A DNA stretch of 64,000 nucleotides from Gigantopelta aegis (lineage: Eukaryota > Mollusca > Gastropoda > Neomphalida > Peltospiridae). Location: positions 46,864,413-46,928,412 of the forward strand of contig NC_054704.1 in NCBI RefSeq assembly GCF_016097555.1. The letters are read 5' to 3'. The notes beneath the pieces are model-generated. The model did not search any database and had not been told where the DNA came from. It saw nothing but the letters and a program-made list of their open reading frames with translations. A program made the position numbers and the translations under genes. The number at the start of each line of letters is the position of its first letter. Positions within the stretch are counted from its first letter, which is position 1. Positions 1 through 64,000 of the stretch are shown here, one piece after another.

Positions 1-243
1 TTCAGTATAAACAAACAAAAATCTTACACTTGGTGTTATTTTGTGTATTTATGAAAAATAAATAAATATTAGGATTCATAACATGTTGACTCCTAACATA
101 ACTTGTCATGCCACAACGTTGACGCTTTACAATGTGAGAATCTATATAGTTTTAACAATATTTAAAGAAAAATACTGAAAATATCTAGAGATATATTGAA
201 TAGGTCCTGTCTTGTATTTAATCTAAAAGCAAATAAAAAACAA

Positions 244-1065
244 TTAAAGGGACACACCCTAGTTACGGCTAGTTGTTAACCATTACAGCGTTGTTTTTCG
301 CTATTAAACCCATTTTTTCACAAATAAAATTGCACTTTACTTACCGTTTATTATTTAGAATATACATTTCCATTCACCTGAAGTGTTTTTTGGTAATCCT
401 GGTTTTTGTAATACCACAAAATGCATTTTTCGTATTTCATAAATCGCACGCACGTCTGAGAAAAAACCGTTGAGCAGACAAAATCTAATCTATTTTTAGA
501 GGGGATATTTCCATTTCAATGTCACAGACGTTGGTATATCACGTGACTGTTATCATTTTGGTTCGGTTTGTTTTCTCGTGCACGGTTCGCGCAATCAACA
601 TCCGATTTGTTGTTGTTCATTTGTGAGATTTTTTTTCACAGTTCGTGAACATTTTCAGTAACAAAAAAGTTCAGACAAGTAAGTGTCTCAATACAAAACG
701 TTACAAACCCTTAAAACCAATAATTTTGCTAAGTCTTACAATATCTGGAGAGGGGATACAACCAGGACAGAACAGCTGGAACATGTCCAGGAGAGGTGAA
801 AGAAACGCACCCCAAGTCTGTGAAATTTGTCGTGACGTAGGCATTGTTTTGCTGCGAGCGACATCTACCGGTGACATCAGAATACTAACTTTCAAAATTA
901 TTTCAAGCAATTGGGGCATGGGGATTCCCATGGTATTTATCGATATAAAACCTGCTTTTTCACTCCATTTGATAAAAACGTGATCCAAGTGTGTTACAGG
1001 TTTGTAGATTAACCAAATTATAATTTATTTTCGCTGGATGGAACTAGGGTGTGCGGCTTTAAAGT
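244..1065. mobile_element. TTAA-flanked miniature DNA transposon (piggyBac-type signature)
   Basis: A ~820-bp unit starts TTAA-AGGGACACACCCTAGTT and ends AACTAGGGTGTGCGGCT-TTAA, so ~17-bp imperfect TIRs lie inside a TTAA target duplication. It sits in the ATAD2-like intron after exon 18. The first ~300 bp recur at 42957-43292. The short open frames inside do not resemble a transposase. The piggyBac-type assignment is inferred from the TTAA target only. Confidence 0.65.
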
Positions 1066-1455
1066 TCATCAGAAGAACCTGAACTTTTGATGTAAATACA
1101 AAAGATAGAAACATCACACTTACGTTGTTGAATCAATTGTTTTAGTTAGGGGTTTTTTGGTCCTCCATTACACATACATCAGAAACTATAACCACTGATC
1201 TAAACGAGAAACTTTAATATTAAACTTTAATGCCATTGCCGCCATCGTAAAAGTAATACTTATGTCTCGCCCTTTTACTCTGTAAAGGCAAGACACAAAT
1301 GTATGAAGTTAGTTTTGAACATCCTTTTTTCCCTCAAAATGTATATTTTGTACCAAATTTCTATTAGTGGTTAAGCTTGGTGGGCTAGTGAAAATTTGTC
1401 ACATACCGAATAATAAAGCTGTCTGAAAATAAAAACCAAAACACCCCATACTAAC

Positions 1456-1591
1456 CTGCTACTTTCTTGAGACTAACTGGTTTAGCTGCCTGTACCAAAA
1501 TGAGATCTTGGAAAAATTCTCTTCGCTGATCCGATGTTGGATTGACCATCTGCAGTACCTCTCCACCAAGTGCATCAAACAACATCTGCAC
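1456..1591 (-). CDS. ATAD2: ATAD2-like exon 18 (last exon in window)
   Basis: Encodes [20 protein letters not shown] through [20 protein letters not shown], the end of AAA2 including the 'FFxDLIxxQAAKPxSxKK' block. Leaves in phase 1 at a GTTAGT donor. The next exons, toward the bromodomain, are not in the remaining 1.4 kb. Confidence 0.92.
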
Positions 1592-4500
1592 CTATAACAG
1601 AACAGAGATGGCTAGCTTTACATATTTATTTCAGAATTTGGAACTCACGTAATGGGCTATCATTCTGATGTTGCTAGCACAAGTTTTTATTTGTTAGCTT
1701 AATTTTGCACATTTAAAAAACAAACAAAATAACAACAAATACTGCTTTACACAACTAGTTTTATTAGAATAGGGAACAGTACTATTTTGTATTCAACATA
1801 AATTACATCATTATAAAGTCTGCAAATGTGAGTTATTTTATACAACCTTTATGTAACATAACATGTGGTATTAATCCAAATAATTACATAATTATGTTTT
1901 TCAAAAAACCCAAAAACGATGTATGTTAACGTAAAAGTTTGTTTTGTTTAATGACATCACTAGAGCACACCAATTTAATAATCATCAGCTATTGGATCAG
2001 CTTAAAGAGGAAACCCACTACATTTTCCATTTATAGCAAGGCCTTGGATATACCAGTCGTGTACATTTATGTAAACCCACTAATAATAAATAATCAAGAA
2101 ATAGTGTGTAAAATAACAAGAATTTTGGGACTAACCTTTACACATTTGAATAGATAGAGATTCAAGATTCATGTTACAGAAAGTGAGTATACATTTCATC
2201 TTGTTTACAACATCATGACGGAAAATGATGAAATGAACACAATACAGTCAAATCTGCTCTAGTAACCACCTGTATTAAGAAGACACCTGTGTTAAGGGGC
2301 CATTTTTATTATTCTCCCAAATCATCTAATATTGTATAAATTGACCAACCTGTATTAAGCAACCACTTACCTTAAAAGCACACGTTTTTTACACTCTCTT
2401 TATTGGCTGCTTAACATAGGTTTATCTATACATTCATAACGAAAGAGTTTTGTATTTTACGACTTGTTTATTTTTTCCCCCTCCCCACCCACCACTTTTT
2501 ATTATCCCAAGAAACATAGGTGATGTTAGGGTTTGGAAGAACTGAATCATCACCGTAGATTTTTTCAGGAAATTGTTTATTTAACGACGCACTCAACATA
2601 TTTTATTTACGGTTACATGGCGTCGGACATATGGTTAAAAACCACGCAGATACTGAGGGAGGAAACCCGCTGTCACCACTTCATTGGCTTCTCTTTTCTA
2701 TTAGCAGCAAGGGATCTTTTATATGCACCATTCCATAGACAGGATAGCACATACCACAGCCTTTGATGCACTGTCTGGAGTGAGAAATAGCCCAATGGGC
2801 CCACCAACGTAGATTTTTTCATCTTTCACATTAACAATAATGGGGTAAAAATAATTTCTAAAACTTTTTTGCTTACCATTGACTCCAGTTCCGAATAAGG
2901 TGCCTCGCTTGTTGCAAGGATCAGCAGTGGCGATGTAGGATCCATGTCCTCTATCAGTGTGAGAAATGTTGCTCGCAGTGTTTCACCCAACACCTCCCAC
3001 CACTGGTTGATGTACGGCATGTAGACAATGCTAGGAGCTGCTCTCTTGGCTTCTCTAAAGACCTGTTGTACATTCGTAAAACAAAGTATATACACATACA
3101 ATTTACACATAAAGCTATACAGAATAACAATCATCAATTTGAAATATATATAAATAAAATGAAACAATATTTCTTCAAATCTGGATATCTTTAGAGATGC
3201 TAGTAAGATATAAAGAGGATTCGTCACAAGTGTTTTTTAATGTGAAAATATCAACTGAGTCTATGGTAATTGGTATTTGTCGAGGCACTGCCGAGAAATA
3301 CCGATTAACGACACAAGATTGATATTTTACATATTAAAAAACACGAGTAGTGAATTCTATTTATCATATAACACTTCTAAAATAACATTTTAATTCGCCG
3401 CCATCGGTAATAAGCCGTCATCACAATTAGCACAAATTAGTTTGATGTCATGTATTTTAACTAAATCTTTGAAAACGTTACGCTCAGGTACACAGGTTGT
3501 GTTGCCTTGTAAGCAAATGACACATCCACAGCAACACATTACCTAGAGACCTTGCAAATTTGCATACCATTATTAACCTGGTTAATACACTAAAATTATC
3601 ACAAGGGTTTATGACATGGATACCATGGGTAAGTTATAGGATCAATTTGTTTAACTAATGCACCCTTGAATGACAGGATTTTCTTTTTTATTTAAGAACT
3701 TAACAGAAACACATACACACACCAACCCTCCTTCAAAAGAAAGAAAACAAAGAAAGAAAAAGAAAACACACCAAAACAACAACACATGGCTATTTTATTT
3801 TTATTTAAAAACCAAAACAAACATGCCTACCTGAGCACATGATTCTTCAGGTGTTTTGGCACTAATGGCATATAGTGTTGGTAAATCCAACACATGAACC
3901 GGCAACTGTTCCAAATAATGTAATATGGCTGGACCGACGTGAGCTGTTTGGCCCATACCAGACATCCCTGAGATAAGAAGGCGCGGCCGATAGGTGGAAG
4001 GTTTGTTGTATGCATAACTAAAAAAAAAAAAAAGCAAATATCAATACTGACTTGATTAAGTGTTTATTTGTATTCACTTGCATAAATACATGAAACCATA
4101 GGTGCAAAAGGTGTAATAAAGCACATTTATCAAATAAAGTTTTGTTTAACGACACCACTAGCTATTGGATGTCAAACATTTGGTAATTTTGAGTCTTAGA
4201 AAGAAAACCTGTTACATTTTCCCATTAGTAACAAGATATCTTTTATATGCACCTACCTATAGACGGGATAGCACATACCATGGCCGTTTTGCGCTGGTAG
4301 GAACAAAAAATAGCCCAATGGGCCCAAACTGGCCGTGCATCAAGCGAGTGCTTTACCACTGGGCTATGTCCTGCCCCTTTCAACTAACAAGCACAGTTAG
4401 ATTATACAAGTAATTAAGCAAAACATAATTTATTTCAATGAATAACCAATTAGTGTACATACTCGAGTATAACACCAAATAATAATAATAGTAAGAATGT

Positions 4501-7500
4501 CAAAATACTAATTACAAAACTGCCATATAAAGAGGCTGAAGCATCTCAAATGTAATACAGCATACATTTAAAGTTTGTTTTGTTTAATGACACCACTAGA
4601 GCACATTGATTAATTAATAATCAGCTACTGGATGTTAAACATTTGGTAATTCTGACTCAAAGTCATCAGGAGAAATCCGCTACATTTTTCCATGAGCAGC
4701 AAGGGATCTTTTATATGTACTTTTCCACAGACAGAAAAGCACATACCACGACCTTTGACCAGTTGTGGTGCACTGGTCGCAATGAGAAAAAACCCAATCA
4801 GTTGGTCCGTTCTTGTGACGCAAGCACATCATGCAAGCATTCAACTGACCGAGCTAAATCCTGCCCCAATAGCATACAGAGGCAGCAAATTGTTCACCAA
4901 TATATATATTTTACCTAGAAAAATTAAGGAATGAATTTTGCATGCTGTCATCATGAGATCCACTGTTCCCTGATAATGATTTCCGGCCCCTACTTCGACA
5001 GTTTTCAAAAATGGATGGTCCACTTTCATCCTCACTGGCCATTTCTTCCAGCAGCGCGTCTCCTTCCTTAGCATGACTACTCACTGAAAAAAAAAAAGAA
5101 TTGTCATATAACAAACTAATGCATTTCAGCAAGTCAAGTTACAGCAAAATACTCTTTTAGTAGCATGTACATTTTCCCGTGATTGGAGTTTTTTAATGCT
5201 GGAAAGAAGTTATTTCATCAATTTTTTTCCAGAGGTATAAAAATATGACAATATTTGATCAAATCTTTATAGATCAAGATAGGGAATAAGACAAAGGGGC
5301 GGGATGTAGTCCAGCGCTCACTCGATGCACAGTTGGTCTGGGATCGATCCCAGTCGGTGGGCCCATTGGGCTATTTCTCGTTTCAGCCAGTGCACCACGA
5401 CTGGTATATCAAAGACCGTGGTATGTACTACCCTGTCTGTGGGATAGTGCATATAAAAGATCCCTCACTGTTAGCCCATGAAGTGGCGACAGCAGGTTTC
5501 CTCTCTCAATATCTGTGTGGTCCTTAACCATGTCTGACGCCATATAACCATAAATAAAATGTGTTGAGTGCGTCATTAAATAAAACATTTCTTTCTTTCT
5601 GATTTGACAAAAGTGTAATGACACTATATTCCATTCCATATTTAAAAACATAGAAACTCTAAGGCAAAAAAGTACTAACAACAAGTAGTTATTGAAAACA
5701 TGCATTAAAACAAGTTTAAAAAAAAAACCTGAACAAACTATTGCTAAACCTTTTTATAAGTCATAACTTAATTATTAAAATTAGGTCAAAGGTTACCTGG
5801 GGCATCAAAGGATGCCATCTGAGCTAGAACACTTGGGAATGTATCTTGAAGAATGGACAATGACTGTTGCAGTGAATTTTTCAGCAAGGGCTGGACGATT
5901 TTTGACAATGGTCTGGCAGGCGATGTGACAGATCGCTGAGCAGTTGGAACCACCACCTGCATCCCACTGAAGAAATCTTTAGCAGACACATTGATTGAAG
6001 ATACGTCAAGCTGGAGCTTTTCATTAGATGTGTAAATCTGTGGGTATCGTCTACGAAGGGCTAACAAAGCAGCCTCTGTACACAGAGCTTTGAGATCAGC
6101 ACCACAATAACCTGTCAAAAAGTAACGAAAACAAACAATGATTAATCAGTAAAATTATATGAATTCTTACAATCATAACTCCACAGGCATTAACTGATAC
6201 TAAATGATGTTACCTATAAAATTAGCTATATTAACATATTACCCCGCCCCCTCAAAAACAAATCTGTCATAGTGTGTTTATGTTGGTAGTAAAGTGAAAC
6301 CACTTAAAACCCCACCCCCAAAACTGGAAATTTTTCACGGTCCTTTTTAAAAAATCAGTACAGAACTTAACCTCTCTAAACCAGACCATTTAATTGGTCC
6401 TGAGTGTGTCCGGTTTAAAGGGGTTTCAATGTATTTGAAACACACAAAAAAGAAGTTTTCTCCTTTGTTTTCAAGCTAATAGTATTAATGATCATTATTT
6501 GATAAATTTCACCATAGTATTTATGTGTTAATATACTTGCTCATACATGTATGATGAAATGTGGTCGATTGATTGATCATACTTATCAAAAGATATTAGT
6601 TTACTGTGGAACTGGGCAATCATTCAATCCGAAACAAAACTTCTGAATTTTACCACTCGTTCAAGAAAATGTTCCATACTGTCACATCCCTGCAAATCTT
6701 TTAAAATTCTGTAAAAATAATTAATCTGCTGCATGTGTATTTAATTACACTCACCTATACACCGATGTCCCAATTCACTTATAAATTCACTTGACAATTT
6801 TGGCTTCCAGTCCTTTGTATTGATCTGAAGAATTTGTTTTCTTGCCTGACAAAAACAACAACAAATATTTGAAGAATCACAAGAGAACATTTTCAGGAAC
6901 ACTCGACATATCAAAACACACTGAACAGGTTATATAAAAATCTTCAAAGTCTGTTAGAAGTTTATACATTTGAAAACCAGGTTAGGGAGAGCAGTTTATT
7001 TTTTGAAGGGGGTCAAGTCAACTATTAACTAGTATTTTTAGAAATGTAAGTTTGCCTGGCTGCGTACATGTTGAAAATATGGTACTAGCCTATATGTAAC
7101 AAGGATATACCTCCAGAGTTGGAAGAGGGAAGAGAAATTCTCTATCAAATCTCCCTGGTCTTCTCAAAGCAGGGTCAATGGAATCAATCCGATTTGTTGC
7201 ACCAATCACAACTATTTCACCTCTGCTGTCTAGACCGTCCATCAAGGCTAGAAGAGTGGAAACAATGGAGCTGTGGATCTGATCTTGTCTACTGGACCTC
7301 ACAGGTGCAAGGCCATCAATCTCATCAAAGAATATAATTGACGGTCTCACTTGGTATGCCTATTACAAAAAAAATAAAAAAAATAATAATAATAATAATA
7401 TTAATACATGTAATATAAAATATTTAGCAAGATGTTAAAATCACAAGTACAGATTATTTGCTTATTAACACTTCATCACACAATGTTTTAGAGAAAATGC

Positions 7501-10500
7501 AAGCTACTGCAATCCAGGATACATGTTTCCAATTTTGTTCACAAATGGCCTGATACTACATACCATAATCATTTGTTATTTCAGTCAAGAAGCACAAGTT
7601 ATTACCGGAATTAATCGGGATGGACCATAGTAAAAAATCAAACATCTTCAAATAGTACTCCATTCTAAAAGCTATGATTTAACTCAAATACCTGATCAAA
7701 CAACAATCTCAGCTGTCTTTCCGACTCTCCCACCCACTTGCTGAGACAATCGGCACCTTTTCGCATGAAAAAAGCAACCCTCTTTTCGCCTGTACTGCAC
7801 TCATTTGCCAATGCTCTGGCCATCAATGTTTTTCCAGTTCCTGTAAAAGACATTTACTGCTTTATTATGTTACCAATTAGTAGAACAAATTTATTATGCA
7901 ATTTTGATCCACAGTACATACCACAGCCTTTTATATGCCAGAAATACAGAAAACAAAAAACCCCACTGGTTAACTAAGGAAACGATATGGCAACCTCTTT
8001 GAATTCTGGCAAGAACTTTACCATTACCATTGAGCTAGATTCCACCCAGTATATGGAAAACAGCAAATTAACCAACCACTACACACAAGCCTTATAACTG
8101 CAGTATTGAGAATATTTTCTTTATTTAAGGTTACAATCTTGATGGATATATTATAATATTTAAGCATTTACAATAGATACTTTTGTTTATATTTCTTCCT
8201 GTGATGTATCTTTTGATTTATTTTGGCTGTTATCTTTAATCTATTTGACATAAAATACACATTAACCATTATAAAATTCCAAGGACAGGCTGCTTTTTGT
8301 GTAATTAATATTATTATTATTATGTATATTAAAAACTGGTGATAATACTAATGATACAGAAATGCTGCCAACAGTTAGGCCTACAGCTGGTAACAAGAAC
8401 ATGAGTTTATTTAAACTAAGTTGCTTTTTTTGTTGAGAAGACAAGTTTAAGATTTAGAAAATATTTCAAACCTGGTGGTCCATGAAAAAGAACCCCACGA
8501 GGTGGCGAGATCTTGAAGCGTTCAAATATTTCTGGATACATAAGTGGAAAGACAACCATCTCTTTGAGGGCTCTAATGTGCTTGAAAAGACCTCCAACAC
8601 TTTCAAACGTTATCTGCAATAAACAGTGGATTACAAAAAACACTTGAAAGTACAAATACTTGGTAGATACATAAACCAGTTCTCTGTTTAACATACAGAG
8701 TATACTTTATAACTTATATCAAATATGATTTGAATCTCATTAAGTGGATGTCTACAATAACATGAAACTGTTCACTTCTCAAGATATTTATATTTCACTG
8801 AAAACATAACAACAGGTGCCACTTTCATCTATTTAGCTTTATTTTTAAAAAGTCTAAGAAAGTCTACCAATACCATCAACACAGACTATTCTAATCTATG
8901 TATCATGAAATACTGTGAAATGGGCTATCCGCAAAACCGATTTATTTATATATGGCTTGTTTTCTATGGAATCTGCACATGTGTGAATTATGACATCGGA
9001 ATACTTTTGTTAAATGAACAAACTTCACAAATGAGGAAAATACAAGTACCGGTAGGCAGAAAAAATAGTTTTATACAGAAGGAATTGTATACATGACGAC
9101 CATTTTTCACTGTAGCACTATATTAAACAATGTTTAATATTAAACAAACCTAAATACGCAAACGTTTTTCTATTCTGCCACAGTCATAGACATGTCTGCT
9201 TTGTAAGACCTATGTCAAAGTTCAAAATGTACTACTGGACATACATGGTATTAAAACATTTATTTAATTAAATTTTGTTTCAAAGTTTTGGGAATGACAG
9301 ACAGACTGATGCTTATATTAGGGCCTCTCTCAACATTTATAGTCAGCATGACATGTACATGGCTTCTCCAGAATTTTGACATTCTTGAGAAAAGGGAAAA
9401 AAGAAAAAACAAAAACAAAAGCTAGAGAAGAAATATAGAGCAGCAGCAATGGTTGATAACATATTTTGTTAGTCTACTTTGTACATAATGATTAATTTTC
9501 CTCAAAACGTATACTGTTAATACTGATGTTCTGGACGGAACAGTTAATCTAAGGGATATCACCATAATCAAGGTTGTTTGTTTTGTTTAATGACACCACA
9601 AGAGTACATTGATTTATTAATCACTGGCTATTGGATATCAAACATCTGGTAATTTTGAGTCTTAGAGATGAAACCTGCTACATTTTTCCATTAGTAGCAA
9701 GGGATCTTTTATATGCACCATCCTAGACAGGATAGCACATACCACATCCTTTGATATACCAGTCATGGTGCACTGGCGCAACGTGAAATAGCCCGATGGG
9801 TCCACCGACAGGAATCGACCCCAAATCGACCGCGCATCATGCTAGCTAATTTACCACTGGGCTATGTCCCACCCCCAGCATAATCAAGCAAAATAAATGA
9901 TACATATATATTTCATGCAATGATTTTCAAGTTAACCTGTATTTACTGGACAAACTTACTGATCTGTCAATGGCCATAGGATCAATATCGGCTAGACTGG
10001 CACCAATCCTTGTTCTCTCCCTTAGTATTCCCGACTGAAGATCTTCCGCAGACAGATTCATTGGCAAACATCTACAAAAAAGTAGAAGGTTTTTTTTTTC
10101 CCTTTTTTTCTTCCTTTTTTTAAATACCACATGAACAGTTCTTTTTTACTACAAAGCAAACAAAGCAAGAATGAGTTGGATTCATTTTTATTTTTTTTGG
10201 TTTACATTTGTAATGCTGTACAAAGATAAATACTCAGAATTTTCTAAATCAGGTACATATTTTTATTCTATCAAATATCATAAAATGTCTGCAAATATTT
10301 TCATTGACAAACTTTTGATACCAAAGTATCCAGTTTGGTAAACATTAGCTTTCATTACTTAAAGGTATGTAAGAGAAACACATACACATATAAGTCTGTT
10401 GTGAGATCTGCCCATTAACCCATAAAGCAGCCAACGTGGAGTAATATTAATAACGTAAAGATGTCTTATAAAAACAAACCTGTTTCTTGCCCGAGCCATG

Positions 10501-11818
10501 CTCTTGGCCTTTCTGTGTTGGAATCTCTCTTCATCACTGGATTCATCAGATGAAGAGGATGTTGAATCTGAGCTGTCATGAAATGCTGCCCGTTTTCTAA
10601 CAAGAGAGAAATAAAAAATAAAAAATAAATTATGATTATTATATATATATATAATACAGCTACTCAATCCCAAGTTTTTCAAATCTTAAGACCAGTTTTT
10701 ATTTTAATGTGGCAAAGAATTGTAATAATATATCTAGTTTTCAATTTGAAAAAAGAAAGAAATGTTTTATTTAACGATGCACTCAACACATTTTATTTAC
10801 AGTTATATGACGTCAGACATATGGTTAAGGACCACACAGATTTTGAGAGGAAACTCGCTGTCGCCACTACATGGGCTACTCTTTCCAATTAGCAGCAAGG
10901 GATTTTTATTTGCACTTCCCACAGGCAGGATAGCACAAACCATGGCCTTTGCTGAACCAGTTATGGATCACTGGTCGGTGCAAGTGTTTTTACACCTACC
11001 CATTGAGCCTTGTGGAGCACTCACTCGGGGTTTGGAGTCGGTATCTGGATTAAAAATCCCATGCCTCGACTGGGATCCGAACTCAGTACCTACCAGCCTG
11101 TAGACCGATGGCCTAACCACGACGCCGGTTTTTCAATTTGAATGACATCACTTTTTATCTCCTTACAATAACCATAAACATGATGTTTAGGTTTTCAGAA
11201 CGCTGGAAAAATTGCAATGCAAAATTGCTATTGAATTTTTTATTTTTTTTTAAACATTACTAATGTACCTTAATGTGTTTGAAGACAATCTTGTGATTAA
11301 AAAATTGAACCTTTTACGAAATATGGATTTCCAGTGAAATTACGGTGAGATATATTATATTTATTGTGTACGAAACAACCAAAAAAAGGTGCGAAAAAGT
11401 GACTGTCGTTGATCTTAGTCACAAAATATTTAAGATTTGAAAAAGTTGGGATTAAGTAAACAAAAAATACATTTAAATTCCTTTATCGACAATGATCTTC
11501 AAATACAAACAATAGCAAGCATTAAAGCTGTAAAGTATTCAGCTCAAGATTCTGCCTATAAAATACCGTTCTTCAAGTTACATTAGCTGCCGTCTCCACT
11601 ATGTTAAACTAAAAAATTTCTCCAATTAAATAGTACAATGTATTTTTTTTTCAATGGTGAAAGACTTTAATGTTGTGTAATATATCCAGGCCATTAAGAG
11701 TATTTAAAGATCTTTAATGTTGTGTAATATTATCCAGGCCATTGACAGTATTTAAAGATACATGAGTTTATGAAATCCATAATCGACTGTTGTGGAAATG
11801 TCAAAGACTGGCATAGAT

Positions 11819-11865
<47 letters not shown>

Positions 11866-14800
11866 TTGCAGCACAAAGAACATTTTCTACGAGTCAAGTT
11901 ATGGGGCGATAGAAAATGTAAAAGTTGCTGTGTGTATGTAAAGACAACAGATAATGAGTGGGTATAAAGGTAAAATCAGCCAATTTTATAACCTCTACTG
12001 GCCTGTTTTGGTCCAACTCTATATAAATAAAAATAAAAATTTGGCTTGTGCCATCCCCACCCCATCAAATATTCTACAGGCCTGCTCTATCCTGGCGAAA
12101 ATGACAATAGACACAATAGTCTTTAATATTTCAAATCCCTTTTATTGTTCATATATATGTACACGTTTTCTAATCAGACTGCCTAACTGAATGTCGATTA
12201 GTTGATGCAGATCAATACAACTGAAGTTCCATGATGAAACTGATGAATTCTATAACAGATATAATTTTATAACTAAAATTTTTAAAAGGAAGCAGTTTTT
12301 ATTAAAACTCACTAATAAATTAAAATGTCTTGACCACCATACACAAATATAGCCAGAGTAGAGAGCCTACTCTGTCGTTAGATAAGTTAGACGGACATTT
12401 GGACAAAGTACTCAGGCCAACACAGATAGTTTTCATTTCATCCCATGACCTGCTATTCACCTCTCCTCCCATCCCCACCTCCGTTCAAGAACATAACCGT
12501 CCACTAGACTGACTTTTACGCTAGAGAGTAAACCGAATTACCACTGGGAACCAATCAAATAGTTCGCGAACGTCAGCGAGCTGAACTTGGGCTGGTACGT
12601 ATGCAACCAAGCCCAAAATTCAGCCAGCAAACGTTTTGCTACCGTCCGTTCAAGACCCCCCCCCCCCCCCCCCAAAAAAAAAAACCCCACAAAAAAAAAA
12701 AAAACACCCCAAAACACCCAACTCAGCTATCACACAAATCAATTTAGCGCTACATGTTTGTTCTTGCCTACGTTCAGCCAGTCGTTTTTTGCCAAACGTT
12801 TGCAGACTATTTATATTGGTTTATGAATTAGTAACTCGGCTAAACTTGCGCCTGACGTCATTTTCGGATCAATAATATGATTGTCAACGCTGCGTTCTGT
12901 ATATAAGCTTTATTACTAGCACCTGTTTAAATTCAATCAACCGCTTGTCGCCAACGTTCACTAGACTGGCTTTTACGCTAGAGAGTAAACCGAATTACCA
13001 CTGGGAACCAATCAAATAGTTCGCGAACGTCAGCGAGCTGAACTTGGGCTGGTACGAGTGCAACCAAGCCCAAAGTTCAGCCAGCAAACGTTTTGCTAAC
13101 GTTCGCAAACTATTTGATTGATACCCGAAGTAGTAATTCGGCTTACTGTGTAGCGTAAAAATCAGTTTTGCGAACGTTAGAGACAAGCGGTTGACTGAAC
13201 TTACCCCAGACAGAGCACAAAAACGTTCGCTAGACTGGTTTAAGCGCTTCACAGTAAATCAAGTAGTTTCCGAACGTTTGCTGACTAACTTACACAGGCC
13301 TAGCAGACAAACGTTTGCTAGACTGGTTTATGCGCTTCATGTTAAACCAAATGACCACATCGGTGACCAGTCAAACAGTCCGCGTGTGGTCCCGATCTGG
13401 GGCTTACCTAACCCCAAAATAAATAGTGTGAGGCCCAAAAAAAAACCCCAAACAAACCAACCAACCAAACCAATCACATTTAGAAGGTGATATAGTGTCA
13501 TTATGCTGGTCAAAAATGGTAATATTTTTAATAATTATTATCCGTTGGGTACGGCTAACACTAGTGGCCTATTTAGGAGGCCGAGCGCTCGCGAACAATC
13601 TGGACGATGTTCAACCAGACCGAGCAGAAAAACGTCCGCTAGACTAGTTTATGCGTTTCACGGTAAACCAAATGGCTATGGTCAGGAACCAATCAAATAG
13701 TTCGCGAACTTGGGACCGATGCCATCATCTTCTATCACATCACATTGATTTTATCTTAGGTTAGGCGTATGAACCAGTCTTGCGAGCCCTTCTGACCATG
13801 TAACTGACTGAGTTTTCCACTCGTTCCAACCAGTGCACCAAAACTGGTCACAGGCCATGGTATGTGCTTTCCTGTGTGGGTAAATGCATATAAAAGACCC
13901 CTTGCTACAAATGAAAAAAATGTAGCGAGTTTCCTCGTTAAGACTATGTCAGCGTTACCAAATGTTTGACATCCAATAGCCGATGATTAATTAATCAATG
14001 TGCTCTAGTGGTGTCGTTAAACAAAATGATTTTCTCCATAACATGTCTTAGGAAAGCCGGTCCCTTGGCATTCCACCTGTCACTGCCGCCCTCCCTCCCC
14101 AATGGATTTTCTGGATCCGCCACAGAAACGCATGAATTAGGTTCTATACGTATTATATAGGTCATAAATCCATAAATGGTTTACAAAAATGTTTCAAGAA
14201 AATTATTACGACGTCTGTAATAATATGATGCAATGTCACACTTCTATAATGACATAATATGTTAACAATAATATCGTGACGAAAGACGCCGCACACAACG
14301 CTATTATGAAATCTGTACAAACCTTTGACACATCGCCACAGGCCTAGACATTTCTGAAAATGTACGCTGTTAGCAATGCTCTTATTGTGAAATTACGCCA
14401 TATAATTATTAGAAAGGCATTAGAACAAATTCCAGATGAAAAACCATCTATCCATAATGAGTATATTCCTGTTTATCCTTAGCAACCGGCAAAAAAAAAC
14501 CCAAATTACGTCACTATTAAACGCATGACGAAACTTACTTGTTCATTTCGTTGTCGGTTACCAAGAATGTATGTGCTTATTAAATTTTTAAAGCCTGAAC
14601 CAAAGCTCAGCTCAAGATTGTGAGCTGCAGGTAAGGGCCGTAAAAATATTTCCATACGAACAAAAAAATATTTCGTCTTTTGTTAGACTGCAGTCAGCAC
14701 AAATTAGACAATACACAACTACTCATAACTTGCTACGTGATTCTTCTTGTCAGAATATATATATATGCGTTTCGCGAACTACGTGAAATAATGTAAACGG

Positions 14801-16510
14801 GGCTGAAAGGACTACAATATATGACGATGGTAACACACAGCGAAAAGCGTTTATATAATGCCAATGCTCACATAATTTTGAAATAGTGGAGGAGGAGCAA
14901 ATGTTTTATTTAAGAACGCACTCAAAACATTTTATTTACGGTTATATGGCTTCGGTTTAAAAATAGTGATTTCGACGGATTCGGTTATTGTTATCGTGAA
15001 AGAAAGAAAGAAGGGGAGAAAAAAAAAGGAAACACAAACCCCTTTCATGCAATTTTGTTTTCAAATTTGCTAAGGTATGGGACCGTTCCACAATTACATA
15101 ACGCAATAGGGGGATACCATGGGCATCTTCATAAATCAAGGCTAATATTCGTTCCTCGTATTCAGGAATACGAGGAACGAATATTAGCCTTGATTTATGA
15201 AGATGTACCATGGGGTGCGTTACCAAAGTTATATGGGAGGGGCGTTTTGTCACAAGTTGCGTAACGTTTTCAAAACAATCGTCTACTTTTTTTAATCAGT
15301 AGACCACTGTCACATTCCCATTAAGCATGTGCGCAAAGTGTACCGTCCCTTACCGAATTGGACGGTATCGAGGCTATCTACAAATTGGGGGGCATGATCG
15401 ACAGTTGTCATGAGCGTCGTTAGTAGCTTCGTAGGAGCTGTGAATCTCTAGCGATTAACGTACACAGTTCGTATAAGATGTTAAAATGGCTGCGAAAAAC
15501 GGTCTACTAAAGTTTACATCGGAATGGTTTAAGACCAAGCAGTGAAACATTAACTTAGACGAAGTATCTGGAGCTGCCTGCCAAGGGTATTTTAACAGCG
15601 CAAAATTAAAAGATTCATACAATAAAATTAACTTTCGTGGAATGTGTTTGCTACTTTTAACAATTAGAATTATAGTTAAATATTCACGCAGATTTACCAG
15701 TGATGTTTAATTCTCCACATGTATCAGTATTTAAAATTTAATAAAATATGCCTACCCCTAACTCACATGACCTTTATCACAGCTCTATTTTCACATTATC
15801 GTTTCATAAAAAAAAAAAAAAAAGACAGCCGTACTACTAATCAATGTTACATGTCTATCCACAATTTATTTATTTATTCATTCATTTATTTATTTATTTA
15901 CCTTATTTTCTTTATTATTTTATTTTATTTTATTTTCACTATCATTTTTATCAGATACATACAACTTCACTTGAAATAATATCTGATATTTACTAAGTTT
16001 TAAAACATATGAGCTGTCACACGCAAAAACCTACAACTTAGCATGACGTCAGAAACTGAGTAAACGCGGCTGTTTGCGTTGTTTGTTTTGAAGAATTTAG
16101 AAGATGACATCTTCTTCTTTACATGGAGATCAGTTTGAAGTAAACATATATCTGTATGTACAATAGTGTTTGGTTACTATTTTGTATTTTGTACCCGAGA
16201 ACATTGGTCGAGATCATCGTTAGCGATACCATCAGTACTTTGATACACATTTAATTTTACAAGCATAGGGAGAGGTCCTATATATCGACAGCGTATGCAA
16301 GTGACACACGTTTTTATAATGTACATGATTATACATAACAAAGTTCAGTAACTTTTCCATGCAACCCGATACGATCCTAATTTGATGTTTGGTCTAACTT
16401 ATGCATACTCTATATAACTTCTGGCCCGTAGCCAGCATGATTAGCGGGGGGCGGGGGGAGAAAGAGAGGAATCGAAATTTCATGTAAAAGGAACTCATCA
16501 GACGCGAGCG

Positions 16511-16567
<57 letters not shown>

Positions 16568-19500
16568 TATATAAATAACCCCTTGCCAAACAATGAGATG
16601 ATGCCGGTTACACTCGAGAATAATACACGAACTTTTGTTGCGAAATATACGTTAACAAGTTGCATTAAGTTGTGGTATGCATGTAAAATGGCTTGGTCAC
16701 AGAGCTACGACAAGAAACTGTTTGTTTTCAGTCGTACCAATGTATTTATAATAAATGGTACATGGCATACTTCTCACATCCCACACACAGGATAGCATAC
16801 ACGTCCTTTCATGAATCATTGGTTGGGACGGGGAAAATCCGATTTTTTTTTTCATTTGAGCGGGACTCTCAATCCTCCGTTGGGGGGGGGGGGGGGGGGC
16901 GCGGGGGCGGATTGCCCGATACCCCCCCCCCCCCCCCCCCGGCTACAGGCCTGACATGCATGGCACTTAATATGTTTGCTTCAAACGAAGTACCTTATGA
17001 CTGCGCATAATAAAGCCTCAGTTTACCTTTGTTTACATATTTTTTCTTTCTATGTAAAACACCATATTTGTTAATACTTTCAGCTCTCACTTATCTTATA
17101 CTTTGTGTAAAGTCTATTACCTTAATTCTAAATTATTACCTGTATTGTTCAAACAAGCTGAATCCACTAACATCCAACTTATGCAAGCATGGAAAATATA
17201 ATATCCCCGCCATAAATCCGCTATGGTCCTTTTTCAAATAATGACACTTAAATGCCAGGGACTATGAGATCCGGTAAAAAGAAAAGATGTATTAAGCTAT
17301 ATAAAATGCAAGAACTTTAATATTTATTGTTTGCAAGATACACATTTTTCGATGGAATTAGAGCCATATATCCAAACCCAGTGGGGATACAAATGCCTTT
17401 TCAACTCGTATTCCACAAACACTAGAGGAATAGCTATTTTGTTTAATAATAACTTTGAATATAGCATACATAAAACTAAATCAGATGGCTCCGGAAATTT
17501 CTTTATTTTAGATATTACAATAGATGGAGAAAGAATACCATTAATTAATTTATATGGTCCGAATTCAGACAATCCCGATTTCTTTCAGTTTATATTGGAA
17601 TGCATTGTAGATTTTGACAATGATAAATATATTATATGTGGAGATTTTAATTTAGCACTAAATCAACATTTAGATACAAAATATTATTTAAATGCTAATC
17701 ACCCAAAAGCTCAACAAAACATCATCAAAAATATGGAACTGTTTGATTTAAAAGACCCATTTAGAGAATTATATCTAAATCTTCGAAGATATACATAGCG
17801 AAAAAAAAACACTGCTCAAACAAGCTAGACTAGATTTTTTTCTTATAGCAAATAATTTAATGCCTGCTGTAAAGAAAGTAATAATCGAGAATAGTTATCG
17901 TTCAGATCACGCTGAGTAGTTTTAATTTTAAAATTTAATCAAATGAAAAAGGGTACTGGACTATGGAAGTTTAACAATTCACTTCTAACAGGTAAAGAGT
18001 ATGTTAAAACAATAAAAGAATTAATAGAACATATCAAACATCAATATGCTGTACCTGTATATAATAATTTAAATTTAAAATCGATTCCAAAAGAAGAAAT
18101 ACAATTTATAATAAATGACCAGCTGTTTTTGGAAACATTACTGATGGAAATAAGAGGCAAGACAATAGCTTTTTCCTCATTCAAAAAGAAAAAAAAAAAT
18201 GAATTAGAAAAACTACTTTGTGCTGAAATTAAAACATTAGAAGAAAGTGAAAATATTGACGTAGAAGCAATTGAAAAAAAGAAATATGAACTAACAGAAC
18301 TAAGAAAAGAAAAATTGAAGGGTAGCTATATCAGATCAAGGGCAAAATGGATAGAAGAAGGGGAAAAACCATCAAAGTTCTTTTGTAACTTAGAATCTAG
18401 AAATTACTTTAGTAAATTATTATCAACTATAAGATTAGATAATGGAGAGGTAATTGATGACCAACAAAAAATATTAAAAGAAACCAAATCATTTTACCAA
18501 AAGCTTTATTCTGCACCTGTTGGGCAAAATAATGACAATCTAATGGAAAAAATTGGTAATTATAAATTTAACAAATTAAGTGATAAAGAAGCAGAAGAAT
18601 TAGAAGGAGATATAAAATATTCTGAAGTATTAACTTTTTAAAAGGAATGAAAAATGACAAAAGTCCTGGGTCTGATGGTTTTTCTGCAGAGTTCTTCAAA
18701 TTTTTTTGGATGGACATTGGATATTTTATAGTTAGATCCATTAATTATAGCTATTCTGTCAAAGAAATGTCTCATGTCCAAAATTTAGGCATACTTACTT
18801 GCATCCCTAAAGAAAATAAACCTAATGAATTTCTTAAAAACTGGAGACCTTTAACTTTGTTAAACTGTACTTATAAAATGACATCTGGGTGTATAGCTAA
18901 CAGAATAAAGCAAGTACTAGATAAAATTATAAACAAAGACAAAACTGGCTTCATTAAAGGAAGATATATTGGGGAAAATATAAGACTAATATACAACATT
19001 ATGTATTACACTGAAACACATAACATACCTGGGTTGCTGTTACTAGTAGACTTTGAAAAAGCATTCGACTCAGTATCATGGTCTTTTATAAATAAAGCAC
19101 TAGACATATTTAACTTTAAAACTTCTATTAAAGATTGGATCAAAACTTTATATAACAATTCTTTATCAAGGATAATGCAAAATGTTTTTTGTCTGAACCA
19201 TTTCATTTAGAAAGGGGATGCGGACAAGGGGACCCATTGTCGCCATATGTGTTTATTATATGCGCTGAAATTCTAGCAATTCTTGTTAGAAATTGTACAT
19301 CAATTAAAGGTATAACTATAGATGGAGAAGAATATTTAATATCCCAATATGCGGATGATACCAGTTTCATTCTTGATGGATCACCAGAGTCCCTTCATAG
19401 TACGCTGAAAGTTCTAGATAATTATGCTCATACTTCAGGCTTAAAAATAAATTATTCAAAATCAAGCGCTATCTGGATAGGCAGTAAAAAGTTTTCTAAA

Positions 19501-22500
19501 GATGTTTTTCACCATACTAGATGGAAACTAGACTGGGGGGCAACTGAATTTAAACTACTTGGAATTAAATTCCCAGTCATGTTAGAACATATCGGTGAAC
19601 TCAACTATGACCCTAAAATATTGGAAATGCAAAAGTTAATAAAAATATGGTCAGTGAGAAAATTAACTGTTTTAAGGCGAGTCACGGTTCTAAAAGCCTT
19701 AGTAATACCGAAGTTAACACACCTTTTAATGGTATTACCAAACCCAAACGAAAAAGTAATAAAACATCTGAATACATTATTTTAAAATTTATTTGGGAGA
19801 ATAAACCAGAAAAGATCAAACGAACATTAATAACACAAGACTACAAAAATGGTGGTATAAAAATGATAAATATAGATAACTTTCTTATAGCTTTAAAATG
19901 TGTATGGGTTCGAAGATTGTTTCAAGAAAACTCAAAATGGATAAGCCTATTTAAATCAGTTACAGGTATATCCACAAAGGATCTAATCTTATATGGGGAT
20001 AATTTTATTGTTCGTAAAACATTGCATATGAAAAATATGTTTTGGAAAGATACTCTGGAAAATTGGGCAGAAATACAACAAAAACAAAATCCGAATAATG
20101 TAGAAGACATACTTGGAACAAATATATGGCTTAACAGTAAAATAATAATAGATCATAAACCATTTTTGTATAAAACCTATATTGGTAAAAGCATTATTTT
20201 TATAAACGATTTATTAGACGAAAATGGAATTTTTTAAATATATGACCAGTTTGTTGAAAAATACCATATAACTACAAATTTTATCAACTATGCATCATTA
20301 ATAAATGCTGTCAAATCATTTACATATAAATTAGATCAGTTAAAAGACGATCATTTTAACACAGTGAAAAATCCTATATACCCTTTAAAACTGCAACTAT
20401 TATTAAAAAGTAAAAAAGGGTGCAGAGATATGTACGACATTTTAAATTTTCAGTATGTAAAGCCAAAAGGACAGATAAAATATAGTAATGAAGGCTTTTT
20501 GTTTGAACAAACTGACTGGGAAAAATATTATGCTTTACCATTTCGATGTGTGAAAGATTCTAGCCTTCGATGGTTTCAGTATAGATTACTGCAAAAGATA
20601 TTAGCTACTAATACTTTTCTATACAAGATTAACTACACTGATTCTGATATATGTAACTTCTGTAATAATTTTCCTGAAACAATACATTTATTTTTCGATT
20701 GCAATCAGGTACACACTTTATGGGAAGCAGTAACAGATTGGATATTTACTCGAAGAGGAACTATAATTCATTTTAATAAAATTATTATGTTTGGTTTGAT
20801 AAATAATAATAAAAGCGATTTTATAAACTGGTTAATAATTAATATAAAATATTATATATACAGTATGAAAACACAAAAGAAATGTTTAAGTATTAACGCT
20901 GTGCATGGCATAATGCAACATAAATTTGAAATTGAAAGATATATTCTTTTAAAAATTTGTAAATATGATGTATTTAATAATGAATGGGCAACCTGGCAAA
21001 CACTATTTTATTGAGACTTAAAGATAATCTCGACACGGAAACAGCTTGTTTAAAAACAAAATTCAGACTACATTTTAGAACAAATATAATACTTTTAATT
21101 TCATTTCTTCCGTATATATTTCTGGTAGATGTGGGTACATCTGTGAATATATGTACATGTATAATATATATGTGTATGCATTTATGTATGTAGGTATCTC
21201 TATGAATATACTGTCATATATGCGCAATTATGCACAAAGTAACTCTGTTCCTTCTTTCGTTTCTTATTTCTTTTCTTTTCTTTTTTCTCTATCTTTCTTT
21301 TCAATTTAGGTCAGTGCCCTAGAGGAGTTTAAAGAATATTTCTTCATACTAGATATGTCTATGTAATTACCTGTATATGTTACTACTAATATATATATGC
21401 TATGTGTTGTAGTAGTGATTTAGGGCCCCAACCCTAACACCATGTATTCTTCTGGGACAATAATAAAAAAATAAAATTAAATAAAATAAACCCTCAGGAG
21501 TTTATAATAAAGAGACCATCCTGAGTTTGTAGCTATATTATCAAGCTGTCGGCTAGTCTAATCTGCTATAAATAAAACTTACATCTTTCTTATGTTAAAT
21601 AATCTTGCTTTGAATTTAAATAGCTGTATATGCAATAGTTACATTTCTGACCATTATCAGGTCGGTAGCAACCGAGACGTCGGAGGGGGGACTATAGCCC
21701 CATTTTTATAAACCCGGTTTAAAATATGCCCCCCCCCCACCCCCCCCCACTACAGATTGTGCCCCCTTCCCTCCCCCAACTCCAGATATCGATCCAACGG
21801 GCCTGATTCTGTTTTATATACCCTAGCTCAAATTTCATATGTATCATTTAATTTTATTCCAAATACCGAACACAATTTTTAATAATTTGGTGAAAAGAAA
21901 TCCCAACAAGAATCCTGAATGTATTTATCTGTATAATGCTTTATAAATATTTAAATCATGTTAAATACAATAAATATCTGCATACATACACGCGCGCACA
22001 CATTAATATTATTTCAGCCTATATCCGATATTTATTGCGTACGAATCCGAACCGAAGGTTTGTCGGGCGTTAACCAAATATTTTTTTATTTTGTGATAAG
22101 CAATAATTCACAAATGTCTCCAATAAGTCTTGTTGGATGTTGACAGAATTTTCGGCTTCCCTACTGATAGAATAATTAATCATGGAGATATTCACATTCC
22201 TACTGCGTGGCCTCCCATTGTCTATGCCCCCACCCCCAACTTGTCCACAGGTCTATTTTTGCGAGATCTCGCGTGAGTTCGCGTCCTCACTTAGTCTTAC
22301 CCCGCAACGGGCACATGCGCAGTGGAATGTGAAAGAGGTCTATTACAAAAAATGACTCTTAACAGAGAAAATATGTTGTGGTCTTTAAAAACTAGGATCA
22401 GTCATTTAATAAAAGATTTTGTATTAGTATTTATTACCAAACCAAACAATTAAGTTGCCTTTCAAATGGAGTGCCAGTCCAACATTACGAGTTTGACGAT

Positions 22501-25500
22501 CAATGCATTAAAGAAACAAAATGATAGTTAACGATCTGTGCTACTTGAAATTACAGCTGACAATACAGTGAAGGTAGCAATGTGTTAGTAGTAGTCTTGT
22601 TCACCACTGTGATGGATCGCTATATAAATCTGTTCATGGACAAATTAACTGTTTTCCTATTCCAGTCAAGTGTTGTATAAATGAACATGTGTGCCATCCA
22701 TTGACGTCCAATAGCCGATGATAAGATAAAAAATCAATGTGCAATGTGCTCTAGTGGCATCGTTAAATAAAACAAACTTTACTTTATTCCAGTCAAGTGT
22801 TGTATAAATGAGCATGATATGTGCCATCCATTATGGCAAAAGCAAGTCTCTCTTCTTAGTTCTTTACATACTGATTAAACATATTGTCAAACATATTGTA
22901 TCATTACATTTCACCGCTGTGATGGATCACTATATAAATCTGTTCATGGACAAATCAACCGTTTTCCTATTCCAGTCAACCGGCCTCGGTGGCATCATGG
23001 TTAGGCCATCGGTCTACAGGCTGGTAGGTACTGGGTTCGGATCCCAGTTGAGGCATGGGATTTTTAATCCAGATACCGACTCCAAACCCTGAGTGAGTGC
23101 TCCGCAAGGCTCAATGGGTAGGTGTAAACCACTTGCACCGACCAGTGATCCATAACTGGTTCAACAAAGGCCATGGTTTTTGCTATCCTGCCTGTGGGAA
23201 GCGCAAATAAAAGATCCCTTGCTGCCTGTCATAAGAGAGTAGCCTATGTGGCGACAGCGGATTTCCTCTAAAACACAGTGTCAGAATGACCATATGTTTG
23301 ACGTCCAATAGCCGATGATAAGATAAAAAATCAATGTGCAATGTGCTCTAGTGGCATCGTTAAATAAAACAAACTTTACTTTATTCCAGTCAAGTGTTGT
23401 ATAAATGAGCATGATATGCGCCATCATTTATGGTAGTAGTAAGTCTCTCGTCTTAGTTCTTTACATACTGATTAATTTTTTACAATGTGGTCAAAATCAC
23501 TGACATGTCAAACATATTGTATCATTACATTTTTAGAGAGACACTGACCCAAGATGTTGATGTTTCTGATGTTATGTTTAGTTCCTTTTTTTCTGAATAT
23601 AAAGTTTTTTCTTGTATTATGTAAATAAGGATAAACTTATTAAATACTAAAATACCAGGTAATAAGATAGTTCTATTCCATTAAGATTAAATGTCAGTAA
23701 GTCATGTGTATTAGTTTATCCACTACAATCATTCTGAATTAAAAGTTGAATCAAGAAAGTGGATGGCCTTGCTGTTTGGAATTCAACTAATATTAGGATT
23801 TGAATTGCAAAATAATGTTTGAGTTTCTAATGTTTTATTATTGTATATTTTATTAAGTTATTGTATATTTTATTAAGTTAAACAAAATTAACCTCTTCCA
23901 ATCTACTTCGAGTCTGTATTTTCAACACAAAATCAACATTTTATGCAAACTCCAATAACTGTCTATTGGACAAATTTTGTAACGATCATAAGGCCTAATA
24001 AACAACATTCTCTCAAACAGCATCACCTTGTCCTTGGAAGTCTTTTTGCAATGCACGAGATCGCCAGGTTTGCAAGTTTTGTGAATTTGGCCCCTGGGCT
24101 TCCATCTTTTTTATCAAAAGTTTTCATTGTTGCCATTATTGGTTCATACCATTTATACATCTACTCGTCATAGTTTTTGTCTTCAGTTTCTTCCATCAAT
24201 TTTTTTTTTTTTTTAAATGGTTCATCTGGCTGACCTTACTTTTTAGACAGTACAAATTGTATCAACTGTTAAATGTCTTCTGGTCTTAGCATCAGAGAAA
24301 ACCCATTTCTTCACTTCACACGTTTTTGGCACCAGCATCAATTTAAATCTTTTCTATCACTAGTCCAACGCTAATATATTATCAACAACTGAATTCTCTC
24401 TTTTCACTTGCTGACTTTACTATCAACTGAAATGGTGTCTTTTTGCCTGATTTGAATTTTTAGTGGGGTAACTATTTTCTTATATCCTGCTTTTTTTCAA
24501 AAAAAGAAATGACTTACTGTAGTCAGCAAAAAATATTGTGGTGGCTGGTCTTTTTTGCAAATTCTAAAGTTTTCCACAAAAAATAAATGCATTTAAAGCA
24601 TGTAAAATGCATGGGTCAGATCTGCTTGCAAAATTATTATGCAAGGAAAAGTGCATCACTGTCAGTCATCTGTTCCTATCAGAACTTGTTGAGATGATTA
24701 GTTTTTACTTTGCCTACACTTGAGTCTTTAAACTACTTTTCATCATTTAGTGACAATATATTGTAAGTTAATGCCCCCCTTCCCCCATCCCATCTTTATA
24801 AGCTCACACTATTAAATTCAGTTATCGTGGGCACAGACATCTAGGAAATTATTGGTATGCTGGTTGGTATGTGATTACCACTGAATGTATATGGAAATAG
24901 TCCAAGTTTAACATATGATACTTCCTCCTGTAGACTGTGAACCTTAAAAATGTCTCAATACCAGTAGATATGGCCATTCCAAGATGAATTAGTGTACACT
25001 ATTACCATAGAAAATGTGATCAGTGTGTGCACATCACTTTTGCATAAATCAACGTTCATTCCAGGATATTGTTTGTGCTCGTTTATTTCTGTATGATGGA
25101 ACATGCCGCAATACGAAAGAATAAAAGTGAATTATTTTTATAGTGAATAGAAACATCTAACAAAAGAAACACTGATTGTACTTAATAATAATATAATGTA
25201 CTAATACTCATCGAAAGCATTTAACAAATTCAAATATTATGTTGCCAAATCCAGCACTCGAAAAGCAATATATTTATTTCTTATTTCGAGACCTACATAT
25301 CCAAATTAAGTTTACAATGAATGCTTAGTGTCAGGTGCCATTCTTTATTTCTGGATGCTCCCTAAACGACGAGATAATATATAAAGTTAGTGGATCAAAT
25401 TTGACTGCAGAAATGTTCCACGATACAGTATTGTATTTATTCTACTTTGACAGGGAATTTCCTCTCCATTATAATACCAATAATCACGAGCTCCTTGAAA

Positions 25501-28500
25501 ATGATGCAACACCATATGAATGTTAAAAACAAAACATAAAAGTTTTTTGGGGGTAAAATTAACACTAGTATTCACAATGGGTAAGGATTGTGAGTTCATA
25601 ACTTTTCTTGAGCTGGGAATGTGTGGCACAAAACATAATATGGATACAGGCCCTAAGCAGTAGTCAGAAGTCGAAGTCGCTGTAATATTCTGGACCTAAT
25701 CAGACTTCAAAAACGAAATTGCACAAAAGATGTCAAGACCCTGACTTGTTTCTTGTCAGTTCATTTAGCACCTTATCGCTGTATGTCGGACAGTGTTTTT
25801 ACTTTGAAACCAGACTGTATCCTTGAGTAGTCGTGAACTGGCCTATTAACGGCAAATGGTTTCTAGGCATGATTAGAACTGAGTGTAAAATTTAGAATTT
25901 TCCTGAGTAAACACGGAAACTGGCAAAACATTACAAAATGTACCGATAAATTATCCAAAATGGTTCAGTCACCTAACTAGTTCAGTCCATAAACTGTTGT
26001 CTGAAACTGATTCTTTTATTAACAACATTCACCCAATTAAATGGTCAACAAAAATACAAACTCATAAACACACAGCACATCAGCCATGCAGAAAGTACAA
26101 GTGTGACCACCAAGTGAAAAACTCAATGGACAAGTTAAAAAATTTAACCGCCAGTTAAACCTTCGATTTCTGACTAAGCAAATGAAACATTTCATTTTAG
26201 TTTGGCTATTTTTTCTTTATACTTTTATTACTCCTGTTTCATCCATTTTAAGTTAAAATCAAAGTAAGATCTCGAACAAAATTAATCTTTAATAAAAAGG
26301 AGATTTCATCATCTTAGTCTTTTGAAGTTCTTTCTATAGCAATATTATATTGTTCTGAAGGCCGATAGAAATTTTGGTGGACTATTACGTTTTTTTCTAG
26401 TTCTAATCTGGCTCACTAGTGCGATGTCTTTCAGTTCTGCACCTCTCTCACCAGTGTTCATGGTTCTTTTGGTGTGTTTTTGCCGATTACTTGCACTCAC
26501 AATGTTCCAGTTCATGCAACAAATTAACACTCAATTTCTGGATATATAGAACCGTTGACAACATGAAGTCTCAGTTGATCAATACATTTTCCTAAAGTGA
26601 AGCAAATGTTACCAAGGTCGAAAATATCCTGTTAGTACTATAGGCATTACCATCAAATATTTATTTGTAGACCTGTAGGTTTACTGTATTAGTACTTTGG
26701 GCTTTTGGTATACAACTATTTTGGTGCTTGACATAAAACTATCTAAAATGCTTTATACTCCAAGGTTTGATACTTGAGAATCCATAATTGGCCAAAGTGT
26801 TCCAAATTTTGTTACTGGCAATTTTAAGCAACTGTCAACAGGATCTTATAAACTAAATGGCCATCTTCTGTACTTTCCACAACAACCAATTATGAATATC
26901 ACAATCAATCATTACAATGCTAGAACACAACTGACAAATTTCAATTATAATTAGTACTCAATACGTGGGTATTACTCTTTTCCCCAATTTGTTTTGTTTT
27001 GTTAATTTTACATGTTCAGTCTTACCATCAGTTTTTATTACCGTATTTGCTAATACGAATCAGTTCAGCTGAAGGATAGCCAAAACATGGGACATATGAA
27101 TAATACTGACAGGATAAATTATATTTACCTGTAGCTGCACCTTCGCCTATGTGCTGGCGAGCGGTATATTTTAGTCTGATGGCGAGATAATGGTGGTGTT
27201 TCTCCCCTGAAGACAATTTGTGTTTTACGCCTGATTGGCTCTGAAAAATAATATATTTTAGTTAGCCAAGCAAACTACAATTTAAAATATAGGCTCATTA
27301 ACCACATTACTTTTATCACATTTTAGGCAAATATATCATGAGTCTTTGCCATTAGAAAAATCAAAGAAGCTAAGATCATTCTCCTGAACTGGTGCTAGAC
27401 AAGCAATCACATGGAAGTTTTAAAAGTTATGTATAAAATGTTTTTTAAAAAGGCAATCAATTTAATGCTCTCCTAAATCTTTCCAGTTGAGTCTAGAGGA
27501 GAGCGTGTCAAAGACTGATGAAATATTTTCACCAAATTCAACTTTAATTCTAATTTGGCAATCAGTTTGAATCCTAAAACAGGCAGTAACCATTACATTA
27601 AGGAGAAACCGATCCTTAATGCTGATGCAAACTACCTACCAGGTCTGACTTCAAAATGCTGAGTACGAGGGCGGTGTTCCCTCATGTAGTAAGACTTGGG
27701 TTCTTCCTTATTCCCGTCTTCTTTTTCCTGAGAATCTAGCGGCTGGGCACCATCATCTCCACTACTTTCACACTCATCTACAAAAAGTAATTTTAAAATA
27801 GTCGTTATCAACTTGCTGAAAACCTGTTCCGAGACTGTCATATAGCCAACTCAAACATGAATTAACAGAATAAAATGTCTAGCCTACCAAGAACTTACTC
27901 GCAAGTGTTTTAATCTTTACATTTTTTAAAATTTAATTTAAATGCACTGTAATGAACATCCATAGGTGCAACTTAAAACCAAGTTTTAGTTGTCAGCAAT
28001 GAAGATAAACACAAACGTTGACACTGTCGCTGAAAAGTATCTTTATGTTTTTACTTTGTAAAAGCAGAATAAGTTGTTCTATCCCCAAGGAAAGCAGCAC
28101 ATTCAGCTTGAGAAATAAAACATCCTTTTGTTTCTGACTTGGGCATAGCTAGATCAAAGTAACAGCCAAAGAAAATATATTAAAAAAATAAAACATGTTA
28201 CAAAATGGAAAGAACTCACCACCTGTCCCCAATGTGGAATCACCCTCTGACTCTGATGAATTGATTGGTACACCATACATGTCCCGCTTCACTTTCGGTC
28301 TTGGTCTTTTCACTCTGCTGTACATATCGGAGAATTTCTAAGGCACAAACACACACAAAAAAACATCAATAAATCATATAAAAAATATACCACAATCACC
28401 AAAGGATGATACAGATATAAATCAACAATATGTCAACAAAATATGACAGTTTAAAGCGGTAACATAATATACTCAATGCCAAAAGTTGTTGTGTCACAAA

Positions 28501-31500
28501 TTTCTTCATGCAATTTTAACTCTTTTTTTTTTTTTACTTGACTAATGAATTTAAATCCATTCATAAGAAATACAAACAGTTTGCAAGAACATTCTTGAAT
28601 ATCCTCAAAAACCATTTGTTTGCTGGCTCCGAACTGTTGTGTGATGATCAGTACTGATCACTGCCAACTCCAGTGATGCAGACATCTATTAGGTCCTAGC
28701 AAGGGGTTTTCAACTAAAGCGGAACATCACTTCCATAAACTGACTCAAAAAATGTCGTACACAGGGCTAGCTATGAGTGATCAGAAGATTTTACCAAATT
28801 ATCTGGAAAAAATGCAAAACCTAACAGCTATTTTCCAACAAAATATCAATTATTACACAAATTTTTTTTGCCAAATTAAACTATAACTTGCCAATTGTTC
28901 TTCAAATTTGCAAATGTGGCGAGTGGCAGAACTACAGCAAGTCATGTAAAAATAGCAGCATATTAATAAAATGTCTTACATTTGCATCACTATTGTGGTC
29001 ACCGGCTTCATCCTCATTAAAAAGCTGATTATTCTCCACTTTTCTTTTCTTGCTCGACCTTACACCTGGGTCGTCTTTGCCAGTCTCGTTTGGCGTCTGA
29101 CTTCCTTTAAGTGAATCATAAACCAATCTCTTTTGACGTGAACTTCGCCTGACTGCACTGTTATATTCCTCTTCATCCTTTTCAGATACCACGTTTCTGC
29201 TAGAATTAGATGTTATGCCTCGTAACTGTTTGCTACAATGCCGTTCCCTCTTGTTTTCCTTTGGACTCATTTTCTTTGTACTTTTCCGACGCTTTTTCTT
29301 AGCTCTAGATCTTGATGATGGTGAATCTGGTAAATAAAATATACCATTATTAAAAAATAAATAATTACAATGTAATCCTTTGTCAGATTATTTAAGTAAA
29401 ATAATACTAATTATTATAGTAATGTCAGATTATTATTGGGGTGGGGGGGGGTGTGGGGGAGAGAGTTCAGCAGAGTACCATAGGATATTGATGCAGTTAG
29501 AACTTCAGTTTATGAAGTGTCATGTTCATGTCCACCCATAAATTTATATTTTGACGATTTGAAAATGATATTGTCGCTTCTGAATATAAATTCACCGGAA
29601 TGGACTATAGCAATTATATTGGTGATAGTGATGCTCTAAAACAGCAAACAATACAAATATACCATCTTATTAATAAGGCGACATCTCTGAGCGAACTACT
29701 CATGGCATGACTTTTCAACCATTTAAATTGATAAGCCTGTTTGTGTTGGACCCCAGTCACAACCTAATATTGAAAGGAGGATCTCTGTCACAGTGTGGAA
29801 AAGTATAGCAGGGCGGCAGAATGTGAAACGGGGGCATTGTATTTGCAAATCCAATGACTACATATTCTTATGAATCCTTTAAAATTAATTTACTAACAGT
29901 TTCTTGTATATTACACTCTGATCTACTGGGACATTATGAATTAGTACTTACCTTCATCTGAAGAGCCATTGATAAAATATGCACCACTGAAAAAAAAGAA
30001 GAGGATAATTTCAATGAATCATAACTTTTTAAAACTGAAGAGCATTATATATATTAAAACATTATTATAAACAAGAATTCCACAGAATTAAATGTCTTGC
30101 CTACCATAAAATAATTAATTTCAATGCATGTTTGAAAAAAAAATAAAAAAATAAAAAATATTGAATTCAAATTTAAAAAAAAAAAAAAAATGATTCCACA
30201 TACATCATTTGTGTATAGATACACAAATGATGTATGTGGAATCTTTTTAAAATTTAAGATCTATAGGTGCAATTGATCTAGTACTTAAGAATTTGTCAGA
30301 AATGGAGCTAAATGTAAAACTTAATGTTGAGTTAAATGCAAAAGCTGATGCCATTTTTGCTGCCAAAAATTTAATACCTGCATCTTGCCTGTTTACATTG
30401 TAAAGGCATGACAGCAAAACAACTGAATCATACTGTGAACTGTGTTCTTTATTTAGTATAAGAAATTTGACCTTTAAAATGAAATTTAAAACTACATGTA
30501 TAATAAGTAGTAAAATTTAATATGATTCATGCTTTAAAAAATATTGAAGAACATTTGGCTCCATACCTTAACAAAATTTGTGGGTTGTTGATTTTAAAAA
30601 TAATAATTATTATATAAATACCTTGAACGAATTTTAGGCCTCAGATTTCTTTGAGGTGGCAAAAGTGAATCATCTAAATTCTGCTTACAGGACTGAGGGA
30701 ATTCCGAAATACCACTCTCTTCACTGTCTACATCCTGTAAAAATCATTAACATGTTTATTGCACACATCAGATAAGTTGTTCTTATTACAGAGTTCATAC
30801 ACTTTCTAAAGCAATCACCATGACAGTTTAGGATTTCTGCTTAGGTGAGCCATGACTTATTGTATAAACTACAAATGAAATAAAAAAAGAGAGAGAAAAG
30901 AATAATAACAAAAATAAGTATAATTTTTAAATTGTCGTGCTTAACATAATAGTATTAATACATATAAAAGTACTTAACAGATGACATATATCATATATAA
31001 CTCAAGTTTTGATATGGTGGTGATGCGCGAGGGTACATGGCTAGTGTTGCATTCGTTTTAATAATTACAAAAATTAGGGCACCAAGGCAAACCTTACCTT
31101 CAAAAGAGGGGCAACTTAATATCTATCAAATTATCTTAGACAAAACTGATTTTACCCTGGTACCTTCGGCTCTAGCTTATGCAATTTGTTGGATATGCAT
31201 GCCTTTTATCAAATTGCCAATGATGATCATGTTTTTACTATTTCTTACAGGTCAACATCCAATTTTCGGGCACAATGGCAAAACTTGCTGTGGTAAAATT
31301 CAGAGAACATTTTTGTTCAGGATCACACTGTGATTCACTATGCTAGTTTCAGAGATCACCATGCAATTTTAAAACATTACAGACCCTAATCTTGCCAGCA
31401 AAGTGAGTGCTTTCTTTGCCATAAGTCGGCGAGTTATTAGCAGTAGTGAGAAGTCGAAGTAAGATTTTGGCCTAAATCTGATTTAAAAAATTAAATCACA

Positions 31501-34487
31501 AAACAGACGTCAAAATTCCGACTTATTTATTGTCATGGCCCACTTGGCACCATATTGCCGCATGTCAGTGTTTTTTCTCTGGTGCCAGACTGTATCCTCG
31601 GGTAATCGTGAACCTGCCTATTAATGGGAAATGGTTTCTGTGCACACACATTGTAATGTGCAATTGATTTGATGAAATGTTTTACTGTGTCCAATTTATT
31701 ATCAAAATCAACCAACAAATGTTAATTCTCATGCCAGTTTCTGTGAAGAAAATCTTGATTAAAAATTGTACTATTTACGAAATGTGGATTTCAAATGAAA
31801 TTATGGTAAGATATGCTATATTTATTTACAAAGCCAAAACAAGGGTGCGAAAGTGACTGTTGTCAACTTTAAACGCGCTCTCACATAGCTGGTTGACCTA
31901 ATTATTGACCCAACAAGGTATTATATGACAATAAATACATTTGATTTGTACCTAAAAGTACTTTATTGAACCATCTACATAACCACCATATCACACTTAA
32001 TATTGATATTTTATAAAAATAATTGAATTATGGGTACGGTCCATAATTCTGAAAATAAATAACGGCTATTTGAAGAGCAGAGGTGTGACGTATTATTTTG
32101 AGTCACGTGACGGGCATTCCCCGAATAACCGCAGTGCCAAAACGATTTACCAAGCTCGTGTAACGAGAACGCTTGACCGTCCTCTGCGACGTAGAGTAAA
32201 TAGAAAAAATAAAATAAAAATAAGTTATTAAAAAATAATAAAAACATGTACTGAATGATAAGCTTATACATTAATTTATTTTAGCAACAGAAGCATGTTA
32301 AACGTTGACAATCCTGACTAGTTAGGCCTTTGCATCTATAGGTAAATTTACCGTTAGTCGTACGCGAAAAACTCTAAACATCTGGATCACAAATACCGTC
32401 ATTTTCCACCTTGTCAAATTCATTATTATACAAAATATGCCACAATAGCTGACTTGGGATAGGAATTGTTACATTTTTAAAGAATACTCTGAACTAGACG
32501 GTGTTTATATACGATGTGACTATATATACAAAGGCCATGTCTATAGCCGCCACTAACGAGGGCTGGCTATATTCACAGCAAAAATGTATATAGACGGTAA
32601 ATAAGTACATGTATTTGATTGATCCATATTACCGAACCATCTGGAACAGGAGTAATACATACTAAGTACTGTACGAACAGTGCATTTTCTGAACAGGGGA
32701 GGAGTATATGAATTTAGTGGACCCTTCTGTGTACGTTTTCCATAGATATATGAATAGCATCATATTGTCTCTACAGTACTAACAAAAAATTAATTATAAT
32801 AAATAAATAATAATAATAATGATGATGATAAAAATAAATAAAAATTACAATTTCAAATTATCAACGGCTGAGGTAGATTAACTGAAAGAGAAACTATCTA
32901 CGGACAGTACACAAACTAACAACTGGGCTTGAACTTAACAATTTTGAGGCTGCTTATGTAAATTTTGTAAAAAAGTTAATTTTACCGTAAATAAATATGA
33001 CTAAAATGTTATTTTGCTGTATTTAGTCACATTTCAAATGCTCAAAATTGCAAGGGGCAATAAAACTCAAAATACATTTTTTACAGGCTACTAGTAAAGC
33101 TGAGACCACTCCTGGTTCCCCCTCTAAATTTATGTAATGTTTTTGTAACAACCGCCCCCACCCACCACACCGCGATTTTACCAACATTAAATATATGTAA
33201 TAATAATAATACACAATTATTGTTCCTATTACTATTATTATTACTACTACTACTACTATTATTAGCCTACTACTACCTTTTTGGGGTGGAGGGGTGGTGT
33301 TTTAGCTATAAAAATGCAAGATTAACGTGTGTGCACATACACACAAATGGCAGGCTAACTTGTCCCTGCACGTAGACCTTGATTCAACTGGGTTAAGTAA
33401 TAATTAGCCAACCTTTGGATGAAAAAACATGCAACAGTACACTGGGTTTTTTACGCTATACATTAAAACCAAAATACCACTTTGCGAACCAGTCAAAATA
33501 ATTTGAACATGCGCCTAATAATAATAAAAATAATAAATGGTGAGTTCATTTTCCGATTGTTTATTATTTTATTTCAGTGTATTCGCGGTTATTTTCATCA
33601 TGAAATAATATATTTTTTTATTATTTGCCATGTATATAGCCGGCCCTCATTTGCCAAGTCTCTATACACGGCGATCGTATCCAAAATTACATTATACGGT
33701 TGTCGTATATATAGCCTCATGACTACGAGTCTGTTTTTCCATATTTTTCATGTCTCACCACAAGAAGAGTTCCAAATTTAAAAAAATATGCGTATCATTC
33801 AATTCCCTCTATCGTAGTTCAATTAAAATATTTTGGATCATACAATAACTAGGTTTGGTATTCCAAATGAATGTAATATGCATTTATAATGTATATTTAG
33901 AGAAACAAGGCCCACTAAATCCGTGATGGAGCTCCTTTAATGGAAAAGGTAGTGTGACACCCCTCCATGACCAAGTGTCAAAATTACCAAATGTTTGACA
34001 TCCAACCCCGCTGATTACTGAATCAATGTGCTCTTGTGGTGTCGGTAAACAAAACAAACTGCAGCTGTTTTTATTTCTAAAATTGCATTAACTGACCAAT
34101 GGCAATGTTGGTGTCTGTGCACGAATTTGTATGAAGTCAGGCCTTAGGCTATAGTACAAACAAAAAGAACAAAGACATACACAGTGACATACATTTCTTA
34201 TTCCCCTCCTTAAACTAAGCCATAAACGATCGATCGATCGATCGATCGATAAAGTCGATGAACTGTATTCCAAGTATACACTTTACACTTTCTGAACTCG
34301 ACAGACAGAAGAACGTGCAATAATGACCGAGCTAAACAAAAACAGACAAACAAAAATGTCAAGATAATCTTACATCCTGTACAATAATTTGATTTTTCTT
34401 TTTGTCGAGACCATTAAGAGATACAAATACGCTTGGCCTTTCTTCATCCTCGTTATCTTCTCCGGGTGTGTGGCGTGTTCTTACCAT
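1456..34487 (-). CDS. ATAD2: ATAD2/ATAD2B-like AAA+ ATPase, 5' 18 coding exons (3' end outside window)
   Basis: A chromatin-associated AAA+ ATPase of the ATAD2/ATAD2B/Yta7 family; known members act on acetylated nucleosomes in the nucleus. Eighteen exons join in one continuous reading phase with GT-AG introns and give about 943 residues. The order is an acidic/basic disordered N-terminus (1-365), the conserved pre-AAA segment '[11 protein letters not shown]', AAA1 (about 403-640), a linker, and AAA2 (about 774-943). AAA1 has an intact Walker A (GPPGTGKT, about 447-454), Walker B (IIFFDEIDG, about 507-515) and an arginine-finger region (RRPGRFDR). AAA2 has a degenerate P-loop (GMSGMGQT) with Gln in place of the lysine, as in vertebrate ATAD2. 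The bromodomain expected after AAA2 is absent because the gene runs off the left edge. A single invertebrate gene could be co-orthologous to ATAD2 and ATAD2B. Intron 7 is 16.5 kb and full of transposons. Identification is from family recall, not a search. Confidence 0.93.
1937..2065 (-). mobile_element. SINE fragment
   Basis: Shows the reversed SINE tail (GTTTTGTTTAATGACATCACTAGAGCACA) followed by a shortened core ending near 'GATATACCAGTCGTG'. Internally deleted. Confidence 0.6.
2565..2812 (-). mobile_element. SINE, 5'-truncated
   Basis: Contains the reversed tail 'TTTATTTAACGACGCACTCAAC', the core 'GCAAGGGATCTTTTATATGC', and 'AATAGCCCAATGGGCCCACC'. The tRNA-like head is missing. Lies in the ATAD2-like intron 17/18 region. 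Confidence 0.8.
2877..3062 (-). CDS. ATAD2: ATAD2-like exon 17 (AAA2)
   Basis: Encodes [20 protein letters not shown] through [17 protein letters not shown]. The family motif 'REAKRxAPSIVYxPxIxxWW' marks the Walker B-equivalent of AAA2, which lacks the DE pair. Acceptor ACAACAG, phase 0 in and out. Confidence 0.94.
3831..4017 (-). CDS. ATAD2: ATAD2-like exon 16 (degenerate AAA2 P-loop)
   Basis: Encodes [20 protein letters not shown] through [20 protein letters not shown]. This is AAA2 with a P-loop lacking the Walker A lysine (GMSGMGQT), consistent with the inactive second AAA domain of ATAD2. Phase 2 in, phase 0 out. Confidence 0.94.
4138..4378 (-). mobile_element. SINE
   Basis: 'GTTTTGTTTAACGACACCACTAG' tail variant, shared core, and reversed head 'GCTTTACCACTGGGCTATGTCC'. 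Confidence 0.8.
4570..4866 (-). mobile_element. SINE
   Basis: Full tail 'TTTGTTTTGTTTAATGACACC', core and a diverged head ending 'CCGAGCTAAATCCTGCCCC'. It ends 48 bp from ATAD2-like exon 15. Confidence 0.8.
4915..5083 (-). CDS. ATAD2: ATAD2-like exon 15 (inter-AAA linker)
   Basis: A Ser/Glu/Asp-rich, poorly conserved linker ([20 protein letters not shown] ... SFLNFSR). Supported mainly by matching phase (1 in, 2 out), a good polypyrimidine acceptor and a GTAAAA donor. Confidence 0.82.
5296..5600 (+). mobile_element. SINE, full length
   Basis: Sense copy with a tRNA-like head ('GGGGCGGGATGTAGTCCAG', B-box-like 'GGGATCGATCCC'), the core 'AAAAGATCCCTCACTGTTAG', and the tail '...GTCATTAAATAAAACATTTCTTTC'. 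Confidence 0.85.
5797..6111 (-). CDS. ATAD2: ATAD2-like exon 14 (AAA1 lid and linker)
   Basis: Encodes [20 protein letters not shown] followed by [20 protein letters not shown], the C-terminal helical lid of AAA1 with sensor-2 position GAD. The linker [22 protein letters not shown] follows. 315 nt, phase 1 at both ends. Confidence 0.96.
6755..6845 (-). CDS. ATAD2: ATAD2-like exon 13
   Basis: Encodes [20 protein letters not shown] through GHRCIG, the start of the AAA1 lid. It closely parallels the 'ARKxILxIHTRDWNPK' block of vertebrate ATAD2. Phase 0 in, phase 1 out. Confidence 0.95.
7111..7359 (-). CDS. ATAD2: ATAD2-like exon 12 (Walker B, sensor 1, Arg finger)
   Basis: Starts [20 protein letters not shown]. 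It contains Walker B with the catalytic DE pair, the sensor-1 asparagine in [15 protein letters not shown], and the PGRFDR arginine-finger region. 83 codons, phase 0 at both ends. Confidence 0.97.
7692..7840 (-). CDS. ATAD2: ATAD2-like exon 11 (Walker A)
   Basis: Completes Walker A (TGKT) and encodes [20 protein letters not shown] through [16 protein letters not shown]. The conserved pore-loop and linker positions of AAA1 are intact. Phase 1 in, phase 0 out. Confidence 0.97.
8472..8613 (-). CDS. ATAD2: ATAD2-like exon 10 (AAA1 start)
   Basis: Encodes [20 protein letters not shown] through [11 protein letters not shown], the N-terminal part of AAA1. Walker A GPPGTGKT is split by the intron after GPP+G, phase 1. 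Confidence 0.97.
9572..9877 (-). mobile_element. SINE
   Basis: Near-complete reversed copy with the 'GACACCACAAGAGTACATTG' tail, the core, and head 'ACCACTGGGCTATGTCCCACCC'. Located between ATAD2-like exons 9 and 10. Confidence 0.82.
9960..10071 (-). CDS. ATAD2: ATAD2-like exon 9
   Basis: Encodes [20 protein letters not shown] followed by [17 protein letters not shown], the conserved lead-in to AAA1. Phase 2 in, phase 0 out; GTAAGT donor. Confidence 0.96.
10480..10596 (-). CDS. ATAD2: ATAD2-like exon 8
   Basis: Encodes [19 protein letters not shown], then [20 protein letters not shown]. The final '[19 protein letters not shown]' block is strongly diagnostic of ATAD2-family proteins. Phase 2 in and out; GTTTGT donor. 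Confidence 0.95.
10750..11129 (-). mobile_element. Chimeric SINE with alternative tRNA-like head
   Basis: Carries the 'TTTATTTAACGATGCACTCAAC' tail and common core. Its head is different: reversed 'GGCGTCGTGGTTAGGCCATC' with B-box-like 'GGTTCGGATCCC'-type sequence. The same head is on the copy at 22980. Confidence 0.8.
11280..11420 (+). repeat. Dispersed repeat, homologous to 31742-31870
   Basis: 'TTACGAAATATGGATTTCCAG..' and 'GGTGCGAAAAAGTGACTGTCG..' recur in the same order at 31742-31870. Family unknown. Confidence 0.6.
11668..11759. repeat. Short tandem duplication (~47 bp x 2)
   Basis: 'TTTAATGTTGTGTAATAT..CCAGGCCATT..CAGTATTTAAAGAT' occurs twice head to tail. Confidence 0.8.
11822..11852. 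repeat. (GT)n microsatellite
   Basis: A run of GT dinucleotides followed by GCGCGC and further GT. Confidence 0.9.
12500..13715. repeat. Cluster of related foldback repeat units
   Basis: At least five diverged copies of a unit with 'GTTYGCTAGACTGGTTTATGC', 'AACCAATCAAATAGTTCGCG' and 'CAGCAAACGTTTTGC'. They start near 12500, 12956, 13222, 13305 and 13625. The copies at 12500 and 12956 are nearly identical over ~140 bp. The 12956-13188 unit is itself a foldback: its left side matches the complement of 'CGTTCGCAAACTATTTGATT ... TAGCGTAAAAATCAG'. No coding content. Confidence 0.75.
12655..12720. repeat. Poly-C/poly-A low-complexity tract
   Basis: A C-run followed by A-runs with C interruptions. 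Short open frames across it are compositional. Confidence 0.9.
13810..14035 (+). mobile_element. SINE, head-truncated
   Basis: Core 'GCATATAAAAGACCCCTTGC' and tail 'CTCTAGTGGTGTCGTTAAAC' in sense orientation. The tRNA-like head is diverged or lost. Confidence 0.78.
14895..14955 (-). mobile_element. SINE tail fragment
   Basis: 'AATGTTTTATTTAAGAACGC..TTTATTTACGGTTATATGGC' only. Confidence 0.6.
15079..15275. mobile_element. Hairpin-type miniature element
   Basis: Starts 'GGGACCGTTCCACAATTACA', resembling the terminus of the element at 51942, and ends near 'CAAGTTGCGTAACGTTTTC'. At its heart are two perfect 40-bp inverted arms (15124-15163 and 15166-15205) with a 2-bp AG spacer. It lies in ATAD2-like intron 7. 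Confidence 0.65.
15870..15950. repeat. T-rich (TTTA)n low-complexity tract
   Basis: Repeated TTTA/TTTAT units. The open frame over it is composition-driven. Confidence 0.8.
16519..16575. repeat. (TA)n microsatellite
   Basis: A long TA run grading into TATAAA. Confidence 0.95.
16880..16941. repeat. Poly-G / poly-C pair
   Basis: A G-run followed about 20 bp later by a C-run, able to fold back. Similar G/C blocks occur in the miniature elements at 36382 and 57639, so this may be the centre of another such element. Confidence 0.6.
17331..17798 (+). pseudogene. LINE endonuclease segment
   Basis: AP-endonuclease-like, with 'LQDTHFS' just upstream, '[15 protein letters not shown]', '[11 protein letters not shown]' and the 'ICGDFNLAL' motif. 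The frame breaks at an A-run after 17798, and the expected terminal 'SYRSDHAE' motif (SDH) appears in another frame near 17905. A stop also interrupts the first strand ('CQGL*DPV'). Confidence 0.85.
17943..18641 (+). pseudogene. LINE ORF2 linker segment
   Basis: Lys/Glu-rich, coiled-coil-like region between endonuclease and RT ([20 protein letters not shown], then '[20 protein letters not shown]', a conserved block in L1/Tx1-type ORF2). It ends at a stop just before the RT fingers. Confidence 0.82.
18647..19210 (+). pseudogene. LINE reverse transcriptase, N-terminal part
   Basis: Contains '[17 protein letters not shown]', '[13 protein letters not shown]' and '[15 protein letters not shown]' (RT motif A with the first catalytic Asp). 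A frameshift near 19195 separates it from the next segment. Confidence 0.9.
19207..19785 (+). pseudogene. LINE reverse transcriptase, catalytic YADD part
   Basis: Starts with '[15 protein letters not shown]' (RT motif B) and contains 'QYADDTSFI', with the YADD box at 19348-19359, then '[13 protein letters not shown]' and 'LLGIKF'. The catalytic residues are preserved although the gene is broken. Confidence 0.92.
19785..20237 (+). pseudogene. LINE ORF2 post-RT segment
   Basis: Contains '[20 protein letters not shown]' and '[20 protein letters not shown]', the typical post-RT thumb/connection block of Tx1/L1-like ORF2. Joined to the RT by a frameshift near 19780; stops at 20237. Confidence 0.85.
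20364..21014 (+). pseudogene. LINE ORF2 C-terminal Cys/His domain
   Basis: Ends the element's coding region. '[17 protein letters not shown]' resembles the zinc-binding domain found after RT in many non-LTR elements (C-x2-C ... H ... C). A natural stop follows at 21014. Confidence 0.85.
21705..21785. repeat. C-rich low-complexity tract
   Basis: C runs within 'ATATGCCCCCCC..CCCCTTCCCTCCCC'. Probably the core of another miniature element of the 'GTAGC' type; the ends are not resolved. Confidence 0.5.
22702..22786 (+). mobile_element. SINE tail remnant
   Basis: 'GACGTCCAATAGCCGATGAT' through 'CATCGTTAAATAAAACAAAC'. It shares the private duplicate with the next SINE and appears to be an internally deleted copy of the same insertion. 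Confidence 0.75.
22980..23381 (+). mobile_element. SINE with 12-bp target duplication
   Basis: Full-length copy with the 'GGTTAGGCCATCGGTCTACAG' head and B-box-like 'GGGTTCGGATCCC', the common core and a 'TTAAATAAAACAAACTTTAC' tail. It is flanked on both sides by TATTCCAGTCAA. The head matches the tRNA-type A/B-box layout expected of a Pol III promoter. Confidence 0.88.
25657..25870 (+). repeat. Dispersed repeat, homologous to 31441-31645
   Basis: 'CAGTAGTCAGAAGTCGAAGT', 'CCAGACTGTATCCTTGAGTA' and 'CCTATTAACGGCAAATGGTT' recur in order at 31441-31645. Not in the TIR format; class unknown. Confidence 0.65.
27129..27240 (-). CDS. ATAD2: ATAD2-like exon 7
   Basis: Encodes [20 protein letters not shown], then [16 protein letters not shown], matching the 'HRSPARR' block before the AAA region in ATAD2B. 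Phase 1 in, phase 2 out. It is followed by the 16.5-kb intron 7. Confidence 0.88.
27640..27777 (-). CDS. ATAD2: ATAD2-like exon 6
   Basis: Encodes an acidic segment ([22 protein letters not shown]), then [17 protein letters not shown], the counterpart of the vertebrate 'YNLRQRKxVxRYxxPP' motif. Phase 1 in and out; GTAGGT donor. Confidence 0.88.
28220..28337 (-). CDS. ATAD2: ATAD2-like exon 5
   Basis: Encodes [22 protein letters not shown], then an acidic Ser/Glu stretch. The '[10 protein letters not shown]' motif is a hallmark of the ATAD2 N-terminal region. Phase 0 in, phase 1 out, GTGAGT donor. Confidence 0.9.
28795..28930 (+). repeat. Dispersed repeat, homologous to 61510-61660
   Basis: 'CCAACAAAATATCAATTATTA' and following sequence resemble 61545-61650 in the same order. 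Class unknown. Confidence 0.45.
28980..29326 (-). CDS. ATAD2: ATAD2-like exon 4
   Basis: The largest N-terminal exon, residues 88-203. It is very basic at first ([10 protein letters not shown]), then has [17 protein letters not shown], which corresponds in position and character to the RKSCRSRKNRFESVNQS-type segment of vertebrate ATAD2B, then a second KKRK patch. These look like nuclear-localisation or DNA-binding patches (inference). Enters in phase 1, leaves in phase 0. Confidence 0.88.
29952..29986 (-). CDS. ATAD2: ATAD2-like exon 3 (35-nt small exon)
   Basis: A 35-nt exon ([11 protein letters not shown]) between a T-rich acceptor ending TTTCAG and a GTAAGT donor. Its phases (2 in, 1 out) fit exons 2 and 4 exactly, which is the main evidence that it is real. 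Confidence 0.75.
30192..30243. repeat. Perfect 25-bp hairpin with AG spacer
   Basis: GATTCCACATACATCATTTG... (25 bp) is followed after AG by its exact reverse complement. A/T-rich flanks extend the stem imperfectly. It lies in ATAD2-like intron 2. Confidence 0.9.
30622..30734 (-). CDS. ATAD2: ATAD2-like exon 2
   Basis: Entered in phase 0 after TTTTTACAG and left in phase 2 (..RPKIRS + AG) before GTATTT. It encodes residues 39-75, rich in Ser/Asp/Glu and ending in a basic patch. Intron 1 (30735-34373) carries dispersed repeats. Confidence 0.85.
31300..31870 (+). repeat. Composite dispersed repeat
   Basis: This interval combines three repeat blocks found separately elsewhere: ~31300-31400 (like 62035-62120 and, reversed, 43965-44035), 31441-31645 (like 25657-25870) and 31742-31870 (like 11280-11420). 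It suggests one longer family whose other copies here are partial. Confidence 0.5.
31871..33964. other. Intronic DNA without recognised gene
   Basis: Part of intron 1 of the ATAD2-like gene. AT-rich with A/T and TAA/TAC simple repeats (32790-32850, 33190-33265). Nothing codes convincingly. Confidence 0.6.
33965..34062 (+). mobile_element. SINE tail fragment
   Basis: 'AAATGTTTGACATCCAACCCC' then 'GTGCTCTTGTGGTGTCGGTAAAC'. Confidence 0.65.
34228..34251. repeat. (CGAT)n microsatellite
   Basis: About six CGAT units, in ATAD2-like intron 1. Confidence 0.95.
34374..34487 (-). CDS. ATAD2: ATAD2-like exon 1 (start codon)
   Basis: Encodes residues 1-38, beginning [18 protein letters not shown] and ending at VQD in phase 0 before a GTAAGA donor. 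It is acidic and low in complexity, as expected for the N-terminal tail. The ATG is the first in this open stretch, and no upstream coding similarity is seen. Some 5' UTR presumably lies just to the right. Confidence 0.85.
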
Positions 34488-35033
34488 CTTCGTCTACACC
34501 GACACCACCAAAAATTCATTACTAGCAGCTGACCTCCATTTCCTTAAACCGAACAACCAAATATCGCGGAGGACAAATAGTACGTTATTATTTCCCGAAA
34601 TTGACATCATTAAATATTAGTACAAACGCGAATCTTTTATGCGCTATATGTCGTTAAGTACCTTATGTGCAACTATCTAAAAACATTAAAAAAAACTGTC
34701 TTGTAACTAAAAAGATGTTCCATAACAGTGTAGTAATAGCAAACCAGATTCTCAGTGATTCGGTTATAGGGATGGCGGGAAGTAAAAAAATACACTGTTC
34801 ATTTTGGCGATCTAACAATATTTAATAAGAATGTAGCGTGTAATAATGTTTTCAACAATTAGGTGTCATACAATTAATATAAAAACTGTTTTTGGTTCAT
34901 AGTTTATTCTATTTCACCGAATCTGTAAACTTTCTTTGTTCAACATTGGTGTCTGCCGGTGTCAAGTAAAATATTTACCCGTATCGTAACGTAGAAACAG
35001 ATTTAACATACCGGTAAATTACGGGGGTACAGG

Positions 35034-35617
35034 CTAAAACGGAACCATTTGTTTTGGCGAAAACGGAACCTATCATGGATAAAACGGCACCATATATAAA
35101 TATATATAACTTCAGGATTAGGGTTAGGCTTCAGAGCGATGAATGGGGGGGGGGGGGGGGGAATTCGGAAGTCTTTCCATTTTGATGACGTAGACTGGCC
35201 ACGCTGTTTATGTAATGAAGAAAACAACTCGTAATAATTGAGAAATATAAAAGTTCACAAGAGCTCTCCTCAGCAAGATAGGCGTCTGGCTCTTGTCAGA
35301 GGCGGCTCCCAATGGGAGCGTGCTTGAACAGTTATCTGATGGAAGCACGTAATTAAATTTACCTGACCTGAAGATTGTTTTTGCAACTATCAGAAGTGAC
35401 ACAAAAACATTTTTTTTTTCTTTTAATAAATAACTTTTCATTTGAGTTAAGTTGTTTTGTTGATTTGTTTTGTCTTATTTACTATTCTTCAAATAAAATT
35501 CAATTATGGTGCCGTTTTAGCCATCGTAGGTTCCTTTTTAGCCATAAATTTCGGTTCCGTTTTGTCCAATTTGGTTCCGTTTTCGCTTGGTGCCGTTTTG
35601 GCACGGTTCCGTTTTAG
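35034..35617. mobile_element. Foldback element with AAAACGGAACC ends
   Basis: Left CTAAAACGGAACC and right GGTTCCGTTTTAG are inverted, each backed by further diverged copies (GGCGAAAACGGAACC; GGTTCCGTTTTCGCTTGG). A remnant lies at 36805-36860. It sits just upstream of the ATAD2-like gene. No coding content. Confidence 0.6.
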
Positions 35618-35747
35618 GTATGTTTAGGCGAAACCGATACCATAATTTTGACATTACGGGAAAACTTAAAATGAAATAATAATAAATATTAACCCCGCCT
35701 AATCCTAAAAATAACAAAGATCAGAAAGGTTTTCCCTTAAAAAAAGT

Positions 35748-36060
35748 GTTTTTGTTTTGTTTAACGACACTACTAGAGTACATTGATTTATTCATTATTG
35801 GCTATTGGATGTCAAACATTTGGCTAATTGTGACATATGGTCTTAGAGGAAAGCCAATACGTTTTATATGCACCACCACATAGGAAATAGGGCCGTAGCT
35901 AGCAGGGGGACAGTTGCCCCCCCCCCCCCCGAAAAAATTCGGAAAGCTTTATAGAAACTTAAAGAAAGGGGAGTTTTAGACTATTAACTACTCAGTTGCC
36001 CCCCAAAACTAAAAATCCTAGCTACGGCCCTGGAAAAGCACTATTAACAGTCGTGGTGTT
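35748..36060 (-). mobile_element. SINE interrupted by a miniature element
   Basis: Reversed SINE tail and core to 35887, resuming at ~36032 with 'AAAGCAC...AGTCGTGGTG'. The break is filled by the hAT-like element at 35888-36031. Confidence 0.65.
35888..36031. mobile_element. hAT-like miniature element nested in SINE
   Basis: TIRs AGGGCCGTAGCTAG / CTAGCTACGGCCCT, a central poly-C, and GGAAA on both flanks (5-bp target duplication). Same family as 57639-57804. Confidence 0.72.
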
Positions 36061-36308
36061 CAGTAACAAAAATGTCTTTAAGTGTTGAGTAACATAACGC
36101 ATGTTTTCTGCAAACACCTAGATGGACTGTATGTTGCAGATAAAACCAATGTGGTTACGATTGTCAGCATTTCACCGACGCATGGGTCTAGCTAACTGAT
36201 ATTATTACTTCTGTCTCTCCAACATTTACATAAAAATAAAGTAATAAATGTTGTTTTATTGAAGATAGGCCTACCACAAACTAAATATTATGGTATTGCT
36301 TTAGCCCC

Positions 36309-36309
36309 A

Positions 36310-36343
<34 letters not shown>
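36309..36343. repeat. (AAT)n microsatellite
   Basis: About 11 AAT units. Confidence 0.95.
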
Positions 36344-36346
<3 letters not shown>

Positions 36347-36381
36347 TCAACAACAAAAAAACAAAACAAACACAACATCAA

Positions 36382-36589
36382 CAGGGGCGTAGCGTGATCT
36401 GGACCTGGTGGGGGGGGGGGGGGGGGTCGAATATGAACCAAGTGGACCTTTTTCTATTTTGTTTTTGCACCACCAGAAACTCCATATGTATAAACCTGTA
36501 TGTTTTAGTTCTGAAAACGGACCATTTGCTTCAGCGGGGGGGGGGGGGGGGGGGGGGGGTCGTCCGAACACCCCAAGCCTACGCCGCTG
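36382..36589. mobile_element. hAT-like miniature element with ATCAA duplication
   Basis: TIRs CAGGGGCGTAGC / GCCTACGCCGCTG enclose two poly-G tracts. ATCAA is duplicated exactly at both ends. The 5-bp duplication and CAG start match the elements at 35888 and 57639. Confidence 0.75.
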
Positions 36590-37429
36590 ATCAATAACAA
36601 CAATAATATACCTAAGGTGTGTTGATTATATCTATTCGTGTGTATATATTTTGCCATTTATATGTATGTGTATAAAAATACGTATACCATATGCAGTGGC
36701 GTAGCCAGCATGAGGCAGACGAGGCGCTTAAATGATAAAAAAAAAAAAACCCACAAAAAAACTAATTGTTTTTGTTTTTGCCATATAGCAATATATTTTG
36801 ATACCGTTTAAACCAACGCTAGGTTCCATTTTCGCTTGGGCTGTTTTGGCACGATTCGATTATCGCTATAACTCGTAATAATTATGATTTAAAAAAAAAT
36901 AATACAAATAAGAATAAATAAAAAATCAGTTGACAGGTTGACACTTTTAGAAACACCATATACATGCTATCCATCTGTTTAAAGCAAGACAAGCATGTGT
37001 TTTTAATTGTTTAGTTAAACTGTTAATCCACCAGTACCGTAACATATTTTTTGTTACGGTACTGACACAGTGTTACCGTACTGACACGTTATTACATAAT
37101 AACTGACATAATGGGTAACATAAAGTGCAAAATATATATTCATATTTGTAATTTTATACAATAGTATACTAAATTAGACCGAAATAACTAAAAACTACCA
37201 AATAAAGTATTCGTACCGTTTCACATATTAAATCGAATTCTCAAAATCTTAAATACAGTATGTTTTTGAAATGGCAGGAAACTTTGTATAGTAAGTTTAT
37301 AGCTACTTAACTATACCAGATTTTCTGGTGCGGACCCTGTCATAGAGGAGGATGTTGGCAATCTGATCTGCCCCCACCCCCTCCCCCACCGAACTTCACA
37401 GTGACTCTAAAATCCAGTGTCTAACGAAT

Positions 37430-37620
37430 AAATATGCAAGTAGTTAATTTAGTAGTTAAAAATTTAATATCTTGGTCTACTGTTATTTTCCTTATTTTTT
37501 GTTTATTTATTTGTTTGTTTTTGCGTCTGTGTGTATTTTTTATGGGGTGTTTTTTAGTTCCTTTATTTATGTATGTATGTATGTATTTATTTATTTGTTT
37601 ATTTATTTTTATTAAGGAAG
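37430..37620. repeat. (TTTA/TGTA)n low-complexity tract
   Basis: T-rich runs with TATG and TTTA units. The 106-codon open frame across it is compositional, not a gene. Confidence 0.7.
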
Positions 37621-38399
37621 ATTGCTTTCGTCAACATATAATGTATGTTTGTTTAACTTACAGTACGACAAAAGGCATTTTTGATGTTGCAACTTCTTAT
37701 TACAAAATTGCAGGCGTCACTGAATTATTGAAATGTATTTATGCTTTGCTATAATTGTTTTGCAATACTTAATGCAATAAACTTTATATAGAATAGTTGC
37801 CATTCATTTAATACAGGACTTAAATCCGTCAAATGAAGATGATTTTTCCTTTACAAAAAAAAGGCATTTGATATTGTTTCTGTAAGCCTCATACACAAAT
37901 ACAATTTATCGAAAAAAGATTGGGCACTCAATAAAACACCAATGTTGAGTTGTTCTCGGTCTTTGATTAGTACATCTAAAACATTGACGTGTGCCGTACG
38001 TGTGTCCTACCATTACATCGTTTCTGTTCAGGTTACCGATATCAAGTAGTCTACTAGTGTATCAACTTATTGTGATTCATTGACTATGGCAGTTGTCAGC
38101 GTTTAAATTCATAGTTTTTAAATTAATTTGTTTGCGAGGGCCAATACAATTTATGACAATGTTAATCAGCAGGCTACTAACACAAGACACCATATACAGA
38201 GTACGTTCGCAAAACTTTAATTAGCATATACCCTCAAGCTTCCCACTGTACCAACATTTTTGATCTTGTGTAATATCCCCTCCATACTCGCCCAACTGCT
38301 CTTGTGGAATATTAATGGGAAGATTTTGTCTACATATCACACTGACATTGTTTAACCATTATGGCCAAGCAACTTAATATTCACGTGCTTTTTCAAGAT

Positions 38400-39841
38400 T
38401 TAGTATGGGAATATTGAATTTCAATCCATATAGATTATATACTGACACTTTCCAGATCCTTTCTGAGTATAAAAGGTACATGTTCCTTAATATAAACTAC
38501 AATACCGTCACCTTTCTTTTTACATCGATCTTTACGTTCAATACAAAAACCATCAATCTGTATCTCTGTATCATCTACATCTTCATTAAAAATGTTTCAC
38601 ACAAACCTAAGATGTCCAAAGACCGAAACTGTTTTAGTGTGATTTTAATTTCTTCAATTTTGGGCATAATATGTTGGATATTAAGATTACCAATACGAAG
38701 CCCATTCTTTTCTAACCCAAATGATTTGTCATTATTAGCATTTATTTACATCGTATCAGAGTAAATAGGATCCACTTTCACAACAGAAGAATTTAACTTA
38801 TTTTTACCTAGATTGATGGAATTAATATCGATGTCACCTTGAGAGATATCGAGTGTGCAATATAATTTCCCCATAGTAGTGAGTGTAGATTTGTTACAAC
38901 TAATATCGTTAGTTATTACAGGTATCTATTTTATGTGGACATGACATTGTATCTACAACATATTTTTTGTGCATACCTTTAAAATTAAGATTAGAAAAGT
39001 TACTACTAGTATTGCTATCACACATACAAATAATCATATTACACCGATGACATAGATCAGACGAAACTAGATATCTGTTGTTAATGTCAGCATAATTTTA
39101 ACAGAATTTGTAACATTAATATAGGGCCTGTACTGCATGTCCTAATCTGACCAGCCACAATGACGACATTCACGAGATGAATGTCCATAAAAAGCACAGT
39201 CCCAGCATTGAATCTGAAGTCTCTTTATCTTCTATGCCTATATCGATTGTAATGACTAGTTTGGTCTGCACGGTCTTATAAGGAATTCTTCCTGGAAGTG
39301 AATACTTTCCGGTTGAGTGTGAAATGTTGTAATGAGTTTCTTTGATATCGACGTTTATCAGACACTTGTGACATATTTGTACTGTGTATTTTCATACTTC
39401 GTGATTTTTATCACTTGATGCACACACTGTATGAGGACTGATGTTCCTGTCGTATTCAAGTGAATTCCATCACGATCGTACAGGTGTTTCACTGTAGCAC
39501 CAGTACCAAACACACAGGAACTGTACACTTTGATGAATCCTATTGTGTTTCTTTCAGCTAGCTGTGCGACTGTATCATTACAAGGAACTATATCAACGTC
39601 TGCCCTTGGGCACAAACCACAGAGATGGATTTTAGATCGACATTTGTGTTTGGTCATATCAATATCTTCCTGGTAATCTTGTGTCATCTAATCAACAGAG
39701 CTGCCTTTAGCCGCATCATTACCACCAATATAAATGATAACATCACTGAAATTTGTTAGCTTAATTTTTTCAAGTTTATTGGATAGTTGTTTTAAGACCT
39801 CGTAAACTGATGTTTTTCAGCATTTAGCTTCTAAAGATAAG
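38400..39841 (-). pseudogene. Non-LTR retrotransposon remnant with SGNH-esterase-like ORF
   Basis: Read right to left on the minus strand. An SGNH/GDSL-like region comes first: 'IIYIGGNDAAKG' near 39704-39741 is a G-x-N-D block, and 'DGIHLN' near 39457-39480 is the catalytic D-x-x-H block. A CCHC zinc knuckle follows (C-x2-C-x4-H-x4-C at 39166-39207), then a second Cys/His-rich stretch (38940-39070). Last is an AP-endonuclease-like start ('IGNLNIQHIMPKIEEIK', then 'LDILGLCETFL') near 38580-38700. Stops and frameshifts interrupt every block. Esterase-bearing ORF1s are known in CR1/L2-group LINEs, so a LINE origin is the best reading. Confidence 0.72.
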
Positions 39842-40547
39842 CCACACAAATCAACTGGGTAAATATTACCAACAAATTAAACTTACAAGTTAAACAATGA
39901 ATAAATTAGCCATTTTCAGGAATTAACGTCAATTTTTAGAAAATTTTAATTTTAATTAAAACAACACTAAAAACAAGTAAATTTTTTTTAATGTCCACGA
40001 CTGTTGGCAATATCATTTCACTCTGTACTGTCCTTTGAAAGGGTGAATGGCACTGATTTGGAATTGGTTGTTTTCATGTGGTGCACACGTCGAATTCCTG
40101 GGACTGTGGTAGCACTTTTGAATGAGTATGCCATTCACCCTTTCAAAGGACACCATTTCAATGCAGTACCAAATTTGCAAGTTTTTGAAATCATGCTTGT
40201 CGACTGTTATGTTGTTGAATACGATGGGACATTGTTCCCAGGAGAAGTGATTGACATCGGCTTGCAGGAGAATGACTATCTAGTATCGGTGATGGAAACA
40301 GCAGGATGTTATTGGAAATGGCCAAACAAGAGAGAGCACTTACTACATGAGGAATAAAATGATTACGGCTCTAGACAAACCTGATATTGCTAACAGTCGT
40401 GGACATTTCAAATGTTCTACTTCTTTTTAGAGTGTTGTTTAAATTCAAATTTAATTTTTTTGAAAAACTGACGTTAATTCCTGAAAATGGTTATAATTTA
40501 TTAATTGTTTAACTTGTTGGTAATATTTACCCAGTTGATTTGTGTGG
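39842..40547. mobile_element. DNA element with ~170-bp terminal inverted repeats
   Basis: Left arm 39842-40014 and right arm 40383-40547 are reverse complements with modest divergence (outer ends CCACACAAATCAACTGGGTA / TACCCAGTTGATTTGTGTGG). Inside is a second inverted pair, GTCCTTTGAAAGGGTGAATG versus its complement ~110 bp later. It abuts the 5' end of the LINE remnant. No clear target duplication was found. Confidence 0.78.
40076..40357 (+). pseudogene. Fragment of transposon-associated 'WPxxxD'-type domain
   Basis: The open frame between the TIRs runs through YVVEYDGTLFPGEVIDIGLQ and VSVMETAGCYWKWPNKREH. A similar tail ('VxYDxxxxPGxV ... VxxM ... WxWPxxxD') is, to my recollection, common at the ends of proteins from animal DNA transposons. 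The first ATG of the frame is internal, so this looks like an N-terminally truncated gene. The function of the domain is not known to me. Confidence 0.45.
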
Positions 40548-40646
40548 ATTTCTGATGTTTCTTTCAAAAAATGTTTGACATTTAAAAACTGTTATTTTTC
40601 TTTACAATCTATTTTGTTTTAGCCATTACCAAATAGCGGACAAATT

Positions 40647-41057
40647 GTAACGCTAGTAACCGTAACGCGAGTAACCGACTATTTTGAAAACAAAAAATGT
40701 ATTAAGTGTACAATTTCAAAACTTATCATATAAAGATACCTAAACACCATAGCTATACACCAATATATCCACTTTTATCATAGCTGTTACAGTATGGGGA
40801 GACTTTGAATTTTAAGTGTGTTCATTGTTTGTCATGCCCTTTTTTTTTCGTAACGCGAGTAACCGATGTTTACACATTCACAGTATGAAAACTAATCATC
40901 ATATTTCCTTTTTCTTTCTTTTTTATAATATAGGCCTACATTGATTATTTAACTAATAAAATGTAACAAAGAAAATAAGTGTTGGATGTATAATTATTAG
41001 GCTAATCCTGAGCAAATCAAAAGAATTAGTATGGTAAAAATGTAACGCGAATAACCG
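40647..41057. repeat. GTAACGCGAGTAACCG motif cluster
   Basis: GTAACGC[TG]AGTAACC occurs twice in tandem at 40647-40677, again at 40850-40865, and as GTAACGCGAATAACCG at 41042-41057. All are on the plus strand. Possibly remains of a minisatellite or element end. Confidence 0.7.
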
Positions 41058-41629
41058 TGGAATTGCCCATATACATTATCCATATGGTCTACAATAAACG
41101 GTTACATAAATATATATTTTCCACGTAAATTTTATTACCCGAGTCATTCAAATACCTTGAAAACTGTTATTACACACTACTGACATCACGAGTCGCTGTT
41201 TGTGGATAATAAATAAATTATAACATTCGCAGGAGTGCCATTCGAAATTTATGAAACTCGTTTGGGAATTGGGAATATTGTATTTCCCAATTCACAAGTT
41301 GCTGAAGAGCGTTCGTTTGTCAAAATAACCTGTGAACACAAATTGGGAACTTGGGAAGGATTTTCTGTCTGAATTTTTAGTACTCGTGAACAAATGGAGG
41401 AACAAACAGATCATTCGTGGAACTATGAGTTTGGGTGTGTGATATTGGAGTGACAGTGCAGATCGTCTATAAATCGCCTGAACAATCTCCACTGGGTGAA
41501 GTCGTGTTCACAATATGGAACTTGTGTATTCACGATATTCACGAGAGCCTAAATCAACCCAGCATAAATATCTGTCGGACCTTTGTAACTGGCTTCATTT
41601 TCAGGTAGACCGGAAACAATTTAGTGCGC

Positions 41630-41663
41630 ATGGCTGATAGGAATGGGTCGTCTGTCAACGAAG
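41630..41663 (+). CDS. Candidate first coding exon of TMEM244-like gene
   Basis: ATG GCT GAT AGG AAT GGG TCG... encodes MADRNGSSVNE and runs into a GAAG|GTGAAA donor. Length and position fit the short N-terminus expected before the first membrane segment. However, it ends in phase 1 while the next resolved exon needs phase 0, so either another small exon or donor is used or this is not the exon. Confidence 0.2.
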
Positions 41664-42265
41664 GTGAAAGTGTTTTTCAAACACTGTCAAATATTTATGC
41701 TTACACACATTTTATGTGTAGGACAGTGACATTCCTAACATAGCAGTGGCATGCTATTTTATTTTAGATTTATAGATATGTATGTTTTGGAAGGACTTGC
41801 CAATCGTTTATAACAGTCTCCACCCTCAATTATTGTAGCAATTTATTAATCATTTGAATTAAAATTTAATTGGCATCATCAAAACAAAAACCCCCAAACC
41901 AAACATGAAATTCGGAGCATTGTATTATATCTGTATAAAATAATTTAATGTACAAATACAACTTGTACAATAATGAAATCGTGTATCGTAGGCCTAGACT
42001 CTAGGCTAGAGAGACCAGTTTTGGTGAACATAACTTGCCATAAACATTAGCCATGATTGGGTTCTAACTCTAAGGCATATCAATATTTATTAACAAACAG
42101 TTATTATCCAAATAGATATCATTTTATTAGTATTTCTATGCTTCAAATAAGCACTAAAGTGTCCCGTTACACAGGATTCAGATTACAGTTGGCTATTGTA
42201 GTACAGCACTTGCATGTATGTACAAGTGTTTTATTTAATGATGCACTTAACACACACATATACCA

Positions 42266-42920
42266 ATTGTCCGAACCGAATTGTTAACAACTACGAAAAA
42301 TTACTCTCCTACCTTTAATTGCCGTTAGATTTCCTCCAAAGTTTGTCCAGACACAAATCGCAAAAAACCCACTACAAATATACAGATTCCACACATGAGA
42401 CTGCAACGATGTCGTCGATATTGTCTTTGCTGAGATTGCATAGGGAAAAATACATGCAGTTTTCTGCCGTCTGCCATATTGCTTGTTTATGGAATACTCT
42501 TCAAGAGGGGTGAAAGCCTTCAAAGTATGTGACACAATTAATATGAAATCGATGATCTCTAGTGGTATCATTAAAATAATAATAATAATAATAATAAATA
42601 ATAATATGACGTCATCACGTTTGCTTTTATATCATAACATGTTATGACGTTGTTAGATTAAGTCCTATCCTTTCACCCCTCTTGAAGAATATTCCATAAA
42701 AAGTCAAAATGGCAGCTGATACAAAATTACATGCTTTTTTCCCTATGCGCTCTCAACGAAGTCGATATAGGTGACATGGTTATCATCTGGTATGTGGAAT
42801 CTGTGTCATTGTAATGGTTTTTTCAAGATTTGTGTCTGGACAAACTTTGGAGGAAATCTAACTGCAATTAAAGGTAGGAGAGTAATTTTTCGTAGTTGTT
42901 AACAATTTGGTTCGGACAAT
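42266..42920. mobile_element. Large foldback element (~250-bp arms)
   Basis: Left arm 42266-42516 and right arm 42669-42920 are reverse complements (outer ends ATTGTCCGAACC / GGTTCGGACAAT), ~85-90% alike by eye. The ~150-bp spacer contains an (AAT)n tract. Both arms contain an ATGGCAG start and 'TTTTTCCCTATGC', but no long frame survives in both. It lies in the presumed first intron of the TMEM244-like gene. Confidence 0.75.
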
Positions 42921-42956
42921 AAATGCCAATAAATGTTTTATAAACAAACATCTACT

Positions 42957-43292
42957 TAAAGGGACACACCCTAGTTACGGCTAGTTGTTAACCATTATGG
43001 CGTTGTTTTTCGCTATTAAACCCATTTTTTCACAAATAAAATTGCACTTTACTTACCGTTTATTATTTAGAATATACATTTCCATTCAACTGAAGTGTTT
43101 TTTGGTAATCCTGGTAATCCTGGTGTTTGTAATACCACAAGATACCTTTTTTGTATTTCTTAAAAACGCACGTGCGTTTGAGAAAAAACCGTTGAGCAGA
43201 CAAGGTCTAATCTATTTTTAGAGGGGATAAATCCATTTCAATGTCACAGACGTTGGTATACCATGTGACCGTTATCATTTTGGTTCGGTTTG
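42957..43292 (+). mobile_element. Truncated copy of the TTAA miniature element
   Basis: Starts TTAA-AGGGACACACCCTAGTT and follows the 244-1065 element for ~330 bp at high similarity, then breaks off at 'GGTTCGGTTTGTT' without its right TIR. Confidence 0.75.
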
Positions 43293-43400
43293 TTCTGTCC
43301 TGGATGGACATCCCAGATAGTTGATGCCCAGGACAACTTGCATGGACCTTAATTGGATATAAGCATGGAAATAAGTATAAACAAACAAACAAATGACATG
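43293..43400 (+). mobile_element. Retroelement 3'-end fragment with (AAAC)n tail
   Basis: 'GTTGATGCCCAGGACAACTTGC...GGAAATAAGTATAAACAAAC' looks like a non-LTR or SINE 3' end attached to the broken TTAA element. Tentative. Confidence 0.4.
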
Positions 43401-43607
43401 GGCACATCAGATCTTGACGTAAAAAATTGAAGGTAGAGATTAATTGCTTCCCTAACGTATTATGGAAGCCATTTTTAAGATAGAACCATATTGAGCATTG
43501 ATCAATGGGACTTTTTTTGTTTTATTCACATGCCAAAAAATACTCTCCTTGAACTAATGAGATGGTGAATATAAAATGTCCCTTAATTGATGCTAATGAA
43601 AAATTTT

Positions 43608-43683
43608 CCATATGTTTGACATCCAGTAACCCATGATTAATAAATCAACGTGCTCTAGTGGTGGTGTTAAACAAAACAAATGT
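43608..43683 (+). mobile_element. SINE tail fragment
   Basis: 'TATGTTTGACATCCAGTAACCC...GTGCTCTAGTGG' then 'GTTAAACAAAAC'. Confidence 0.65.
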
Positions 43684-44159
43684 TATGGTTTGATTCCAGG
43701 ACATGATATACCAAGGCTTGAAATTATCAAAGGGCAGGCAGCAAATGCCACCCAAAATGTACATATGCTTTCTGAAAATCAATTTCACAAGCAGCTTTTA
43801 TGTTCCATCTTATTTTGACAGTATTTGAACTATTTCAGATATATATATTCAGAATTCTTGATTTTCAGAAAAGATAATATTATAAATCTTGTATTTTTAT
43901 CCATGTTTGTCTCTCGAAGTCTTCCACATTGCTTAGAAACTACATGTCTAATTCTACTGCTTAATGTTTTAAAATTGTGTACTGATCTCTGAAACTAGTG
44001 TAGCTAATTGCAACGTGATACTGAACGAAATGTTTCCTGATTTTATATCAAAGAACTTTCTGCACAATACTTGTGATAAACGTAATTGATAAATGTAATT
44101 TTTCAGTGCAAGTATAAATTTGATATCTTCGTGAATCTTATTAGTCCCGTATGGTACTG

Positions 44160-44530
44160 GTTTCATCTCTGTCTGTCCCACATATGTTTTCCGGATGGGG
44201 TTTTTTCAGAAGGCTTTGAGATATTGAGCTGACATTCTGTGTATAGCTTCATCATATACTGTTACAGATCAAGTTTGACTTTCATGAAATTTACCCATTT
44301 TTGATGGGAGTTATGGGCCTTGAACTTAGGAGATGTGGAAAAAAAAAATCTGGATTTTTGCAGTGCCTGGAGATACCAAAATGAAATTTTGTATATAGCT
44401 TCATCTTTTGTATATAGCTTTAGAGATCAAGTTGAAGTTTCCTGGTGATTTACCTACTTTTCAGAGTTATGGCCCTTGAATTTAGAAGATACAAAAAATT
44501 GTTGGGCTCGGTAGGGAACATGTATTGCTT
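44160..44530 (+). repeat. Dispersed repeat with two ~130-bp subunits
   Basis: 'TTATGGGCCTTGAACTTAGGAGA' and 'TTATGGCCCTTGAATTTAGAAGA' mark two diverged tandem subunits, each with 'ATATAGCTTCATC' and 'GATCAAGTT[TG]'. The end 'TAGGGAACATGTATTGCTTT' is typical of repeats in molluscan genomes (recall only). Confidence 0.5.
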
Positions 44531-44621
44531 TAGCAGTACTCTAAAAATTCTTGTTTTACAGGAAAGTTATCTTTAAAGACAACCCAGCACAATTTAAACT
44601 CTGTTATCTTTTGTTTTTCAG

Positions 44622-44707
44622 GAAATCCTGTTCAATCTTTTGAAGTGTCTGGGTGTTTTTTATGCTGTTTACTATGCCGTGGGTAGTTTGTGCTTTGCAG
44701 GTTTCAA
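44622..44707 (+). CDS. TMEM244: TMEM244-like exon with TM1
   Basis: EILFNLLKCLGVFYAVYYAV then GSLCFAGF. Acceptor TTTTTCAG, phase 0. Of two donors, GTAAGT at 44708 is chosen over GTTTCA at 44701, because only phase 2 joins the next exon in frame. Confidence 0.85.
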
Positions 44708-47700
44708 GTAAGTTGAAATGTAGTCTATATTATTCTTGTTTTAACATTATGGTTAAATTTGTTCCAACTTGGGATGATGATGTGTCGCGTACCATAACTA
44801 GATCATTGCAACCTACTTTTGATGGATTATTGTATATTAAAGGTAGGGTCAACTCAAACAAGAGCCTTATGTGTTGGAAAGATGCATACCCGAACCACCA
44901 ACACATACTGACACTTTAACAAATGAAAAACGCTTAATTTTAGAGTTAATAAAAAAAACATGATTATTCCTGCTAACTGGGGGCAACCATTTTGTTTCGT
45001 TTTTGTGATGACCAGTGGTATAGCTTGGGGCAAAGTGACGTCAGCTCCATCCATCACAGTGTAAACAAACAATTTATGACAAGGTGCTTCGCTTTCATCA
45101 AATTGTAAAACAACATAAATGACTTGATAGTATAATAAATTATTTAACTAAATATATTTCAGTTTGCATCAATATAACGAAATGGAGGTATAGTATTTTT
45201 CTTTTTGAAAAAAGCCAAAGAAAAAATGCATATTATTAGGCCTATTGGTAGGGTACATTTGAGCAAAAACGACCACTCACGATACCCAAGTGATACTTTA
45301 CTTTTCTTTGGGACGACATAATTGGTCAGTTTTGTGATTTTAGATGGGGAAAGTCTACTTAATCAAGGGTTTTACATAATTACTTACAGTAATAAAGTAG
45401 GAAGGCTTATAAGTCCATTACGATTTGAGGGATATCCGTGCGGTTATCACACAATACCCTGTGATCTTAATAAAAAGAGGCAAATCTTTTTAGGGTGTCT
45501 AGACACAGTGTCTGGGGACCGTTTAAATATACACCTGCCAATCAGGAACCACAAGTGGTTTATTTTGTATTGAAACAATATATAATTGTTGCTGGCTTAT
45601 TGGGATGGATATTATTACAGAACACTGCGATGCATTCGCAATAATCAGGTATGTTTTGTTTCTTCAGTTCGAAGACTAATTCCTGACGTGACACGTTAGG
45701 TATTACATAACCACCAGCTCGCCATTCACTGGGATGGTACAAAATGGCTGCACCCATTATATATAATAGCCGTCACATTTAACCGTTTTATTAATTAACT
45801 ATACAATTATACTTGTTGATATTAAGCAATAATGTGCATTATATATTGTTGAATATGCATACCAGCCCAAATGCCTTAATTGTCCCTTCCTTTAAAAGAA
45901 AGCCTTGTCTGTGCCATATCTTCCTTTTTCATTTAATGCATGCAAGTACAATTTGGGATAGCAATGTGACACATACTGTAACTAGATCACTGCGACCTAC
46001 TTTCCGAAAATTATTGCAAACTGCTATTGATACATTCCATCCATTGCCATGGGTACAGACATGAAAAATATTTCACTAGCCTGCCGGACCAGTACCAACT
46101 AAAATTTACTAGCCCGCCACTATTTGTACTAGTCCACCAGCCTATAGAACTATATATTAATGTTTAATAATATTATAATATGCACTTCACATCAAATGAT
46201 ATATATATTTCGAAATATTCTAATAAAGACAATTTTTCACAGTTCTTTCATATAGATTTTTAAAATTCAAAATTTATAAAATAAAAACAAAATACCGTCA
46301 GAAAAAGACAGATCGCCTGTCGGACTGATAGTTGCATTTTTCATCTAGTCCGTGGGAATTTTTACTTGCATTTGGCGAGTGGCGAGTACTTCTGCACCCC
46401 TGATTGTGCAAATTTCACATTATTATAATACAGACAGTACAGACAGTACAGACATGTCGGAAGCAAGTAGACTTGGGGTGGGTGGGCTGACTGATATTGA
46501 AGGTCAAAGCAAAGTTTCTAGGGGTTTGGGGGTATGCTCCCCTGCAAACTTTTGAAAACTAGATGTCCTGAAATGCAATTTCTTGCATTCTACAAGTAAT
46601 ATTCATCTCTGCCTTAAGTTTTACTACCAATAATATGTACAGGTAACACATTCAATAAGGTGTGTACATCTCTATCAAGCTCTGGATGTGCTGCGTGCAT
46701 ATCGTATACTTCACTGGTACGAAGGTGTGGTTTTTTTGGTGCTGTTATCATTTGTGGTCCATGATCCAATGTTTTTTATCAAAAGATCAAATATATGTAT
46801 TTTATTTGAAAATTATGTGGTTGTTATATCAAAACGATTTTACTTTACAGGCTACAGTTTTTTGATGGAAAAATTCCCTTTGACTTTCTGTCCTGGATAG
46901 ATTTAAGTCTATGTTGTGTGAAATACACATCTGAACAAATTGGTAAGTACCGATCTATGTATACACGTAGGTCCTGTGTACACAAAAATTTCATCTGCTG
47001 TCCGTCTTTTTTTTCTTTCTTTCTTTTTGTAACAGGCATTTGGATTCTATTAGTAATAACTTACTCTGAATTACTGTCTTATTATTTTACAGGTTATTTA
47101 TACTTGTTTTCTTGTCTTTAGATTTAAGTCCTTTATCACTATTTGGAATCTTTTACAATTTTTTTTTGTTAATAAATACGAAAAAAATCTATTGTATCAC
47201 TTGATGCTATAAATTTGGTAGGAATAGCATGTGTGGTGATTTTGTTTTGTTTTTCAAATAAATGTTCCCATCATAAGTTTACCCGGTTTAACTGAATTTC
47301 AAAAAATTACTTTGCAAATTAACTTTTTATAAATCGTATTATTCCACTACAATATATTGTACATTTTGTTTTGGTTTTTTCTTTTTAGTTAACCTCCTAT
47401 CCATGCTCCTGAGCTTCTCAATTTGTGGATTTATATATGGCATACTTGTCCCAAACTGGATTTGGGATTATGCAGTAACAGTCACCATAATTCATATTTT
47501 AATGTGTTGCTTAGGTAAGTATTTTATTTACAAAAGCTTCTGTTATCTTAACATAGAAAACACCTGTTTTGACCCCCTTCTTTATGCTTACAGATAGTTA
47601 AATATGATACATGTAAAAGTCGTTTGTGTGTTATCATATTTATATCAATGTCCATGTATTTACAATTGAAACTTTTATATACAAATGTTTATTATTTATT

Positions 47701-50382
47701 TGGTTTAAAATAAATACGTCAGAAGGGATTTGCAGTTACTTGAAAGAAAAATCCAACATTATTGTCAGTTTAAACATCTGCATTCAGGACACAATATTTC
47801 ATGCAAACCGCCGTTCTGTTCGTATGTCAGTTACGCAAAATTAAATTTACGTGAACCGCAAATTAGTTATGTCATGACCTGTAGACGTTCAGAAATTAAA
47901 ACTTGCAAACTTCACGATTACAGGAAGTTTATTCACACAGACATACTACTAGTATTCCGACAAATGTTTCAGACTAATTTTTGAGATACTTAAAACTGTT
48001 CTGCAAAATGTTTTCTTTTGTATTTTGTTTCAACTTTATGTTTGAGATCAAAATTATGTATTTAAAATATAATTTCAATGTAACTTTGAGGTAAGCGATC
48101 AGGTAACCCATGGGTTACGCATATATAATTCACATAACCGAACAGTTGGTTACCTAGGTAAAACCCACATGAACTGACGTCTGGTTACCTCAGATTTCAA
48201 AATAGTGTTATAATATGGAGTTTCGTTGTACTTGTTCACCTGTGGTGAAAACTGTGAATGAAAAATTGTAGTGAGGTATCAATGTTTGTCCATTGTAAGA
48301 ATATTTTAATAACCACAATGATACAATTGATTGCATTTAAAGAAACATTAAAACATTTTCAAATATATTGCTAGAAATATTGTTCATCAAAAGTGAAATG
48401 GTAAGTTGTCAATATTATGACACATTTTTCAGTTTAATAATCGTGTGGTTTTTTAGGTATAAAATGAAAGTATTATAAAAGCATCTTTTCATCAACACAC
48501 ACACACACACACACACGTGATGTGCGGTTTCAGTTTTGGTTTGGGATAAAAGAGTAGAGTTTCGGGTTCTGTTTTTATGAACATTTTGATGACACATGGT
48601 CTGGAAATAAACAGAGGTAATACTTTTTCAGTCTTTATTTTATTATTATTATTTTTTGTTTTAATTTTTTACACAAGTGTATTAATATAAAATCAGTAAA
48701 CACCATCCTAAACCTCCAACTAGCCTACAGTAATGAAAGATCTTGTTGAATATTACACTTTCTGCCTGCTAAAATAATTATGATCATCCCATCAATGTCT
48801 TAGTCAGTTATATAACCAACATTGCAGATTTGCAGTAGGCCTACATTATACATAAACTGAAGACATTTAGTGAACTACTTAACCCACTGTGCCCCCTTCC
48901 CACAACTTCCAGCATTCAAATTTACTTTTAATCCGATAATGCTGCAGTGTTTCTGCATTGCTATAAATATCCCTCCAAATTTATTTTGATGGTGACATAA
49001 GATCATGTTTAAATCATCATTCGTTATTAATGTTATTAGCATTATACATGTATTTAAAGTTGGAAGCTCGATTAAGTGTGAGAATTCTAATTATAGCTAC
49101 AAGGAAGTACAAGTGTTTTTCTACCCCCATGTTTGCTATTTTCGATTATCCTCTTGCAAGCGAAACCAAACTGATTCCAAGGTTAACCTCACATCACTAA
49201 CAGACAAACCCTCCTCAAACCAACATTCTGAAGAATTTATGTCTCTAAACATATATTTGATACATTTCCCATTTCTTTTATAGTGATGTTGAATTTTCCT
49301 CTCAACTGGTCTTGGTGGGTTTGTTTGAGTAAGTATAAGTAACGTGTTAAAACAAATTATTATTGTTATACTTATACAGTCATCTTATGTCAGGATTCTT
49401 GGTTTAAACAATATTTATTTTTGTTTATATATTAACAGATGGGATTGGTCAACAGGCATAGCCTATATAAGACCTTTCCCTACATTATACAATTGAAATA
49501 TTAACTGGTTAACATGGACATTTTGAGAAAAATACAATTTAGTGTTGAAAAAAGTTGAACTATTGTATTTTAAACCTGTCAAAATATAAATATTTGTATA
49601 TAGATTAGAACAGAGAAACAAGAATAAAGGAGAAGGTGGACAGTTTTATCAGTCAAAACATTTGCTTTCAGCAGTGAAATTGTGGACTGCTTTCAAGATG
49701 TGTGCTTTAAAAAATATGTGTTCTGGTTATAGGTGGAAAAAAATTAGGGTAGGTAGGTATACTCTATCACTTTTTTTTTTTTTTTCATTCCTAAAATCAT
49801 CAAAATGGTTTTAGCACAGAGCAATAAACTAACATTTCAAACAGATCACTGTTTTGAAGATCAGGTGAGAAAAACATTAGGGTCAGCAAAAATAATTAGG
49901 GTCGGTCAGGTAACCAGAACCACATGCATTTTTGTATTTGGGCTAATAGTAGCAACCAACTAAAAACAAGTACTCTATTACATGTATACATTCTGAGTGT
50001 GTTGACACACAATAGCCAATGTATTTTTTGTGCTAAGGTGTAATTAAACATCCATTCATTCATTCATTCATTCATTCAGTGTGTGTGTATGTCTGGCTGT
50101 GCATGAATGTATGTTGTTATTTATTTTTAAGTTTTTTGCATTATGCTTGTATTTTAAGATATTAAACATTATTATAGGCCATTGACAACTAAAGTTATCT
50201 AATAACTTTGTTTATATTTTAGAAAATGAGTGATTTTCGTCTTCTTTTTTTCAGCATGTGCCTTAATATTAGAGATATTCTTTGGAGAAATATTGAGTTA
50301 TATCAAAAGACAAAAAATACGAGCTAAAGTTGCAGTGACTGTGGAACAGGAGCCATCAAATTATTTACACAATAAGACATGA
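44622..50382 (+). CDS. TMEM244: TMEM244-like four-pass membrane protein (five resolved exons)
   Basis: Five exons join in phase into ~158 residues ending at a TGA. The order is TM1 (ILFNLLKCLGVFYAVYYAVG), the loop FFDGKIPFDFLSWIDLSL, TM2 (LLSMLLSFSICGFIYGILV), the family signature 'NWIWDYAVTVTIIHI' with TM3, 'NFPLNWSWWVCL' opening TM4, and a basic cytoplasmic-type tail. Human TMEM244 is recalled to carry the equivalents 'VWDYAISVTILH' and 'FPLTSHWW'; its function is unknown. This protein has a longer C-terminus than the 128-residue human one. The N-terminal ~10-15 codons are missing from the model. Introns are large and repeat-filled. There is no signal peptide. Confidence 0.85.
45813..46560. 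other. Intronic repeat-bearing DNA
   Basis: Within the intron after TM1. 'CTAGCCTGCCGGACCAGTACC...CTAGTCCGTGGG...TGGCGAGTGGCGAGTACTTC' (46070-46400) has the look of a dispersed element, but no termini were resolved. No coding signal. Confidence 0.4.
46851..46942 (+). CDS. TMEM244: TMEM244-like exon, loop 1
   Basis: Completes a Lys codon, then LQFFDGKIPFDFLSWIDLSL and CCVKYTSEQIG. Enters in phase 2, leaves in phase 1 before GTAAGT. It matches the 'APFDFKTNPSWLNINY' loop position of vertebrate TMEM244. Confidence 0.85.
47389..47514 (+). CDS. TMEM244: TMEM244-like exon with TM2-TM3
   Basis: NLLSMLLSFSICGFIYGILV then PNWIWDYAVTVTIIHILMCC. The 'WxWDYAxxVTIxH' signature is the best family marker. 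Phase 1 at both ends, GTAAGT donor. Confidence 0.92.
48103..48118. repeat. 16-bp perfect palindrome
   Basis: GTAACCCATGGGTTAC, with further 'GGTTACCT' motifs within 80 bp. Confidence 0.8.
48497..48517. repeat. (AC)n microsatellite
   Basis: About 10 AC units in the TMEM244-like intron. Confidence 0.9.
49284..49328 (+). CDS. TMEM244: TMEM244-like 45-nt exon
   Basis: VMLNFPLNWSWWVCL, the conserved 'FPLxxxWW' block. Phase 1 at both ends, acceptor TTTTATAG, donor GTAAGT. Confidence 0.85.
49716..49925. mobile_element. Miniature element with ATGTG-TTCTGGTTA ends
   Basis: Left ATGTGTTCTGGTTA and right TAACCAGAACCACAT form ~14-bp TIRs around 210 bp containing 'ATTAGGGTAGGTAGG' and 'TTAGGGTCGGTCAGG'. 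Lies in the last TMEM244-like intron. Confidence 0.6.
49985..50079 (+). mobile_element. Retroelement 3' tail with (CATT)n
   Basis: 'GACACACAATAGCCAATGTA..GTAATTAAACATCCATTCATTCATTC' resembles a non-LTR/SINE 3' end with a simple-repeat tail. Confidence 0.55.
50255..50382 (+). CDS. TMEM244: TMEM244-like last exon
   Basis: CALILEIFFGEILSYIKRQK and KIRAKVAVTVEQEP..., ending with TGA at 50380-50382. TM4 is followed by a basic stop-transfer and a ~25-residue tail longer than in the human protein. Confidence 0.85.
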
Positions 50383-50688
50383 CACATCTTTCAAATATTT
50401 CATCTAGTATACCATCATCAGATTCATAAAAATTACAAGCATCAACAGGACAAATTTTCATTTTCATATCCTTTTGCACTTTTTTTATAAGTACAATGTA
50501 TTTTGTTTCTCTCTTTTTTTTTGCCACAAATCTTCATACATTTAGTGTTGTGTATTACACTGCACTGAGAGAGTTCACAGTGTAATCACATTTTTGTTTG
50601 TCACAGTGTATACCATCAAAAACCATATATTTTATATCTTCAATTATACACAATATATCTTACCAACATAAAGTCATATATTTGCAAC

Positions 50689-50694
50689 AATAAA
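50689..50694 (+). promoter_or_regulatory. Candidate polyadenylation signal of TMEM244-like gene
   Basis: AATAAA about 310 bp after the stop codon. Not verified by transcript data. Confidence 0.35.
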
Positions 50695-50699
50695 AAATT

Positions 50700-51940
50700 A
50701 TTTCTGGATATGAGACACAAATTACAGGCATATTACTTTAAAAGGATAATAATAATAATAATATGTAGTTGCAAAACTGAGACGTGAAGGCAGTTTGAAG
50801 CCGTTATCACCAGCTTTATTTTTGTGGTTTTTGACATATTTATTTTTTATATTGGTAACAAGTTGATATTTTCAGAAGAGGTATACATTTTTTTATGAAA
50901 TAACCGAAAAACCCTCATGTTCCAAGTTACAAGTTGAGATATTCCATTTAAGAACCGAAAGTCCTATACAGACGAAAATGACTTCTTAGTTGAGGCTTTT
51001 AGTGACAAGTAATTGATTTTGAAGTCATAATATATTCTGAAAAGAATACAGTTTCAAGATGGCCAAAAATATGCCTCTACAACTTACTATTGAAATAATA
51101 TTTCAGTTATATGGTATTGCTCTTTGACTGTCATGAAAATAGATAGTATACAAGATGTTGCAAAAAACCTTTAAAACAATATTATTTGGTAATCACTGAT
51201 GTCTCATGCTTTTTTTTTTTTTGGGGGGGGGGGTTGGTTAGCAAGCTGAAGGTTGGGATCACTGACATGTTTTTAAACTAGGTATAATTCTGTGCTGTAC
51301 ACATTATCATTAGTTAAAAGTAGTCACAAAAATGTGTAGCCTATATTACTTTTATTTATTGCTTTTATCAACAGAATTGTTAAAAAATGTCCTTTATGTG
51401 ATTCTTTTATTATTTATTTTAATAATTAGCTTTATAATCTTAAGTATCCATATAGGTTGTTTTGTAGAGATTTTTTTAGAACTATTTTTAGATCTGAAAA
51501 TATTTGTTTATTACTTGCATACATTTATTTTTATATATTAAAATGTGAAAATCTGTGCATTTTGTTCTTCTTGAAAATACTGGTACTTTGTCATTTATGT
51601 GAATCCAAACTATTGGTAGCAAGTGACTAATTCTAGAGATAGGCCTATAACACTTGAAATTTACTTGGTATTTGAGCCAAAGTTCATTTTTCTTTTGTTA
51701 AATGAGTGTTGTGTAGACTTGCAACTTGCCACCATTTAATTAGAGTTAGTACACTAATTAACACATTCTGGTGGATTTCCATTGAACCAGTAGATTTTTC
51801 ACCATGAAGGTTAGTGTTGTGATGTCAGCAAGGTTTATTTGATGTGTCGCACAGGTGGGTAAACCACTTTTGAAAAACCTATTCGCATGCCTCTGTCCTC
51901 AAAAGGTTCAGGCATGTCCTTTGCAGTTTTTTCCATTCTG
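50700..51940. other. Intergenic, no gene seen
   Basis: AT-rich, with one poly-T/poly-G tract near 51215-51236 and a T/A-rich 69-codon frame at 51332 that is compositional. Confidence 0.6.
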
Positions 51941-51941
51941 T

Positions 51942-52236
51942 GATGGGGCCATTCATTAATTACGTAATGCAAAAATCTTACCTTTTTTTTACCCTCCATG
52001 TAACGGTTTTTTGGTAAAAATTCATCAATCTCCACCCCACCACCCCACCACCCCTCCTCCCAACCCCCGCCATTATATTATTGAATTTTTCTCTTTGTAT
52101 TTATGTTTGAACAAAACGAATGAAAATGATAATTATTTTGTAAACTTTTCTCTTGACCATCATCCCCTTCACCATAACCGTTTTGTAACGCATCCCTCCT
52201 TTAGTTTTGTAATTGTTGAATGGCCCAGTTTGTGAC
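51942..52236. mobile_element. Miniature element with GGGGCCATTCA ends
   Basis: Ends GGGGCCATTCATTAATTACG and TAATTGTTGAATGGCCC are inverted. The interior is C-rich ('CACCCCACCACCCC') and AT-rich. The left end resembles that of the hairpin element at 15079. Confidence 0.65.
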
Positions 52237-52563
52237 CATCTTCCCCCACCAGTACCCTTGACTAAAGTATTGTCGGAAATGGAATAAAACTGATTTTCGT
52301 CGATTATGTCTTTCATATTAAACTGATAAGTAAATATTTTGTAAATATCTATTTAATGATACTCTAGCTAATTTAATATTTACTTGTTTGGGCTCTCATT
52401 GATGTACACGGTGGTGTTTACTCTTGAAATTAAATTAAAGATGTCGGTAAACAGATGATTTGTGCACTTCATTGGAACAGACTATAAAAAAAATTGATAG
52501 ACGTGTCAATTTCATTGCTGTTGCAATATGTGAGGGACCGTTTCTGATGACAGTTTACCCTTA

Positions 52564-52900
52564 AGCTGAGATTCCTTTTGTCCGGTGGCGTTTGCGGCTC
52601 CGTTTGCGGTGGGTACGGTTTAATCAAGCCAGCTTGTTCCAGGTGAGAGTGATACCATTAGTGCCGTCCTTTTGCGTTTAGTTATCCGAAACTGCATGCG
52701 CTTATTTCAGTTGCTCCGTGGGGCGATTCATCCGTTTCGCCGTGCGGTAATTGTTGACGCCATGATGACTTTCTGCCAAAAGGCTGTATAAAGACATATT
52801 TTGCCGTCAAATGGATTCACTCAAAACGTATTGTAAACGCAACCGCAAACGGAGTCGTAAAGGGAGCCACAAACGCAACCGGACAAAAGGAATCTCAGCT
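52564..52900. mobile_element. Harbinger-like miniature element with TTA duplication
   Basis: AGCTGAGATTCCTTTTGTCC... and its complement form ~50-bp TIRs (partly 'GCGTTTGCGGCTCCGTTTGC'), flanked by TTA on both sides. The 3-bp TTA target fits PIF/Harbinger-type elements (inference). Confidence 0.75.
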
Positions 52901-52997
52901 TTATCCCTTTCCAAAACAAAATATTTGTAGACATTTCTAAGTAACTTTTGAGCAAAACTGTCAATAAGCATTCTGAGTGTTTGATCTATTATACCGG

Positions 52998-53231
52998 TAT
53001 TAAAGGTGCTATGTATTAAAGGAGCTATCTCCATGTTGCATAATGACAGTTATTGCAAATACTTTTTTAAATTAAATTTTACGTTACAATTTAAAGGCTA
53101 CACCTTCAACTATATGCCCATAAATGATTATAACAAAATAATTTTATCTACTAGTAGAAAATACATTTTTATTGGAGAATCTTTATCACAAACAGATGCT
53201 CATATATAACTATGATATAGCACCTTTAAGT
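52998..53231. mobile_element. TTAA-flanked miniature element
   Basis: TTAA-AGGTGCTATGT ... ATATAGCACCT-TTAA. Short TIRs inside a TTAA duplication; ~230 bp, non-coding, nested in the long-TIR element. Confidence 0.72.
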
Positions 53232-53944
53232 GCTTGCAAGATTGTGTAAATTTCTAATGTACTTATATTGAATTTATATTCACTAAATATGCTGAAAAGA
53301 ATTAATAATTTATGCTGCAATTCAAAATACTCAGTTAACTTGCAGTTTTAAATTAAAAGTTTGTTTAATTGTAAATGAAATTAACACGTCTATCAAAATG
53401 TGTTATAGTCTGTTCCAATAAAGAGCACAAATCACCTGTTTACTGACATACTTCTTTTAATTTCAAGAGTAAACACCACCTTGTACATCAATGAGAGACA
53501 AAACAAGTAATTGCTAAATTAGGAAGAGTATCATTAAATAAATATTTACAAATTATTTACTTGTCAGTTTAATATGAAAGAAATAATCGACGAAAATCAG
53601 TTTTATTCTATTTCTGACAATACTTTAGTAGGCCTACGCTGGTCGATGTCTATTACCAGATAGACGAGTAGAGGTGATTTCAGTCAGATTGCATCATTAC
53701 CTTATATCGCTAATATAAAAATCTAAGGATTAGCGGTATAAACAATCTCCGTATATTGTTGCAAATATCAATCGACATTGCCAAAAGTAACCATTCTCCG
53801 GAATGGTTAAATGAAGCCCACAGCAAGAACTGATGGGGAAATGTCGGGTGTATAGCACGGTATGCAACAACAAAGTTTATTGGGGTTGGAAAGACGAGTA
53901 CTGTGATGAGGAGATTGCAAAAGAAGTTGAAAAAGTTTAAAAGT

Positions 53945-54170
53945 TTTGGTTTTGTTTAACAACACCACCGGGGCACATTGATTTATAAATCATCGGATAC
54001 TGGATGTCAAACATTTGGTAATTTTTGACTCGTCTTGGAGGAAACTCGCTACATTTTCCCATTGGTTTTGTTTTTTATAATATGCATTTTCCCGCAGATA
54101 GAACAGCACATACCACGTTTATTTTATACACCAGTCGTGATGCACTGATTGTGACGATAGAAAATAAAAA
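53945..54170 (-). mobile_element. SINE, diverged
   Basis: Reversed tail 'GTTTTGTTTAACAACACCACC', core and 'ACACCAGTCGTGATGCACTG'. It ends ~190 bp left of the BIR/PC4 element. Confidence 0.75.
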
Positions 54171-54358
54171 ATCTGAGCAACACACTGGTTCGATCCTAAC
54201 AAACCAAGCACCTAGGGTGAGCACTCCACCGACGGAGGTAGATCCCACACCTAAATGAAGTCGAGACAGGAGGAGCTGCCAGATCGAGAAGAAATGGAAT
54301 GAAATATTCAAATGAGAAGACTGAACTTTGGCATTGGGATAAATGAGCTTGACCTGGT

Positions 54359-54364
54359 GCTGGA
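54359..54364 (+). repeat. Target duplication, left (GCTGGA)
   Basis: GCTGGA, immediately outside the left TIR; repeated at the right. Confidence 0.8.
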
Positions 54365-54630
54365 AGTAGTAAGGGGGCCTACCGGGAGTCATGACCTACT
54401 TTCAGTGACCTTGACCTTGATGACGTCGCGTGACCTCGTCCTACTGACCCGGCCCTGACCTACTTAGACTGACCGTGACCTACTTAGACTGGCCTACTGT
54501 GCCGTGTGCAACGTCCTACTGACCCGGCCCCTGACCTACTTAGACCGGCCCCTGACCTACTTAGACCGGCCCCTGACCTACTTAGGCTGGCACGAAGAGT
54601 ATAAAAAGGCTAGATACGGTTTAATTGTCA
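54365..54630 (+). repeat. Left terminal inverted repeat (~266 bp)
   Basis: Contains tandem ~22-bp units (CTGACCTACTTAGACCGGCC-like) followed by a TATA box at 54600 and 'GGCTAGATACGGTTTAATTG'. Confidence 0.88.
54600..54609 (+). promoter_or_regulatory. TATA box in left TIR (inward)
   Basis: TATAAAAAGG on the plus strand. It would drive transcription toward the N gap, where an ATG at 54808 begins a frame that enters the gap. Confidence 0.55.
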
Positions 54631-54831
54631 CGATTGTTATTCGATCTACTACGTCATTATTTGGAGATTCGTTTGAGATATTTTGTCATTGTTAGAAGAA
54701 GATTCATTTGGATCATTGCGAGAGATTTTGTCAGTGTTAGAAATCGACTGGATCAAGACTTGAAAATAGTAAGTTAATTTTCTTATTCTGATTTAGTTTG
54801 AAGAACTATGTGTTTGCAGTGGTGGACAAAT

Positions 54832-55031
54832 NNNNNNNNNNNNNNNNNNNNNNNNNNNNNNNNNNNNNNNNNNNNNNNNNNNNNNNNNNNNNNNNNNNNN
54901 NNNNNNNNNNNNNNNNNNNNNNNNNNNNNNNNNNNNNNNNNNNNNNNNNNNNNNNNNNNNNNNNNNNNNNNNNNNNNNNNNNNNNNNNNNNNNNNNNNNN
55001 NNNNNNNNNNNNNNNNNNNNNNNNNNNNNNN
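54832..55031. other. Assembly gap (200 N)
   Basis: Exactly 200 N, probably a placeholder of unknown true size. It interrupts the BIR/PC4 element, so its real length and any plus-strand gene are unknown. Open frames spanning it are artefacts. Confidence 0.95.
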
Positions 55032-55092
55032 TATGACAAAACATACAGTTATGACAAAAAACATTCAAGTGTCTCACGCGTGTTTGAAACAG

Positions 55093-55629
55093 TTAATGTC
55101 TGAACACGTTATTCACATAGGGACATCTTGGAGAGAGTCTGTAATGTTCCATCACTGGGTCGTCCATTCTCTGCCATCGGTAGGCGCGTAGTCCACAACA
55201 GTAACAGACGACGGCATCGTGATCCCCTGTGTAGTAGAAACCGGCCTTGGCGAGTTTCCTCGGTTTCTGGCGTAACTGTATGGGCCACCACCCAAATGTC
55301 TGCATCCTGGCATAGAAATGTCTCATTTCAGGACGATGACAGAACAAGTAACGTCTCGAATAGCAGTCTTCCTCATCCCAGGCAGCGTCTGTGTCACAGG
55401 CAGCATCCGTCTGATCTGTGGGTTCATCCACGAGTTCGCCATCTTCAATTCTATCCCCAATTTTGCGTGTAACATCTGCTTGATCCACACAATGAGTACT
55501 CTTCTTCTCATCTTGTTTGCTAGTCACACATTTGATTGTATGTCTTTCTGAACATTTGCAGACCAAGACGTCGTCCTCGTCGCTACTGTTGCTGCTACTA
55601 CTAAGACTGCTCGAATATCCTGATGCCAT
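55093..55629 (-). CDS. BIR-domain (IAP-like) protein
   Basis: A 178-residue protein from the ATG at 55629 (the frame extends upstream but without an ATG). Its N-terminal half is Ser-rich then acidic (SSSLSSSSNSSDEDD; DEEDCYSRR). One BIR domain fills the C-terminal ~90 residues: 'FGWWP', 'KLAKAGFYYTGDHDAVVCYC', 'DDPVMEH' and a perfect zinc signature C-x2-C-x16-H-x6-C. There is no RING, CARD or second BIR before the stop. BIR proteins bind caspases or other partners through this fold, and bivalve and abalone herpesviruses also encode BIR proteins. Whether this one has a host, transposon or viral origin cannot be decided here. A TATA box lies ~112 bp upstream. Confidence 0.85.
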   Translation of the reverse strand: MASGYSSSLSSSSNSSDEDDVLVCKCSERHTIKCVTSKQDEKKSTHCVDQADVTRKIGDRIEDGELVDEPTDQTDAACDTDAAWDEEDCYSRRYLFCHRPEMRHFYARMQTFGWWPIQLRQKPRKLAKAGFYYTGDHDAVVCYCCGLRAYRWQRMDDPVMEHYRLSPRCPYVNNVFRH

Positions 55630-55740
55630 CTTCTTCGTTCCAGATAGAGTGCAACAAGCCACACGAATGTCAGAATCATAAAACACGTCTGTTCTCTAGC
55701 ACAGTCGCAAAGCAAATGAAGTGTAAACCATAAATCCATT

Positions 55741-55748
55741 CTTTTATA
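55741..55748 (-). promoter_or_regulatory. TATA box of the BIR gene
   Basis: TATAAAAG on the minus strand in the interval between the two cargo genes. It suggests the BIR gene has its own promoter. Confidence 0.55.
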
Positions 55749-55777
55749 CCTTCGAGTTCATCCAAAACAAAACTCGT

Positions 55778-56316
55778 TCACCACTGGTGACACTCGTTAG
55801 GGTTGCAGAAGTTACACTGAAGAAATCCCATCTGGTTTTGATGGTCGTCTTGCATGGCGCAGGGCACAATCGAGTTCAGCTCTGGTACAAAGTCACACAT
55901 GACTGTGAAACAGCCTTTCAGTTTCTCCCATTGTTGTAGAGAAAGAATATTCCCTTCTTCGAAGGTTTCACGGATTTAGTTTCTTCACACCACCACCACT
56001 GACGCAGGTCCACCCCAGCAAAGTTCTTGTCGACGCTGACATGGACGTTGACACCAAGGTGTCTGAACAATGTTTCGTCTTTCCCCTGGTTTAATGCTGA
56101 AATCGTTTCGTCAATTTGGCTTTTACATCCACACAGTTCGATCCACTGTTTAAGACTAAGGACAATACCTCGCTTGGTGGGGAAAGTTTTCCCCTTGTCA
56201 CTGTCAAATTTCCTTATGTGAATAGCAGTGTCCCCTTTCCATAACTTGGCCACCACGTAGACGTTAGTTCCAAGTCCTAGACGACATCTCGCTTCATCAC
56301 TTGTGGAACAGGCCAT
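55778..56316 (-). pseudogene. Tandem PC4-like gene, frameshifted near 3' end
   Basis: From ATG 56316 the frame runs 132 codons to a stop at 55918. A first PC4/p15-like unit is seen in 'GDTAIHIRKFDSDKGKTFPT' and 'KRGIVLSLKQWIEL', which corresponds to the 'IREYW ... GRKGISLNPEQW' core of SUB1/PC4. A second unit begins at 'VDLRQWWWCEETKSVKPSKK' but the frame slips within its last strand. The remaining similarity continues in another frame to a stop at 55778-55780. PC4 folds bind single-stranded DNA and act as transcription coactivators. The slip may be real decay or a sequencing error next to the gap. Expression would start from the right TIR TATA box. Confidence 0.7.
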
Positions 56317-56357
56317 CTCTGGATTGAACGTAGATCTGATCGTTTTCGGCGAGCGAA

Positions 56358-56622
56358 TGACAATTAAACCGTATCTAGCCTTTTTATACTCTTTCGTGCC
56401 AGTCTAAGTAGGTCAGGGGCCGGTCTAAGTAGGTCGGGGGCCGGGTCAGTAGGTCAGGGCCGGGTCAGTAGGACGTTGCACATGGCACAGTAGGCCAGTC
56501 TAAGTAGGTCACGGTCAGTCTAAGTAGGTCAGGGCCGGGTCAGTAGGACGAGGTCACGCGACGTCATCAAGGTCAAGGTCACTGAAAGTAGGTCATGACT
56601 CCCGGTAGGCCCCCTTACTACT
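56358..56622 (-). repeat. Right terminal inverted repeat (~265 bp)
   Basis: Reverse complement of the left repeat with a few substitutions and one rearranged ~22-bp subunit. Confidence 0.88.
56379..56388 (-). promoter_or_regulatory. TATA box in right TIR (inward)
   Basis: TATAAAAAGG on the minus strand, 72 bp upstream of the PC4-like start codon. An initiation site ~30 bp downstream would fall at the inner edge of the TIR. Confidence 0.65.
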
Positions 56623-56628
56623 GCTGGA
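56623..56628 (+). repeat. Target duplication, right (GCTGGA)
   Basis: GCTGGA, immediately outside the right TIR. Confidence 0.8.
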
Positions 56629-57316
56629 ACAACTTCCATGGGGTTAGGCTTTGGCACTTGGCGAACTTTAATCCAAATCAAGAGTGAATGAGACCAATGA
56701 CGGTCGAACGTTAACCAAGTTGAGCATTATTCAAACACATATCCAGTAAATTATGCAGGGTGGGGTCTAGACTGGCGATGAAAATTTCTAGGAGATTTCA
56801 GGAAAATATACTGATGGGAAGAAGTAAGGGATCGCGCCAACACAAACAGAAAAGAATGACTGCGACCAGAAGCCTCATTTATACACTCTGGAAGTTAACC
56901 TCATTACTGACATTGAATCTCACTTTAATGACAAACAATCCCATATTACATCTTTATACTTTATTCACAGACTACGACGGTATTGGTGACTGATATTTGG
57001 TCTAAAATACCAAGTGTTCCCTTATTTCTTTCTCTCAGTATATGTTTAAAAAGAAAATTCACTTTAAGCGGGGTTGGAGATTCAGCAGACACGGATCTAG
57101 GGGAACGCTGGGCATGGTAAGAGTTTTGAACATGCCTTTATTTATTTATTTATTTATTGACGTCAACAAAAGGTGGGGGGAGGGAGGGGGAAATCCATCT
57201 GCACACAAGCTTGATTAGCCTATATCGGTGGATGATGATGAATTGTTCTCTAGCCTCTATAACAATGGGTGCAACATACAAAATGGCAACGAAATTGTAT
57301 ACAAAATGGCATAGAT
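56629..57316. other. Intergenic, no gene seen
   Basis: Right flank of the BIR/PC4 element. A (TTTA)n run at 57139-57160 and a G-rich run at 57174-57190. The 77-codon frame at 56760 has no recognisable features. Confidence 0.55.
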
Positions 57317-57629
57317 GCGGCGGGACGTAGCCAGTGGTACAGCGCTAGCCTGATTGTGGTCGGTTTGGGATCGATCTCCGTATGTGGGCCCATTGGGCTA
57401 TTTCTCGTTCCAGCCAGTGCACCACGACTGGTAGGCTATATCAAAGGTCGTGGTATGTGCTATCTTGTCTGGGATGATGCATATAAAAGATCCCTTGTTA
57501 CTAATGAAAAAATGCAGCGGGTTTCCTCTCTAAGACAATTTGTCAAAATTACCAATTGTTTGATATCCAAAAGCCGATGATTAAAAAAAAAATCATTGTG
57601 CTCTAGTGGTGTCGTTAAACAAAACAAAC
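57317..57629 (+). mobile_element. SINE, full length
   Basis: Head 'GCGGCGGGACGTAGCCAGTG' with B-box-like 'GGGATCGATCTCC', core 'AAAAGATCCCTTGTTACTAA', tail 'CTCTAGTGGTGTCGTTAAAC'. Confidence 0.85.
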
Positions 57630-57638
57630 TTCTACATT

Positions 57639-57804
57639 CAGAGCTGTAGCTAGCGGGGGAGGGGGGGGGGGGGAAGTTTCCGGAACAAATTATAGAAACT
57701 AAAGAAAAATCTCTTCTTAACCATTTAAGAAGTTTTAGACTATTAACTACTCCGTTCTCCCCCCCCCCCCCCCCCCCCAACAAAAAATCCTAGCTACGGC
57801 CCTG
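57639..57804. mobile_element. hAT-like miniature element with ACATT duplication
   Basis: CAGAGCTGTAGCTAG ... CTAGCTACGGCCCTG TIRs with poly-G left and poly-C right. ACATT is duplicated exactly on both sides. It is inserted directly behind the SINE tail. Confidence 0.8.
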
Positions 57805-58070
57805 ACATTATATATTTAGTCCAATTTCCTCCTCCTCAACACAATAAATACTGGTTTTACACCCTCAGGATTTTCATAGTACTGTGAAGTTTGGAGGGTG
57901 GAGTGAACACCCACTCCTGGATATGCGTTTGATTATGGACAAGATCCTATCCATATGGCAGTCTTTGTTAAAAATATTTTGTTTCAGTCCAGAACATTAA
58001 AAAAAATTGCTATATTAGATTTAAGTATTCCATAGTGAAGCTTCTGACCCATCTAGATAGTGTTATAATA

Positions 58071-58305
58071 GAAAGAAAGAAATGTTTTATTTAACGATGC
58101 ACTCTACGCATTTTAATAGCTTTTATATGGCGTCAGACATAGGGCCTATGGTTAAGGACCACACATCTATATTAAGAGAGAAACCCACTTTCGCCACTTC
58201 TTGGGCTACTCTTTTTGATTAGCAGCAAGGGATCTTTTATATGCACCATCCCACAGACAGGATAAAACATACCACAGCCTTTGATATACCAGTCGTGGTG
58301 CAGTG
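58071..58305 (-). mobile_element. SINE, head-truncated
   Basis: 'AAGAAATGTTTTATTTAACG' tail, core 'GCAAGGGATCTTTTATATGC', 'ATACCAGTCGTGGTGCAGTG'. Confidence 0.8.
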
Positions 58306-58580
58306 TCTGTATAGGCCTATTGCATTATATATTATAATTTATTTTCTCAATGTATAATTACAGTTCCTCGAATTGTTCTTTCATTTCTTATTAAACTGGC
58401 CAATATACGTGAGCACATAAGATGAATACGTATGGTGCTATTGGAACGTCCTGTCTGCAGCCTCTCCCTACCGAAAAGAAGGTGGAGAAGTAGCCGTTTT
58501 GAATTACTGTTACGTTACAGCCTTTATTCGGTATATTAACACATTTTATAGTATCTGGACCAAAATAAAACAAAATGTAG

Positions 58581-59465
58581 CCTTACATTTTCGTCCTCAA
58601 GTGGGGCTTGTATACACCAAAATATCCGCTATTTACAAATTTAATGTGTTATTGTAGGCCTACCAAAGCAGCAGATTTTGTGCCAAAGTCGATATCCAAT
58701 AAGGTGTGGGTTTTTTTGTTGTTGTTGTTTGGTGGGGTTTTTTTGTGTGTTTTTTTTTTTTTGGGGGGGGGGGGGGGGATGTAGTATTATTTATGCAAAT
58801 GCTATTATCCATTTTCAATAAATAAAATGTATTTATTATAAATAACGTAAATTTAGACTGATTTAATTAGTAGGCCTATACAGTTAATGCTATATGCATT
58901 AATACTGGAGATTGAAATCAATGCAAAGTACCTCCAGAAAATTAATTTTCAGAAAAAATTAGTGTTTTTTTTAATAAACTTATGGAGGGGGGGGGGGGAT
59001 TTTTATCTTTATTTATAAATGTGTAGTGACACCCCCCCCCTCCCAAACAAAAAAACCACCACACCTTACATTTTCGTACTCAAGTGGGACTTTTATACAC
59101 CAAAATATCCGCTATTTTCAAATTTAATGTGCTACGGTGTCATTGTACCAAAGCAGCAGATTTTGTGCCAAAGTCGATATGCCGCTGTGGCTGTGATTGG
59201 TAGTATTATTTATGCAAATGCTATTATCCATTTTCAATAAATAAAATGTATTTATTATAAATAACGTAAATTTAGACTAATTTAATTAGTAGGCCTATAC
59301 AGTTAATGTTATATGCATTAATACTGGAGATTGAAATCAGTGCAAAGTACCTCCAGAAAATTAATTTTCAGAAAAAATTAGTGTTTTTTAATAAACTTAT
59401 TGGGGGGGGGAGATTTTTATCTTTATTTATAAATGTGTAGTGACCCCCCCCCCCCCCCCCCCCCC
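58581..59465. repeat. Tandem duplication (~480-bp unit, 2 copies)
   Basis: 'CCTTACATTTTCGT[CA]CTCAAG' through 'AAATGTGTAGTGAC' plus poly-C occurs at 58581-59063 and 59064-59465. Copy 1 has a ~80-bp GTT/T/G-rich insertion (58705-58780) absent from copy 2. Both units contain poly-G and poly-C blocks. Confidence 0.88.
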
Positions 59466-59469
59466 AAAT

Positions 59470-61187
59470 TAAAAAAACAACAAAAAAACCCACAACACAC
59501 AAAAACACAACAACAAAACAAACAATGGGTCCAATAGAACTCAATATCTCTACTTTTGACCAAGGGGAAACAAATCCAAATAATGTTGATTATCTGCCCT
59601 TCCCGAGACAGGATTTGATTTGTTTATTCAGGTAAAAGAAACAACCTAATATTACAAATATGCTACTATATTTTGTATGCCACACTTTATTGGTAAATTA
59701 GTTCTTTTATTTTGTAAGTAAAGTACATTGTAGATTTGAATAAAAATACATTCATATTTAACATAAAGAAAAAACATTCACGTAAATGGTATCGCCCATC
59801 TGCATCTCATCTGACAACGCGGGAACGAACCACGTGGTATTCATGGTAATATTGTCAGATGGGCGATTAATTATTGAACTTTTAAGTGCATTGTTGAGTT
59901 GTAAGTGTTTGAGAAAGAATATGGTTATAATAAAGTCTTGATCAATATGATCATCATTATTTGACATTCCTGTCTAACGACAAAAATTGTAACTATCATT
60001 AACGGATTTTTTTTAATTTTAGAAGTGGACTCTAAAACCGTTTGCTTATAACGAGAATGATATCTATTTAAAAAAAAATTAAAAAATAATAATAATAAAA
60101 AAATTGCTGTATTTCGTAAATCTTTAAAAGAACGGTTAAAAAAAGAATGAAATTTTTTTGTCCCAAACTCCATAAAATGAAAATGCTGCATTCAGGGGAC
60201 GTTACTCTCCGTTTAATTGACAGGGAAACCCAAGCAAAATTGGCACTGAAAATGTGTTAAAAGTTATGCCTCGTTTCAGTTAAAATACAAAGTATCAAGT
60301 TGTTAAAAATAAAAGTACACAGAAAAATCCTATCTAATATTTTTTTCTAGCCTGTATCCATGATGAGTTTTAGCCTTGATCATTAGCATGGTTAGGGTAA
60401 CTTGTAACTTGTAAGTTAAGAAAGTTTGCCAAATATCTACTGGTATTATAGTCCAGAGGGATGTAAAATGTGTGGTTTTTCTACGTCCGAATATTGTTGC
60501 ATACCCTATATATAACTGGTATTCAAAACTTGTGGCACCATGTTTCAAACGTTTCTCAACAGAAATAGTGCAACAAATGGACACACAAACCAAAAATGTA
60601 TAACCTACAGTACTCCCTAAATCCCAATTGAAGTACTTGTGTCATTATTAACATAATAAATATTCCAATGACAACTGTCAAAAGTCCCCCCCCCCCACCA
60701 CCATTTTAAATATGCTACATAGAGGAAAGCAACTCACTGTGCATGTTAAGAAAAGTATTGACATAAGGTCTTACTACGCAGATGTCATCTGCCATTGAAA
60801 CTCATGTCAAATTGCCCAACTTCAAATGACTATTGCCAATAGAACGGGTTCTCGTTGGCACTAACAACATACACCATTGCTAACATATATATTATATAAG
60901 CATTTATTTTCACTCCAAAATTGGGAACATTTTCGTCTCAGTTTTTTGCTATATGACCGCATCTGGGTGTAGTATCGGTCCGAACAGGTGGTTCATTAAC
61001 CGATTCACTCCGGCTGTGTCTCGTGCTATACACCCATGTCCCAAAAGGTCAATTCACAATATTACAAAATAACATGGGCAAAATACAGCCAGAAGGCTTA
61101 CCATTAAACACACATATTGTTTTAATTCTTTACCATTTCTTGGAAGTGAATATGTGAACCATAACATGATAGGAACTTTTCCGTTCG
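59470..61187. other. Intergenic, no gene seen
   Basis: AT-rich. A small inverted pair (GCCCATCTGC..CTGACAA / TTGTCAGATGGGC, 59795-59867) and poly-C at 60687-60700. No coding similarity in either strand. Confidence 0.6.
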
Positions 61188-61420
61188 TACCAGTGGTCCA
61201 CAACTGGTTCATCAAAGGCTGTGGTATGTGCTGTCCTGTCTGGGAAAGTGCATATAAAAGACCCCATGCTGCTTATTGGAAAGAGTAGCCTATGTGGTGA
61301 CAGCTGGTTTCCTTTAAAAAAAATATTTCAGAATGACAATATGTTTGACGTCCAATAGCTGATGATAAGATAAAAATCAATGTGCTCTAGAGGCCTCGTT
61401 AAATAAAACAAACTTTACAA
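61188..61420 (+). mobile_element. SINE, head-truncated
   Basis: 'GGTCCACAACTGGTTCATCA', core 'GCATATAAAAGACCCCATGC', tail 'CTCTAGAGGCCTCGTTAAAT'. Confidence 0.8.
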
Positions 61421-61843
61421 TTAAGAACTATAGTGGACCGTGATCAGTGAACTCTCACCCGGAAGTCAACTGTGTATTGAGACCTAATGTGCCCTGTGCA
61501 CTACCAGTATCAGATTTTTAAAATTGCCAAAAAAAAAGTTATTATCCAACAAAATATGAATTATTATATGAAATTATTTTGCCGACTTAAAATGAAATTT
61601 GACAATTGTTTTTAAAATTCTTAGTTGGTGAATTTAGCAAGTGCTAAAATTAACACTGATTTGACCTCCATTTTTTTCCAAATGACCACAAAGAATTGTG
61701 GATATAGACTTTCGTGTATTTAAGTCCTATGGTTCTCAACTGGTCCTCTAGATTTTTCAGTTAATTTTTTAAAACTAGTACTGGCTGGCTTTTTCACATG
61801 AAAATAGAAATCACACTTCCTAGCTGGGTTATATATATATATA

Positions 61844-61879
61844 TACATACATACATACATACATACATACATACATACA

Positions 61880-61910
<31 letters not shown>
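61844..61910. repeat. (ACAT)n microsatellite
   Basis: TATA run followed by ~15 ACAT units. The frames across it are artefacts. Confidence 0.97.
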
Positions 61911-61916
<6 letters not shown>

Positions 61917-62034
61917 GGACATATTTACTCCATACTTGTATTGTAAATGTCATATGTCATTATTTAAAAATAATAATATATTTATAGCCTTTCTTGTAAT
62001 ATGAATATTTTTTAGCGTATTAATTTTAGCTTAC

Positions 62035-62120
62035 ATTCAGTTCCAGGGAACATTTTGTTCAGTATTGCTACACAGGTTTCAGAGAGTACTATGTACACAA
62101 TATTGAAACATTAAACAGTC
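62035..62120 (+). repeat. Dispersed repeat (like 31300-31400)
   Basis: 'CAGGGAACATTTTGTTCAGTAT' followed by 'GGTTTCAGAGAGTACT' parallels 31300-31380 and the reverse strand of 43965-44035. Confidence 0.5.
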
Positions 62121-62465
62121 GCTAATCAGGTTTCAATTAACTTGAAATTTTGCTAATAAATGTTTTGAAAACAAGATGTTCCATGAATTCTACCACAGAG
62201 AAACACAAAATGGGTGTACATAGCATAACATTTAAAGGATACCGTGAAAAGTAGGAATATCTTGAAAATAATGAGAAGCAAAGAAAAACATGTGACAAGT
62301 TAGATCCTCGAAAGGTGTTCCAGTTTCCACCTTGCGCTTTATTGAATGAAATTGACCCTGCACAGCGTCTAGTTGCACTGCATAAATTATACAAGCAGTT
62401 ATGTTCTTTATTTTTATAAACTGGATGAACCATTTTATCATGCAATAAACAACAAAATAAGACCC

Positions 62466-62695
62466 TGTATTGGTACATCAAAGGCTGTGGTATGTGTTAT
62501 CCTGTCTATGGGATGGTGCATATAAAAGATCCCTTGCTGCTAATCAAAAAGAGTAACCCATGAAGTGCCAACAGCGGGTTTCTTCTCAATATCTGTGGTC
62601 CTTAACCATATGTCTGACACCATATAACCGTAAATAAAATGTGTTGAGTGCCTCGTTAAATAAAACATATTCTTCTTCCTTCTTTTCTTGATTCT
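62466..62695 (+). mobile_element. SINE, head-truncated
   Basis: Core 'GCATATAAAAGATCCCTTGC' and tail 'GTTGAGTGCCTCGTTAAATA' then A/C/T-rich end. Confidence 0.8.
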
Positions 62696-62699
62696 GCTG

Positions 62700-64000
62700 T
62701 ATGAGGCATGTTGAATGGGCTCTCTCAAACCCATCATGCTATCAAGACATGGTAAAGGGACAAAAATTGTATTTTTGTTTTCTACTCAAGATATTGTTCG
62801 TCCTTTAGTTTTCCCTTAAATTATGATACATTTATTTACAATAATTTTGCAAATGACCATCAAAAATAAATTTTGATGATCTTAAAATAGTTTTTAAAAA
62901 AAATACATGTATGATAGTGGCTTACTTGTGGAAAGTATTGTTACTAAAGCAAACCATGGACCAAGTACTGTAACATACTTTATTTTTGCGATTTAATAAA
63001 AATGAGTAAGTTTGTGGGCATTTGAGAATCCCCATTCCTTCCCCCAATAAAAAAACCCCTGAAGTACCGGTACTGATGTCAATAATTTTGACGTTTATTG
63101 TTTATAAAATACCGTAAGCTTACACAAGATGCTTAGGCTACCCTGTCCCTTTAATGTGAAGACCCAATATGTACTACAAGTATAGTGTCATTGTACAAAC
63201 CCACCCCACATTTTTTTCACTTCCACATTTTAACATACTGTGATATTTACGTCCATTTTTTAAACGTGTGTTGCTTTCATCACCAGCACTTATGAAAGAA
63301 AACCATACCAAACATTGTTATTATCTTGTAATACATATATATATTACAAGATAATAACAATGCCCTTTTTTCCCAGTCTGGGACCGATTCTCGATCTCTG
63401 AGACCGAAATTATTTTTTAAAAACGTCTGTTTGCCTGTCCCACTTTTGTAATTTTTGTTGGTCCGAAGCACCCGTCCATTTCTATTATTGGAACAAATTC
63501 TTATCCGTCAAATGTACCGGCCTGCCCAGGCATCGGTATCTCATGCATGATTTAAAATAATAAATAAATGGTGGTCAATATGGCTGGTGTTTCAGACATT
63601 TGTGATTTTAAAGTCTGCCAAAGTATATATGGCCAGTCACTGAAGTCGGACCTACAGTAGTTTCAATCCACTGCCACTAGGCTAGACATTTGTCGAAGTC
63701 ACTGAGGCAGTCAAGAGATTACACAGACATAGGCCTAAACAAAAACATCATTCTTGGTGAGAGAGCCATCAGGGTATTACACTCCAATTAAAAATAAGGA
63801 CCCAGAGTTTGCAACTGGTTACAATCAACACCTGTCAACACCTGTGTACGAAGCTCTGTCGGATCGAGTGTCCTAGTCCGAAGCAATAGGTTTATGTTTA
63901 AACTGCTTGAAATAACAAACTATACTGAAATAATCTATAAATGTATTTATTGTTGACTGCTCAATGTAGTGTATCCAATAATTATAAAGGATTTTTAAAT
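62700..64000. other. Intergenic, no gene seen
   Basis: AT-rich, containing the 21-bp-arm hairpin at 63313. Small frames carry no recognisable domain. Confidence 0.6.
63313..63362. repeat. Perfect 21-bp hairpin, 8-bp loop
   Basis: CATTGTTATTATCTTGTAAT(A), CATATATA loop, then the exact reverse complement. Confidence 0.9.

Follow-up and report, generated by a model that had tools for sequence, protein, structure and literature searches.

The window, a stretch of 64,000 nucleotides from the genome of the gastropod Gigantopelta aegis, contains an element bounded by terminal inverted repeats (TIRs) and carrying two minus-strand genes, one of which encodes a BIR protein and the other a tandem-PC4 protein (Table 1). 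The initial annotation of this DNA had described near-identical TIRs of about 265 bp, AG...CT ends with a 6-bp GCTGGA duplication and an inward TATA box in each TIR, and all of these features were recovered. The TIRs of 266 and 265 bp showed 260 identities over 268 aligned columns (97.0%), with three substitutions and five gapped columns, and their alignment score was 241, compared with a maximum of 11 among 204 control stretches from the same window. The termini of the element read AGTAGT...ACTACT, with exact GCTGGA copies on both sides. Three 21-bp tandem repeats were present in the left TIR, and the array in the right TIR was less regular. The sequenced part of the element contained three TATAAAA boxes in all, one facing inward in each TIR and another before the BIR gene that had gone unmentioned; as the motif occurs in the window at 1.2 per kb on both strands, a single box is weak evidence. 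The GC content was 46.7% for the element and 34.5% for the window, and an Rfam search of window positions 53000–58000 returned no match. Elsewhere in the window, inspection by eye revealed a group of frames reminiscent of a non-LTR retrotransposon, with endonuclease and reverse transcriptase-like readings (17331–21014, plus strand), as well as exon-like frames resembling ATAD2 (2826–6118 and 28932–29270, minus strand).

Table 1. Features of the element, in window coordinates
Feature	Position	Strand	Remark
Left copy of the 6-bp target site duplication, GCTGGA	54359–54364		Exact match to right copy
Left TIR	54365–54630	+	Begins AGTAGT; 21-bp tandem repeats at 54524–54585
Inward TATAAAA box inside left TIR	54600–54606	+	
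Arm B, non-coding leader	54631–54831	+	Splice-like GTAAGT at ~54769–54774; acceptor-like end TGCAG at ~54815–54819
Assembly gap	54832–55031		Exactly 200 N; may hide core genes unless these are deleted
BIR gene	55093–55629	-	178 aa; frame intact; single BIR domain (Pfam)
TATAAAA box upstream of BIR gene	55742–55748	-	
Tandem-PC4 gene	55781–56316	-	Broken: residues 1–125 (56316–55942), residues 120–179 in another frame (55960–55781)
Right TIR	56358–56622	-	Terminates ACTACT
Inward TATAAAA box inside right TIR, upstream of PC4	56382–56388	-	
Right copy of the target site duplication, GCTGGA	56623–56628		Exact match to left copy

The BIR domain that had been proposed for one of the minus-strand genes was confirmed by Pfam (E 8.4e-22), and this protein contained one BIR and no further Pfam domain above cut-off. 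Its best PDB profile matches were the BIRs of NAIP, cIAP1/2 and Drosophila DIAP1, and the C-C-H-C residues expected for zinc were, on our reading, kept in the window copy. The second gene had been called PC4-like, and the fold was found in tandem, in two stretches (Pfam PC4, E 4.6e-16), but the reading frame in the window copy was broken, being split between two frames at about 55942–55960. Because of this break, the window copy is probably defective.

A search of the G. aegis genome with the TIR yielded 40 scored matches out of 853 candidates, and the copy counts given here are lower bounds. Twenty sibling loci (numbered L) were taken from these matches, and TIR pairs were chosen by matches starting at TIR base 1. 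Pairs were present in 10 of the 20 loci, and all 10, picked in this way, had AGTAGT/ACTACT ends. A perfect, locus-specific 6-bp duplication flanked eight of the pairs (L023, L025, L026, L028, L029, L035, L039 and L040), whereas L024 and L042 had no clean 6-bp duplication, which we counted against the assignment to a Polinton/Maverick family that is developed below. The six gap-free pairs with a perfect duplication measured 4440, 5203, 5786, 5891, 5919 and 7176 bp. The identity between the two TIRs of a single copy was 97.0% in L023, as in the window, 99.0% in L040, 93.9% in L039 (over 132 columns) and 89.1% in L028; in L024, L025, L026, L029, L035 and L042 it was just 80–85%, which was also counted against that assignment. 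Further copies of the TIR flanked by 6-bp duplications of their own, which the initial annotation had suggested looking for, therefore exist (at least 40 TIR matches, with perfect duplications at 8 of 10 pairs), and the recurrence of the TIR bears out the proposal of a mobile, multi-copy mollusc element with Polinton-type ends and duplication. A dispersed repeat, p131, originally noted as one of the L026 frames, was also matched within some of the element copies and at window positions 2566, 5384, 10750, 14886, 58064 and 62490.

Core genes were called in the 20 loci, whole or in pieces, by comparison with the frames of L042, L025 and L026. PC4 was present in 16 loci, BIR in 15, the ATPase in eight and the integrase in six; four loci (L028, L030, L036 and L038) showed no core gene beside the TIR and were likewise counted against the family assignment, and core genes were also absent from L043 and L044, the neighbours of L036 and L033. 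The gene order in L042 and L035 was TIR-PC4-BIR-integrase-p145-p127-p113-ATPase, hereafter arm A. The minus strand of L046, where the TIR match starts at base 26, contained PC4, BIR, integrase, p145, p127, p113 and the start of the ATPase. A full-length integrase frame was found in L042 alone among the first 20 loci, a scarcity that also spoke against the family assignment, and in addition in L046, where it is one open frame. As the L042 integrase matched Pfam rve (E 5.4e-15) and chromo (E 1.3e-8), the expectation that larger copies with the same TIR would encode an integrase was upheld. The L025 ATPase scored 22.9 bits against Pox_A32 (cut-off 22.8) and fell below the cut-off for Adeno_IVa2. 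No Pfam match above cut-off was found for p145, p127 or p113, the last scanned as the 108-aa L042 form; p145 and p127 may resemble capsid-related Polinton proteins, a likeness that we do not claim.

Arm B, the 201 bases that adjoin the left TIR of the window on its inner side, was found at 98.5% identity in L030, 96.0% in L023, 94.1% in L040, 90.1% in L036 and 87.0% in L028. The GTAAGT...TGCAG segment of this arm (54769–54819) was kept in all six aligned copies, and its sequence suggests a possible short intron. Bases 14–201 of arm B were also present in L045 at 93.6%, and about 2 kb further on was an open frame, 798 codons long where the stretch stops. It shares its reading frame with the match to PF03175 (B-family DNA polymerase, PolB) at C3:2576427–2578547 (plus strand), which belongs to a frame of 1540 aa. 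At the C6 locus, PF03175 matches (C6:100906236–100907873, plus strand) were found within a frame of 1316 aa, 18.5–20.4 kb from the L046 TIR. The arm A genes on the minus strand and PolB on the plus strand thus point at each other across these 18.5–20.4 kb, the intervening DNA being unread. We infer a single element at C6 that includes both arm A and PolB, and likewise one at C3 that includes arm B and the PolB frame. PolB with the same TIR, another of the suggested checks, was in this sense found by neighbourhood at both places. A PolB place was found within 30 kb of two TIR places among the 40 listed, compared with 0.18 expected for 85 distinct PolB places. Genome-wide, 124 PF03175 matches were detected at these 85 places, many of them in open frames of more than 1000 aa, and G. 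aegis therefore harbors a large Polinton population.

The 200-N run is the only N run of the whole window and lies inside the element. Because a run of the same size recurs in 10 of the 20 sibling loci, we regard it as a placeholder, and the apparent length of 2.26 kb is therefore not a measurement. In the window copy, the outer portion of each arm is visible, and the middle is either unsequenced or deleted. The earlier description of the element as small and compact was not sustained, since that length rests on the gap, the gap-free siblings with perfect duplications are 4.4–7.2 kb long and, at C6, a PolB match lies 18.5–20.4 kb from a TIR-PC4-BIR-integrase arm. We lean towards the presence of the full middle in the window copy. 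A sub-case of the family assignment, which differs solely in the content of the gap, is a compact non-autonomous derivative of 2–3 kb that kept both arms with PC4 and BIR, lost the middle and depends on full-length relatives for mobilisation in trans. The apparent length of L023 (2232 bp) is similar, and an internal deletion in this copy places a PC4 fragment beside an integrase fragment. The gap-free siblings also leave little room for a full gene set, and five of the six (L025, L026, L029, L039 and L040) are without integrase, which shows that some deleted forms retain intact ends. However, both cases of about 2.2 kb, L023 and the window copy, contain a 200-N gap, and no gap-free pair shorter than 4.4 kb was found among the 20 loci. 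In addition, the sequence directly after the window BIR matched copies with integrase downstream; the 61 bases there were 100% identical to L031 and L034, 98% to L035, 97% to L042 and 78–79% to L032 and L033, and the integrase follows these bases in L031, L035, L042, L032 and L033, while L034 ends there. We therefore consider a compact derivative rather unlikely. The fixed-size gap within the element, together with several siblings that show one arm alone next to a gap, could also reflect scaffolding that joined two unrelated ends. Such an artefact is very improbable, as GCTGGA matches on both outer sides, the two TIRs are 97% identical and TIR pairs with a perfect duplication are present at nine loci, counting the window, of which six are gap-free inside the element.

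Taken together, these results indicate with high confidence that the window element belongs, as a germline copy, to a Polinton/Maverick (adintovirus-like) family with the two-arm layout TIR-PC4-BIR-integrase-small genes-ATPase / TIR-leader-PolB. In such a family, the integrase would insert the linear DNA by strand transfer, the 6-bp spacing of its cuts giving the 6-bp duplication, and the repeated end triplets would serve jumping-back during replication by PolB, which is presumably protein-primed. The TATA boxes may drive the outer genes. As putative functions, the single-chain PC4 pair would bind the ssDNA of strand-displacement replication or act in transcription, and the BIR protein would delay apoptosis of the replicating cell. 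An alternative origin is that a cut-and-paste transposon from a different superfamily, such as Ginger or IS3EU/GingerRoot, captured IAP and PC4 genes from the host; integrase-type transposases are common to these groups, and IS3EU/GingerRoot elements likewise produce 6-bp duplications (PMC10045372). In contrast to the AGTAGT..ACTACT ends of the G. aegis element, Ginger elements have TGT ends and 4–5-bp duplications, and IS3EU elements have TA..TA ends. A packaging-type ATPase is also present in the snail family, and PolB lies beside the same arm. Both the ends and the gene content contradict this origin, to which we give even less credence than to an assembly artefact. Mollusc herpesviruses, whose BIR genes the initial annotation had mentioned, were also considered; the neighbors of the BIR gene at the sibling loci are the integrase and the ATPase.

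Within the Polinton/Maverick family of G. aegis, the BIR gene was unusually divergent. We compared 13 copies, comprising the window and 12 of the 20 loci; the other eight (L023, L028, L030, L033, L036, L037, L038 and L041) were gapped, broken or without the genes. The mean difference was 8.8% for BIR versus 1.4% for PC4 plus spacer, with BIR diverging more than PC4 plus spacer in 74 of 78 pairs. In particular, L042 and L026 differed at 4 of 686 positions in PC4 plus spacer and at 64 of 522 in BIR (Fisher 5e-20), and the identities between them were 99.1% for PC4 plus spacer, 83.5% for BIR, 90.2% for p113 and 93.6% for the ATPase. A swap of the entire interior, beginning with BIR, was considered and dropped in view of the p113 and ATPase values, the excess being highest in BIR. 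The TIRs differed by 6–10% in comparisons of this type, showing that the arm is not uniformly conserved. Between the window and L034, the differences were about equal (7 of 687 in PC4 plus spacer and 7 of 537 in BIR), and these two copies thus share a BIR type. Overall, distinct BIR types of about 83% identity sit beside PC4 genes of 98–99% identity.

Six intact BIR copies gave a mean dN of 0.051 and a mean dS of 0.235 (ratio 0.22), with dN below dS in 15 of 15 pairs; these were six of 10 listed copies, four of other lengths having been dropped, and the selection of intact copies favors low ratios and the pairs are non-independent. For nine intact PC4 copies, dN was 0.016 and dS 0.023 (ratio 0.72), with dN below dS in 22 of 36 pairs, and strong selection was not seen, a result that also spoke against our reading. 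Judging from these sequence comparisons, we read the pattern as a probable exchange of BIR types among elements that replicate together, with the BIR protein under constraint. A sharp excess of BIR divergence together with a low dN/dS would be expected of a virus gene kept for meeting the host cell-death defence.

The tandem PC4 model was also compared with viral structures. The best match was adintovirus MOSUB (E 1.4e-7, TMq 0.59, rmsd 10.5, 17% identity), and a protein of Drosophila-associated adintovirus 2 ranked eighth among the viral structural matches (E 2.7e-3). On the basis of the model, PC4 may belong to the regular gene set of these viruses instead of having been captured, and the earlier term cargo is doubtful for PC4. 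Scans of viral contigs with the PC4 and BIR alignments, P0020, P0009, P0025, the L042 integrase and two TIR patterns revealed no relative by protein, and a scan of prokaryote genome contigs with the PC4 alignment found none. Two viral matches to one TIR pattern (L001 and L002) were rejected as chance, as they shared 17–19 TIR bases and had no protein match better than E 0.1.

The copies of the family also bear on gene-family counts. The relatives of the window BIR carry NCBI names such as 'baculoviral IAP repeat-containing protein 2-like/3-like' and 'XIAP-like', and KRBA2 is integrase-derived. We found that the G. aegis gene model P0020 runs from the family BIR into the family integrase, with 213 of 222 residues (96%) identical to L042. 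Pfam did not find rve in P0020, since this model holds the later part of the integrase alone; folded alone, P0020 reached a pLDDT of 36, and the model was not used. According to the G. aegis genome paper, IAP and KRBA2 are among the expanded immunity-related families (PMC7895826). Because P0020 joins the family BIR to the integrase, at least part of this expansion may be proviral. Our joint reading, which we offer tentatively, is of a host-facing arm with two genes, one for a PC4 pair in a single chain and one for a protein with a single BIR, of an exchangeable BIR module and of an IAP/KRBA2 expansion in G. aegis that is in good part proviral rather than host immunity. IAP and KRBA2 counts argued as immune adaptation in vent snails may accordingly include provirus genes.

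The new points include a BIR gene located in the arm of a molluscan Polinton and present in numerous copies (15 of 20 loci). The titles and abstract openings that we searched for BIR or PC4 in Polintons did not describe the arrangement, which does not establish its absence from print. Vertebrate Mavericks, as described in PMC8097293, have (AGT)2//(ACT)2 ends, TIRs of 46–1447 bp and a plan of two modules with accessory regions flanking the core, and intact copies are described as intronless. The snail family is similar in its (AGT)2//(ACT)2 ends, its 6-bp duplication and its window TIRs, whose lengths fall within that range. At the family level, with none of these genes visible in the window copy, it shares the retrovirus-like integrase (six of the first 20 loci), the A32/FtsK-type packaging ATPase (eight of 20) and PolB, as well as accessory genes flanking the core and, probably, opposite-strand modules pointing inward, as at C6 with its unread intervening DNA. 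Several differences from the vertebrate elements described there were also present. The accessory arm genes of the snail family are tandem PC4 and BIR, the copies with both TIRs examined here are deleted or gapped, and its arm B has the GTAAGT...TGCAG intron-like leader. The ATPase, moreover, belongs to the integrase module in the snail family and to the PolB module in vertebrate Mavericks (PMC8097293).

The likeness to adintoviruses, namely that of the lancelet Branchiostoma with its MOSUB protein and Drosophila-associated adintovirus 2, lies in the structural match of the tandem PC4 protein described above. To our knowledge, no BIR gene is known in adintoviruses. The snail BIR protein resembles cellular and viral IAPs in its BIR domain and kept C-C-H-C residues, whereas it differs from them in having a single BIR, no RING detected by Pfam, an acidic N-terminal half and a setting in a Polinton arm. 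In contrast to PUR-alpha, human PC4 and MoSub1, the PC4 protein of the snail element contains two PC4 domains per chain and a conserved HQNQ...CxxC tail, and three of its relatives in the abalone Haliotis (P0028, P0030 and P0038) add a CARD, so that a death-fold domain is fused to the PC4 pair.
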